IMG/VR virus record: IMGVR_UViG_3300037840_000153
Location: 1 to 41,243 of that record
Reading direction: 5' to 3' (one strand)
Source: a virus
Length of the DNA stretch: 41,243 nt
Position numbers and translations under genes: made by a program. The notes under the pieces are model-generated. The model had not been told where the DNA came from. It made no database searches and saw nothing but the letters and a program-made list of their open reading frames with translations. Of this stretch, positions 1 through 41,243 are shown piece by piece (position 1 is the first letter of the stretch; the number at the start of each line of letters is the position of its first letter).

Positions 1-707
1 TGGATATTCGGGCTGTGATAAGTCCCCGCAGGCGCCGAAGGACCGAAATTGTAAGTCAGCGGCAACAGCGGCGCACCAAACAGATTCGATTGCGCAATCG
101 GCGCACACGAAGCGGCTGCAGGCACCACCGGCAGAACCGTCATGGTCGTGCCATTGGTCGAAAGCGTCTGAACCTGCGTGAAGAAGCTCGACTGATTCGA
201 AGCTCCCGCACCGCCAATGACGATCCACTGACCCACGGTAAATTTCGTCGTATCTGGAACGTTCACCGTGGAAGAATTCGCAACCGTGGTGCCTGTCGTG
301 AACCCGAAATCAATCGCGATCACTTTGACAATGGTCGAAGTCCCCTGCGGCAGAATCGGGACTCCAACCGCGATGAAAGGATTTCCCGCGTTCGGATTCG
401 TCAACTGCGTTGTCTGCAGCGCCATCGCCACGGCATTCGTCGCCACCGCAGAAGCCGCAATGGCGTTCGTCGTTGACACCTGCGGCTTGTTATCGACCGT
501 GATGCAACTGATATTGTCAAGAAATGCCGGCGCACGGCCGGGCAACAATCCTTCCGCCGGATACGGGGCACCGCGCGGATCAAGAAACGTGAAGCCTTGA
601 TAGGCACCGCTCGGGCCGTCGAAGGGCTGAATCGTCGCCGCCGTGCCCGCTTCGACGAGCAACGAGCCTGCGAATACTCCGGGGCCTTTCCAAGTCGTGT
701 CAGCCAT
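1..707 (-). CDS. Virion structural protein candidate, 3' end missing
   Basis: An open frame starts with ATG at 707 and runs without a stop through the left edge, giving at least 235 residues (MADTTWKGPGVF...). The protein is rich in Ala, Thr, Ser, Gly and Val, has little charge and no transmembrane segment, which is typical of beta-rich phage decoration, head-fibre or tail proteins. GGAGCG lies about 7 nt before the start codon. It is the next gene after the endonuclease in the leftward virion block (4-nt gap). I do not recognise the family; the structural role is inferred from composition and position. Confidence 0.75.
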   Translation of the reverse strand, partial: MADTTWKGPGVFAGSLLVEAGTAATIQPFDGPSGAYQGFTFLDPRGAPYPAEGLLPGRAPAFLDNISCITVDNKPQVSTTNAIAASAVATNAVAMALQTTQLTNPNAGNPFIAVGVPILPQGTSTIVKVIAIDFGFTTGTTVANSSTVNVPDTTKFTVGQWIVIGGAGASNQSSFFTQVQTLSTNGTTMTVLPVVPAAASCAPIAQSNLFGAPLLPLTYNFGPSAPAGTYHSPNI

Positions 708-711
708 TTCT

Positions 712-1887
712 TTACGCTCCGAAGCCTAGTGTTGCGACCGAAAGCCAATCACGGTGAGGGCTTACCGCCATTGCTGCGGTGACGGATAGATCAAAGGGGG
801 TGGGCGTGACGTAGCGGGTTTCACCATAGCGGGCATAGTATTTTTCAAGATAGCCGCCCGCACTATGAAGTATTGCAGGATCACGATCCCCAAATTTACC
901 CAGCCCATCGTTGCAGTTTCCACACAGCAACCCGCGAATTCTTTTATCTTCGCGATGGTGGTCGTGGTCGACGGACAATTCGCGTTCATCGCTATTGCGC
1001 GGCTTCGTTTCCGGCTGGCCGCAGATGGCGCAAACGCCGCCCTGTTCATCAAGCAATCGCTGATAATCGGCAGCATTGATACCAAAATTCTTTTGCAGTT
1101 CTTTATTGCGTTCGTGGTGCCGGTTTGCGCGACGATAAATCAAATTCTCAGGTGCCCGGCGATTTAATCCTTCCGGGTATGCCCAACGATAGTTTTGCGG
1201 CCCTATCGGCAGCGTCGCATCAAGAGGCACCATCGCATATCGCATTACGGGCACATCAATTACGTCGCGGCAAAATCCTTCAAACGAAGCCCACGCATGG
1301 CTCGAATGGTTTCGATTAAGAAAGCGCCATGCCGTGCGTTGGCCTTTCCACACACGAAGTTCCTCCAAAACCCTTTCGTATTCTGACTGTGTCGAGGTTC
1401 CGGTGAACCGACGTACAGCTTCCTCGCGCGCTTCGTTTGCAGCTTCGGGACTCTCGTAGTTCGCGCCAAGGCTGAACTGCTGATAATTCCATGTCAGTGA
1501 CGCTTGCCATTTGCCACCAACCGTCTTGCTCACACCGAGAAAGCCGCTCGTATTGTTTGATTGTTTAGTGCGCTGGTGAGCCAATTCAACGCGCTGAACT
1601 TCTTTCAGATTGTTGATCGCGCTGTTGTCGTAATCACCATCGAGCGGCCGCACGTCCGTATTCGGCCATCGCCTGTTGACGTAGAAGAACGCCAGCCGAT
1701 GTGCCATGAATTTTTCGTTGTCGATGGAAATATAACGACCGCCGCTCGGAATGTGATGCACGCCAGCGCGCGACCCTATTTTGACGCGGTTAGACCGCGC
1801 AACCTTCCAAACAAAAATGCCCGTCGCCGGATCGTAGTCCAGAACTTCCAAGAGGCGGTCGTGAGTGAGTTTGTATTCGCGTGCCAT
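712..1887 (-). CDS. Two-domain homing-type endonuclease (HNH/AP2-like plus endonuclease VII-like)
   Basis: 391 residues. Residues 60-155 resemble free-standing HNH homing endonucleases: AHRLAFFYV near 62-70, a GDYDNSAINNL stretch near 84-94 and an AP2-type DNA-binding segment (SGFLGVSKTVGGKWQASL, 114-131). The usual catalytic histidine before DGD is missing (RPLDGD at 80-85), so this half may only bind DNA. Residues 265-350 match the recombination endonuclease VII family: CAIC at 286-289, DHDH at 307-310, RGLLCGNC at 318-325 and a closing GYLE. In that family the four cysteines bind zinc and the DHDH region cuts branched or specific DNA. It sits between the major capsid gene and another virion gene, a usual place for a mobile endonuclease gene. 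AGGAG lies about 10 nt before the ATG. Confidence 0.85.
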   Translation of the reverse strand: MAREYKLTHDRLLEVLDYDPATGIFVWKVARSNRVKIGSRAGVHHIPSGGRYISIDNEKFMAHRLAFFYVNRRWPNTDVRPLDGDYDNSAINNLKEVQRVELAHQRTKQSNNTSGFLGVSKTVGGKWQASLTWNYQQFSLGANYESPEAANEAREEAVRRFTGTSTQSEYERVLEELRVWKGQRTAWRFLNRNHSSHAWASFEGFCRDVIDVPVMRYAMVPLDATLPIGPQNYRWAYPEGLNRRAPENLIYRRANRHHERNKELQKNFGINAADYQRLLDEQGGVCAICGQPETKPRNSDERELSVDHDHHREDKRIRGLLCGNCNDGLGKFGDRDPAILHSAGGYLEKYYARYGETRYVTPTPFDLSVTAAMAVSPHRDWLSVATLGFGA

Positions 1888-1902
1888 TTGTCCGTTCTCC
1901 TA

Positions 1903-1943
1903 TGCCTGAAATCACTACTATAAACACAATACACTTTCAGGCA
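1903..1943 (-). promoter_or_regulatory. Long inverted repeat upstream of the endonuclease gene
   Basis: A perfect 9-bp inverted repeat, TGCCTGAAA at 1903-1911 and TTTCAGGCA at 1935-1943, encloses a 23-nt AT-rich spacer. It ends 16 nt before the start codon at 1887, with the AGGAG ribosome site just outside the stem. On the leftward transcript it would be a stem-loop in the endonuclease leader. Homing endonuclease genes in other phages often have leader hairpins that limit translation; that role here is inference. Confidence 0.5.
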
Positions 1944-1962
1944 CAGTCGTCAACTCCAATTC

Positions 1963-1981
1963 AGTCACCGAGAAGGTGACT
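1963..1981. other. Stem-loop in the capsid-endonuclease intergenic region
   Basis: AGTCACC and GGTGACT form a perfect 7-bp stem around GAGAA. A TTACTTTTT tract follows on the + strand, so it would act as a terminator only for rightward transcripts; the leftward transcript of the neighbouring genes has no U tract after the stem. It may block antisense transcription or protect the 3' end of the capsid mRNA. Confidence 0.35.
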
Positions 1982-1998
1982 TACTTTTTCCTTATATA

Positions 1999-2913
1999 TC
2001 AAGAGGTTGGGTACTCCCCCCAGGCCGCGCGCGGATCGTTGTAACCAAAACTGTACCGCTCGTAAGATTTCACTAAAAGATTATCCGTGATCGAGTCCAC
2101 CCACATATCAGACTCATATGGTATTCTGAGCATGTGGATCAAACCTTCAATGTTGGTCGTCAAGAACCAAGCGAAGTTGCTGGTCAAGAAGTCCAACACG
2201 ATGAAACCCTCTGGCAGACCGCCCGACAAGGTCAGGATGGCATTCACATCGTTGTCGGCGGTGCCAGGGCGCAATTCCGTCTTGGTGAGGCGGATCGCGA
2301 TGGGTTCGAGATTCGGCGGAACGACAAGTCTTCGGGCACGAGACAGAATACGCAGACCGCGTTCGTTGACGAACTGTGTGCGGACGTTGGTCATGTCAGC
2401 AAGCAGCGTCGATTCGTTCAAGCTCTTTGGCGTCGCGGACGTGTTGGCCCACAGGCCGCCGTCGTAAGGGTGAGATACGGAGAAAAGAGCAACCCCATCG
2501 CCGATGATCGACGATTGATAGGCGGTGCCGAGATTGAGGATGTTGGCGCCTTGGATTTCCTTGAACTGCGCAAATGCTTCCTGCAGTTTCAGGTTGGTCG
2601 GGTTGAATTGCGCCTTGTAGAGATTGTCGTCGATGGCTTTGCGGGTGATCGCGTAGCCGAGTGCAACTTCCAAATGGACGAACGCCCAAGTGAATCGCTC
2701 GCCGGCGTTGTTGTCGAACTGCGTAGCAGCGCCTTCGTCTTTCAGATACGGAAGGGCCACGAACGCCATTTGCGTGGAGCGTTCGACCGCCATGTTCGAC
2801 TTGTGGGTGGTGAAGACCTTGTCCCACTGTCGGGGGATCATGTCATAGGAACCCCTGACATCGAATAGACCAGGCAGGAGTTCGGAGCGGATATTAGCAA
2901 GTGCGACGGGCAT
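1999..2913 (-). CDS. Major capsid protein, Mu gpT-like
   Basis: 304 residues. The N-terminus (ANIRSELLPGLFDVRGSYDMIPRQWDKVFTTHKSNMAVERSTQMAF) and the later stretch DLFSVSHPYDGG-like region (residues ~147-157, VALFSVSHPYDGG) resemble the Mu gpT-like major head subunit family, which carries the HK97-type fold. Length is normal for the family. It is expected to form the shell of the phage head. GGAG lies about 6 nt before the ATG. Two other virion proteins are encoded just upstream (2925-3443 and 3465-4082), which fits a head-assembly block. The assignment rests on sequence resemblance and context. Confidence 0.82.
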   Translation of the reverse strand: MPVALANIRSELLPGLFDVRGSYDMIPRQWDKVFTTHKSNMAVERSTQMAFVALPYLKDEGAATQFDNNAGERFTWAFVHLEVALGYAITRKAIDDNLYKAQFNPTNLKLQEAFAQFKEIQGANILNLGTAYQSSIIGDGVALFSVSHPYDGGLWANTSATPKSLNESTLLADMTNVRTQFVNERGLRILSRARRLVVPPNLEPIAIRLTKTELRPGTADNDVNAILTLSGGLPEGFIVLDFLTSNFAWFLTTNIEGLIHMLRIPYESDMWVDSITDNLLVKSYERYSFGYNDPRAAWGEYPTS

Positions 2914-2924
2914 TTATCTGCTCC

Positions 2925-3443
2925 TTATGAGATCACGACCCAGAGGGTCTTTGACATTTTGCGGAACGACTTTGGCTTGTCGGAACCGACGCCGACTGCA
3001 CATGCGGTTTGATTTTTGCCATCGTTGATCGGCCGCGTTCCGATTTGCTCGTTTTTGTTGGGGAACACCGCAACGTCGGGGCCGGTCGAAGCCGGGTCGC
3101 GATGGACTTCGACGACGGAAAGATCGGCGGCGTTTCTCGGCAGCTTGACGGCGTTGAACCGATTAACGCTTGGCGAACCCGTCGTCTTGACCATGACAAT
3201 CGTCAGGGCGCCGGTTGAAACGATCTGATCCTTGCCCGGACCGCCGCCAGTGGGGGCCGATGGTGCAGGCGACTTAGGGTCTGGAGTTGTGTCCGGGGTC
3301 GGCGTTTCGATGGGGTCCAAAACCACATAGGCGGCCTTGGGTTTTTCCGGTTCCTTCGGCGCCATTGGCTCAACTGTCAGCGGCGGCGTAACCGGAGGCG
3401 TTAACGGCGGCGGTGCGGAGGGATCGACGATTGGATCGGCCAT
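2925..3443 (-). CDS. Proline-rich virion protein candidate
   Basis: 172 residues in two parts. Residues 1-70 are extremely rich in Pro, Thr and Ala (runs such as APPPLTPPVTPPL), probably unfolded. Residues 75-172 look like a compact beta-rich domain with many Val, Asn and Lys residues. It lies 11 nt upstream of the major capsid gene in the transcription direction and has AGAGG before its ATG. A decoration, head-fibre or head-completion role would fit, but I do not recognise the family. Confidence 0.7.
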   Translation of the reverse strand: MADPIVDPSAPPPLTPPVTPPLTVEPMAPKEPEKPKAAYVVLDPIETPTPDTTPDPKSPAPSAPTGGGPGKDQIVSTGALTIVMVKTTGSPSVNRFNAVKLPRNAADLSVVEVHRDPASTGPDVAVFPNKNEQIGTRPINDGKNQTACAVGVGSDKPKSFRKMSKTLWVVIS

Positions 3444-3464
3444 AGCTATTCATCCTCTCCGTTA

Positions 3465-4082
3465 TCAGGCGCCGGACGTGGTGCCACGGAAGATTTGGTA
3501 GTTGAAGCAAACGCGGGCGACGTTATAGGCGGTGGTCGGATCGGAGCCGTTGCCGACGCCGGGATAGAGGCCCGTAATGCGGAACGGCAGGAAGCTCGCC
3601 GTGGTGCCCGATGATGTTGCGGTGGATTGGTCGATGGTCGCGACGGAGAACCCGCCGCCCACCGTTGAACATTGTCCCGTGGTGAAGTTGACCACCTGGC
3701 CGATCATCGCGGAGGTGACGGCGGTGTTGAGGGTTTGCACGAAGAATTGTGCGATGGGCGAGTCGATGACGTATGCTGTTGCCGCTGCGCCGCCGACCGA
3801 GCCGGGGAAGAACGGCGAATAGACCGGGGCACCGCCGGCTGACGGGATGTAAAGGCATCCCTGGAAAATGCCGACGATGGGCTGCGTGGTTGCGAGCGCG
3901 CCCGTGGCCTGGATCAGAAACGGATTGGCCGCCGTGGCGGCGTTGATGCAGACCGGGTCGCCGAAGCCTATCTGGGTGGCGTAGCTGGTTGCAATCGCGT
4001 AGCTGGAAAGCTGGTAGTCCGGGGCACCGCCGGGCTGATAACTCGTGTGCCGAAAACCAAAGGGAGCGTTGACATTTGCCAC
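3465..4082 (-). CDS. Conserved phage structural protein (MANVNAPFGFRH type)
   Basis: 205 residues, starting with GTG at 4082; GGAG lies 8 nt upstream. The N-terminus MANVNAPFGFRH is shared with a widespread class of phage head proteins that begin MANxxAPFGxR and are usually encoded next to the major capsid gene. The rest is rich in Gly, Ala, Ser and Thr with regularly spaced hydrophobics, suggesting a beta-structured capsid decoration or head protein. It is the first virion gene after a 360-nt gap that holds the tRNA-like element. Confidence 0.75.
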   Translation of the reverse strand: MANVNAPFGFRHTSYQPGGAPDYQLSSYAIATSYATQIGFGDPVCINAATAANPFLIQATGALATTQPIVGIFQGCLYIPSAGGAPVYSPFFPGSVGGAAATAYVIDSPIAQFFVQTLNTAVTSAMIGQVVNFTTGQCSTVGGGFSVATIDQSTATSSGTTASFLPFRITGLYPGVGNGSDPTTAYNVARVCFNYQIFRGTTSGA

Positions 4083-4177
4083 GGCAGGACTCCGAGCGGG
4101 GTTTTTGACCCGACTCGGCAGGCGCTGCCAGAGTGTGGGAGGGTGGAACCAAACCGGCGCGGCTTGGTCAGTCTGTT

Positions 4178-4210
4178 AAGCCTTCATCCCCCGGCGCGGG
4201 GGAGAGGCTT
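4178..4210. other. GC-rich hairpin in a 360-nt gene-free stretch
   Basis: AAGCCT pairs with AGGCTT outside, and CCCCC pairs with GGGGG inside around a GGCGC-type loop. No U tract follows on the leftward transcript, so it is not a clear intrinsic terminator. It lies between the tRNA-like element and the virion gene starting at 4082 and could be an RNA-processing or stability structure. The rest of 4083-4286 shows no coding sign. Confidence 0.35.
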
Positions 4211-4286
4211 TAATGTTTGGTATGTTGATTCTATTCGGAGGTTGTCGTCAAGGCTTCATTTTTACGGAAGCTGTGGACAACTTTGC

Positions 4287-4330
4287 ATCACGAGAGTTTG
4301 TTCCCAGCGGATGGACCGGACTCGGTCACC
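4287..4330 (-). repeat. Border palindrome copy 1
   Basis: Reads GGTGACCGAGTCCGG ... AACAAACTCTCGTGA on the leftward strand. It starts 6 nt after the 3' CCA of the tRNA-like element. Its loop is close to that of copy 19 (GGGAACAAACTC). Confidence 0.85.
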
Positions 4331-4336
4331 CACGGT

Positions 4337-4420
4337 TGGCAGACCCGGACGGAGTTGAACCGTCGCCTTCCAAGCCAGTGTCGCGATTAGCTTGGTGCTC
4401 TGCCGTTAAGCTACGGGTCA
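4337..4420 (-). tRNA. tRNA-like element with an oversized anticodon loop
   Basis: 84 nt on the leftward strand. Visible parts: acceptor strand GACCCG pairing with CGGGTC (first pair T-T mismatched), TA at positions 8-9, a D arm (GCTTAACGGCAGAGC), a perfect 5-bp T arm (GACGG-TTCAACT-CCGTC), discriminator G and an encoded CCA. The anticodon arm has a strong 6-bp stem (CCAAGC with GCTTGG) but a 14-nt loop instead of 7, with no clear anticodon. It could be a tRNA with a 9-nt insertion, a decayed tRNA, or a decoy. The amino acid cannot be assigned. Confidence 0.55.
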
Positions 4421-4443
4421 CAAGCAAAAACCTAGTTCATAAG

Positions 4444-4605
4444 TCACCAGAAGAACGGATGCGGCGGGGGCCAGATCAGCGACGAAAGCCACGCCAGGAC
4501 GCACGCCAAGGTTACACCGCCAACGATGACGAGCAGAAGTCTTGTGCGTCTAGCACCCTCTGCAGATCGACGGGTTGGGATCGTTCTCAGGCGGTGACGG
4601 TCCAT
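4444..4605 (-). CDS. Small single-span membrane protein
   Basis: 53 residues (MDRHRLRTIPTRRSAEG...PHPFFW). A strongly basic N-terminal tail of about 22 residues is followed by one hydrophobic segment (LLLVIVGGVTLACVLAWLSSLIW) and a short Pro/Phe-rich end. The topology suggests an inner-membrane protein with its N-terminus in the cytoplasm. Its start overlaps the end of the four-span membrane gene by 19 nt, so the two are probably translated together. A lysis-accessory role is possible but nothing proves it. Confidence 0.6.
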   Translation of the reverse strand: MDRHRLRTIPTRRSAEGARRTRLLLVIVGGVTLACVLAWLSSLIWPPPHPFFW

Positions 4606-5120
4606 TTTGGTGATTCTTCTGGAAATCCTCGCATAAGTCCAATTGGTGCCCGATCATGCCTTGGCATCGATTCGAGTTGACTAAGCCGAAAGGGGGCGCC
4701 TCCCATCGTGGCTCCGAACAATACATTGGCGGCGATCAGGAGAATCACCACCAGCATCAGGCCGGCGAGGACAAACTTGATGATTTCAAGAACACCAGCA
4801 AGAGGCGGAAACAGGTTTGCGGCGATCCAGCCCAAGGCGGCGTCGATGACAAACCAGACGATGAGAACGAGAATCACGCCAATTGCGAAATACAAAAATC
4901 CCAATGGCGTGAGATTCATCCCGCTTCCGCCGCCGGCAAATACGGCCTTGATCGCGAACAAGAACAGCACCACGAGGACGCCGCCGACCGCGATCTTGGC
5001 GATTTTCTTGAACCGTTCGTCCGTGGCGATGAAGTCCATTGCGGCGAAGATCATCGCGCCGATCACGCATAACTCAACTAGGATAATGAAGAAACTGAAC
5101 ACTCCCGATAGATTTATCAT
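4587..5120 (-). CDS. Multi-span membrane protein
   Basis: 177 residues with about four hydrophobic segments (roughly 6-28, 41-62, 71-98 and 106-133), a Gly-rich loop (AGGGSG) after the second, and a polar cytoplasm-like tail of about 40 residues. A good ribosome site (AGGAGG) lies 6 nt before the ATG. It is followed by an overlapping single-span membrane gene. Phage membrane proteins of this type can be holins or superinfection-exclusion proteins; I do not recognise the family. Confidence 0.7.
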   Translation of the reverse strand: MINLSGVFSFFIILVELCVIGAMIFAAMDFIATDERFKKIAKIAVGGVLVVLFLFAIKAVFAGGGSGMNLTPLGFLYFAIGVILVLIVWFVIDAALGWIAANLFPPLAGVLEIIKFVLAGLMLVVILLIAANVLFGATMGGAPFRLSQLESMPRHDRAPIGLMRGFPEESPKWTVTA

Positions 5121-5258
5121 TTTAGCCTCCTATGGGCGAGGGGGTAATTCGCCAAGGCCAGTTTTGTTCCATATACCACAAACTGACGTGAGTTGCCCGA
5201 AGAAATCGAGGGCGGCGCCAGGACGCGCCATTGCGGTATCTGGTGCGGCGGTCGTGGG

Positions 5259-5549
5259 TCATTTTTCGTAGCAGGAAGGCAGCGAATCATCTCGAATGTG
5301 CCGGCCACTATTCAAATATTCCCGCAATGCGTTAGCGTTTCTTACACTCGCCTCGATGGCCGCCAAGATTTCCGTTTTCTTCGCATTGGTTGCCCAAGAG
5401 ACCGCATGTTCGCTGTCATGCAGGATGTAGCCGCCAACACAATATTCATTTAGCGGCGCACCGCACTGGCCGCAAAAGTCGTTTGGCTTGTTCCATAGAT
5501 CGTTGACCGAATCCGGTCTTTCGGTTCGCGTTGTGCCCTCGTGATCCAT
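5259..5549 (-). CDS. Small Cys-containing protein with border-palindrome-encoded N-terminus
   Basis: 96 residues from the ATG at 5549, preceded by GAGGAAG. A GTG at 5561, overlapping the stop of the acyltransferase gene, is an alternative. Residues 2-15 (DHEGTTRTERPDSV) are encoded by border palindrome copy 2. The body has a CGQC motif and a further Cys (FCGQCGAPLNEYC), suggesting a small zinc-binding module, followed by a helical stretch. Function unknown. Confidence 0.6.
   Translation of the reverse strand: MDHEGTTRTERPDSVNDLWNKPNDFCGQCGAPLNEYCVGGYILHDSEHAVSWATNAKKTEILAAIEASVRNANALREYLNSGRHIRDDSLPSCYEK
5502..5547 (+). repeat. Border palindrome copy 2
   Basis: Left arm GTTGACCGAATCCGG, right arm CCTCGTGAT. 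It overlaps the first codons of the leftward gene starting at 5549 and encodes DHEG...PDSV there. Confidence 0.85.
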
Positions 5550-5557
5550 AATCTTCC

Positions 5558-6226
5558 TCACGCCGAAGTAGGGCTATCGACCAATGTAAGCCGACGCAAT
5601 TCCCTGGCAGGCGTACCGACGACCGTTATTCCGGGCGGCACGTCCTTCACCACGACCGCGCCCGCGCCGACCATAGCGCCTTCACCAATCGTCGTTTTCA
5701 TAATTGTCGAATGCCCCCCGATTGTCGCGTAATCGTTCACGGTCACTTCGCCCATGAGCGACGCCCCCGCCATGATGGTCACGCCGTTTCCGACGACACT
5801 TTGATGCTCGACCGAGCTTGTCGCGTGCATCATGCACCAATCGCCGATGGTCACTTCGTCGCCGATGTTGACGTTGGTCAGGATTTGCGCGCCTTTGCCG
5901 ATTTTTGTTTCTTCGCCGATGTGGGCGGTTTGGTGGATGATCGAGACAGGCTCCAAGCCTAAGTAAACCAGTTGTTCGGAAAATTCGGCGCGGCGCTTAC
6001 CGTTTGACCCTATAGCCACGATGAAATGGGAGCAGAAACGGCGCGCTTCGGAGAATGCCTTGTCCATATCGTGATACAGTAAACAGTTTGGCCACGGCCT
6101 CGTGGTCGTCTGGTCGAAATCCCACACCACGGGAAACTCGTGTAGCACGCCGACGTGCGGTTCGGCCATGAGGACGCGGCGCAGAATGCGGGCGTGGCAG
6201 CGGGCGCCGATGGTAAAGATTTTCAT
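5558..6226 (-). CDS. Sugar O-/N-acyltransferase, NeuD/PglD family
   Basis: 222 residues from the ATG at 6226 (AGGACGAC just upstream). The N-terminal third is a small Rossmann-like domain (KIFTIGARCH...). The C-terminal part is a left-handed beta-helix with hexapeptide repeats (IGEETKIGKGAQI, IGDEVTIGDW, VVGNGVTIMAGA, IGEGAMVGAGAVVVKDVPPG) and the closing VGTPARE typical of the family. Such enzymes acetylate sugars or UDP-amino sugars in surface-polysaccharide or glycan pathways. In the same strand upstream lie a DegT-type aminotransferase and a WbuC-type cupin, so it probably modifies the amino group or a hydroxyl of the same sugar. Confidence 0.85.
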   Translation of the reverse strand: MKIFTIGARCHARILRRVLMAEPHVGVLHEFPVVWDFDQTTTRPWPNCLLYHDMDKAFSEARRFCSHFIVAIGSNGKRRAEFSEQLVYLGLEPVSIIHQTAHIGEETKIGKGAQILTNVNIGDEVTIGDWCMMHATSSVEHQSVVGNGVTIMAGASLMGEVTVNDYATIGGHSTIMKTTIGEGAMVGAGAVVVKDVPPGITVVGTPARELRRLTLVDSPTSA

Positions 6227-6236
6227 TGTCGTCCTA

Positions 6237-6431
6237 TCATCGCCTGTTTGATCGAGTGTAAGCAAACACGAGAAACCCGAAGGGGCCGACGATTGCGCCG
6301 TCGATCACAATTATAAGAAGCGTCACAAAGCCCGTACCAAGATCAGCATCGTCAAAGCATTCCCACATAGCCAACGTAGTAGTGACCCAGCCTGTTATGA
6401 TCCAAAGCCAAATGAATGCTTCGTCGCTCAT
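6237..6431 (-). CDS. Two-span small membrane protein
   Basis: 64 residues with hydrophobic segments at about 5-22 and 34-56, separated by an acidic loop (ECFDDADLG), ending in a basic YTRSNRR tail. It is encoded 10 nt upstream of the acyltransferase start and downstream of the small regulator gene. Only a weak ribosome site (GGGAC) is visible. Function unknown; it could be a partner of the glycan enzymes or an unrelated phage membrane protein. Confidence 0.55.
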   Translation of the reverse strand: MSDEAFIWLWIITGWVTTTLAMWECFDDADLGTGFVTLLIIVIDGAIVGPFGFLVFAYTRSNRR

Positions 6432-6483
6432 GGCGCGATTAGTCCCGTGTTACGCACACTTCAGCCCTTCCATCCACGCCGCA

Positions 6484-6696
6484 TCACGAAACATATTCCC
6501 AAGGATTAAGTCCCCAATATCTGCAAATATAAATGAAGTGCGCCGCTTCGACGGGACGCCCTCTCTCGGCTCTCGCGAACGTCGAGTGATTGATTTTCGA
6601 TTTTCGCGCCGCCTCACGCAATCCCAAGCCGTCCAAGCTGCGAGTCGCCTTCAATTCACGGCCGAACTTTCGCCAATGCAACCGAGGTCTTTTCAT
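6484..6696 (-). CDS. Small Cro/CI-type helix-turn-helix protein
   Basis: About 70 residues from the ATG at 6696, which overlaps the cupin stop codon as ATGA and so implies coupled translation. The sequence LGLREAARKSKINHSTFARAERGR is a recognisable XRE-type helix-turn-helix, and the end (ICRYWGLNPWEYV) resembles the last helix of that fold. It is unusual to find such a regulator inside a sugar-enzyme operon; it may control this cassette. An ATG at 6717 would extend it by 7 residues. Confidence 0.7.
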   Translation of the reverse strand: MKRPRLHWRKFGRELKATRSLDGLGLREAARKSKINHSTFARAERGRPVEAAHFIYICRYWGLNPWEYVS

Positions 6697-7178
6697 GCCT
6701 TCAATCCCTCTATCCACGCCGCGAGTTCACTTTCCTGCGGCGCCCACGGCGAAATTTCCATATTCTTTCCAGCGATAAACGGGCCGTTTGTGGTTTCGTG
6801 GACTACTACCACGTTATCAAGCGGAATAACCGTATGCCAGATCGGCGCAGCCATGCGGAAGACCGTAGGGAGGGCGTGCCAGCCAGGATCACCAAGCATG
6901 ATGCGACGGCTTTCGTTGCCGGCGTCGTCGAACATGACCACCAATACGCGCCCTTTGAGGACGTGCATCGATTCGCTTTTGCCGACGTGACGATGCGGCA
7001 TATTCAGCGAATCACCCCAGAAGGCGATAATCATTTCGTGCAACAGGTCATCGTCGGAGTTGTGCAAGTTCAATCGGGCGCGGCGTTTTGGTTCGCCGGC
7101 AGCAGCTTCGACGAGCATGGAGATTGTGGCGCCGTCCACCTCAATGATAGGTCCGATGTTGCGGAATACGGCGGTCAT
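6693..7178 (-). CDS. WbuC-type cupin protein
   Basis: 161 residues. The segment PHRHVGKSESMHVLKGRVLVVMFDDAG (about 61-87) is the metal-binding cupin core seen in the WbuC family, with His residues in place, followed by WHALPTVFRMAAPIWHTV. WbuC-type proteins occur in O-antigen and capsule clusters; their exact reaction is uncertain. ATG overlaps the stop of the DegT gene (ATGA) and its own stop overlaps the next start, so it is the middle of a tightly coupled set. Confidence 0.8.
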   Translation of the reverse strand: MTAVFRNIGPIIEVDGATISMLVEAAAGEPKRRARLNLHNSDDDLLHEMIIAFWGDSLNMPHRHVGKSESMHVLKGRVLVVMFDDAGNESRRIMLGDPGWHALPTVFRMAAPIWHTVIPLDNVVVVHETTNGPFIAGKNMEISPWAPQESELAAWIEGLKA

Positions 7179-8311
7179 CTATAAAAATCCGCAATACTAT
7201 TGACCACGTGCCATATCTGGCCGTTCGTCAGTTTCTCGTGAACCGGGATGCATAGAACGCGACTCATCAGATAGGCCGCGTGCGACCATGTTCCCCGCGC
7301 GTTGTGCTTGTAGAACGGCTGCTGCGGCATCAGGAACGGATGTTGAATCTTGGTTTCGATTCCCTTCTGCGCCAGAAAGTCTTTCAGCTTGTCGCGCTGA
7401 TCGCATTGGATCGTGTAGGTGTAATACGCCAGCTTTTCGTGGCCCCATTGCTTCGGCGTATCCACGAGGCCCTTGAGTTTTGAGTCATAGAATGCTGCGA
7501 TCTTGCGCCGTTTTTCCAGAAGCTCGTTGAATCGCGACAGTCTCACCAAAAGCATGGCGGCTTGGATCGTATCGAGGCGATGATTGCCTGAGAGGTTGTG
7601 GCAGACTTCCTTGTTTCTCACACCTTGATAGCGCAGCGGGTCGAGACGTTCGTAAATGTCCCTATCGTCTGTGACGATCATTCCAGCTTCACCCAACGCG
7701 GCAAGTGTCTTCATCGGGTTCATGCTGAAACACACCACGTCGCCCCGGAATCCTGCGGGCGAATCGTTAAACGTCGCCCCGAACGCTTGCGAGGCGTCTT
7801 CCACGACTTTGAGATTGTAGGTTTTGGCGATCATGCAGACGTGATCGATGGCGCAGATTCGTCCGGCCCAATGCACCGGCATGATGGCTTTGGTGCGCGG
7901 GGTGATAAGGGCTTTGATTTCCGTGGGGTCGATGTTGAGGTCGTCGCAGATGTCGCAGAAGACCGGCGTTGCTCCCACGAGGCTGACGGCGTTTGCGGTT
8001 GCGACAAAGGACAGTGCCGGAACGATAACCTCATCGCCTTTGCCAATGTTGAGGGCGCGGAGCGCGAGAACGAGCGCGTCTGTACCCGAACCTACGCCGA
8101 CTGCGTATTTGCGATTGCACCTTGCGGCGAAGGCGAGTTCGAGGGCGTGGACTTCGGGGCCATTGACCAGGCGGCCGTGTTTGAGAACGGTTTCTGTTGC
8201 GCGTAAAAGTTCGGCGCGCTCGGCTTCTGGAACGCGCAAGTCGAGAAACGGCACGTCAAGGACAAGTGACGGGTTTGTGTCATGAGAGGGGAGCGTGTCG
8301 GTGAGGGTCAT
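7175..8311 (-). CDS. DegT/DnrJ/EryC1/StrS-family sugar aminotransferase
   Basis: 378 residues, full length for the family. Hallmarks: GSGTDALVLALRAL (75-88), EVIVPALSFVATANAV (94-109), EDASQAFGA (171-179, Asp contacting the PLP ring nitrogen) and FSMNPMKTLAALGEAG, with the PLP-binding lysine at K201. These enzymes transfer an amino group to a nucleotide-linked keto-sugar. The product would be an amino sugar that the NeuD/PglD-type enzyme encoded downstream could acylate. The start lies within a degenerate border palindrome (copy 3). Confidence 0.9.
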   Translation of the reverse strand: MTLTDTLPSHDTNPSLVLDVPFLDLRVPEAERAELLRATETVLKHGRLVNGPEVHALELAFAARCNRKYAVGVGSGTDALVLALRALNIGKGDEVIVPALSFVATANAVSLVGATPVFCDICDDLNIDPTEIKALITPRTKAIMPVHWAGRICAIDHVCMIAKTYNLKVVEDASQAFGATFNDSPAGFRGDVVCFSMNPMKTLAALGEAGMIVTDDRDIYERLDPLRYQGVRNKEVCHNLSGNHRLDTIQAAMLLVRLSRFNELLEKRRKIAAFYDSKLKGLVDTPKQWGHEKLAYYTYTIQCDQRDKLKDFLAQKGIETKIQHPFLMPQQPFYKHNARGTWSHAAYLMSRVLCIPVHEKLTNGQIWHVVNSIADFYR

Positions 8312-8320
8312 CGGTCACCG
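8279..8320 (-). repeat. Border palindrome copy 3, degenerate
   Basis: Reads CGGTGACCGATGACCC ... CCTCTCATGACA on the leftward strand. Its left TGA is the stop codon of the glycosyltransferase gene and its internal ATG is the start of the aminotransferase gene. It lacks GANTC. Confidence 0.55.
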
Positions 8321-9262
8321 TCGCGCCGCGCGCCCATTGCCGCGTTTCGCCTTAACGTTTCGTTTCGTCACGGCCGCAGCCCGCGCAATGAATTCCTTCG
8401 GCGCTACGTCTTCGGCGACAGCAACGGCCTCAGGCCGCGGGAAGTCAATAATCTGAATCGGCTGTTCTATCGGCGGCGCAAGCACCAACTGCCGCGACTG
8501 TTCCACCGCCGCAATCTGCTGCGCCTCGATTTGCTGAGCAATCGCCGCTTGCTGTTCTGCAATCGCATTCTGTTGAGTGACGTGTTCCAGATAGCACGCG
8601 CCGTAATCATAAGGCCCGACGTGCGAGATTCGGTAGCCCACTGCCGCCCACACTTGGCCGCCGCATTGCCGCCAGCGAATGCAGAACGACAGGTCTTCGC
8701 TGATGCATCCCCTATCCGCAATCACCATCTTGTCGAAGACGCGAAGCAAGCGATTGGCGCCGGCCGATTGCAGGATTTTCGCGTAGGGCTGTAGCGCGAT
8801 CTTGGTGTCCACAAGTTCGGGAAATTTCTGCAACATGACTGAGATAACGTCGCGGCGAATCAGCGTGCAGCCCATGCCGACGCCTTCGACTTCCATAAAG
8901 TTACCGCGCCGTTGGGTTTCTTTTTCTCCGGTTCCCGATCCGGCCCAAGAGGTCGGAAGATTGCGCTGCGGATAGATCGCTCCGACAATTGGTTCGTCGA
9001 AGTGCATCATGTCGAGAATCATTTCGGGGGCAAAACCCATGTCGGAATCGATGAACAACAGATATTGCACGTCCGGCATGGTGTCGTACCAGATTGTCGT
9101 CGCCATCGAGCGCAGTTCGGCAATGTCGGGAAATGACAGCGTCGAGACTGATCCGGCAATGGACTTCTGCGCAAACGCTTGTTGCAAGGCGTGCGTGGTC
9201 ATGAAGGTTGCGGCCGAAATGATTTGGCCGAAGCCGGGGACGAACATGAAGACTTTGCGCAT
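8315..9262 (-). CDS. Glycosyltransferase, GT-A fold type
   Basis: 315 residues. LLFIDSDMGF (68-77) carries the D-x-D motif (D72, D74) that binds metal and nucleotide-sugar in GT-A enzymes. Further on, EDLSFCIRWRQCGGQVWA and a later ISHVG match the acceptor/catalytic segments of related family-2-like transferases. The last 85 residues are a Gln/Ala-rich coiled-coil followed by a very basic tail (KRNVKAKRGNGRAARR) that may bind nucleic acid or a partner. It is followed directly by the amino-sugar enzymes and so probably uses that sugar. Confidence 0.78.
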   Translation of the reverse strand: MRKVFMFVPGFGQIISAATFMTTHALQQAFAQKSIAGSVSTLSFPDIAELRSMATTIWYDTMPDVQYLLFIDSDMGFAPEMILDMMHFDEPIVGAIYPQRNLPTSWAGSGTGEKETQRRGNFMEVEGVGMGCTLIRRDVISVMLQKFPELVDTKIALQPYAKILQSAGANRLLRVFDKMVIADRGCISEDLSFCIRWRQCGGQVWAAVGYRISHVGPYDYGACYLEHVTQQNAIAEQQAAIAQQIEAQQIAAVEQSRQLVLAPPIEQPIQIIDFPRPEAVAVAEDVAPKEFIARAAAVTKRNVKAKRGNGRAARR

Positions 9263-9283
9263 GGGGTTCTCAGGTTAGATTTG

Positions 9284-9327
9284 GGTCACGAGAGTTTGTT
9301 TATTCTTTACCACCGGATTCGGTCACC
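9284..9327 (-). repeat. Border palindrome copy 4
   Basis: Leftward strand reads GGTGACCGAATCCGG ... AACAAACTCTCGTGACC. It closes the MazG cassette opened by copy 5 and lies in the leader of the glycosyltransferase gene. Confidence 0.9.
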
Positions 9328-9334
9328 TGATTCC

Positions 9335-9742
9335 CTAAAGTTTTTTTGGGTAGCCAATTTGGGCTGACTTGGCATTAAACACTTCAATCACCGCATCGGA
9401 CAGACGGAAACCAAGCGATTGGGCGGTGAGGTCAAGATATATGAAAGCATCAGCCAATTCTCTGCGCAACTTCCCCATCAACTCGTTTTGTGTGATGGGG
9501 CCATTGCCAGGGATGCCGTCGCGCACGCGGTTGAGCTTTTTGGCGATGTTGGCCGCCTCGCCAAGTTCACCAAGCACAGCAACAAACCAGTCGGACGTTG
9601 ACCACCCGTCAAGCGGATGGTTGAAGCCCTGCCGACTCTGACAACGGTCGTGATTAACCGCGCTGAATGCGTCGAATGTCAAATCGTTGTGCCTGTTGGC
9701 GCGACGGTGGCTCTCCGTCAAATCGTCCTCAAGCATTCCCAT
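9335..9742 (-). CDS. MazG-like nucleotide pyrophosphohydrolase
   Basis: 135 residues from the ATG at 9742, which has GAGGTGAG at good distance. The sequence GELGEA (E59, E62) and ELADAFIYLDL (E95, D98) form the E-x-x-E ... E-x-x-D metal-binding pattern of all-alpha NTP pyrophosphohydrolases (MazG/dUTPase type), which hydrolyse NTPs or dNTPs to monophosphates. Phage members have been linked to nucleotide-pool or alarmone control. The gene stands alone between border palindromes 4 and 5, like an inserted cassette. An ATG at 9820 overlapping the upstream gene would add residues encoded by copy 5. Confidence 0.8.
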   Translation of the reverse strand: MGMLEDDLTESHRRANRHNDLTFDAFSAVNHDRCQSRQGFNHPLDGWSTSDWFVAVLGELGEAANIAKKLNRVRDGIPGNGPITQNELMGKLRRELADAFIYLDLTAQSLGFRLSDAVIEVFNAKSAQIGYPKKL

Positions 9743-9762
9743 TTTTCTCACCTCATGCCGTT

Positions 9763-9806
9763 GGTGACCGAGTCCGGTCCACCCGTTCGCGCAGGACTCT
9801 CGTGAC
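9763..9806 (+). repeat. Border palindrome copy 5
   Basis: GGTGACCGAGTCCGG ... GCAGGACTCTCGTGACC. It opens the MazG cassette on the leftward strand. Its outer and inner arms can pair (GAGTCC with GGACTC). Confidence 0.9.
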
Positions 9807-9812
9807 CCGTAC

Positions 9813-10727
9813 TCATCCATACGCCCTCGGAAACGAAACGATCGTATTCGGCGGATCAAGCGCCTCCTGAAACATCTTCGCCGTCGCCGCGTCCAATCCC
9901 TCAAGCATCTTCGGAATCATTGCCACGGCTTTTTCCTTGACTCGCAGATAGCGTTCGTCCTTCAACGAATTATTCGCCATTGTCTCAAGCCCGCGCGCCT
10001 GCCCGCGCACGTTATCGTTGATCCACTTCGACCTGTATTCCACCCAGATATGTTTGGTGCGCAGGATCGCCTTGTGTTGCGCGTCTTCGGACAGATGATC
10101 GATGAGATTCATCGCCTCCTGGCGGCGAATCTGTACCGCAGCGTCGAACCACGTTGCCCACCAGCCCGGCTCGCGCAATTCCATTGTGGACCCGATTGAA
10201 CGCTGATCGCTGCGCACGTCGGCATGAGCAATCCGCCCCGTCATATGCCCCAAATCGTCGATCCAGTGATCGCAAAACCAATACGGGAAGTATTCGGGGA
10301 GGATATAGCCGAGCTTTTCCACCCACTTTGCCGTGGGACACATGATCGATGAGAACGAGGCGTTGGACATATGGCCGTACACCATGCCGATGCCGTCGGG
10401 GAACAGCTGTGCAGCGTCGAGGATTTTCGAGTCGTAGCCTTGCGTCACCACCGGATCGTCGTCCCCGCCGATCATGTAAACGTCGGCAGGTTCCGACATG
10501 GCGCGGTTCCACTTTTCCGCGATGGTATCTTCGCGCTTTTTGACGTTGACGCGGACTCGCGGATCGATCTGCGTTTCCGTGAGCAGACCGAGCGTCGCGT
10601 AGTCGTCGGCATCGACTTGGAGCATCATTTCGGTATTCGGATGAGTCCAATTCGCGATGCAGGTCCGCATCGTGGCCAGGAGTTTTTGCGGGCGGTTGCG
10701 TGAGGCTAGACTTACCAATAATTTCAT
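9813..10727 (-). CDS. Glycosyltransferase family 2-like protein
   Basis: 304 residues. It begins KLLVSLASRNRPQKLLATMRTC, a typical GT2 N-terminus, has VDADD at 38-42 and a metal-binding-type GGDDDPVV at 88-94. The middle contains aromatic-rich acceptor-like segments (EYFPYWFCDHWIDDLGH). It is the second transferase within 2.5 kb, separated from the first by the MazG cassette. Acceptor could be host surface glycan, virion protein or DNA; the sequence does not decide. Confidence 0.75.
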   Translation of the reverse strand: MKLLVSLASRNRPQKLLATMRTCIANWTHPNTEMMLQVDADDYATLGLLTETQIDPRVRVNVKKREDTIAEKWNRAMSEPADVYMIGGDDDPVVTQGYDSKILDAAQLFPDGIGMVYGHMSNASFSSIMCPTAKWVEKLGYILPEYFPYWFCDHWIDDLGHMTGRIAHADVRSDQRSIGSTMELREPGWWATWFDAAVQIRRQEAMNLIDHLSEDAQHKAILRTKHIWVEYRSKWINDNVRGQARGLETMANNSLKDERYLRVKEKAVAMIPKMLEGLDAATAKMFQEALDPPNTIVSFPRAYG

Positions 10728-10733
10728 CTGCGT

Positions 10734-11354
10734 TCACTCGCCCGGTTCGGCCAACTTGTGCGCCGGCATTGGAATATCCAGCGCGGGGTCAATCGACATT
10801 CGGAGGTTGCCGCCCGTGCCGCGATACTTGCCGCCCATTTCGATGCCGTCACGCATCGCGCCTTTGAGGTTTGCTTTGCCACCCATCAGCGATTCGTCCC
10901 GGTCGCGCATTTGCTGTAAGGCATTACGCTTGTCTTCATCGCGGGCGTCCTGGCACATTTCCGTGGGACGCTCCATCAGCATTTGATCACGCACGACGAT
11001 AGGGCCTTTTTCGCCTTTCGGCAGAAAAACCCCGTCGTGTCTTTCGGCCGGAACCGGACGCCATCCGTTCTGAAAGAATTCGATATTTTGGGTGCGGACG
11101 ATTTCCTTGTTGCCCAAGCTCGCGACGGCGCACCATTGATATTCCCACCCCTGCGGCGGAAAGCTCTGCGGGACGAAAAACGGATCAAGGCCGCTTTTGC
11201 GCGTGCGTGTGAGCACTTCGCCGTCGTGGCCTCGATATTCGCGTGCGCCGGTTCGCACGGCATCGCGCGGTTGATTGCGGCGGCCCGGAGGACGACCACG
11301 GCGCACTGGCGCTTCGGTATCGAGCATATCTTCGGATTCGGGTTCGGTGGTCAC
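10734..11354 (-). CDS. Conserved phage protein of the head region, AT-hook-like N-terminus
   Basis: 206 residues, GTG start overlapping the previous stop (GTGA). Residues 18-28 (RRGRPPGRRNQ) contain an AT-hook-like GRP motif. A central part (WEYQWCAVASLGNKEIVRTQNIEFFQNGWRPVPAERHDG) resembles a conserved protein found near scaffold and capsid genes of other phages, of unknown function. The C-terminal part is rich in Met, Arg and Gly. It lies between the scaffold-like gene and the glycosyltransferases. Confidence 0.65.
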   Translation of the reverse strand: MTTEPESEDMLDTEAPVRRGRPPGRRNQPRDAVRTGAREYRGHDGEVLTRTRKSGLDPFFVPQSFPPQGWEYQWCAVASLGNKEIVRTQNIEFFQNGWRPVPAERHDGVFLPKGEKGPIVVRDQMLMERPTEMCQDARDEDKRNALQQMRDRDESLMGGKANLKGAMRDGIEMGGKYRGTGGNLRMSIDPALDIPMPAHKLAEPGE

Positions 11355-11689
11355 TTTGTTTTCTCCACAAGCAAATGATTAAGAAGACGACGCCACCACG
11401 GCAACGGTTGAGTGATAACCTTGACCGGCTCAACATCGGGCAGCGGTGGCATAATAACGGTTTCGACCTCCGGCGTAGGTCGCATCATTTCCGGGGGAAC
11501 TATCTTTTCGCTCGCGGCCAGATCGCCGTACCGTGTGACTCGACTCGCCTTTACGCCGTCTTGCGTTTCTACCGTCATGCGAACGCCGCCAGAAAACCCT
11601 TCGTGGCCGACATATTTGCTTTGCCAGTCTTCGACCAGCTTGTTCGCCTTGCGGACGCGCTCGCGTTCTTCTGCGGGGTCAATTGCCAC
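11351..11689 (-). CDS. Hypothetical phage protein
   Basis: 112 residues. A charged helical N-terminus (EERERVRKANKLVEDWQSKY) is followed by a small polar domain and a Pro/Val-rich stretch ending in PWWRRLLNHLL, which could be amphipathic. It starts 3 nt after the stop of the scaffold-like gene and its stop overlaps the next start as GTGA. No family recognised. Confidence 0.6.
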   Translation of the reverse strand: MAIDPAEERERVRKANKLVEDWQSKYVGHEGFSGGVRMTVETQDGVKASRVTRYGDLAASEKIVPPEMMRPTPEVETVIMPPLPDVEPVKVITQPLPWWRRLLNHLLVEKTK

Positions 11690-11691
11690 GG

Positions 11692-12684
11692 CTATTGCTC
11701 GACGTAGGTTTTATCGTACAAACCCTGTTGTTGCATGATGTTTTTCCGTCTGGCGTATTCACCGTGACCAATCGGCTGACCGATAAGCCCCTTATCTTTG
11801 ATCCGGCCGGCTTTGAAATCGCTTTCATGCCACACGATAGTCCCATCTGTTGCGCGGTCCGCTTCGCCCTTTGTCAATCTCACTTCAACCCCTCCGCTTG
11901 TTCCCCCGGCAGAAGCCGCGACAGGAGCCACAGGCGCCGATGCAGCGCGGCGTTGAGTCTGTGCTGTGCCGTTTGTCGGAGTCTTGCCGTTGGTTTTCGT
12001 GATACCAAGGAATTTCTCGACATGCTGGAAATATTCCTTGCTGCCGCGCGTAAATCCTTCCGCGAACGCATCGGCATCGGCCGCGTTGAGCTTGGCGGCA
12101 CGCCGTGGGTCAGAATTTGTCGCCAAAACGCGGGCGTCGTCGGGATGATCGCGGAGCCACGCTTGCGTGCCTGCGTCGCGGGAGGCGATAAACGCTTCGA
12201 CCGGATCGGCTTGAGTCTGCGGCGCTTCGATTCGTTGCTGTTGCCGCTGCGGTTGCGTCTTTTGGACCTCAAGATCGGCCTTGGCTTCTTCGAGCCGCAC
12301 CTTCGTTGCTTCGGCGCGGGAGATTTTGCGCTGTGCCTCGCCGGCCTTCTTCCAATCGCCGGCTTCCATCGCGGCGGTATATTCGGATTGGGCGGCGTCG
12401 GCTTCCGTGGTGGCAGCCGCGATACCTTGCTCGACCGTGCCGAGGCGCGTTTCCGCGATTTCCGTGCGCGTCTCTTGGACTTCGGTTTGTGCGGCCTGGC
12501 GCGCTTGCGCTTCATTGGTTGCGCGGCGTTCGGCGGCTTCGCGTCCGGCTTTCTCGCGCGCCGTTTCGGCCTGCAGTTCGGTCAACTGTGCCTTGAGCGC
12601 ATCGGCAACGTCGGTTGTTTGCTCGCCGGGTTTTGGTTCCGGGGTTTCTTTTTCGATTTCGACTACGATTTCGTCGTCAGCCAT
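11692..12684 (-). CDS. Scaffold-like coiled-coil protein
   Basis: 330 residues from the ATG at 12684; GTG at 12714, inside border palindrome copy 6, and ATG at 12693 are in-frame alternatives. Residues 25-150 are a long Glu/Ala/Arg-rich coiled coil, 160-215 resemble a folded helical part with WLRDHPDDARVL, followed by a low-complexity Thr/Ala linker and a conserved-looking end (ADRATDGTIVWHESDFKAGRIKDKGLIGQP). Size, acidity and position between portal and capsid genes fit a scaffolding protein. No protease gene is visible here. Confidence 0.62.
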   Translation of the reverse strand: MADDEIVVEIEKETPEPKPGEQTTDVADALKAQLTELQAETAREKAGREAAERRATNEAQARQAAQTEVQETRTEIAETRLGTVEQGIAAATTEADAAQSEYTAAMEAGDWKKAGEAQRKISRAEATKVRLEEAKADLEVQKTQPQRQQQRIEAPQTQADPVEAFIASRDAGTQAWLRDHPDDARVLATNSDPRRAAKLNAADADAFAEGFTRGSKEYFQHVEKFLGITKTNGKTPTNGTAQTQRRAASAPVAPVAASAGGTSGGVEVRLTKGEADRATDGTIVWHESDFKAGRIKDKGLIGQPIGHGEYARRKNIMQQQGLYDKTYVEQ

Positions 12685-13036
12685 TGGTGCCATCCGTAGA
12701 AGGGTTTGTGTCACGAGAGTTTGGTTGTTCTTTGCCGCCGGACTCGGTCACCGTTGGCTGCGATTGCGGCTTCAAACTGTTCAGGGCCAAAAGGCAGGCG
12801 TTTAATTCGCGGTCATGCGCCTCTGTCCATGGCTGCACATCGCTGCCAAACCCTGCGTTAAACACCGCGACAACTCTGTCAAAACCATAATAGATTGTGC
12901 GGCGATTATGGTCAGGATTGATCGGCCCTAAAGTTTTCAACGCATAATAGCTGCGTTTTATTTTGTCTCGCGGCGACTCGGTGACCGAGTCCGGTCGTTC
13001 CGTTCGCGCAGGACTCTCGTGACCCAAATCCGCCAT
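12677..13036 (-). CDS. Cassette gene with both ends encoded by border palindromes
   Basis: 119 residues. ATG overlaps the stop of the GroES-like gene (TGATG) and has GGAGAGG 8 nt before it, so the start is well supported. Residues 5-19 (GHESPARTERPDSVT) come from copy 7, and residues from about 94 to the end (PTVTESGGKEQPNSRDT...) from copy 6 read in the other orientation. The core (RSYYALKTLGPINPDHNRRTIYYGFDRVV...) is small and helical and not recognised. The gene therefore is a unit with an inverted pair of repeats at its ends. Confidence 0.72.
   Translation of the reverse strand: MADLGHESPARTERPDSVTESPRDKIKRSYYALKTLGPINPDHNRRTIYYGFDRVVAVFNAGFGSDVQPWTEAHDRELNACLLALNSLKPQSQPTVTESGGKEQPNSRDTNPSTDGTNG
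12709..12752 (-). repeat. Border palindrome copy 6
   Basis: Leftward strand reads GGTGACCGAGTCCGG ... CCAAACTCTCGTGACA. It is translated as the C-terminus of the 119-aa gene and lies in the leader of the scaffold-like gene. Confidence 0.9.
12980..13024 (+). repeat. Border palindrome copy 7
   Basis: GGTGACCGAGTCCGG ... GCAGGACTCTCGTGACC. It forms the N-terminal coding part of the 119-aa cassette gene. Its loop is close to that of copy 5 (TTCGCGCAGGACTC). Confidence 0.9.
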
Positions 13037-13488
13037 CAGAAAATCCTCTCCGGATCAGCCACACGCCCCATGACCAGCGTATCCTCGATCAACCGCGCCG
13101 AACTGCCGTCAAGCGGCTTGTCTTCATCGACAAAAAAGAACTCATGCGCGTCCGACGCCTTATACATGATCCACTCGCCGGCCTTGACTGTGATGCCACC
13201 AAAACTCTCAGCCGTTTTGCCTTTGAACGCCGTGGGGCCGACTTTCAGCACGAGGCCGACCTTACCTTGAAAACGATCTTCGGCACGAGTCCTATCACCA
13301 CCGATGATGATGCCTCCTTGCGTCTTGTCGGAGCGCACATAGGTTGCGATCAGAATCAGATTATGGAACGGCTCGAAATTCTCGATATTGTCTTTGCCTA
13401 TCGCATCGACCAGAACCGTGCGCGCGTCTTTGCCTTTGCCGATGGCCTCGGCAATATCGGAGAGTTTGCGGACGGACGTAACGCTCAT
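13036..13488 (-). CDS. GroES-like co-chaperonin
   Basis: 150 residues. The central part (NLILIATYVRSDKTQGGIIIGG..., GKVGLVLKVGP, ITVKAGEWIMYKASDAHEF) follows the GroES pattern: a first strand, the T-x-GGI turn at 56-60, the G-x-V-x-x-VG strand and the late x-x-GD-x-V-x-Y strand (here AGEWIMY). It is longer than GroES (about 97 residues) with an extra N-terminal helix. T4 gp31 and related phage co-chaperonins work with host GroEL to fold the capsid protein; the same job is inferred here from its place between portal and capsid genes. Confidence 0.72.
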   Translation of the reverse strand: MSVTSVRKLSDIAEAIGKGKDARTVLVDAIGKDNIENFEPFHNLILIATYVRSDKTQGGIIIGGDRTRAEDRFQGKVGLVLKVGPTAFKGKTAESFGGITVKAGEWIMYKASDAHEFFFVDEDKPLDGSSARLIEDTLVMGRVADPERIF

Positions 13489-13715
13489 TTGTTTCTTTCC
13501 GTGGCTTCGTTTTCAACATCCAAGCAATACTGAATCGCGTCGTCTATGCCCTGCAACTTACCGACTCGTTCCTTGAAAGAATCCCAACTCGGAGCGCCAG
13601 ATAATCCTTCGATCAACTCACGTCGATACTTCTCAAGCCGCGCACGAACCGTCCCCGCTACCGCAGGGTGATCGACGGCAAAGAAATGGAATGCAGAGGG
13701 GTGAACAGTTGCCAT
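13485..13715 (-). CDS. Small hypothetical protein of the head region
   Basis: 76 residues, mostly helical and charged after a His/Phe-rich start (MATVHPSAFHFFAVDHP). The stop overlaps the GroES-like start (ATGA). The only ribosome-site-like sequence (AGG) touches the ATG, which is poor. Border palindrome 8 lies 35 nt upstream. Function unknown. Confidence 0.6.
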   Translation of the reverse strand: MATVHPSAFHFFAVDHPAVAGTVRARLEKYRRELIEGLSGAPSWDSFKERVGKLQGIDDAIQYCLDVENEATERNK

Positions 13716-13749
13716 CCTAAAACACGCGAAGTTGAACAGTTAAGATTTG

Positions 13750-13783
13750 TGTCACGAGAGACAGGGACTACGGTGCGGTCACC
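13750..13783 (-). repeat. Border palindrome copy 8, short
   Basis: Leftward strand reads GGTGACCGCACCG ... GTCTCTCGTGACA. The left arm lacks GANTC and the loop is short, as in copies 12 and 22. It faces copy 9 across three genes. Confidence 0.75.
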
Positions 13784-13800
13784 AATCCGCACCGACTCAA

Positions 13801-14190
13801 TTAGCCAGAAAGCGACGCGGCCTCAGCACGGCCCACGGCGTTCATGGCGACACAGCTATCGAACGTGTCGCACGTTACCGAATGTCCGTCGTTCAGAGTA
13901 TTCAGGTTGCTGTTGGTTAGTGTAAATTGTCCCAGCGCGCCTTGCGCGATGCCAGACGTGTTGCCCCCCAAAGCGCCATAATAAGGAACACCCACTGTCG
14001 GACTAATTGTGGCATAAAATGTGTGCCAATACGGATACCAGCGGTCAACGAACACACGTTCCGTAATCGGCTTGCCGTCAATTTCGCCTACGCGCTCTTT
14101 GATTCGCGTCCATTGCGTTTTGCTTGGAATTTTGGAGTCGAACGCTTCCGTGAAGCCTTCAAACCACGCCTTGAATTCAGAGGGAGTCAT
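13801..14190 (-). CDS. Conserved phage head-region protein
   Basis: 129 residues. The first 55 residues (MTPSEFKAWFEGFTEAFDSKIPSKTQWTRIKERVGEIDG) look like a conserved small helical domain met in portal-proximal proteins of other phages. The second half is Gly, Ser and Thr-rich with two Cys. Function unknown. It is encoded 18 nt after the glycine-rich protein gene. Confidence 0.68.
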   Translation of the reverse strand: MTPSEFKAWFEGFTEAFDSKIPSKTQWTRIKERVGEIDGKPITERVFVDRWYPYWHTFYATISPTVGVPYYGALGGNTSGIAQGALGQFTLTNSNLNTLNDGHSVTCDTFDSCVAMNAVGRAEAASLSG

Positions 14191-14208
14191 TTGTCATCCT
14201 TTCGCGAA

Positions 14209-15045
14209 TCAGGCTCGCTTGTAGTCTCGCGCGGCACGATGCTCTTTGGCAAGCCGCGCTTCGCCGCCGCCGGCACCACCCGGCAGCTTAGTCGCGCTAT
14301 CCACACCCTTGGGAGATTCAATCTTGCCGCCCATCGCGCGCTTCACGTCGGAGGCAAGAGGTTCCTTGGTGCGTTTGTATGTCGGCGTGTAGGGAACGCC
14401 GGGACCAGCCGTGCCGGGAGTCTGTCCGACGCCACCACCTTTAGCGCGGAAACTCACAACGCCACCGCCGGTTTTGAAGGTGACGACCTTACCGCGCCCG
14501 ATGTTTTTGCCATCGGATTTTCCGTCCGCATGTTGAATTTGTGTACCAGCTTTCAAGCCTTCGTCCCACGCGGGGCCGGATTTAATGCGTCCACCCCGCG
14601 CCCGCATCGGCATACCCGGAGGCGGCATCATTCCCGGACGCGGTGGCCCACCCGGAGGCATTGCGCCGGGAGGCGGCATTGGAGGTGCAGCACTTTCAGG
14701 CGGCATCATCGGAGGCGGCGCCATCGGCGGTCGCGGCGGCATCGCACCAGCCAAACCAGGAGGCGGCATCGGCGGCATACCCGGATGTTGGCCGGGACTG
14801 TTGATGATATTGACCGTGGTTCCTTTGTGCTTGACCTTCCCGCCGCGCGCTCGCTTGTCAGCGCGATGCTTGACAGCACCCCCGGTCATTCGCATGGCGG
14901 TTTTCTTGACGGCACCACCTTTGGCTTTTGCCTTCGGGGCCGCAACGGTTTCGACGGCGCCGCCTGCCGCGTAGCCTTTCGTGAGGTGACCGACGCGCCG
15001 CCGTTCGACCTTGTGTTGTTTGTGTTCTTGGTAGGGATGGGCCAT
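14209..15045 (-). CDS. Gly/Pro/Met-rich structural protein candidate
   Basis: 278 residues of low complexity: a basic N-terminus, Lys/Gly repeats (AKAKGGAVKKT, RARGGKVKHKG), a central block dominated by PPMPPPG- and MPP-type repeats (about 85-150) and a Gly-rich end. There is no membrane segment. Such collagen-like or unfolded proteins are common next to portal genes in phages and may be minor virion parts. Start overlaps the previous stop as TAATG. Confidence 0.65.
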   Translation of the reverse strand: MAHPYQEHKQHKVERRRVGHLTKGYAAGGAVETVAAPKAKAKGGAVKKTAMRMTGGAVKHRADKRARGGKVKHKGTTVNIINSPGQHPGMPPMPPPGLAGAMPPRPPMAPPPMMPPESAAPPMPPPGAMPPGGPPRPGMMPPPGMPMRARGGRIKSGPAWDEGLKAGTQIQHADGKSDGKNIGRGKVVTFKTGGGVVSFRAKGGGVGQTPGTAGPGVPYTPTYKRTKEPLASDVKRAMGGKIESPKGVDSATKLPGGAGGGEARLAKEHRAARDYKRA

Positions 15046-15446
15046 TAGGTGTACCTCTCCATGATCTTCTTGAGTCTTGGGTAAAACTCAGACTTGAAGG
15101 AGCCATCCTCGATTTCAGCAAAACTAAAGAGTGGGCCACGCCACACCCAAGAACCAATAACACTCGCCACCAGGAGATCAATGCCGCCTTCGCGGGTGGT
15201 TATCAAATCCATTTCCGGCCATGCGGGGTTATCCTGCCGCTGCCCGAACAAACCCGGCAAAACATAGTGCAGTGCACGATAGGCGACGCGCTGCCTATCA
15301 CAAGCTGCATCCAATGCAGGCGTACTGGACTGCGCTGCAGTCGGAACCAATATGCCCACAAATGGCAGCGCCGCAAGCGATTTCAGCACGGAACGACGGT
15401 GACCGAGTCCGGTATTTTTAACAGTCGCAGGACTCTCGTGACCCAT
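15045..15446 (-). CDS. Putative exported protein with twin-arginine-like signal
   Basis: 133 residues from the ATG at 15446. The first residues (MGHESPATVKNTGLG) are encoded by border palindrome 9. Then HRRSVLKSLAALPFVGILVPTAAQS has the RR, Leu-Lys and hydrophobic core of a twin-arginine signal, ending near an A-Q-S cleavage-like site. The mature part has a Cys (DAACDRQR) and an aromatic-rich end. The signal is visible; transport by Tat and a role outside the cytoplasm are inferred. A start at 15500 inside the portal gene is less likely. Confidence 0.6.
   Translation of the reverse strand: MGHESPATVKNTGLGHRRSVLKSLAALPFVGILVPTAAQSSTPALDAACDRQRVAYRALHYVLPGLFGQRQDNPAWPEMDLITTREGGIDLLVASVIGSWVWRGPLFSFAEIEDGSFKSEFYPRLKKIMERYT
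15398..15443 (+). repeat. Border palindrome copy 9
   Basis: GGTGACCGAGTCCGG ... GCAGGACTCTCGTGACC. It lies at the start of the twin-arginine protein gene and ends 5 nt from the portal stop codon. Confidence 0.9.
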
Positions 15447-15447
15447 T

Positions 15448-17676
15448 CTACTCACTTCCCGAATCTGTCGGCACAGGCGGATTAAGAACTTGATGCACAT
15501 TCAAGGCATGTTGCGCAACGTCCATATTGGCGTCATGCACAGCCTGTTGAGTAGCGAGACCATGTTGGGCCGTCGCTAGGCTATGCTGCTGCGCCGCTGT
15601 TTTAGCCGCCGCCGCGCTGTCGTCCTTGTGAATCACCATTTCCTTGGCTAAATCGACGGTCGCCACGTTCTGCGAAGCTTGAATCTTCGCGGCCTCTAGC
15701 CCCGCGTCCTGCGTTGCCGATTGAGCGGCAACCTGCGCCTTGGTCTGCGCCGCTTGTGCACTGATAAGTTTTGCATTCGCGGCGATCATATTTGGATCGG
15801 GAGGCGGATTGGCGGGCACAGGCTGTTCCGGCAACACAATATTCGTCGGGTCCTGTCGAATCACCCCTAGGATCGTATTCAACGTTCCCCGCGCATCCAT
15901 GATCGGCGTGAACGCCGGAACCGCAATCAATTGGGAAAGCGCAACACCCTTCGCCACTCGATGAATATGCGACGGCGTATTAGGATCAGACGCGGGTTCA
16001 AGATTGCAGTTTTCCAATGCAGTTAAGAACTTTTGTTCGTTCCAATAATCCTTCGGACAGATTTTATTTGCCTTCCAAAAGTCTTCCGGGTTTTCACGAA
16101 ACAAATCAACGATCAATTCAATTTCTTCGGCCTGCGCCTGGTGCATCCCTTTGTGAGCAGCAGATTCCACTTTTGTTGCTTGCTCTATTTGCGCGAGCAT
16201 TGTTCCAACCGGAACGTTCGCCACACCTTCCGCAGTCGGAATATCCCCCGCAGCGGATAATGCTTGCGTCTGCTGTTGAACTTTGTCAATCAGCGCCAGC
16301 ATTCCCGGCCCCACGTCCTTGTAGGGCATCGGCGAAATGATATTTCCGATGGGTTGATTGTTGGTCTCGACGGGAACTCCAGTGCCAGGCCCTACGCGAA
16401 AATCCGATGTGTTCTGACGACCTCCGAGTTTTGCGATCAGGAACGACGGAAACGTAGCAAACATCGCCGAATCGAGCGCAAGCCGCCAAGCTGCAGTCAG
16501 CGCCGACGACGCATTACCCAGAATATTCAGCAAGCCCGTACCGTAGAATCCCGGCCCAGGCACATAGGGGTATTTGACCCACATTCGTTTGCGCTGACAA
16601 TCCTCATCGTCTTCTTTCCAGTCACGCCGGATTGCCTTTATTTCCCTGGACTCCTTGTCCATCGTTACGAGAAACGGCAACGCAATACCTTCACCCTTAA
16701 ACTTGCCCGGCGCAAATTCGGGCAAGTCAAGCTCGCACTGCGATTCCCAGATTGTATACGGTTCGTCTTCGGGGCGCGCTTTCTGTGGCGACGGGTCGGT
16801 TCCTTGGATACCAGCAATCTTCGCGTCAACTGCGTTGACTTGCGGAGGCGCAGGAGTTGTCGTTGGCCCCCTTCGATAAGCGCCGAGCAGTTCCATGCGC
16901 TTCATCACTGAAGGGCGCATGAGTATTTGGTGGGTGATCCGAGCACACGAACGCAGATCTTTCGTCGTGTCGGAAACGATCAAATCCTTTTCGTCCACGC
17001 TTTCCGAAACCGGACGCCGCTTCATCGGACAGCGATAGACTTTCTTGAATCCAGAACCGCCAAAATATGTTCCCCACAACAGCATGTGCGAGGTGTCGGG
17101 GTAATACTCGGTCGCGGTCTTGATGAAATAATGATTCAGGTCGCGTTCGAAAGCGTCGGCGAGATTGTCTTCGGATTGGATCGATTGATCGTCCTTGTTG
17201 GCGACTTTCACCGGGCCATCGGAGGGCAGCAATTCCGCTTGCGCGTTGGCCCACCCTTTGAGGCAGGCTTCGAGCAATAGCGGGTTCGTGACTGTGGATT
17301 GGCCTTCGACTGCTGCGGATGTATCGCCAACCGTGGCACGCGGTTCTTTCAGTTCGAGGCCCAACAATCCTAAGCCCCTGGCACGGATTTCAAGGTGGTT
17401 GCCGCGCGATCTATCGTCGGCGGCAATTTGGTCGTGGAGTTCGTTGGCGATCAGCGAGAGTTGGGAAGCGCCGATTTGATCGGCGAGGTTGTCGTAGAAC
17501 TTGTCCTCGGTATCGTCGCCGTCTTTTTTTGGTCGGCGAGCGTCTAGCTGCACCACCACGCCACCGTCAGGCTGTTCCGTGGCGACAGTTCCGGTTACAG
17601 GGTCGGTCGTAACCTTGCCGTCTTCGTCGTCGATGACGATTTGGATGCCTTCGACGGGTTGCGGGTCAGCGGCCAT
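15448..17676 (-). CDS. Portal protein
   Basis: 742 residues from the ATG at 17676; a GTG at 17688, inside border palindrome 10, is an in-frame alternative, and neither start has a clear ribosome site. The acidic N-terminus leads to a large region with GNHLEIRARGLGLLGLELKEPRATVGDTSAAVEGQSTVTNPLLLEACLKGWANAQAELLPSDGP, typical of large podovirus-type portals, later a segment on construction of a homogeneous ring (LGNASSALTAAWRLALDSAMFATFPSFLIAKL). The C-terminal 130 residues are a Gln/Ala-rich coiled coil. Portals form the 12-subunit DNA channel at one head vertex and dock the terminase. Size and position beside TerL agree. Confidence 0.82.
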   Translation of the reverse strand: MAADPQPVEGIQIVIDDEDGKVTTDPVTGTVATEQPDGGVVVQLDARRPKKDGDDTEDKFYDNLADQIGASQLSLIANELHDQIAADDRSRGNHLEIRARGLGLLGLELKEPRATVGDTSAAVEGQSTVTNPLLLEACLKGWANAQAELLPSDGPVKVANKDDQSIQSEDNLADAFERDLNHYFIKTATEYYPDTSHMLLWGTYFGGSGFKKVYRCPMKRRPVSESVDEKDLIVSDTTKDLRSCARITHQILMRPSVMKRMELLGAYRRGPTTTPAPPQVNAVDAKIAGIQGTDPSPQKARPEDEPYTIWESQCELDLPEFAPGKFKGEGIALPFLVTMDKESREIKAIRRDWKEDDEDCQRKRMWVKYPYVPGPGFYGTGLLNILGNASSALTAAWRLALDSAMFATFPSFLIAKLGGRQNTSDFRVGPGTGVPVETNNQPIGNIISPMPYKDVGPGMLALIDKVQQQTQALSAAGDIPTAEGVANVPVGTMLAQIEQATKVESAAHKGMHQAQAEEIELIVDLFRENPEDFWKANKICPKDYWNEQKFLTALENCNLEPASDPNTPSHIHRVAKGVALSQLIAVPAFTPIMDARGTLNTILGVIRQDPTNIVLPEQPVPANPPPDPNMIAANAKLISAQAAQTKAQVAAQSATQDAGLEAAKIQASQNVATVDLAKEMVIHKDDSAAAAKTAAQQHSLATAQHGLATQQAVHDANMDVAQHALNVHQVLNPPVPTDSGSE

Positions 17677-17842
17677 GATTTGCGTCACGAGAGTTTGTTT
17701 GTTCTTTGCCGCCGGACTCGGTCACCGGAGGCTTGCGCTTCAATTCGTTAACTAAAACGATTGTAATGTCGTGGCCGCGTTTCCATACATCGGGACCGTA
17801 TTCCATCCGAACACCGGGAGAAATTTCGTCGCTGAATTTCAT
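17666..17842 (-). CDS. 58-aa cassette gene between border palindromes 10 and 11
   Basis: 58 residues (MKFSDEISPGVRMEYGPDVWKRGHDITIVLVNELKRKPP...). From residue 40 on (VTESGGKEQTNSRDANHGR) it is encoded by copy 10. The stop lies 11 nt inside the portal gene. No strong ribosome site is seen (TAGGCT). Its place between a facing pair of repeats, as for the MazG and 119-aa genes, supports it as a small inserted gene. Function unknown. Confidence 0.55.
   Translation of the reverse strand: MKFSDEISPGVRMEYGPDVWKRGHDITIVLVNELKRKPPVTESGGKEQTNSRDANHGR
17683..17726 (-). repeat. Border palindrome copy 10
   Basis: Leftward strand reads GGTGACCGAGTCCGG ... ACAAACTCTCGTGACG. It encodes the tail of the 58-aa gene and ends 7 nt from the portal ATG. 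Confidence 0.9.
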
Positions 17843-17856
17843 AGCCTAAGCCGAGC

Positions 17857-17902
17857 GTTGACCGAGTCCGGTCTATCAGCTTGCGGCAGACTCTCGTGAC
17901 CC
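17857..17902 (+). repeat. Border palindrome copy 11
   Basis: GTTGACCGAGTCCGG ... GCAGACTCTCGTGACC. It opens the 58-aa cassette and encodes the GSRESAAS tail of the leftward gene at 17876-18106. Confidence 0.9.
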
Positions 17903-18106
17903 ATCTGGCTTATCCTTTTTGAAACTCCGCAAATGTTCCTTGATATCGGCTACAGATTGACCGGGAGTGACGGCACCTAATAGGGACCGCAAGTGTTCAA
18001 TTTCATCGGCCGCCATTCCGTAGAGACCAGCATCAGCCAAATGAACTTCTCCAAGAATGGCGTGCTCTTGGGCGGCGCGTAGTTTTTTTACCAACAATTC
18101 GCTCAT
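17876..18106 (-). CDS. Small helical hypothetical protein
   Basis: 76 residues, helical with Leu/Ala/Glu-rich heptads (LLVKKLRAAQEHAILGEVHLADAG). The last residues GSRESAAS are encoded by border palindrome 11. The ATG overlaps the stop of the previous gene (ATGA) with GGGGGAGG upstream. Located between terminase and portal genes. Function unknown. Confidence 0.62.
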   Translation of the reverse strand: MSELLVKKLRAAQEHAILGEVHLADAGLYGMAADEIEHLRSLLGAVTPGQSVADIKEHLRSFKKDKPDGSRESAAS

Positions 18107-18399
18107 TGCCTCCCCCTGATAATCGAAACCTGCCCCGGCTTCGCCCGCCCCTCATCCACAACGTTTTCCAAGATTCGCTGCTTCAACGCATCACACCCCA
18201 GATTCAACGACCCCGCATCCGTCCCACCAATCGTCGTCGCAAATCCCATCTTCATGCACACCACGATTCCCACCGTGAACACGTTGCCTTTCTTGGCTTC
18301 CTCCAAGCACTGCGCCAGCTTGTCGATACAGTCCAATTGCTGATCGGACAGCGGCGTGGGGGATAGGAGGATAGGTTTTTGGGGGAATTCGGGGTTCAT
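18103..18399 (-). CDS. Conserved hypothetical phage protein
   Basis: 98 residues. A Pro-rich start is followed by a helical part and VFTVGIVVCMKMGFATTIGGTDAGSLNLGCDALKQRILENV, which has conserved-looking Cys, Gly and Asp positions. It is encoded between the terminase and portal genes with a 6-nt gap after 18406-18606. Function unknown. Confidence 0.62.
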   Translation of the reverse strand: MNPEFPQKPILLSPTPLSDQQLDCIDKLAQCLEEAKKGNVFTVGIVVCMKMGFATTIGGTDAGSLNLGCDALKQRILENVVDEGRAKPGQVSIIRGRQ

Positions 18400-18405
18400 A
18401 ATCGT

Positions 18406-18606
18406 TTAATCGTTGCAGTAGTCTTCAAATGATTCATAGACCTTCGCCCCATGTTCCCAACGAAACTTAGGCTTAGGCCACTCCACAATAGACCGAACAA
18501 AGCTTTGCTGTTGTGCCAGCCGATGTTCCCGCTGCTGTTCGGGGGTCAAGGCATCAAACCGCGCCACGGCCGCTTGGACCATTTCGTGTAATTCCTGCTC
18601 AGTCAT
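18406..18606 (-). CDS. Small hypothetical protein
   Basis: 66 residues, charged and helical (MTEQELHEMVQAAVARFDALTPEQQREHRLAQQQ), ending in an aromatic/acidic segment (FRWEHGAKVYESFEDYCND). Border palindrome 12 lies directly upstream, between it and the TerL stop. Function unknown. Confidence 0.6.
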   Translation of the reverse strand: MTEQELHEMVQAAVARFDALTPEQQREHRLAQQQSFVRSIVEWPKPKFRWEHGAKVYESFEDYCND

Positions 18607-18608
18607 TG

Positions 18609-18644
18609 GGTGACCGCACCGTTATCGCTCCACCATCGTGACAC
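18609..18644 (+). repeat. Border palindrome copy 12, short
   Basis: GGTGACCGCACCG ... CATCGTGACA. Short variant without GANTC, lying between the TerL stop and the next leftward start. Confidence 0.7.
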
Positions 18645-18650
18645 AACATC

Positions 18651-20441
18651 CTATACCGGGTAAAGGGCTTTTCTCTGCGGCCGATGCAAGCCACGCTGGT
18701 ATTCCTCGTGGGTAACTTCTTCATCGGTCATCGCCAGGCCGGCGTCTCTAAAATATTTCATGACCTGCGTGGCCGTGTCCGTGAGGTCATCCCGCGCGCC
18801 CTTGGGAAACACCTCCATTTCATCTATGATCAGGGACGACCATTCACGTTCCGGCGCATAAACAAGCCCCTGCGCAAACGTCGGCTGAACCGAAAGCGCC
18901 CGCGCGACCTTGTCACCGCGCGGCTCGCACATCTGGATTCCGAACCGCTGCAACCCATACCGATTCGCAATTTCCTGCGCTGCCGGCCGCCCCGTAGCTT
19001 TATTCTCGATCAGCAGCAAATCAACCTTGTACGTCGCGCACGTATCCTGCACCCATTCGACCAGTCCCCACTTCGACATGGTGCGACGCTTAAACCGCGC
19101 GTTGCGCCGCTTCACTTCGGTCTCATCCATGCCGGGCACAATATTTTCCGGCAACCATCGTTGTCCCTCAATCACAGATTCCAATTGCAACCGTTCGAAC
19201 CGCGACGCCGAAAACGCCAAATGCTTGCGCCAAGCGTGTATGAGCATGATGCAATGTTTTTTTGATTCGGGGTGAACAAATGTCCCCCACACCGATAGCG
19301 CCGAAGGATCGTTTTCTTCGTCTTCCGTGAATGCGCCATCCAATGACGCCACGACAAGATCAAAGATCGGGAATTTGCCGTCGTCCGGTTCCCATAGTTG
19401 CCACCATTCGCGGCGAAATAGACCGCCGCCGCGCGGCACGGGCGACTGTTGATATTGAGACGCCCAGCCATAAGGCCCGATTTCCCGTTGGGTACGCTGC
19501 ATCGCCGCTTCTGGAAACCGTTCCGGCCACGCCGGCTCGCCATCTTCCTCGCGAGGATCGGTCCACCCAATTAACGTCGGTATCGGCTCACCATGTTCGT
19601 CTCGCTGTCGGCTTTCATCGTAGTACCAAGGAATCATCAGATGGCAGTAATCGAAGTCAGTCCCGAGCGCGATGCCAGAAATATCTTCCTCGTGAACGCG
19701 CTGCATAATAATAATCAACGCACCTTTTTCCATGTCGTTAAAGCGGGAAGAAATCGATTCACGAAACCACCGCGCCGTTTTTGCACGCTCAACTTCCGAT
19801 TCGGATTCAATAACATTGTGCGGATCGTCAATGATAATTCTATCGCCGCGCTCGCCAGTTCCCACACCTCCGACTGATGACGCAAGTTTCCAGCCGGTAT
19901 GAGTGTTCATCACCTTAATGGTGGTTTTGTTGCGCAAGCCTACGCCAACGCTTTCCTTGCGGTCTCCGTACTCAACAGAAGTCCGCAGTGGGCCGTACAT
20001 CCGCTGATAAACGTCGCTTGTAATCAGCGTGCGAAATTTATCATTGTCGCGTTCGGTCAACGATGCCGAATACGAAAACGAAATATAGCGGTAGTGAGCG
20101 CGCTTCATCGGCCCCCACTCCCAGGCCGGGAAAAACACCTCTGTAAGTAGACTCTTACAGGACCCCGGCGACACGTTGATGAGTAGGCGCGTGACTTCGC
20201 CAAATGTGACCGCTTCTAAATGTTCGCAGACTGCCCAGATATTCCACCCATCAACAAACGGCGTCTCCGGTTCCAGCACCGACCAAAAATAACGGACGAA
20301 CGCGATCAACCCACCCTGACGAACTCCATCCTCGTCGTACCATCCGCGCTGCGATTGCTCGGCCTTGGCTTTGCGCCGCTGATATTCGGTCAGGAGCTTG
20401 CCGAATTGTTCAAGTTTGGTGCGGGCGAATGGGGCGTTCAT
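18651..20441 (-). CDS. terL: Terminase large subunit
   Basis: 596 residues, full length. ATPase motifs: Walker A-like INVSPGSCKS (88-97), Walker B RIIIDD (201-206) with DPHN after it, and a coupling segment IIMQRVHEEDI (244-254). The C-terminal nuclease domain has VVASLDGAF (D368) and LLIENKATGRPAAQEIANRYG, the acidic residues of the RNase H-like fold. The protein pumps DNA into proheads through the portal and cuts the concatemer. The previous gene overlaps its start (ATGA). Confidence 0.93.
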   Translation of the reverse strand: MNAPFARTKLEQFGKLLTEYQRRKAKAEQSQRGWYDEDGVRQGGLIAFVRYFWSVLEPETPFVDGWNIWAVCEHLEAVTFGEVTRLLINVSPGSCKSLLTEVFFPAWEWGPMKRAHYRYISFSYSASLTERDNDKFRTLITSDVYQRMYGPLRTSVEYGDRKESVGVGLRNKTTIKVMNTHTGWKLASSVGGVGTGERGDRIIIDDPHNVIESESEVERAKTARWFRESISSRFNDMEKGALIIIMQRVHEEDISGIALGTDFDYCHLMIPWYYDESRQRDEHGEPIPTLIGWTDPREEDGEPAWPERFPEAAMQRTQREIGPYGWASQYQQSPVPRGGGLFRREWWQLWEPDDGKFPIFDLVVASLDGAFTEDEENDPSALSVWGTFVHPESKKHCIMLIHAWRKHLAFSASRFERLQLESVIEGQRWLPENIVPGMDETEVKRRNARFKRRTMSKWGLVEWVQDTCATYKVDLLLIENKATGRPAAQEIANRYGLQRFGIQMCEPRGDKVARALSVQPTFAQGLVYAPEREWSSLIIDEMEVFPKGARDDLTDTATQVMKYFRDAGLAMTDEEVTHEEYQRGLHRPQRKALYPV

Positions 20442-20776
20442 GCCGGCGCCAGTTTTGGCGGCAGAGATTTTGGCCGGTAATTATCGTTCCTGTTTGGATT
20501 GACCAGATCGAACCACGTCCAGAATATCAAATCTTCGGCGTAGCCGATGGGCTGCACGATTGGCGTCATAATTCCTTTGATTAAAGCGCGCCCTTGGTCG
20601 CCGACATATTGGCAACTCAATAAATTAAATCCGCGCCAGTTCGGGTCATGCTCGAACCGCACGTTCTCGATCTTGTATTCGCCGTAGAGTTTTTCATTCC
20701 GAATCTCGAAATATTCGCGCAGCCATTCGGACTGTTGGAGGTGCGGAGATTTTGCCGGGATTATTTGTTGCGTCAT
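20438..20776 (-). CDS. Hypothetical protein encoded just before TerL
   Basis: 112 residues with many aromatic residues (WLREYFEIRNEKLYGEYKIENVRFEHDPNWRGF..., EDLIFWTWFDLV). No membrane segment or known motif. The stop overlaps the TerL start (ATGA), so its product is probably made in step with TerL. Function unknown. Confidence 0.65.
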   Translation of the reverse strand: MTQQIIPAKSPHLQQSEWLREYFEIRNEKLYGEYKIENVRFEHDPNWRGFNLLSCQYVGDQGRALIKGIMTPIVQPIGYAEDLIFWTWFDLVNPNRNDNYRPKSLPPKLAPA

Positions 20777-20808
20777 TCACGGCCTGCGCATTCTAACTCT
20801 CAGCGCGG

Positions 20809-20931
20809 TCACCATTCCCCGCCAGGAGGACCACCCGGAGGCCAGATCAGTTGCGGCGCGAACATTATAGCCAAGATTACGATACCAATCCCAACGCCCC
20901 AAAATATCTCTCCAATAATTGTCTGCGGCAT
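20809..20931 (-). CDS. Tiny single-span membrane protein b
   Basis: 40 residues (MPQTIIGEIFWGVG...WPPGGPPGGEW). One hydrophobic segment (IFWGVGIGIVILAIMFAPQLIW) and a Pro/Gly-rich end. Its ATG overlaps the stop of gene a (TGATG). Two overlapping small membrane genes next to TerS could be lysis or exclusion proteins; this is only a possibility. Confidence 0.5.
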   Translation of the reverse strand: MPQTIIGEIFWGVGIGIVILAIMFAPQLIWPPGGPPGGEW

Positions 20932-21035
20932 CACAGCCCTCCAAACCGATACGTCAAATAAACGAAATACTCCCCGCCAAATAACAAAATAAATCCACCA
21001 ACAGCCAATAGGATCACCGCTGCTTTATCGGTCAT
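20931..21035 (-). CDS. Tiny single-span membrane protein a
   Basis: 34 residues (MTDKAAVILLAVGGFILLFGGEYFVYLTYRFGGL). One transmembrane segment. It begins 2 nt after the TerS stop. Its end, YRFGG, repeats the end of TerS (SYRFGGQ) at DNA level as well, which hints at a local duplication. Confidence 0.5.
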   Translation of the reverse strand: MTDKAAVILLAVGGFILLFGGEYFVYLTYRFGGL

Positions 21036-21037
21036 GG

Positions 21038-21751
21038 TTACTGCCCGCCAAACCGATAGCTCAAATCAATTTCCACACCCAATTCTTGCGCCTGCTTCGC
21101 AAGCTGCGCCACAAGCTCCTGATCGCTCAATCGCGATAGCTCGCCGTCGTCACGCTGCACCGAACCAATGCCCAATAATTTCCGTAGCTCCGCATTGGCC
21201 TGCAATTTCGAATATGGCTTTGGAATAACAAAACCCGCCTCGTTGATCGAAATGCTTTCGACCGCGCGCTGCACGTCTTCCGGCATGTCGTGAATTGATT
21301 TTGGACGCTGCACGAATTTCGTGGCTTGCTTTCCGGTCTCGCCGTCGATAATCGCATTTCCCTTGCGGTCGTAAGCCAACACCTCCTGCATTTCCCACAT
21401 CTGCGAAATATTGGCCTCGTGAATTGTCCACAGCAATTCTTCAAGGCGCTCCCGCTTGATTCGCAGAATTTCGTCTTCCTGCCGCGACAGAAACGCGATT
21501 CGCTCAATCACATCTTGCCGGCGTTCGAGGCGCGACGCATTGCCGGCGGCAGCGTGGTCTGACTCGGATTTCCACCCAGCCTGGCGGTAGGCGTCGGCTT
21601 TCGGTCGGAGAACAGCGCGAAGGCGGCAAAATCGCTCTTTCTTGTGGTCGCGCAATGGCTTGGAGCCGGGAAGATCGAATGTTGCCGGAACGATTGAGGT
21701 TCCGATGCCTACTGTTTGGGTCACGAGAGGATGTGATTCCGGTTCGGTCAT
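21038..21751 (-). CDS. Terminase small subunit candidate
   Basis: 237 residues. The segment KERFCRLRAVLRPKADAYRQAGWKSESDHAAAGNASRLERRQDVIERIAFL matches the DNA-binding helix-turn-helix region of Terminase_2-type small subunits (recruitment domain with NASRL). It is followed by a coiled region (ILRIKRERLEELLWTI) and an acidic end. ATG overlaps the previous stop (ATGA) and the first residues come from border palindrome 13; GTG at 21724 inside that repeat is also in frame. Located 0.6 kb upstream of TerL. Confidence 0.75.
   Translation of the reverse strand: MTEPESHPLVTQTVGIGTSIVPATFDLPGSKPLRDHKKERFCRLRAVLRPKADAYRQAGWKSESDHAAAGNASRLERRQDVIERIAFLSRQEDEILRIKRERLEELLWTIHEANISQMWEMQEVLAYDRKGNAIIDGETGKQATKFVQRPKSIHDMPEDVQRAVESISINEAGFVIPKPYSKLQANAELRKLLGIGSVQRDDGELSRLSDQELVAQLAKQAQELGVEIDLSYRFGGQ
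21719..21751 (-). repeat. Border palindrome copy 13, short
   Basis: Leftward strand reads GATGACCGAACCGG ... CCTCTCGTGACC. Its first ATG is the start of the terminase small subunit gene and the TGA is the stop of the DUF551-like gene. Confidence 0.75.
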
Positions 21752-22032
21752 CTGAGGCCACGCGGAGGATCAGGAAACGCCATCCAGTGAGTAGGTTTGC
21801 CTCCGAGCGTGAATAATTCATCAACCCACGCATTTTGAATATCATACCACCAACCGACAGTAATGCGCTGATCGTATGGCCCTCGGATTGGGTCGCCATA
21901 AAACAATAGCATTGTGCTGCCGTTTTTCGGCGCAGTTTCAATTGGTTGCCACATGCCTGCGTTGACCGAATCCGGTGATTCAGCCCGAAGACCCTCTCGT
22001 GACACAGTATGTTGCACTGCACTATACGTCAC
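21748..22032 (-). CDS. DUF551-like phage protein in a border-palindrome cassette
   Basis: 94 residues if the GTG at 22032 is used (GGAG 6 nt upstream); then residues 10-25 (VSREGLRAESPDSVNA) come from copy 14. The family usually begins MWQPIETAPK, present at residue 27, so an internal start at 21954 is possible but has no spaced ribosome site. The core WQPIETAPKNGSTMLLFYG ... THWMAFPDPP is typical of DUF551, a common phage family of unknown function. It lies between a facing pair of repeats. Confidence 0.7.
   Translation of the reverse strand: MTYSAVQHTVSREGLRAESPDSVNAGMWQPIETAPKNGSTMLLFYGDPIRGPYDQRITVGWWYDIQNAWVDELFTLGGKPTHWMAFPDPPRGLR
21961..22006 (+). repeat. Border palindrome copy 14
   Basis: GTTGACCGAATCCGG ... 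GACCCTCTCGTGACA. It opens the DUF551 cassette on the leftward strand. Confidence 0.88.
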
Positions 22033-22059
22033 GAATCACTCCGAATCAGGTCTGCCACA

Positions 22060-22087
22060 AACCAAAACGGCCGCTCGGACGGCCGTT
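22060..22087 (-). terminator. Intrinsic-terminator-like hairpin
   Basis: On the leftward strand AACGGCCG and CGGCCGTT form a perfect 8-bp stem around TCCGAG and are followed by TTGGTTTG. It lies 112 nt after the stop of the 60-aa gene and 28 nt before the DUF551-like gene, so it may end or attenuate transcripts from the methyltransferase region. The U tract is broken, so strength is uncertain. The rest of 22033-22199 has no clear gene. Confidence 0.55.
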
Positions 22088-22199
22088 CCAGCAGGAGGGC
22101 AACAGCAACAAGCAGGAGCACCACGAACGTTTGACCCCAAAAGCCATGATTCAGAGCCAACGCAACGCATCATCGCTATTCCTTGCCGATCCGTCAAGC

Positions 22200-22382
22200 C
22201 TACCTCTCGCCCAAAATGCGTTCATCCTTGGATTTTGAGGCTTTACTGCCGGGAATATCGTAATTCTGGCCGCTTTTCAGTGATTTACGCCGATTGTGGA
22301 TAGTTTCGCGCGCCCACGTCTTCGCCTCGCGGTCTCGTTCGCGTTCGGATTCGGTGTAGGGCGTGGCGCTAGCGTATTTCAT
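22200..22382 (-). CDS. Small charged hypothetical protein
   Basis: 60 residues, very hydrophilic with many Arg, Lys, Glu and Ser (YTESERERDREAKTWARETIHNRRKSLKSG). ATG overlaps the stop of the YdaU-like gene (ATGA). Possibly a nucleic-acid-binding helix or an anti-host factor; nothing specific is visible. Confidence 0.55.
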   Translation of the reverse strand: MKYASATPYTESERERDREAKTWARETIHNRRKSLKSGQNYDIPGSKASKSKDERILGER

Positions 22383-23098
22383 GCTCGATTGACCACTTGT
22401 GGCCTAAACGGCAACGCAGTCCCATTTTTACGCTCTTTGGCGATCCGGTCAACTTGGTCGTTCAATAGCCGAATTGCAACTGCGCCCGTCACGTTCTGAT
22501 CCATCACACCGCGCATCATTCCGGCCAACTGCGTTTCGTCGTGCCCTATAGCGACCACCCACTTCGCCACTTGCTGCGTCGCGCTTGCTTTCTTGTAAGC
22601 CCCAACGCGCATTAACCAGCGCACGCCTTGATCGTATAGCCAAATATCGGGAGTGCCCTGTCTCTGACTCAGAGAACCAAGATTCTTATTACGGTTACTA
22701 TTACCCGCCTTTGCGTCGGTATCCGTTTCTTGATTCGTCAATGGGTTAGCGGCGTTCAAGAGGATATTCCCGGTGCGACTTGCACGCATCATTAAACCGC
22801 GCGCCCGGCGCCCCTGCGCTACCGCCATTTGTTCGATAATTTCGGCCGTAGTAATCTGACCGTCCCCATAAATAAATTTTTTGCTCAAGTTTATTCGCAA
22901 TCGCCCATAACGCTTGCCTGATCGCATGACCCGCGCCAAAAATGCGCTGTCATTCTTCAACCAGCCGCCAGCCCGCCAAAGCGCCCATTTGAGCCGACAA
23001 TACGCGCCCAATTCCTCGTTGGTCAGGTCGTCGGCGTCCACCATCGCGTCGTGGACATGCTCGGAACGATAATGCGGGCTTTTGGGACGTTGCGTCAT
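22379..23098 (-). CDS. YdaU/DUF1376-like protein, possible replication initiator part
   Basis: 239 residues. The N-terminal part (HDAMVDADDLTNEELGAYCRLKWALWRAGGWLKNDSAFLARVMR) matches DUF1376/YdaU proteins, which in other phages lie beside replication genes and have a winged-helix-like domain. The later part (GVRWLMRVGAYKKASATQQVAKWVVAIGHDETQLAGMMRGV) resembles the C-terminal part of related proteins. ATG overlaps the previous stop (ATGA). A replication role is inferred from family members. Confidence 0.75.
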   Translation of the reverse strand: MTQRPKSPHYRSEHVHDAMVDADDLTNEELGAYCRLKWALWRAGGWLKNDSAFLARVMRSGKRYGRLRINLSKKFIYGDGQITTAEIIEQMAVAQGRRARGLMMRASRTGNILLNAANPLTNQETDTDAKAGNSNRNKNLGSLSQRQGTPDIWLYDQGVRWLMRVGAYKKASATQQVAKWVVAIGHDETQLAGMMRGVMDQNVTGAVAIRLLNDQVDRIAKERKNGTALPFRPQVVNRA

Positions 23099-23835
23099 AA
23101 TTTAAACGCTTCCTGCTTTGCGGGCTTTGGTGATTCGATGAACATATCGGGCTGCTTCAGCGCCTCGGATATGCGACGGCAGGCAATGTCGAAATATTTT
23201 GGTTCGATTTCGATGCCGATGAATTTGCGGCCGAGCTTGACGGCGGCGACGCCAGTTGTGCCGCTGCCCATGAAGGGGTCCAAAATTCTTAGCCCAGGGG
23301 GGGGTAGTTGACGAATACACCACCGCATTACTTCAAGTGGCTTTTGTGTGGGGTGCTCTTTGCCATCCTGCAGGGCAAGTGAGCGCGGATAATTAATACG
23401 GCGTGCTGCGCCTTCCCAAGAGCAATAGGCCATTTCAACATCCGCGAGTGTAAAATCGGTCTGGCCCTTATCCCAAATAAGCCACTTCATTGAAGGTGGC
23501 ACGAGATCGGTAAAATAATTTCCACCCCATAAAATCTGCACTTCGCTGCGAGACCGTAACAAATTAAATATTTCAGGTGCCGGCCGTTCCTGGTCCCAAG
23601 CCAGTGACTCCCGAAGCGGTGACCATCCATGCGATGCCTGGAATGAACCGCGCTTGCCGTAGTCAATCCCGTAGGGCGGGTCGGTAACGACTGCGTCAAC
23701 CCGTAACAATGTCGGCAATATCTCCCGGCAATCCCCAAGATAAAGCGTCACGCCTTCGGCTAGTCGCTCGATTCTCCGCGCCCCGTTGACCGAATCCGGT
23801 GCCGCTCCCACGATGGCCCCCTCGTGACCCATCAC
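23095..23835 (-). CDS. Beta-class DNA methyltransferase 1 (N6-adenine or N4-cytosine)
   Basis: 246 residues. Motif IV DPPYG is at 52-56 and precedes the AdoMet-binding motif I (DPFMGSGTTG, 186-195), the order of beta-class amino-methyltransferases; HPTQKP at 161-166 and GRKFIGIEIEPKYFDIA follow the family. It transfers a methyl group from AdoMet to an exocyclic amine in DNA; the recognised sequence cannot be read. Residues 3-17 (GHEGAIVGAAPDSVN) come from border palindrome 15. No restriction endonuclease is nearby, so it is probably protective or regulatory. Confidence 0.88.
   Translation of the reverse strand: MMGHEGAIVGAAPDSVNGARRIERLAEGVTLYLGDCREILPTLLRVDAVVTDPPYGIDYGKRGSFQASHGWSPLRESLAWDQERPAPEIFNLLRSRSEVQILWGGNYFTDLVPPSMKWLIWDKGQTDFTLADVEMAYCSWEGAARRINYPRSLALQDGKEHPTQKPLEVMRWCIRQLPPPGLRILDPFMGSGTTGVAAVKLGRKFIGIEIEPKYFDIACRRISEALKQPDMFIESPKPAKQEAFKL
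23785..23829 (+). repeat. Border palindrome copy 15
   Basis: GTTGACCGAATCCGG ... CCCTCGTGACC. It encodes the GHEG...PDSV start of methyltransferase 1. Confidence 0.85.
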
Positions 23836-24131
23836 CTTCCCCCAATCCCCGCTGGCTTATGACTCACCCCGTCACGCTGATTAGTTTCTTCCGCGCACAA
23901 TGCCGCTGCCGATCCGATGCATGAATAGAGCGGTGGTCGCTCGAAATGTTTTGGAAATAATACTGTGTGATTGACAATAGCGCCGATGGTGAAATGTTCT
24001 TCGCCTCGTGCTCTTGCGGCGAGCATGGCGTTGGCGAAGTTTAGATTCATGAGGATATATTGTTGGCGCTCGAAGAAACTGATTCCTGGGTCTGTTGTTT
24101 GGTCGGGATCGAAGAAAGTTGAATGTGTCAC
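23832..24131 (-). CDS. Hypothetical protein starting at a GTG inside a border palindrome
   Basis: 99 residues. The only early start is GTG at 24131, in the right arm of copy 16 (CTCGTGACA), with no ribosome site upstream. The protein is soluble, with aromatic and His residues (ISFFERQQYILMNLNFANAMLAARARGEEHFTIGAIVNHTVLFP). The stop overlaps the start of methyltransferase 1 (TGATG). Function unknown. Confidence 0.55.
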   Translation of the reverse strand: MTHSTFFDPDQTTDPGISFFERQQYILMNLNFANAMLAARARGEEHFTIGAIVNHTVLFPKHFERPPLYSCIGSAAALCAEETNQRDGVSHKPAGIGGR

Positions 24132-24169
24132 GAGGGCACCATGTTGTTGATGGACCGGACTCGGTCACC
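24126..24169 (-). repeat. Border palindrome copy 16
   Basis: Leftward strand reads GGTGACCGAGTCCGG ... GCCCTCGTGACA. The GTG is the only start available for the gene at 23832-24131. It faces copy 17. Confidence 0.88.
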
Positions 24170-24190
24170 GTCGCTCTGAGTACGCAGAAG

Positions 24191-24439
24191 TTACTCGCCG
24201 TTTAGTCGGTCCATGTCACGCTGGTGCTTCTCCAAACACGCCTTAGAACATTGCCGCTCATGGCATTTGTGGCACTCAAAGCCCCAACCACTAAGCGTCC
24301 CGCCGCACGTATAACAATGTGTCTGCAGAGCCGCTCTTGCCCTATCCACTTCGTCTCTAGACGGCTCTGTTTTCATTCCGATTTCATCGCGCAAGTTCCG
24401 CGCCCGATCCAGTCGCATGTGGGTCCGCTCGCTGATCAT
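24191..24439 (-). CDS. Small zinc-finger protein
   Basis: 82 residues. A charged helical N-terminus is followed by CYTCGGTLSGWGFECHKCHERQCSKACLEKH: Cys pairs CYTC, CHKC and further C...C, H residues make one or two zinc knuckles. AAGGACC lies before the ATG. It follows the methyltransferase 2 reading frame closely. It may bind nucleic acid or a protein partner. Confidence 0.65.
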   Translation of the reverse strand: MISERTHMRLDRARNLRDEIGMKTEPSRDEVDRARAALQTHCYTCGGTLSGWGFECHKCHERQCSKACLEKHQRDMDRLNGE

Positions 24440-24583
24440 TGGTCCTTACCTCATTCCTAATATTGCCAGTTCCCTATCCCACTCAGTTACTGGCGCCGGA
24501 ATCGCATTTGCGCGCGGGAATCCTCTCGGTTGTCTCTGGGCTATTCCCTGTTCCTGCTTAAAGCGATCCGGCTCATCTGGCGG

Positions 24584-25309
24584 TTAATCTGTTTCATAGT
24601 CGAAGGGTTCGGCATATTCTTCTTCAGATCGCAACTCAGGACGACCAAAGCCAATCATATCTGGCTGTTTCTCATCGCGGCGCAAACGGTCACAAGCCAC
24701 ATCAAAGTATTCTGGCTCTATCTCGATCCCGATGAACGGACGGCCAGCCTTTCTCGCGGCAACGCCTGTACTGCCGCTGCCCATGAATGGGTCGCAGATC
24801 AGACCCAGCGGCATCCATCGGAGCAGACGTTCGAGCAGCCCAACAGGCTTTTCATTCGGATGTAGACGCCCATTTTTTGCCGTCGACTGCGTAGGTGGAT
24901 GGTAAATCACGCTCCCAAAATTTCGACCACCAACAAATCCCTTCCCGATTACGTACAGTTCGCAATGGGAAGGCTTCCAAGGCAGGTCCAGAGCGCCCAT
25001 GCCGAGTGCTGGCCCTTGGTCCCAAATCAAATGCTGGCGCGTTCCCGGTGGCTCTGTGACCTTGTGAGTGCCGAACACGATTGCCGGACAGGCAATCATC
25101 GCTAGGGCGGCGTCGCGCACGCTGCAGTCTGTGTCATTGGTGATCTTGCGGCCGGCCTTCCATAGCTGGTCGGTGGCGTAGCCGCTCTGATAGGCCATCC
25201 CATAGGGCGGGTCGGTGAGGACCGCAGCGATGCCGGCGAGCGTCGGCAGAATTTCTCTGCAGTCGCCGAGGTACAGCGTCGCGTTGCCTATGGTCTCAAT
25301 TTTTCCCAT
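24584..25309 (-). CDS. Beta-class DNA methyltransferase 2, possibly shortened by a stop codon
   Basis: 241 residues. DPPYG at 33-37 comes before DPFMGSGSTG (173-182), with LHPNEKP (149-155) and RPFIGIEIEPEYFDVA. It is a paralogue of methyltransferase 1 in order and motifs; the target is unknown. After its TAA (24584-24586) the same frame stays open for 45 codons to 24446 (start PPDEPDRFKQEQGIAQRQPR) and ends 7 nt before the next ATG, so the original protein was probably about 50 residues longer. A nonsense change, a sequencing error or readthrough would explain it. Only a weak ribosome site is seen. Confidence 0.87.
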   Translation of the reverse strand: MGKIETIGNATLYLGDCREILPTLAGIAAVLTDPPYGMAYQSGYATDQLWKAGRKITNDTDCSVRDAALAMIACPAIVFGTHKVTEPPGTRQHLIWDQGPALGMGALDLPWKPSHCELYVIGKGFVGGRNFGSVIYHPPTQSTAKNGRLHPNEKPVGLLERLLRWMPLGLICDPFMGSGSTGVAARKAGRPFIGIEIEPEYFDVACDRLRRDEKQPDMIGFGRPELRSEEEYAEPFDYETD

Positions 25310-25318
25310 GCTAATCTG

Positions 25319-25459
25319 TCACACGTCGTTGACATTTGGAACTACCCACGAACACGAAAGCAACAACAAAACAAACATCGGATTGTCGAGGCACGCTAGA
25401 ACAATCACCATCGGATCATTCGCCAGCGCAATGGTGACCGTGATGAGGTGCAGAATCAT
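25319..25459 (-). CDS. Small hydrophobic protein overlapping border palindrome 17
   Basis: 46 residues (MILHLITVTIALANDPMVIVLACLDNPMFVLLLLSCSWVV...). It is hydrophobic over most of its length, with one or two membrane spans. GAGGGC lies 4 nt before the ATG. The start is inside border palindrome 17. It could be a short membrane protein or a chance frame; no other gene fits 25310-25466. Confidence 0.4.
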   Translation of the reverse strand: MILHLITVTIALANDPMVIVLACLDNPMFVLLLLSCSWVVPNVNDV

Positions 25460-25474
25460 TGTGCCCTCATGACC
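25433..25474 (+). repeat. Border palindrome copy 17, degenerate
   Basis: GGTGACCGTGATGAGG ... TGCCCTCATGACC. It lacks GANTC and has CATGAC in place of CGTGAC. It encodes the NGS end of methyltransferase 3. Confidence 0.65.
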
Positions 25475-26783
25475 CATTCGCTGATTGAGCCGAAGTCAAG
25501 TCCACAAACGCCGCGATGGTCTCGAACGTTGGTGCCATGCCGGGGAGAATCAATTCCGGTAGAGAAGGTGAACCCGCGTCCCCCATGGGCTGGAGGGCTG
25601 AGGATAGGGTGGACGCGGGTTCCGGCGCCGACGCTGAGGAAATGGCGGGCGTCAGGGCCGTTTGCGGTTCTTGAGTCGTTCTTGATTCGGACGGTTTATA
25701 GTCTTCCTTCCGAATCACAGGTTTGGCGGTAAAGCGTGCGGCGTCGTCGGGATATGTCAACAGCTTGCGTTGATTGGGTGGAATCCAAAACGGTGGGAGC
25801 CGCTTCGCATTCTTAATCCAGAGTAACCAAATGTACGCGGTTGCCGTTGAATTTTCCGGCTTCCATGCGCCCTTGCATAACGGGACGCGCTCGCTAAAGA
25901 AAGCGATCAAGGTGGGTGGGTGATTGAGGAAAATATTTTCGTATCGTCCAACTGATTCGAGCCATTGCAGCCGCACGAACATCGCGACACCGACTTGCGC
26001 AAGTTCGATAGCGCGCAAAACAAATTGTTCTGTTTTCTTGCCGAATGGAGGATTTGTAATGATCCAATCCGCACCTGGACCGTCATACGTCAAAAAGTCA
26101 TATGGCGCATTGCCGTAGCCGTAACCGTGAATGTCAGATGCCACCACGGTTTTGAAATATTCGCGAAGGACTTCCGCCATATGTCCTTCGCCGCACGCAG
26201 GTTCCCAACAGGAAATAAAAGGTTCCTTCTCCAATCCAGGCACCACCTTGGGCACGATGACTTTTTCAAGGAGCGCCCGCGTTGCCCACGGCGGCGTGGG
26301 AAAATAATCGAGGCTTTCAAACGCTTCTTCGCGGGAACCCATGATTGCACGAGCGCCATTAACATCAGAAGTTTCAAGGGTTTTTGCCCCGCTTGCAGCG
26401 ATCCGTTCCCGAGTCGTGCTTATCATATCCTCGAATAGTTCGGGTGCCATGTCGGCGCGGGATTGGGCACGCTGCGATAGCTTCGAATCAATTCCTGCGT
26501 CGGCGAGCGTGGGACGTTCTAAAAAATCCTTTGACGACTTTTTTTTCGCTTGACGACCTTGGCGGAACAGTCCTGCTTCCTTAGCCGCCTCGATAATCTC
26601 GCCTAATCGGCGCTCGGCCCGTAACTCAAATTCAGTCGCGTCGGCCAGGAGCTTGTGATCTTTGATTTGCTTGGCCTTGAGCTTTGCCAGTTCCAATTCG
26701 TCCAACAAAGGAACGAGGTCATCGACCTGTGTTGCTTCCGCAATGGCAGCGCAGACGCGGTCGTATTGGGCTAGGCTGGTCAT
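25467..26783 (-). CDS. N6-adenine methyltransferase with helical N-terminal domain
   Basis: 438 residues from the ATG at 26783, overlapping the previous stop (ATGA) with AAGGGG upstream. Residues 20-130 are helical (ELRAERRLGEIIEAAKEAG...) and resemble a phage domain sometimes fused to or encoded near methyltransferases. The catalytic part has motif I SCWEPACGEGHMAEVL (191-206), SDIHGYGYG and motif IV NPPFGKK (244-250), an adenine-N6 methyltransferase pattern. The C-terminal 90 residues are Pro/Ser/Ala-rich. Third methyltransferase in the cluster; likely modifies phage DNA. Confidence 0.82.
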   Translation of the reverse strand: MTSLAQYDRVCAAIAEATQVDDLVPLLDELELAKLKAKQIKDHKLLADATEFELRAERRLGEIIEAAKEAGLFRQGRQAKKKSSKDFLERPTLADAGIDSKLSQRAQSRADMAPELFEDMISTTRERIAASGAKTLETSDVNGARAIMGSREEAFESLDYFPTPPWATRALLEKVIVPKVVPGLEKEPFISCWEPACGEGHMAEVLREYFKTVVASDIHGYGYGNAPYDFLTYDGPGADWIITNPPFGKKTEQFVLRAIELAQVGVAMFVRLQWLESVGRYENIFLNHPPTLIAFFSERVPLCKGAWKPENSTATAYIWLLWIKNAKRLPPFWIPPNQRKLLTYPDDAARFTAKPVIRKEDYKPSESRTTQEPQTALTPAISSASAPEPASTLSSALQPMGDAGSPSLPELILPGMAPTFETIAAFVDLTSAQSANGS

Positions 26784-27091
26784 ATCAGCCCCTTGTCCTT
26801 CGCCAGCCATTGCGGCAGCGTGAGTAGGATTGCGCCGCCTTCGGCCTTGATGTATTCGACCTGTGACCGGGGAAGCCAAATCCATTGTGGCTTGCCCTTT
26901 TTCGCCGGATCAGAAACGGCAATCGCCTTCTTTTCCGGGTTGTCCATCATCAGCCATACCGTCACGTCGATTATGTCCGAAGCGCCAGTGACGCGCGGCC
27001 CGCGACCGGGGCGATGCTGTTCTTCGTTCTCGCCGAATCGTCCCCGCTCGCGTGGTGCGAACATATCGGCACTGTCGAATTCTCGCGGCAT
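26780..27091 (-). CDS. Hypothetical protein coupled to methyltransferase 3
   Basis: 103 residues from the ATG at 27091 (AGGGGC upstream). After a charged start (MPREFDSADMFAPRERGRFGENEEQHRPGRGPRVTGASDII) it has a small folded part (DVTVWLMMDNPEKKAIAVSDPAKKGKPQWIWLPRSQVEYI). The stop overlaps the methyltransferase start. Function unknown. Confidence 0.65.
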   Translation of the reverse strand: MPREFDSADMFAPRERGRFGENEEQHRPGRGPRVTGASDIIDVTVWLMMDNPEKKAIAVSDPAKKGKPQWIWLPRSQVEYIKAEGGAILLTLPQWLAKDKGLI

Positions 27092-27092
27092 G

Positions 27093-27557
27093 TTACTGCC
27101 CCTTACTATCCGGCATCGCCAGCGGCCCCAACGTGCCGCGATAGCTCGGCATGTCTTTGATTCCAAGCTGCATTCGTGCGTCGAAATGCGAATCGGTTCG
27201 GCGCTTTACGAGCACCAGCGATTCACAATCCATATCGAAAATCGGTTTGTCCATCTTTTTGAAATATTCAATCTCGCTTTTGACGCCGTCGCTCGTGTCC
27301 CAGCCGTCCATGTGTGCGACAATCAAACAATCGCAGCGTTCCATCATGACGTGGTTGTGCGGATACCAGAGGTTCAAATCCACCGGATCAAGGTCACCGT
27401 ACACTGCGAGCGGATGACAGTGAACGATTGGGCAATATGTAAAAATGCCCGCTGTTCTTAAGCGGGCTGCGATACGAGCTACGTCTTGGAATGCTGCGAC
27501 AAGTCCTTTCTCGTAACGAGAATATGGACTGCCGAGATAGGCCAATAAATTCGCCAC
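27093..27557 (-). CDS. DUF1937-like protein, nucleoside deoxyribosyltransferase-type fold
   Basis: 154 residues, GTG start with GGAGGGGAAGAAA before it. It begins LAYLGSPYSRYEKGLVAAFQDVARIAARLRTAGIFTYCPIVHCHPLA, the DUF1937 pattern related to nucleoside 2-deoxyribosyltransferases, then RCDCLIVAHMDGWDTSDGVKSEIEYFKKMDKPIF, where a catalytic-type E is expected (EIEYF). Such proteins may act on nucleotide sugars or bases; the substrate is unknown. Border palindrome 18 lies 20 nt upstream. Confidence 0.78.
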   Translation of the reverse strand: MANLLAYLGSPYSRYEKGLVAAFQDVARIAARLRTAGIFTYCPIVHCHPLAVYGDLDPVDLNLWYPHNHVMMERCDCLIVAHMDGWDTSDGVKSEIEYFKKMDKPIFDMDCESLVLVKRRTDSHFDARMQLGIKDMPSYRGTLGPLAMPDSKGQ

Positions 27558-27577
27558 TTTCTTCCCCTCCGCAGAAC

Positions 27578-27622
27578 GATGACCGAGTCCGGTCTTTCAG
27601 CACGCGACAGACTCTCGTGACG
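27578..27622 (+). repeat. Border palindrome copy 18
   Basis: GATGACCGAGTCCGG ... GCGACAGACTCTCGTGAC. It lies upstream of the DUF1937-like gene in the transcription direction. Confidence 0.88.
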
Positions 27623-27627
27623 CACTT

Positions 27628-27804
27628 CTAGCTCAACATATCGTCTATATCGTAGCGCATTTCCAAACGTTCCACGAACTCCGTTGCTCTTCTCCGGCGA
27701 TTCTTTCGTCGTACTTGACGCCTTTGCTCGGGCAACAAATCGTTGAACATCTTGATTGCGTCCGCGAGGATTTCGACGATTTCCTTGTCGCTGCGGTATT
27801 GCAC
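27628..27804 (-). CDS. Small basic protein with GTG start
   Basis: 58 residues (MQYRSDKEIVEILADAIK...RYDIDDMLS). Rich in Arg in the middle (EQRRQVRRKNRRRRATEFVERLEMR) and probably helical. GTG at 27804 has AGGAG 10 nt upstream and comes 5 nt after the previous stop. Function unknown; nucleic-acid binding is possible. Confidence 0.55.
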   Translation of the reverse strand: MQYRSDKEIVEILADAIKMFNDLLPEQRRQVRRKNRRRRATEFVERLEMRYDIDDMLS

Positions 27805-27809
27805 TGACG

Positions 27810-28031
27810 CTACGCTCCTAAAACTCGAACTTCCTTACCTTCCACTGATCGCAGATGGTCGATTGCGAGTGTGAGATTTGCAACCGTTTGCAGGTAGTTC
27901 CGATACCGTTTCTTGATGTTGAGATATTCCTTGGTGCCTTCGAGGCGGTCTAGGGCTTTGGCGATTGTTTCCGCGCGGCGCAGAGCGTTGGCGCGTCGTT
28001 TGGATAAGAGAAGGATAGGGTTCTGTGTCAC
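27810..28031 (-). CDS. Small helical protein starting at a GTG inside border palindrome 19
   Basis: 73 residues (TQNPILLLSKRRANALRRAETIAKALDRLEG...). Two or three amphipathic helices. The only early start is GTG at 28031, in the right arm of copy 19, with no ribosome site upstream. The gene upstream ends in the same repeat and overlaps it (stop at 28028). Function unknown. Confidence 0.55.
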   Translation of the reverse strand: MTQNPILLLSKRRANALRRAETIAKALDRLEGTKEYLNIKKRYRNYLQTVANLTLAIDHLRSVEGKEVRVLGA

Positions 28032-28070
28032 GAGAGTTTGTTCCCGGTGGATAGACCGGACTCGGTCACC
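28026..28070 (-). repeat. Border palindrome copy 19
   Basis: Leftward strand reads GGTGACCGAGTCCGG ... GAACAAACTCTCGTGACA. It encodes the VTESGLSTGNKLS tail of the upstream gene and the GTG start of the next one. Confidence 0.9.
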
Positions 28071-28372
28071 GTTGCGCCTGTGCTTTCGTATTTGGCCTTA
28101 AGGCGCTGAAATTCCGCGCGATCCCGCTTTTCGCCTTCGGCCTCGCGGTTTACCCTGTCGGCTTCATAAATTCGCTCGTTGTAGAGGTCCATCGCAATCT
28201 CGACCTGCGCACGGAACCAATCCACAATGCGCTGGTCGATGCCGTCGCCGTTGTCGGACCAATTGCACCAGCCGTAATCGTAGTCGGCGATATGGCCGTG
28301 CATTTCAAAATGCGCTGTGATCACGGGCCGGTGGTCACCCACGACGCGCCCCCAATGTTTCACGTGAAACAA
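28028..28372 (-). CDS. Hypothetical protein whose N-terminus lies on parS
   Basis: 114 residues if the TTG at 28372 is used (GGAG 8 nt upstream); TTG at 28378 is an alternative. It begins FHVKH, encoded by the parS palindrome. The body is acidic with many Asp, Trp and Arg residues (HIADYDYGWCNWSDNGDGIDQRIVDWFRAQ) and a charged helix. The last 13 residues (VTESGLSTGNKLS) come from border palindrome 19. Function unknown. Confidence 0.55.
   Translation of the reverse strand: MFHVKHWGRVVGDHRPVITAHFEMHGHIADYDYGWCNWSDNGDGIDQRIVDWFRAQVEIAMDLYNERIYEADRVNREAEGEKRDRAEFQRLKAKYESTGATVTESGLSTGNKLS
28356..28371. promoter_or_regulatory. parS: Perfect parS centromere site
   Basis: The 16-bp palindrome TGTTTCACGTGAAACA is identical to the bacterial chromosomal parS consensus bound by ParB. 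It lies inside the start of a leftward gene, 131 bp from the end of the repressor gene. No ParA or ParB gene is in the window, so host ParB is the likely partner. ParB loads at parS as a CTP-dependent clamp and spreads along DNA. Confidence 0.85.
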
Positions 28373-28396
28373 AGCCAAATCTCCGAAAAATCAACG

Positions 28397-28429
28397 CCTT
28401 ATGTGACTTTTTTGCCACATTGCATAAGG
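28397..28429. repeat. Imperfect palindrome between parS and the repressor gene
   Basis: CCTTATG (28397-28403) and CATAAGG (28423-28429) are 7-bp arms; inside, ATGTG and CACAT also match around a T-rich centre. It could be a protein-binding site linked to parS or an mRNA hairpin at the repressor 3' end. The rest of 28373-28486 has no clear gene. Confidence 0.4.
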
Positions 28430-28486
28430 ATGGCCGCAGAAAGTGCATGGTGCGGCGGTGTGCGCGGCGTTTTGGGGGTTTTGGGG

Positions 28487-28690
28487 TCATTCGGCGGCTT
28501 CCTGCGGCGTTTTGACGCATAATTCAGCCAAAACCCGCTCAATTAAGGGAATAGCCGCGCCCGAAGCAGGGGGACCCCGGGTCTCCCAATTGAGGATTGT
28601 GGTCCTTTTAACCCCAAAATGCCGCGCAAATTGCTCCTGGGTCTCGCCCCGGCGTCGGCGCGCTCGTTTAAGGTCGCTAGCCGTAATCAT
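28487..28690 (-). CDS. Cro/CI-type transcription repressor
   Basis: 67 residues. The whole protein is an XRE helix-turn-helix domain: DLKRARRRRGETQEQFARHFGVKRTTILNWETRG with the recognition helix VKRTTILNWE, then a last helix. There is no C-terminal oligomerisation or cleavage domain. The gene is divergent from the rightward block and faces two GTCA-N5-TGAC palindromes that overlap both promoters, the arrangement of a lysogeny-type switch. Its predicted promoter would place the RNA start at the ATG, so the mRNA may be leaderless. Confidence 0.78.
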   Translation of the reverse strand: MITASDLKRARRRRGETQEQFARHFGVKRTTILNWETRGPPASGAAIPLIERVLAELCVKTPQEAAE

Positions 28691-28695
28691 GCCCC

Positions 28696-28724
28696 TTCAT
28701 AGCCCAAAAAAAATCTTTCGTCAA
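28696..28724 (-). promoter_or_regulatory. Predicted repressor promoter
   Basis: On the leftward strand TTGACG, 17 nt, TATGAA, then GGGGC and the ATG at 28690. Spacing and hexamers fit sigma70. The short distance from the -10 box to the ATG suggests leaderless translation or a start a few bases further on. Confidence 0.5.
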
Positions 28725-28732
28725 CGCTTGAC
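28720..28732. promoter_or_regulatory. Operator candidate 1 (GTCA-N5-TGAC)
   Basis: GTCAACGCTTGAC, palindromic with 5-bp arms around CGC. It overlaps the -35 boxes of both divergent promoters. Same spacing as operator 2, 17 bp away centre to centre. Confidence 0.55.
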
Positions 28733-28755
28733 AATCGTCAGGAAATGACTATTCT
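28728..28755 (+). promoter_or_regulatory. Predicted rightward early promoter
   Basis: TTGACA (28728-28733), 16 nt, TATTCT (28750-28755), a good sigma70 match. It is the only clear promoter seen for the rightward block and is covered by both operator candidates. Confidence 0.65.
28737..28749. promoter_or_regulatory. Operator candidate 2 (GTCA-N5-TGAC)
   Basis: GTCAGGAAATGAC, with 4-bp arms, fills the spacer of the rightward promoter directly before its -10 box. A repressor bound here would block that promoter. Confidence 0.5.
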
Positions 28756-28782
28756 ACATTTCATCGAACAAGGGGACTAGCC

Positions 28783-28986
28783 ATGACGAAACAACAGCAA
28801 ACCGCCCTCATCTATCGCCACACGCACCGCGACTACAAAGGCACGGTCGGCGGCGAAAAGTCCATTCTGATTCTGCGCAACGGCGGCACGACAGCGGTTC
28901 CGTTGTCTTGCCTGACAGACGCTGAAATCGCCGAACGGTTGCCTTATGCGATGCGCAAAGAAGCCGAACGTAAAGCCGCAGCATAA
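28783..28986 (+). CDS. First gene of the rightward block, conserved hypothetical
   Basis: 67 residues with AAGGGGAC before the ATG. The core (YKGTVGGEKSILILRNGGTTAVPLSCLTDAEIAERLPYAMRKEAERKA) looks like a small beta-then-helix domain I associate with phages and prophages of Rhizobiales-like hosts, of unknown function. As the first gene after the operators it could be an early regulator, but it has no recognisable helix-turn-helix. Confidence 0.65.
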   Translation: MTKQQQTALIYRHTHRDYKGTVGGEKSILILRNGGTTAVPLSCLTDAEIAERLPYAMRKEAERKAAA

Positions 28987-28987
28987 C

Positions 28988-29031
28988 GGTGACCGAGTCC
29001 GGTCTCTCCAACTAACAAACTCTCGTGAGAC
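28988..29031 (+). repeat. Border palindrome copy 20
   Basis: GGTGACCGAGTCCGG ... CTAACAAACTCTCGTGAG. It begins 2 nt after the stop of the first rightward gene and ends 5 nt before the next ATG. Confidence 0.9.
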
Positions 29032-29035
29032 AGCC

Positions 29036-29215
29036 ATGCTTAAATCTCTTTCTTCCTACGACCCAAACGACCGCATCACCGCCCAAGCATTTGCGTTGGG
29101 GACTGAGGTTCGAGAACGCTGCGCCTCACAAAGCAAGATCGAAGAACTTGTGTTGCTCTTGGCTCTGAGTGTCAGCGTCAATGTCGGGATAGTGATTTGG
29201 GCTTTGGTGAAGTGA
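29036..29215 (+). CDS. Small protein with C-terminal membrane anchor
   Basis: 59 residues. A polar N-terminus (MLKSLSSYDPNDRITAQAFALGTEVRERC) is followed by a hydrophobic end (LVLLLALSVSVNVGIVIWALV). It is probably tail-anchored in the inner membrane. No good ribosome site is seen; border palindrome 20 is directly upstream. Confidence 0.55.
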   Translation: MLKSLSSYDPNDRITAQAFALGTEVRERCASQSKIEELVLLLALSVSVNVGIVIWALVK

Positions 29216-29218
29216 AAG

Positions 29219-29278
29219 TGTTGGGTCATTCTGGATCATGGGCTTCCTAATCGACACGGAAATTCATACGACCGCTGA
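29219..29278 (+). repeat. 60-bp border repeat, family 2, copy a
   Basis: Starts TGTTGGGTCATTCTGGATCA and ends with ACACGGAAATTCATACGACC plus GCTGA; the middle 13 nt differ from copy b. It precedes the gene at 29290. Confidence 0.85.
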
Positions 29279-29289
29279 GGGGAAAGACA

Positions 29290-29748
29290 ATGAGCGACGA
29301 TACAATCCAAGGCGAATTCACCGTCATCACCGAACCGACGCGCAATGACGCGCTGCAGGGGCTTATCGAGACGCTACGGCGTGCGTCCGGTTCGAGGCAC
29401 AACGCAATTGCCACGGTGCATCGGGAAGCCGTGCAGGCGCTTGCCAGGCTCTATGTGCCGCATATCTCGGTGTCACCATCACCGGATCAGTTCCGGGATA
29501 TGGCGGACTTTCTCACCCATTGGGCGCGGATTGCGGATCGGGTGTTGAAAATCGTGGGGGAGGAAGCCAAGGCGAATTCGTGTGAGAACGTCAACGCCGG
29601 TTTGTTCGACGGGCAGTTCCAGGCGACGCTTGAGGGATATGCGCTGTTCGAGCTTGAGAAATGCGCCGAAGGGCTGCAGGCGGAATATGACGAATACGAA
29701 GGCTTCGATCCTGACGACGATTATGAGGATCGGCGCGCTACGGATTAG
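29290..29748 (+). CDS. Hypothetical protein flanked by family 2 repeats
   Basis: 152 residues, helical, with an acidic C-terminus (EYDEYEGFDPDDDYEDRRATD). The middle (IATVHREAVQALARLYVPHISVSPSPDQFRDMADFLTHWARIADRVLKIVGEEAK) looks like a folded helical bundle. GAGGGGA before the ATG. Direct repeats on both sides suggest it was inserted as a unit. Function unknown. Confidence 0.65.
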   Translation: MSDDTIQGEFTVITEPTRNDALQGLIETLRRASGSRHNAIATVHREAVQALARLYVPHISVSPSPDQFRDMADFLTHWARIADRVLKIVGEEAKANSCENVNAGLFDGQFQATLEGYALFELEKCAEGLQAEYDEYEGFDPDDDYEDRRATD

Positions 29749-29749
29749 G

Positions 29750-29810
29750 GTGTTGGGTCATTCTGGATCACGGATGGCGTAGGCGACACGGAAATTCATA
29801 CGACCGCTGA
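29750..29810 (+). repeat. 60-bp border repeat, family 2, copy b
   Basis: Same ends as copy a in the same orientation, with a different centre. It starts 2 nt after the stop of the gene at 29290-29748. Confidence 0.85.
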
Positions 29811-29835
29811 AACAACAAGATAGTTGGAAACTGAA

Positions 29836-30093
29836 ATGGCCAAAACTCCCTGGCGACCCATCAAAACATTCCGGCGCGAGACTTCACAATTTGACGAAGC
29901 AAAGCAAGTTGACCTTTGGATACGGATTCACGCCTCCCCGATGTCGATGGGCCTGTCAGATTCGTTTCGGGTGACGGGGTGTTGGCAGGATAGGGGGACG
30001 TGGTTTCATTACCACGAAGGTAAGGTGAAAGAACTTACCAAACATTACATCACGCACTGGATGCCAGTTCCCCCGGCACCAAAACTATCGTGA
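29836..30093 (+). CDS. DUF551-like protein
   Basis: 85 residues from the ATG at 29836 (GGAA 7 nt upstream). PWRPIKTFRRETSQ near the start and YITHWMPVPPAPKL at the end match the two conserved ends of DUF551 phage proteins. Family function is unknown. It follows family 2 repeat copy b. Confidence 0.65.
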   Translation: MAKTPWRPIKTFRRETSQFDEAKQVDLWIRIHASPMSMGLSDSFRVTGCWQDRGTWFHYHEGKVKELTKHYITHWMPVPPAPKLS

Positions 30094-30101
30094 GGCAAAC
30101 A

Positions 30102-30479
30102 ATGTTGGGCGCGGAAATTCACTACGAAGCAGACGGCCGCGACCAATATGGCAATTACCTTTGGTTCGCGTGGTATCCAGTAAAGGCTTATCTTAGTTGG
30201 GGCGACGCTTTCCCTGGCATCGGCAAGTCGTCTCAGGGCGGATGGACGGGCGAATTTAGACGGGAGCACATCCGACGATGGCGCTGGGTTTGGAAAGAAC
30301 GTGTACGCGCTCAAGACGTAGGCAACGACAGTATGGGTTGGGTTTATTATCTGGATACCGAGAAGGGCGAAAAGGTGAAAGATGTTGCAAGGATCGGCCG
30401 TGAGCCTGCAATGGCGAGTAATCGTCCCGGTGAAATAGACGGCGCCCACATTCGGCAGAGTAGTAGGAGCAACCAATGA
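30102..30479 (+). CDS. Hypothetical protein, aromatic-rich
   Basis: 125 residues from the ATG at 30102 (GAGG 6 nt before); a GTG at 30090 overlapping the previous stop is possible. Many Trp and Tyr residues (NYLWFAWYPVKAYLSWGDAFPGI, RWRWVWKERVRAQDV). No known motif. Its stop overlaps the next start (ATGA). Confidence 0.6.
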   Translation: MLGAEIHYEADGRDQYGNYLWFAWYPVKAYLSWGDAFPGIGKSSQGGWTGEFRREHIRRWRWVWKERVRAQDVGNDSMGWVYYLDTEKGEKVKDVARIGREPAMASNRPGEIDGAHIRQSSRSNQ

Positions 30480-30676
30480 CGCCCCTCGAAAAACAATCCT
30501 TTGAGATTCTGACCTCCATCAACGAACACTTAGAAACACAAAATGCTTTGTTGCGTCGATGGCTGCGGGTCATGGTGGAAGGCTGGAAGAATGATGATTT
30601 GAGTGAGGCGGATTTCGAGAGAGCGTCGGAATTGACTGAGGTTTTACAGTCTCCCAGCCAGAAGGACTTATCATGA
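30476..30676 (+). CDS. Small helical hypothetical protein
   Basis: 66 residues with heptad-like leucines (SFEILTSINEHLETQNALLRRWLRVMVEGWK). AGGAGC upstream and ATGA coupling at both ends. Function unknown. Confidence 0.6.
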   Translation: MTPLEKQSFEILTSINEHLETQNALLRRWLRVMVEGWKNDDLSEADFERASELTEVLQSPSQKDLS

Positions 30677-30873
30677 CTTGGCACGATCCATTCGTATGGT
30701 TTTGTCTCATAATGCAGGTTGGTATGGTTTTGCTTTTTGGTGGTCTCTCCGCATGCAATTGGCTGGATTTGGTGCTTGGGCAGATTGGCGGGAACGTGGC
30801 GCGGGTTGTAATCCTCATGACTGTCCCCGTCCTTACTTTATCGACGATAAAGACTGTCGTGTTTGGTTTATAG
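30673..30873 (+). CDS. Small two-span membrane protein
   Basis: 66 residues with hydrophobic segments around 8-25 and 40-62 (FVWFCLIMQVGMVLLFGGLSACNW; VVILMTVPVLTLSTIKTVVFGL). Coupled to the previous gene by ATGA. Another frame at 30678-30905 also stays open and is Trp/Cys-rich; the coupled frame is preferred. Confidence 0.55.
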   Translation: MTWHDPFVWFCLIMQVGMVLLFGGLSACNWLDLVLGQIGGNVARVVILMTVPVLTLSTIKTVVFGL

Positions 30874-30931
30874 ATTGCGGAGTGGTTAGAGGATCGGGAA
30901 GCTAATTCACAGTTTGGAGTGGGAGCATGAC

Positions 30932-31738
30932 ATGATGGACGTAACCAACCACCAAGCCCTGCACGAGCGCGCACAGTCGCGCCTTGGCATCGGCGGCAAC
31001 GCGCCGCCATCGCCTATCGACTACGCCAAGGAAGCCGCACAAGAGCTTGGCGACTATCTCCGCGAAAACCCCGTCATTGCCACCTTCGACCAGGCCAAGG
31101 AAATCGGCGGCTGGATCGAGCGCACGAGGATTTCGCTATCTGCGGCGCGCGATGCCCGCGACACCGAATTGGCCCCACACTTGGAAAAGGCCGCCGCCAT
31201 TCGCACTGCTTATGACGCCGTGCGGGAGAAAACCCAAAAGAACCCCGGCGGCGCACTCACCCGGCTTTACGAAGCAGCGAAGGCGCGTCTGACTGCCTAC
31301 AACAACGCAGAGGAAGCCAAGCGTGCGGCGGAAGCCGACAGGCTTGCACAGATAGCCGCCGAAGCGGAAGCCGCTGCTAGGCTTGCGGAAGCGGCCGAAC
31401 AGGAAGCCATTGCCAATGCGGAGGCTGGGGAATGCGCAGACGTTGGCGAAGCCATCGCCGAAGCTGACGACGCCTTCCGTGAATACTCGGTTGCCAATCG
31501 CACGGCACAGCGCGCCGAACGCGAGACCAAGGTTCGGATTCCGAGCGCGATGGGCGGGAAAGCCTTGGGAATGCACAAGGTCGAAATCTTCACTATCGAA
31601 GACGCCTGTGCAGCCATCGCCATCATGGGCGTGTCAGAGGATTTGAAGCGGCAGGTCATCAAGGACGCCAAGCGGTTCCGTGAGGCGACGGGCGAGTTGC
31701 CGGAAGGTGTAACGTCGGCATACGAGCGGAGTCTGTGA
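30932..31738 (+). CDS. Coiled-coil early protein
   Basis: 268 residues from the ATG at 30932 (GGGAG 7 nt before). The middle (about 115-200) is an Ala/Glu/Arg-rich coiled coil (AEADRLAQIAAEAEAAARLAEAAEQEAIANAEAGE). The C-terminal part (GMHKVEIFTIEDACAAIAIMGVSEDLKRQVIKDAKRFREATGELPEGV) looks like a compact domain shared with proteins near phage recombination genes. The OB-fold-like gene follows two genes later. Function is not established. Confidence 0.65.
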   Translation: MMDVTNHQALHERAQSRLGIGGNAPPSPIDYAKEAAQELGDYLRENPVIATFDQAKEIGGWIERTRISLSAARDARDTELAPHLEKAAAIRTAYDAVREKTQKNPGGALTRLYEAAKARLTAYNNAEEAKRAAEADRLAQIAAEAEAAARLAEAAEQEAIANAEAGECADVGEAIAEADDAFREYSVANRTAQRAERETKVRIPSAMGGKALGMHKVEIFTIEDACAAIAIMGVSEDLKRQVIKDAKRFREATGELPEGVTSAYERSL

Positions 31739-31739
31739 T

Positions 31740-31967
31740 ATGAACAAGCGCGAAGTCCAAAAGTTGAACCACGGCATGTATCGCCTGGCATGGAAAAAAG
31801 GGGGTGCCTCTTTTGCCGCAGTTGGTTCGCTGCACAACGGACGGCGATGGTTTGCCCCTACCAATTGGACATGCCAATCCACGGACAGCATAGCAAGCAC
31901 AGACTGGCATTTGGTACGGTGGGCTCAACTTCTAAATTATCCGGACCCCGTTGACCGAGTCCGGTGA
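31740..31967 (+). CDS. Small hypothetical protein ending in a border palindrome
   Basis: 75 residues, basic and Trp-rich (HGMYRLAWKKGGASFAAVGSLHNGRRWFAPTNW). The last residues (VDRVR) and stop are in border palindrome 21. Start lies right after the previous stop. Function unknown. Confidence 0.58.
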   Translation: MNKREVQKLNHGMYRLAWKKGGASFAAVGSLHNGRRWFAPTNWTCQSTDSIASTDWHLVRWAQLLNYPDPVDRVR

Positions 31968-31995
31968 AACGGAATAACGTACCTCTCGTGACACA
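31950..31995 (+). repeat. Border palindrome copy 21
   Basis: GTTGACCGAGTCCGG ... TACCTCTCGTGACA. Its GTG is in frame with the next gene (MTQMEQT...), whose better start is the ATG at 32009. Confidence 0.88.
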
Positions 31996-32008
31996 AATGG
32001 AGCAAACC

Positions 32009-32467
32009 ATGCAGACTGCAACCATCGAAGTCGTATTCGTCAAACCGCCGGCCGAAGGCAAGCAGTACGGCAGCGTCAAGACCACCAACAATGATTGGTG
32101 GCCGGTGAAGCAGGACCGTATCCGGGAATTTGAAACCGGAAACAAATACGAGCTTGCTTACACCGAAAGCGACAAGGGGTTTAAGAACATCATCGGCGTC
32201 AAGAAGATCGTCGCGCAAACCGCTCCGCAAGGCGACTTCACCCAAATCAGCGAGCCGAAGGCCGCGCCAAAGCCGAACGGCCAGCAATACTATCAGCCGC
32301 GCCCGACCGCGCCGAAGGACAGTGAGAGAATGTGGACATGTGCCATCCTCGGCCACATCATCGACCGTGGCAGCGTTGACTTGAACGAGGACGCGCTGAT
32401 CCACGCCGTCAACACGCTGCGGGCGGTCTATCAGAAAACCTATGGGAAAGACGATGCACAAACTTAA
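32009..32467 (+). CDS. OB-fold-like protein, single-stranded DNA-binding candidate
   Basis: 152 residues from the ATG at 32009 (GGAG, 6-nt spacing). The first 65 residues (TIEVVFVKPPAEGKQYGSVKTTNNDWWPVKQDRIREFETGNKYELAYTESDKGFKNIIGVKKI) suggest an OB-type beta barrel, followed by a flexible Pro/Gln linker (GQQYYQPRPTAP) and a helical end. The layout is like early phage ssDNA-binding proteins, but no binding motif is certain. Confidence 0.5.
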   Translation: MQTATIEVVFVKPPAEGKQYGSVKTTNNDWWPVKQDRIREFETGNKYELAYTESDKGFKNIIGVKKIVAQTAPQGDFTQISEPKAAPKPNGQQYYQPRPTAPKDSERMWTCAILGHIIDRGSVDLNEDALIHAVNTLRAVYQKTYGKDDAQT

Positions 32468-32657
32468 ATTCGAACCCGGCACCAACGCCAGAAACCATAT
32501 CGTGCGCTGCAAATGCGGCTACGCCTATTCGAACACATTCCTCGCAGTCAGAGCGCGAGGCTTGGTACATCTTCAAGTGTTCGAAGGGGAGATTCATCGC
32601 TGGAACGATCCGCAGCGCACAGCCAATATGCCGATGCATCCGACGCCGGTACGTTAG
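32454..32657 (+). CDS. Small zinc-binding-like protein
   Basis: 67 residues from the ATG at 32454 (GGGA 7 nt before); an ATG at 32442 is in frame. CKCGYAYS near residue 19 is the only Cys cluster. It overlaps the previous gene by 14 nt. Function unknown. Confidence 0.5.
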   Translation: MHKLKFEPGTNARNHIVRCKCGYAYSNTFLAVRARGLVHLQVFEGEIHRWNDPQRTANMPMHPTPVR

Positions 32658-32723
32658 CTTGCATCATCGGCGCGGAGTGCGCGGGGATAGGATCATCGGT
32701 CACCGTTTCGTGGGAGAGAGAAA

Positions 32724-33032
32724 ATGGGATTTTTGTTTGGAATGTTTGTTGGTGTCATGCTGTTTGGCGACGGCAACACGAGCCGACTTCCTCCCGGTTT
32801 AGGGGAAATCCCATTTCGTTGTTTCGCCGCCATCGAACAGAGCGACAGTAGCTATCGGGATTGTCGGCGGCGTTCAATGAGAGCGCAAATTTCGGAGCAG
32901 ATGACCGCAGGCGGCGGAATAAATTACGATTTACGCGAACACGAAACTGATGCTGCGCTCGATTACGAAATCACAGCGTTGCACGACCTCGAAGCCGCCG
33001 CCAAAGCCCAGCATAAGGTGACCGCACCGTAA
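32724..33032 (+). CDS. Hypothetical protein with hydrophobic N-terminus
   Basis: 102 residues. A short hydrophobic start (GFLFGMFVGVMLFG) may anchor it, followed by a polar helical part (MRAQISEQMTAGGGINYDLREHETDAALDYEITALHDLEAA). The end KVTAP is encoded by border palindrome 22. GGGAGAGAGAAA before the ATG. Confidence 0.58.
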   Translation: MGFLFGMFVGVMLFGDGNTSRLPPGLGEIPFRCFAAIEQSDSSYRDCRRRSMRAQISEQMTAGGGINYDLREHETDAALDYEITALHDLEAAAKAQHKVTAP

Positions 33033-33052
33033 TCACTGACTCTCGTGACACA
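33017..33052 (+). repeat. Border palindrome copy 22, short
   Basis: GGTGACCGCACCG ... GACTCTCGTGACA, lacking GANTC in the left arm. It supplies the end of one gene and the leader of the HNH-like gene. Confidence 0.75.
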
Positions 33053-33067
33053 GAATCTTAAACAGCC

Positions 33068-33496
33068 ATGAAGCCCACACACCCTCAACGCCTATCCCCA
33101 CCCGCGCAACCAGGCGCACTACTCAAACGCGCCTTCGCCATAGCGCAGCGGATCAAGCTGAAAGTCGTGGGGGATTCCGATCCTGTCTATCTTGCGCAAG
33201 TAAGAATGCTGCCCTGTCTCGGCTGCAACGACGAGCCGAGCGAAGCCGCCCACGTCAGAATGCAATCCGGCACACACAACAAACACGGCGGTATGGCGCA
33301 AAAACCTCACGACAAATGGGCGGTCCCATTGTGCTCCGACTGCCACCGAGAACAGCATCGAATCGGCGAACGCGCGTTCTGGTCTATCGTCCAAATAAAT
33401 CCTTTGTTGCTCGCCGAAAGACTCTATGCAGCGCGCGGAGATTTGCGTAAGATGCGTGATGTTGTGTTCGCGGCGCGGGCTGGGATGTTGAAGTAG
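33068..33496 (+). CDS. HNH-type nuclease candidate
   Basis: 142 residues. CLGCNDEPSEAAHVR (about 50-64), then HGGMAQKPHDKWAVPLCSDCHREQHRIGERAFW form a Cys2-AH...CxxCH zinc-binding HNH core close to DUF968-type phage nucleases. Such proteins process recombination or packaging intermediates. The catalytic histidines are in place. Border palindrome 22 is just upstream. Confidence 0.72.
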   Translation: MKPTHPQRLSPPAQPGALLKRAFAIAQRIKLKVVGDSDPVYLAQVRMLPCLGCNDEPSEAAHVRMQSGTHNKHGGMAQKPHDKWAVPLCSDCHREQHRIGERAFWSIVQINPLLLAERLYAARGDLRKMRDVVFAARAGMLK

Positions 33497-33527
33497 GCAC
33501 AAACGACAGGTTAGCAGGGAATTTGTC

Positions 33528-33692
33528 ATGAGCAAATTCATTCTCAGATACGATCTCGCCAAAGAGAAGTTTCAGGTGCTCGTTGAAAAGCCAAGAAAGC
33601 TAATCAGCGAGCACGATAGCAGCGATGAGGCCAAGGCCGCCCTCCAAGCCCTAGAGCGGACCTACTGGAAAAAAGACGTGAGCGCCAAATGA
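33528..33692 (+). CDS. Small hypothetical protein
   Basis: 54 residues (MSKFILRYDLAKEKFQVLVE...). Probably a small beta-alpha protein. AGGGA lies 7 nt before the ATG and the stop overlaps the next start (ATGA). Function unknown. Confidence 0.58.
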   Translation: MSKFILRYDLAKEKFQVLVEKPRKLISEHDSSDEAKAALQALERTYWKKDVSAK

Positions 33693-33871
33693 GGCTGGAT
33701 CAGGAATTTGTCAAACAAACCGTCCAGTCACTTTTTCGCCGGTCTGAGGCGGCGAGGAACGCGGGCGGCATCCCAATGTTCGACGTAGTGAACGGTAAAT
33801 CAGTTCCAGAAGGATGGGAGCGTGATTCATGCACGCTCTATTATCTGCCGCCCAATGTAATACTGCGCTAA
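33689..33871 (+). CDS. Small hypothetical protein
   Basis: 60 residues (MRLDQEFVKQTVQSLFRRSE...). A basic helix followed by a small polar end with one Cys. Coupled to the previous gene (ATGA). Function unknown. Confidence 0.55.
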   Translation: MRLDQEFVKQTVQSLFRRSEAARNAGGIPMFDVVNGKSVPEGWERDSCTLYYLPPNVILR

Positions 33872-33898
33872 CAACAAGTTAACCGGGACCACAAGCCA

Positions 33899-34078
33899 AT
33901 GCAGATGCCAAGCAAGATGACCTGTGACCGCTGCGGTGCCCCTAAGCACTACATCACCCTAAAAGGCACGAACGGGATGATTGCTTGGGAGGCTGATGTT
34001 TGCCGGCCGTGCTATGCGGACGTGGCGGCGATGATGCTTCACAAAATTCGTCTTTTTCAAAAAGATGCCGACGAGTAA
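33899..34078 (+). CDS. Small zinc-ribbon protein
   Basis: 59 residues with CDRC (9-12) and CRPC (35-38), a typical four-cysteine zinc ribbon, and a helical tail. GGGAC precedes the ATG. It could bind nucleic acid or a host protein. ATG at 33905 is also in frame. Confidence 0.6.
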   Translation: MQMPSKMTCDRCGAPKHYITLKGTNGMIAWEADVCRPCYADVAAMMLHKIRLFQKDADE

Positions 34079-34102
34079 TACGGAATTAACACGGAGGTTA
34101 AA

Positions 34103-34189
34103 ATGAACCCTGAATTTGTTGCGATGGCAGGATGGCCGCTTCTACTTCTGATAATTGGCATCCTGGTACGCCTTAAGGTTTTTGGCTGA
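34103..34189 (+). CDS. 28-aa single-span membrane peptide
   Basis: MNPEFVAMAGWPLLLLIIGILVRLKVFG. One membrane span; strong ribosome site GGAGG 6 nt before the ATG. The stop is next to the following start (TGATATG). Function unknown. Confidence 0.5.
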   Translation: MNPEFVAMAGWPLLLLIIGILVRLKVFG

Positions 34190-34190
34190 T

Positions 34191-34358
34191 ATGCCAACGC
34201 CCTCGGAAATTCTCGACAAGATCAGGATGGCTCGCGCCGCCCAAAAACAGACCGACTTTCGGTCAGACCCTGAGCGGATACAGGCCGAACATGATTGGTT
34301 GCTATGGGCAGTGGAATACCTGCTCACGGCTGTCTCTGCGGAAATTAGCGACAGATGA
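34191..34358 (+). CDS. Small hypothetical protein
   Basis: 55 residues from the ATG at 34191 (MPTPSEILDKIRMARAAQKQ...). Helical, charged, no motif. It begins one nucleotide after the membrane peptide stop. Function unknown. Confidence 0.52.
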   Translation: MPTPSEILDKIRMARAAQKQTDFRSDPERIQAEHDWLLWAVEYLLTAVSAEISDR

Positions 34359-34380
34359 CAGAGATGTTGGGAGAATAGCG

Positions 34381-34806
34381 ATGGACGGATTGGCAGAGGC
34401 TCTTGCACACATCCTTAAAGCCGGGAGTCCATCGCAGGCTATGCGCGAGGACGAAGTAGCAATGGGATTTGAGCCTATCTATCCAGGCGAGCGCCCATGG
34501 CTTCCTGCCGAAGATTGGTCGCCTCGCGACGTGGTCTCTATTCGATCTACGACGATCAGGATTGTTGCTATCCTGGCGAAGCGCCCTGGCACCGGGGCGT
34601 TCTCGCGGCTCATCACAGCCATCGCCAAGGCCGGCATGACACCAATCGTGGTTGAACCAATGTTTGACATGCCCAATATCTTAAAGCGTTGGGGATGGAC
34701 CTCACAGATAATTGGCGCCGGTTCGCAGCGTCAAGAAATTTGGTCGCCATCCGCAGCGTGGCTTGAAAAGCGGGCACATACTTCTGCAATGCAGGGAAAA
34801 ACATGA
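34381..34806 (+). CDS. Hypothetical protein, possibly acyltransferase-like fold
   Basis: 141 residues from the ATG at 34381 (GGGAG before). The C-terminal half (LITAIAKAGMTPIVVEPMFDMPNILKRWGWTSQIIGAG) resembles the end of small alpha/beta domains of GNAT-like phage proteins, but the cofactor motif is not seen. Coupled to the next gene by ATGA. Confidence 0.52.
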   Translation: MDGLAEALAHILKAGSPSQAMREDEVAMGFEPIYPGERPWLPAEDWSPRDVVSIRSTTIRIVAILAKRPGTGAFSRLITAIAKAGMTPIVVEPMFDMPNILKRWGWTSQIIGAGSQRQEIWSPSAAWLEKRAHTSAMQGKT

Positions 34807-34979
34807 GCGACCTAGAGCAAATCGAGGGGCTATTCGTGGGTCAACTTGATGCGCGCCAAATGAGAACCTTTGAGCGCGCCGTCGAAGATGGCGAAGCGTT
34901 CCGTAGCTATGAGGGCGCGGAGGGCTTCCTTGGTCTGGCGAAAGTCAGGCTGCGGCGCTCATTACAGTCGCCTGCTTAA
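34803..34979 (+). CDS. Small hypothetical protein
   Basis: 58 residues (MSDLEQIEGLFVGQLDARQM...). Helical and acidic with a basic end (VRLRRSLQSPA). Coupled to the previous gene by ATGA. Function unknown. Confidence 0.55.
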   Translation: MSDLEQIEGLFVGQLDARQMRTFERAVEDGEAFRSYEGAEGFLGLAKVRLRRSLQSPA

Positions 34980-34991
34980 CAGGGAAATACG

Positions 34992-35219
34992 ATGTCCGAT
35001 TGCCCGCGTTTTGGGAAACTATTTGGCGGCTGCAAATTTGAAGCACGCTACGATGAGCCGCCACTACTTAGTCATTTGATGGGATCGGGAATGTACACCA
35101 CTTTGAAAATCGACGGCAAAATAGCATCCATTGATGATGTAGTGCCGATGAAAAAGTACGTGCGTGATGTTTGCGTGCGGTGTGGCAAAGCCATCGAACG
35201 AACAAAGCCAGTGGCCTGA
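34992..35219 (+). CDS. Small Cys-rich hypothetical protein
   Basis: 75 residues. C4 and C14 near the N-terminus and CVRCGKAIERTK near the end may bind zinc. AGGG precedes the ATG. The stop overlaps the next start. Function unknown. Confidence 0.58.
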   Translation: MSDCPRFGKLFGGCKFEARYDEPPLLSHLMGSGMYTTLKIDGKIASIDDVVPMKKYVRDVCVRCGKAIERTKPVA

Positions 35220-35485
35220 TGATGAATGACGACTTGCCCCCGGAACTGCTTTCTCAGCTAACGCGGCCAGCGCGCGGGTTGCCGGCGCGGCCGCGCGGCT
35301 ACAGGTCGAACAACTATAACGCCAAAAAGAGCCACTGCGCCCAAGGTCACGAACTTAGTGGCGACAACATAAAGCACGTTGGCGGGCGGCGAGTATGTCG
35401 AGCCTGTTTGCGGGTCAGGACGGCCCGCCAGAAACGGCGGGCGCGATTGCGAAAGAGCCGGTTAACTGAGGTAATTCGCCCATGA
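35219..35485 (+). CDS. HNH-like zinc-binding protein
   Basis: 88 residues from the ATG at 35219 or 35222. KSHCAQGHELSGDNIKHVGGRRVCRACLRVRTARQKRRARLRK has C-x-x-GH ... C-x-x-C spacing common to small phage HNH-type or zinc-finger proteins, followed by a very basic tail. The second catalytic histidine of a true HNH enzyme is not clear, so it may only bind DNA or RNA. Confidence 0.6.
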   Translation: MMNDDLPPELLSQLTRPARGLPARPRGYRSNNYNAKKSHCAQGHELSGDNIKHVGGRRVCRACLRVRTARQKRRARLRKSRLTEVIRP

Positions 35486-35703
35486 CCCACGAACGCACTC
35501 CACAAGGCCGCGAGCTTCTGCGATTACAACGTGACACACGCGCATGGATTGCGCTCAATAGCAGCCGCGAATCGGCAAACGTGATCGAGACGGCGGAATT
35601 GCTTGGCTGCGTCATTGCGGAAGCGGCTTGGAATGGGTTGGGCGTAACGAAGGAAACACTACGCGCGAGTGCGGCCAACGTCGAAGCACTTTTGCGTCGT
35701 TAA
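35482..35703 (+). CDS. Small helical hypothetical protein
   Basis: 73 residues, all helical (RELLRLQRDTRAWIALNSSRESANVIETAELLGCVIAEAAWNG). Coupled by ATGA. Function unknown. Confidence 0.55.
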   Translation: MTHERTPQGRELLRLQRDTRAWIALNSSRESANVIETAELLGCVIAEAAWNGLGVTKETLRASAANVEALLRR

Positions 35704-35715
35704 CAGGAGATTGCC

Positions 35716-35880
35716 ATGTGGTTTTATGTTCTTTGGCCTGTCGTCTGCATTTGGTCGCAGGCGACTTGTTCTGACCGGCTACACGATGCGGCGGGGATCA
35801 AGCCTTGTGACCAAGCCCAAGTCGGGGAGACTTGTTACCGCCCAGGCCAGCCAAGTGAGACGAAGGAGGCAGCCCGATAA
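35716..35880 (+). CDS. Small secreted Cys-containing protein candidate
   Basis: 54 residues. The N-terminus (MWFYVLWPVVCIWSQA) looks like a signal sequence and the rest has four Cys (C18, C31, C40 plus C11 in the signal). AGGAG 8 nt before the ATG. It may be exported to the periplasm, where the cysteines could form disulphides. Confidence 0.5.
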   Translation: MWFYVLWPVVCIWSQATCSDRLHDAAGIKPCDQAQVGETCYRPGQPSETKEAAR

Positions 35881-35881
35881 T

Positions 35882-35962
35882 ATGACAATGCAAATCATTT
35901 GTTTTGTGGTCGGCATCGGTGTGGGCGGGATGCTGGTCTATCTTTCGCCACTCGCCAAGTAA
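35882..35962 (+). CDS. 26-aa membrane peptide
   Basis: MTMQIICFVVGIGVGGMLVY plus LSPLAK. One membrane span of Gly and hydrophobic residues. AAGGAGG about 12 nt upstream. Located right before the first structured repeat. Function unknown. Confidence 0.45.
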   Translation: MTMQIICFVVGIGVGGMLVYLSPLAK

Positions 35963-35964
35963 CA

Positions 35965-36117
35965 GGAGAATCCCGTGCGAAACCATGGAGACGCAACGGC
36001 CATGAAAAGCCCCGCAAGGGGAGGCCGATGCGGCGTTGAAGTGGGAGTAGGCTCGCCAGCGGGCGGACGCTGGCCAGGGGTTGTGGGTGACCTGCGCGGC
36101 AGCGGAACCCTCACCAA
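35965..36117 (+). ncRNA. Structured repeat, candidate C4-type antisense RNA, copy 1
   Basis: 153 nt, differing from copy 2 at only two bases. Predicted stems: CGGCC/GGCCG around a CCCC-GCAA-GGGG tetraloop hairpin; GCCAGCG/CGCTGGC (7 bp); GGGTT/AACCC; CTGC/GCAG. I recall highly similar sequence in P4- and P1-like prophages, where it overlaps ash/icd-type reading frames and C4 antisense RNA regulating antirepressor or cell-division-inhibitor genes. The identity is from memory and needs a covariance search. Confidence 0.5.
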
Positions 36118-36144
36118 TAGACGAGATACACGGGGTTAATCGCT

Positions 36145-36237
36145 ATGTTCTGGATCAAGTTTGTTGCGCTGGCTGTTCCGATTGGGCTGTTTTTATGGTG
36201 GCTGCTCTACAACGCCTATGCTGTAGGCGATCTTTAG
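36145..36237 (+). CDS. 30-aa membrane peptide
   Basis: MFWIKFVALAVPIGLFLWWL plus LYNAYAVGDL. One membrane span. GGGG lies about 8 nt before the ATG. It is the first gene after structured repeat copy 1. Function unknown. Confidence 0.45.
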   Translation: MFWIKFVALAVPIGLFLWWLLYNAYAVGDL

Positions 36238-36255
36238 GGCGTACGCGGAGGTAAC

Positions 36256-36498
36256 ATGGCAAATCCGGTCATAAAGGTTTGGCTTCGCGAGCCGCGACGG
36301 GCGTGGAAAAACGACGGCGGTGCGATCCCGCACGGGTTCAAGAGCCACGTTCGACGGCGCGGCATCAAGCGGGTGCTGACTATGACAACGCGATCAGAGG
36401 TCGTCCGGCGTGGCTGGTGGGTTGTTCTTGCGGGCGGTCAGCCGTTTGTGTTCTCGGCAGCGCAAATGCGTAGCCTCTACAGCCGCGTTCCGCTTTAG
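36256..36498 (+). CDS. Small basic hypothetical protein
   Basis: 80 residues, strongly basic (WLREPRRAWKNDGGAIPHGFKSHVRRRGIKRVLTM). GGAGG 6 nt before the ATG. Nucleic-acid binding is plausible. Function unknown. Confidence 0.55.
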   Translation: MANPVIKVWLREPRRAWKNDGGAIPHGFKSHVRRRGIKRVLTMTTRSEVVRRGWWVVLAGGQPFVFSAAQMRSLYSRVPL

Positions 36499-36527
36499 AC
36501 CACAGGACGCACACGGGGTTAACTTCC

Positions 36528-36839
36528 ATGAGCTTTGAACGCGACATCGCTTACTGGCGTCGAGCAGCAGATGAGGCCACGAATAAAGGCGCGGCGCTGG
36601 TCGCCTTTGGGATCTACGCAGGCGCGACTTTAGCAAAGGAGTGGACGATGACCGAAGCTGAACGAGGGCTCTTGCTGACCGTGGGACGGCTGTTGCGAGC
36701 GCACCTGCAAGATCACAAGCGGCCAATGGGACTATCGACCGCTGATATGGAGCAGGACCTAGAATGTTTGGACGAAGTCCTTGGGCCCTTCGATCCTGAT
36801 AAGTCCGACCCGGTCAACGAAGAAACAAAATCAGTCTAA
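36528..36839 (+). CDS. Hypothetical protein with strong internal start
   Basis: 103 residues. Helical first part (IAYWRRAADEATNKGAALVAFGIYAGATLAKEW) and a second part beginning at an internal ATG (36648) preceded by AAGGAG, MTEAERGLLLTVGRLLRAHLQDHKRPMG. Two products from one frame are possible. Function unknown. Confidence 0.55.
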   Translation: MSFERDIAYWRRAADEATNKGAALVAFGIYAGATLAKEWTMTEAERGLLLTVGRLLRAHLQDHKRPMGLSTADMEQDLECLDEVLGPFDPDKSDPVNEETKSV

Positions 36840-36864
36840 CAGGACGCCAGTCGGGAGAAACATA

Positions 36865-37032
36865 ATGGACATCGTTGCTCGCCTTCGCTGGTCCATCAGT
36901 GCCGACACTCCGGCTCGATACCCGGAGATTGTCCGCGAGGCGGCAGACGAGATCGAGCAGTTGCGGGCGCGTATCGCAAAACTAGAAGCCATTATGATCG
37001 CAAAGCAGGACACAGGACGAATGTCGCCATGA
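36865..37032 (+). CDS. Small helical hypothetical protein
   Basis: 55 residues from the ATG at 36865 (GGGAG before). EIVREAADEIEQLRARIAKLEAIM is a short coiled coil, a common design of small phage proteins with a zinc or coil. Coupled to the next gene (ATGA). Confidence 0.55.
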   Translation: MDIVARLRWSISADTPARYPEIVREAADEIEQLRARIAKLEAIMIAKQDTGRMSP

Positions 37033-37241
37033 GCATCATAACGCGCGGCGGGGTAAAGTTTCGGACCACCAAAATTCGATGGTGGCCGTCAGGATGGATA
37101 GGTGGTCCCTCACGGCTTATCGTGAAAAGGCGCCTTAAAAAAATGCACGCCGTCGCATGGTTTCCAGATTTGGAGACCGCCAAATCATGGCGACGTAGCG
37201 GCTGGAAGTGGCCCGGCGCGCTGCCAGAGAACAGGCACTAA
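37029..37241 (+). CDS. Small basic hypothetical protein
   Basis: 70 residues with many Trp, Lys and Arg (KFRTTKIRWWPSGWIGGPSRLIVKRRLKKMHAVAWFPDLETAKSWRRSGWKW). Probably a small beta protein that binds nucleic acid or a protein. It ends 14 nt before structured repeat copy 2. Confidence 0.55.
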   Translation: MSIITRGGVKFRTTKIRWWPSGWIGGPSRLIVKRRLKKMHAVAWFPDLETAKSWRRSGWKWPGALPENRH

Positions 37242-37255
37242 CCGCCGAACACTTT

Positions 37256-37408
37256 GGAGAATCCCGTGCGAAACCATGGAGCAGCAACGGCCATGAAAAG
37301 CCCCGCAAGGGGAGGCCGATGCGGCGTTGAAGTGGGAGTAGGCTCGCCAGCGGGCGGACGCTGGCCAGGGGTTGTGGGTGACCTGCGCGGCAGCGGAACC
37401 CTCACCAA
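37256..37408 (+). ncRNA. Structured repeat, candidate C4-type antisense RNA, copy 2
   Basis: Same 153 nt as copy 1 with two substitutions (GAGCAG in place of GAGACG near the start), so all predicted stems are kept. It is 1291 bp after copy 1 in the same orientation. It lies between small genes in the rightward block. Confidence 0.5.
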
Positions 37409-37441
37409 ATTGCTGTTGTCCCGTCCAATGCAGGAAGAAAC

Positions 37442-37717
37442 ATGAGCAACGGATTGCCGGCCACCACAACGTCCTGGCACATGCCGGAAGTGCCGAAAGA
37501 CGATTTGGAGACGCGGGCCAAGAAGGAACTCGATAAGCTGGCCCGCTCGATAGGCCGCGCGGCAGTCAACCATCTGAAAGAAATGTACCCCGATGCGCTC
37601 AAGGCCGTGACTAAAACGGCTGAGCTTAGCCTGACCAATCACATTCGGAACGATGTCAACCACCACATCCGGCCTTTATTGATGCTGCTCATCAAACAGG
37701 GCCGGAGTAGTCAGTAG
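37442..37717 (+). CDS. Hypothetical protein
   Basis: 91 residues, helical (DDLETRAKKELDKLARSIGRAAVNHLKEMYPDALKAVTKTAELSLTNHIRNDVNHHIRPLLMLLIKQ). AGGAAG before the ATG. Function unknown. Confidence 0.6.
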   Translation: MSNGLPATTTSWHMPEVPKDDLETRAKKELDKLARSIGRAAVNHLKEMYPDALKAVTKTAELSLTNHIRNDVNHHIRPLLMLLIKQGRSSQ

Positions 37718-37728
37718 GATCTCGCCAG

Positions 37729-37902
37729 ATGAAAAAGATGATTCGGTCCAAGGAGCGCCAAGCCGTAACATCGCCGCTTGCCGTAGCATTGGCGCGGGCG
37801 AAGCAACGCAAGGCCGACCAGCGCCGCCTCATTGACCGCATCAAGGGGCTTCCGGCGCAAGAGGCAGAGGGCGACGACCCCGGAAACCCAAACGCAAAGT
37901 AA
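37729..37902 (+). CDS. Small basic helical protein
   Basis: 57 residues (MKKMIRSKERQAVTSPLAVA...). Lys/Arg-rich helix followed by an acidic Pro/Asn-rich tail. No ribosome site is evident close to the ATG. Function unknown. Confidence 0.48.
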   Translation: MKKMIRSKERQAVTSPLAVALARAKQRKADQRRLIDRIKGLPAQEAEGDDPGNPNAK

Positions 37903-37926
37903 CATCACAACAGCAGGGAAAAGAGA

Positions 37927-38091
37927 ATGACCCCGAAGAAAGAGCCCATACCGGAAGGTATCTACTATGATGCCGAACACGACAATTTCTACGACGCCCA
38001 AACACATAGCGGCCTAGGAGAAGGCTTCTATGTCAAATGGCACAATCGACGCGACGAATTTCCAAAACGAGCCGCCGCAGCAACCGACTAA
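37927..38091 (+). CDS. Small hypothetical protein
   Basis: 54 residues (MTPKKEPIPEGIYYDAEHDN...). Rich in Tyr, His and Asp, probably a small beta protein. CAGGGAAAAGAGA before the ATG. Function unknown. Confidence 0.55.
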   Translation: MTPKKEPIPEGIYYDAEHDNFYDAQTHSGLGEGFYVKWHNRRDEFPKRAAAATD

Positions 38092-38097
38092 ACCCCC

Positions 38098-38259
38098 ATG
38101 AGCATCCGCATTATCCTGATCGGAGCGATATTGCTGCTGTCGATGGCATCGGCGGACGCCGGCTGTGGCTGTCGAGCAAATTGGAAAGATCATTGGGCAA
38201 GATACTACTTTCATTCCGCGCATTGCTATTCGCGGTTTCCATTTTTCAGATGCGAGTGA
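38098..38259 (+). CDS. Small secreted Cys-rich protein candidate
   Basis: 53 residues. The first 21 (MSIRIILIGAILLLSMASADA) have a basic start, hydrophobic core and an A-D-A cleavage-like site, a standard signal peptide. The mature 32 residues hold four Cys and many aromatic residues. It may act in the periplasm, for example in superinfection exclusion; this is inference. Confidence 0.5.
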   Translation: MSIRIILIGAILLLSMASADAGCGCRANWKDHWARYYFHSAHCYSRFPFFRCE

Positions 38260-38265
38260 TGGGTA

Positions 38266-38282
38266 GTGTCTCAGTGAGACAC
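38266..38282. repeat. Perfect short palindrome
   Basis: GTGTCTC and GAGACAC around AGT, 7 bp after the stop of the secreted-protein gene. Could be an mRNA hairpin or protein site; no U tract follows. Confidence 0.45.
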
Positions 38283-38305
38283 CACCGAGTGATGAGGTAT
38301 TGACG

Positions 38306-38437
38306 ATGACTTACTCTCCCCACAGGCGTTATCGGTTGAGCGGTTTGGCGAAAGCCTTTCTGCGCAAACTCGGGAGGCCGTTCAATTCGGCCGGGGAGAG
38401 CCACACATACGCCGAGTTAACCGGGAGCAGCAAATGA
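38306..38437 (+). CDS. Small basic hypothetical protein
   Basis: 43 residues (MTYSPHRRYRLSGLAKAFLR...). Basic N-terminal half, polar end. GAGG about 10 nt before the ATG; stop overlaps the next ATG (ATGA), which supports it as a real gene. Function unknown. Confidence 0.45.
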   Translation: MTYSPHRRYRLSGLAKAFLRKLGRPFNSAGESHTYAELTGSSK

Positions 38438-38634
38438 TCGGCAAAACCACGACAGCGGCAATTGGCAAGAAGGTCGAGGTCGCCGTGATCTTCGATAGCG
38501 TGCAAATCACAATCCACTGTGGCGACGATTATGAGGCGCAGGTTCTCTATGACGATATTGTAGAGCGTCTTGCGGCCGGCGAGAGCCTTAGCATCAAAAT
38601 GAACAACGAACCGAATTCGGCGACTGTTCCCTGA
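38434..38634 (+). CDS. Small hypothetical protein
   Basis: 66 residues, likely a small beta-alpha protein (TTAAIGKKVEVAVIFDSVQITIHCGDDYEAQVLYDDIVERLAAGESLSI). GGGAG before the ATG. Function unknown. Confidence 0.58.
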   Translation: MIGKTTTAAIGKKVEVAVIFDSVQITIHCGDDYEAQVLYDDIVERLAAGESLSIKMNNEPNSATVP

Positions 38635-38649
38635 ACAACAGGAAGAATC

Positions 38650-38901
38650 ATGAGCGACGCAGATTTGCAGATGTTCAACCGCGCACTGGAAAAGACGCTT
38701 GCAGAAACCGTTGACCGCCAGGCGAAGGTGATCGCGGCGTTGAGGGAGGCGCTTGCGCCGGCAGCACTGGCGCTTATAGCTGCGGCCAATATCCTCGACG
38801 ATCACAACTACGGTGATCTGGAACGACAGTGCATGGACGCCCACCAGGGCGTCTGCGCTGCGCTCGCGGCGGTTCATGAGCAGACAGCAGGTGAAAAATG
38901 A
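38650..38901 (+). CDS. Small helical hypothetical protein
   Basis: 83 residues, Ala-rich and helical (VIAALREALAPAALALIAAANILDDHNYGDLERQCMDAHQGVCAALAAVHEQ). AGGAAG before the ATG. Coupled to the next gene by ATGA. Function unknown. Confidence 0.58.
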   Translation: MSDADLQMFNRALEKTLAETVDRQAKVIAALREALAPAALALIAAANILDDHNYGDLERQCMDAHQGVCAALAAVHEQTAGEK

Positions 38902-39125
38902 TTGACGCATTTCGTGCTCTAGAAAGTTGGTTGCAGCGAAACAATATCAATCCGGCCGGCGTGCATGTGACCATTACCGCCGACGCCATGCCAGCCGATG
39001 CCATTGGTCGCGCGCTTCGCCGTACCGTAGAGGAAGTCTGTTTTGTCCAGACCGGAACAGAGCCGATTAGAGAGGGGCATATCTATGGCATAAAATTTGA
39101 TGTAGCCGACAGAATAAGCGATTAG
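38898..39125 (+). CDS. Small hypothetical protein
   Basis: 75 residues (FRALESWLQRNNINPAGVHVTITADAMPADAIGRALRRTVEEVCF). Mixed alpha/beta, no known motif. Coupled by ATGA. Function unknown. Confidence 0.56.
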   Translation: MIDAFRALESWLQRNNINPAGVHVTITADAMPADAIGRALRRTVEEVCFVQTGTEPIREGHIYGIKFDVADRISD

Positions 39126-39130
39126 TCGCC

Positions 39131-39367
39131 ATGAATCTCGCCTTCGTTCAATCCATGCTTCATCACCGAGGCCCCAAATGGCAGCGGCGGACGATTGCCT
39201 ATCGCGTGGCATATCGAGCGGCGACATGGCGGCATTGGCGGGAATCTCTTGAACCAGTGAAGCCGGAATTGGCCGACCCCTATCACGATTATAGGCCGCC
39301 GCTGAGAGTCAAAAGTTTGGCGGTAGAACGAGCCAAGCGCCGCTATGATAAAATGTTTCCAGAGTAA
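39131..39367 (+). CDS. Small basic hypothetical protein
   Basis: 78 residues, rich in Arg, His and Trp (PKWQRRTIAYRVAYRAATWRHWRESLEPVKPEL). Possible nucleic-acid binder. It begins 5 nt after the previous stop without a clear ribosome site. Function unknown. Confidence 0.52.
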   Translation: MNLAFVQSMLHHRGPKWQRRTIAYRVAYRAATWRHWRESLEPVKPELADPYHDYRPPLRVKSLAVERAKRRYDKMFPE

Positions 39368-39390
39368 TGGCCAATTAGCGGGGGAATAAA

Positions 39391-39657
39391 ATGGGAGAGT
39401 GGCAGCGAATCGAGACGGCACCTGAGAACACTTGGGTTTTGGTTTGGTGCCCGTGGATGGGAGAGAGCGAACAAATCTTGTTGGACAAGTACCGCTGGGT
39501 AAATCGTGAAACCAACGAGGTCGAAAGTGAAAGCAGAAATGCGAGGGGCCGCAGGGTGATCCTGCAATACACTAGCAAGCGAGAGCGATCGTGGGAGCAT
39601 GGTGCACACCCTGAATGGTGGATGCCGCTACCCGTCCCGCCCCCAGATGCCGGTTAA
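39391..39657 (+). CDS. DUF551-like protein
   Basis: 88 residues. Begins GEWQRIETAPENTWVLVWCPWMGE and ends HPEWWMPLPVPPPD, the two conserved ends of DUF551. It is the third member in the window. Function unknown. Confidence 0.68.
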   Translation: MGEWQRIETAPENTWVLVWCPWMGESEQILLDKYRWVNRETNEVESESRNARGRRVILQYTSKRERSWEHGAHPEWWMPLPVPPPDAG

Positions 39658-39692
39658 CAAGAGAACTGTCGGAACAACCAAAGGAGCAACGA

Positions 39693-40067
39693 ATGAGTGT
39701 CGATGAAATCACCAACGAGGAAACCGGCAGGATCACCGGGATACTAGAGCAAAAGTGGGCGCAGATGACGAAGGACAATTCTCGTTTAACAGCCGAGAAC
39801 CAAGCCCTCAATCATGCGCTCGACGTTATGACTCAAGATCGCAACTACTGGCGCGAACGCGGCCAGGAGGGCGAGAAGGAACGTGACGAAGCAAGGGATG
39901 ATGCAGAGTTCATGCTGCGCCAATGGCAGGGCGTACAGGCTATCGCCAAGGAAACGATGGAGAGGGTGAAGGGGGAGCGCGCCAGGACGGTAGCCGAACC
40001 ACACCATTCACCCACGTTGCCTGCGGCTGATAAAATGCCGAGCGTGGTGGTGTTCAATAGGCAGTAG
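39693..40067 (+). CDS. Coiled-coil hypothetical protein
   Basis: 124 residues from the ATG at 39693 (AAGGAGC before). A charged coiled coil dominates (DNSRLTAENQALNHALDVMTQDRNYWRERGQEGEKERDEARDDAEFMLRQWQ). Last gene of the rightward block. Function unknown. Confidence 0.6.
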   Translation: MSVDEITNEETGRITGILEQKWAQMTKDNSRLTAENQALNHALDVMTQDRNYWRERGQEGEKERDEARDDAEFMLRQWQGVQAIAKETMERVKGERARTVAEPHHSPTLPAADKMPSVVVFNRQ

Positions 40068-40075
40068 TAAGTTTT

Positions 40076-40120
40076 GTGTCACGAGAGGTCAACGCGAACG
40101 GATGGACCGGACTCGGTCAA
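40076..40120 (-). repeat. Border palindrome copy 23
   Basis: Reads TGTCACGAGAGGTC ... CCGGACTCGGTCA on the + strand. The loop (GCGAACGGATGGACC) matches that of copy 5 reversed. It faces copy 24 across only 16 nt. The stretch 40068-40357 holds no gene. Confidence 0.88.
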
Positions 40121-40136
40121 CATATCGCAGCGGAAC

Positions 40137-40180
40137 GTTGACCGAATCCGGCGGCACACAATAAACAAACTCTCGTGACC
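40137..40180 (+). repeat. Border palindrome copy 24
   Basis: GTTGACCGAATCCGG ... AACAAACTCTCGTGACC. With copy 23 it makes an empty facing pair. The 177 nt beyond it, between convergent gene blocks, shows no gene or strong terminator. Confidence 0.88.
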
Positions 40181-40357
40181 AAAACCACCGTTGACAACCT
40201 TTAAACGAAAGCGGACACTTTCTCCATCGCAACCATTGCGGAGGGCCTTGCATGTAGGATCACCCTCAACATACCAACCACGTTTTTTGGAGACTGTTTG
40301 TTTAGGGGCGTCGTCTTATCTTGATCGGTGGGGCGGCGCTCTTACTTTTTTGTTTTC

Positions 40358-40555
40358 CTAAACTCTATCGCGCTCTTCCTTGACGCCTTCCGCCTTCATT
40401 TCTTTGCCGTGCGCCAAAAGCAACTGGTCCATGCGGCTATTGATGGAAACGTGAACGTCATTGATGCGATTCGAATTGATAATTCCTACAACCACGGCCC
40501 CTATCGCCGTGATGAGCGTTGCTACGGAAACGATGAGTGCGGCTAACGATTCCAT
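40358..40555 (-). CDS. Small membrane protein with coiled tail
   Basis: 65 residues. A hydrophobic N-terminal span (LAALIVSVATLITAIGAVVVGIINSN) and a polar helical tail with charged end (MDQLLLAHGKEMKAEGVKEERDRV). The layout resembles small phage membrane proteins such as haemolysin XhlA-type or holin-like proteins, but the family is not certain. It follows a second membrane-coil gene 18 nt upstream. Confidence 0.55.
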   Translation of the reverse strand: MESLAALIVSVATLITAIGAVVVGIINSNRINDVHVSINSRMDQLLLAHGKEMKAEGVKEERDRV

Positions 40556-40573
40556 CTAGCATCGCGCCTTTCG

Positions 40574-41017
40574 CTATTTTCCCTTGTTACTCGGCGCGAT
40601 GGTTACTGTACTCAACTGATCGCTGATCTTGGAGAGGGTGTCCGCAATCGTCTTGGTGTCGTGCTGTTGCACGGTCACAGCCGCATTAAGATCGCTCACC
40701 TTGGCGACGATCTGCGCCTGACTGGCGAGAAAATCCTTGCCCAATTGCTCGCGCTTGTTGTCCTGATCCTTGAACTGATTGTTGTTGGCCGTCACTGCCT
40801 GGTCGAGTTTGGCGCTGAAAGTGTCCACCTTTTCGTTAGCGGTCGTCACGCTGCTTTTCAGCACGGACCATCCGGCAATTGCGCCGCCAACAACCGTGAA
40901 GGACAGGCCGAATATAACGGCGAATTGCGAGAGCGTCAGCGAAACATGCGTGCCGGGCGAAAGCGAGCCATTCCCGTTACGGGGCCGTGATCGTCTATGG
41001 GAACGGCTCGCTGTCAT
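40574..41017 (-). CDS. Membrane-anchored coiled-coil protein
   Basis: 147 residues from the ATG at 41017, 2 nt after the previous stop. A basic Ser/Arg-rich start (TASRSHRRSRPRNGNGSLSPG) leads to one span (FAVIFGLSFTVVGGAIAGW) and a long coiled coil (SVTTANEKVDTFSAKLDQAVTANNNQFKDQDNKREQLGKDFLASQAQI). Together with the next gene it could form a spanin- or holin-like pair; not proven. Confidence 0.6.
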   Translation of the reverse strand: MTASRSHRRSRPRNGNGSLSPGTHVSLTLSQFAVIFGLSFTVVGGAIAGWSVLKSSVTTANEKVDTFSAKLDQAVTANNNQFKDQDNKREQLGKDFLASQAQIVAKVSDLNAAVTVQQHDTKTIADTLSKISDQLSTVTIAPSNKGK

Positions 41018-41019
41018 TG

Positions 41020-41243
41020 TCACATCTTCAACTTGAAGCCCATCACGAACTGCTCGGCGAACTTGGCGCTTGTCGAACCCGGCGTATTGGGCAACGCGGA
41101 CCCGAAGTTGATCGAATTGCTTTGGAAGTTGATGCCCGCGAAGGCATCGCCCACCAGCTTGATCCCGGCCGGATTGGACAGATTGAACAAGAGGCCGGTA
41201 CGCAGACCGATTGGCGTCCACATCCACTCGTGAGCGGAAGCTA
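41020..41243 (-). CDS. C-terminal part of a protein cut by the right edge
   Basis: At least 73 residues; the frame is open to the right edge, so the start is outside. The end (IGLRTGLLFNLSNPAGIKLVGDAFAGINFQSNSINFGSALPNTPGSTSAKFAEQFVMGFKLKM) is beta-rich with alternating hydrophobic residues, like a tail-fibre or barrel C-terminus. An internal ATG exists at 41223. The family is not recognised. Confidence 0.5.
   Translation of the reverse strand, partial: ASAHEWMWTPIGLRTGLLFNLSNPAGIKLVGDAFAGINFQSNSINFGSALPNTPGSTSAKFAEQFVMGFKLKM

Follow-up and report, generated by a model that had tools for sequence, protein, structure and literature searches.

A host-type parS site, apparently under selection, in the control region of a phage with no detectable ParA or ParB

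The viral record analysed here, from a soil phage (41,243 bases without terminal repeats, taken whole and called the window in what follows) carries the 16-mer TGTTTCACGTGAAACA, which is identical to the parS site of bacterial chromosomes and lies next to a Cro-like gene. The interpretation that we favour, with a somewhat better than even chance of being right, is that this is a genuine parS of the host type, kept by selection, and that its role is most likely to load the ParB of the host for positioning or partition of the phage DNA while it is not integrated.

An earlier note on this DNA, made from its letters, had described a perfect 16-base match to parS beside the phage control region that was very unlikely to be due to chance, and these statements were borne out. 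The 16 bp are those used as the chromosomal parS consensus in PMC10197239, a 16-mer of this kind is expected from base composition only about 6e-6 times per window, and the Cro-like gene is about 115 bp upstream in the minus-strand direction. In addition, no other perfect palindrome in the window reaches the 16 bp of TGTTTCACGTGAAACA. Its identity as parS can be held with high confidence, and it looks selected rather than produced by chance. A search for further sites found nothing better than three mismatches elsewhere in the window; the second-best match, TGTGTCACGAGAGACA at 13748-13763, was rejected as a second parS because of its three mismatches and its lack of palindromic symmetry. No match was obtained when the 2.5 kb around the site were compared by blastn with named phages.

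The features surrounding the site are collected in Table 1. Read on the minus strand, parS provides the codons TTG-TTT-CAC-GTG-AAA-CAT (MFHVKH) of a small gene starting with TTG at 28372, whose product begins with MFHVKHWGR. No Pfam family above the cut-off and no PHROG was found for this product; its residues 8-97 match at 71% a protein of the relative G001, which is encoded elsewhere in that genome and does not have the FHVKH start. The Cro-like protein has a 76% identical homologue in another relative, G079. A homologue of the 73-aa protein is fused to an HTH gene (see below) in L123 and, going by the visible reading frame, also in L206/L207. For the leader that separates the Cro gene from parS, the predicted RNA structure was not better than those of shuffled sequences.

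Table 1. Coordinates of the parS site, of the neighbouring features and of an interspersed element in the window
Feature	Position	Strand	Remarks
parS, TGTTTCACGTGAAACA	28356..28371	.	exact 16/16 consensus; host-type copies in Rhizobiales genomes
Small gene without assigned function	28028..28372	-	first codons are parS (MFHVKH...)
GGAG, likely ribosome-binding site for the TTG at 28372	28381..28384	-	8 nt upstream, from sequence
Cro/repressor-like HTH protein, 67 aa	28487..28690	-	first gene of the leftward operon; HTH_3 / HTH_31, phage transcriptional regulator PHROGs
73-aa protein, KALDRLEG...KEVRVLG motif	27810..28031	-	homologue downstream of parS in relatives
DUF1937 / nucleoside 2-deoxyribosyltransferase-like protein	27093..27557	-	conserved anchor gene of the locus
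Promoter-like hexamers, rightward operon	28728..28755	+	~0.36 kb from parS; 1 found vs 0.9 expected by chance
Copies of the ~45-bp element	4327, 5505, 9324, 9766, 12749, 12983, 15401, 17723, 17860, 21964, 23788, 24166, 27581, 28067, 28991, 31953, 40118, 40140

Scanning IMG/VR with the terminase yielded 32 relatives, and a second scan, in which the query was the HTH protein containing parS, added L206 and L207. Absence from close relatives had been named in the earlier note as an observation that would speak against the site, and on this point the outcome is mixed, though for the most part favourable. With near-identical genomes grouped, exact parS is present in five distinct cases (the window, G001, G002/G003, G079 and G080), and the terminase identity of the parS-bearing relatives to the window is 57-84%. 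Among the individual records, the exact site was found in L123 and L124 (84% terminase identity; near-identical at the locus and counted once), in the L122/L135 record (57%), and in both L206 and L207. On the unfavourable side, the site has decayed to TGTTTCACGTGGAAAA, with two mismatches, in G004 (L125; 84%), and it is absent from G005 (78%) and G015 (65%), in which the HTH gene is absent too. In terms of loci, L126 and L137, which have no HTH gene, do not contain the site, and the remaining, more distant terminase relatives have no parS within two mismatches.

The gene order in the relatives is Cro-like gene, HTH gene, KALERLEG protein and DUF1937 protein, and parS forms the VSRET codons in the C-terminal part of the HTH protein. 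The site occurs in every one of the six records that have this HTH gene, and in five it is exact. In L135 (G001), the bases that encode VSRET in the HTH gene double as the beginning of the gene that follows, read as MFHVKH; the window lacks the HTH gene, and its parS opens an unrelated gene. The exact site is located directly downstream of the Cro-like gene in the window, G001, G002/G003 and G079. In G080, where no Cro-like gene was detected by similarity, it lies between the same downstream genes as in the other relatives. The position of the site is kept, while its reading frame and the neighbouring genes change. The fact that parS has the same coordinate, 28356, in G002 and in the window was rejected as meaningful, being a coincidence of contig ends; the distances from terminase to parS differ.

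A repeated sequence of the window is an interspersed element of about 45 bp, GTGACCGARTCCGG(T)-N~20-ACTCTCGTGACCCA, of which there are 18 copies on both strands (Table 1), and which is also present in G002. Several copies sit where one gene ends and the next begins, and contribute the stop and start codons. One copy is situated at the parS-less junction of L126, and another lies in front of the relocated FHVKH-gene homologue in L122; because of these two copies, the element may mark the exchange of gene cassettes. A leader-like repeat, GTGTTGGGTCATTCTGGATCAYG...CGACACGGAAATTCATACGACCGCTGA, occurs in front of successive early genes, once at 29223-29300 and once at 29755-29830. Finally, an apparent nucleotide-sugar cassette is located amid the structural genes (5558-9262), with a DegT/DnrJ aminotransferase (PF01041) and, as judged by eye, acetyltransferase-like and cupin-like proteins.

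Selection on the 16-mer is suggested by two kinds of comparison. When the window is aligned with G079, the cro region matches over 250 bp at 78% identity; beyond it, only the exact 20-mer TGTTTCACGTGAAACATTGG, which contains parS, aligns, until similarity briefly resumes in the small gene that follows. Four HTH genes in which the site is exact share 67 conserved residues; in these genes, the codons for VSRET are identical at five of five positions and those for the other residues at 16 of 62, and the sole word of 10 or more bases common to the four genes is parS plus one extra T. If L125 is included, pairwise codon agreement is 42/42 inside VSRET and 569/1048 outside, although these comparisons are not independent trials because the HTH sequences are related. 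This codon pattern fits what selection acting on the DNA word predicts.

The earlier note had seen no par genes, and profile searches agree with it: neither ParB_N (PF02195) nor ParA (PF13614) was found in the window record. ParA was absent from all 11 records searched, which included the window, G001-G004, G079 and G080; ParB_N was absent from the window and from the tested parS-positive relatives (a scan set without G079 and G080), and the only ParB_N matches among the records of relatives came from two distant ones, both lacking parS. In the window and in the tested parS-positive relatives, parS is therefore unlinked to parAB genes. Judging from its relatives, the window record is probably a fragment of a genome of roughly 66 kb, and for this reason the absence of par genes outside the sequenced part rests on those relatives. 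G001 appears complete because of its 127-bp terminal repeats, and no parA or parB was found there. G001, G002 and G004 all encode a homologous tyrosine recombinase (integrase) and no ParA or ParB. Because of these integrases, the lineage is probably temperate and integrating, and the suggestion of a plasmid-like prophage is weakened.

As for the host, a single-sequence terminase scan of bacterial genomes revealed no prophage. A capsid profile scan of bacterial genomes found relatives in a Rhizobiales MAG (89%), in Rhizobium and Bosea (about 61%) and in other bins, and the nearest named phages by capsid include phages of Pelagibacter, Roseobacter and Caulobacter. The host is probably a Rhizobiales-type bacterium, an identification based on relatives. 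The phage contig in the Rhizobiales MAG is mosaic, with a terminase that is only 55% identical; parS was not found on this contig, nor within 10 kb on each side of the capsid genes in the bacterial loci fetched. The Rhizobiales MAG, Rhizobium and Bosea genomes holding these capsid relatives do contain exact parS sites, which look chromosomal where examined. Two are present in the MAG, one between rho and mnmE and one in rsmG/gidB beside parA (genes named by eye from their translations). The latter is read in the frame VSRET, so that the likeness drawn in the earlier note between the gene-start overlap (FHVKH) and bacterial parS sites inside coding sequence has a concrete counterpart.

The occurrence of the site is not confined to this lineage. 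Exact parS was found at 120 or more loci in IMG/VR, compared with 5 and 11 for two control palindromes having the same dinucleotides. Among 50,697 records of named phages, parS-holding 30-mers matched 388 and 352 records, and the controls, which had identical flanks, 5 and 9. The enrichment of host-type parS over dinucleotide-matched controls is thus at least 10-24-fold in IMG/VR and about 40-75-fold in named phages, the latter ratio being rough because it includes many near-duplicates, possible host DNA and near-exact matches. Of the large viral records bearing parS, 50 were chosen, and 4 of these have a ParB_N match. The commonest names among the parS-matching phages are Listeria, Microbacterium, Arthrobacter, Gordonia and Bacillus; Escherichia is not in the ten commonest names among the matches listed. 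Microbacterium Quhwahvirus phages have the exact parS within a gene for a DNA-binding/HTH protein, in the VSRET frame in the one checked; the sites of Listeria P100 and Gordonia Woes are away from annotated regulators. Five IMG/VR loci (L010, L017, L044, L053 and L063) contain 3-5 exact copies each within the stretch fetched; the two whose records were scanned, L010 and L063, gave no ParB_N match. The Gordonia phage Woes group (L227) has an intergenic parS-like site near the right end of the genome, at about 71.4 kb, which is common to many Gordonia terrae phages.

ParB is known to load at parS with CTP and then to spread (PMC12704722); in Caulobacter, spreading from a single site covers at most about 2 kb (PMC5815017). 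By analogy, the ParB of the host would load on the phage parS as a CTP clamp and spread across roughly 2 kb of the neighbouring phage DNA. The circular, unintegrated phage DNA coated in this way would come under the control of the ParA/ParB (and polar or SMC) apparatus of the host and be positioned with the chromosome origin, and would thus reach the daughter cells before integration or lysis. Binding and spreading of ParB at the phage site, and partition as the resulting benefit, are what we infer from the comparisons above. The benefit of partition can be questioned because an integrase is present, and an integrated prophage is carried by the chromosome anyway. Other points that may count against partition are a possible fitness cost of the kind reported for Caulobacter, where an ectopic parS can lower fitness (PMC5815017), the fact that G005 and G015 manage without the site, and the potential weakness of one site as a centromere.

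The main rival to positioning or partition is an effect of ParB on the immunity region: once loaded at parS, ParB would spread over the cro/left operon and the rightward promoter, biasing transcription and the lysis-lysogeny decision. We consider this, and with it the silencing or insulation suggested in the earlier note, possible but rather unlikely. It is consistent with the persistence of the site beside the cro-like gene despite turnover of the neighbours, with a promoter-like site close enough to be reached by ParB if it spreads from one site as far as in Caulobacter, and with the location of the Quhwahvirus parS, which is also in a gene for a DNA-binding protein. Silencing by P1 ParB, reportedly described by Rodionov in 1999 (a reference given in PMC5815017), is an established precedent. 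However, the Listeria P100 and Gordonia Woes sites show no such proximity to regulators, and the conserved place may reflect descent. More speculatively still, in many phages a host-type parS might act as a sensor or handle, and ParB on the immunity region might couple the lysis-lysogeny decision and inheritance to the segregation state of the host. No description of a ParB-dependent regulation layer in temperate phages was found in the literature searched. If the ParB of the host does act on phage DNA, the centromere system of the host would be a resource used by phages encoding none of it, and the reading of parS sites in metagenomes and prophages would change. The enrichment in ParB-less phages makes the idea testable in ordinary laboratory pairs, such as phi29 relatives and B. 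subtilis, or Microbacterium and Gordonia phages.

It appears improbable that the site is a functionless remnant, either of host rsmG/gidB-parA DNA or of chance coding sequence. The parS of host rsmG shares the VSRET frame, and the decay in G004 and the absence from G005 and G015 are the sole signs in favour so far; however, around the site the window and its relatives are similar over no more than 16-20 bp, the codons are fixed at the site only, and the site is maintained in several diverged genomes and in two reading frames. Even less probable is that parS serves to bring in the SMC/condensin of the host, which would compact or organise the DNA of the phage, or to titrate the ParB of the host: recruitment of SMC to an ectopic parS has been reported for Caulobacter (PMC5815017), but one site is unlikely to titrate ParB. 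Least credible is the view that the site serves a regulator of the phage, either the HTH protein or Cro, as its operator and equals parS by coincidence. This would suit a palindrome inside or beside HTH genes, but sits badly with the retention of the site in the window although its usual HTH gene is missing, with the different types of Cro-like protein (a first type, at 47%, in G001 and G002, a second in G079 and the window and a third in G004) next to an identical or nearly identical site, and with the enrichment of the 16-mer in phages of unrelated hosts.

Host-ParB loading for positioning or partition, our preferred interpretation, can be compared with several known systems. The chromosomal ParABS parS of the Rhizobiales/Caulobacter type has the same 16 bp and can also be embedded in coding sequence (host rsmG, VSRET), but the window site is on a phage, in single copy, away from parAB and beside a control region. 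Phage-plasmids with their own partition system, such as P1 and the extrachromosomal mycobacterial prophages (PMC7157519), likewise have a centromere site on phage DNA; in contrast to them, the window and the tested parS-positive relatives gave no ParA or ParB match. Microbacterium Quhwahvirus has the same exact parS, read as VSRET within a DNA-binding/HTH gene, but is an unrelated phage with an actinobacterial host, and the likeness is possibly convergent. In the literature searched, we found no papers on phage parS beyond phi29 and the phage-plasmids. The Bacillus phage phi29, which gave a near match to parS in the search of named phages, is entrapped in spores through Spo0J, as summarised in PMC9437464, citing Meijer et al. 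2005. A phage would here, too, exploit a chromosome-segregation protein of its host, as we propose from sequence, and as for phi29-type capture of host ParB, the window parS has no phage ParB alongside and bears signs of selection. However, phi29 is virulent and its capture amounts to spore entrapment, whereas the window phage is of temperate type, probably infecting an alphaproteobacterium, with one exact site in a conserved place. The window site apparently represents a variant of what phi29 does with the ParB of its host, with a conserved place in the control region.
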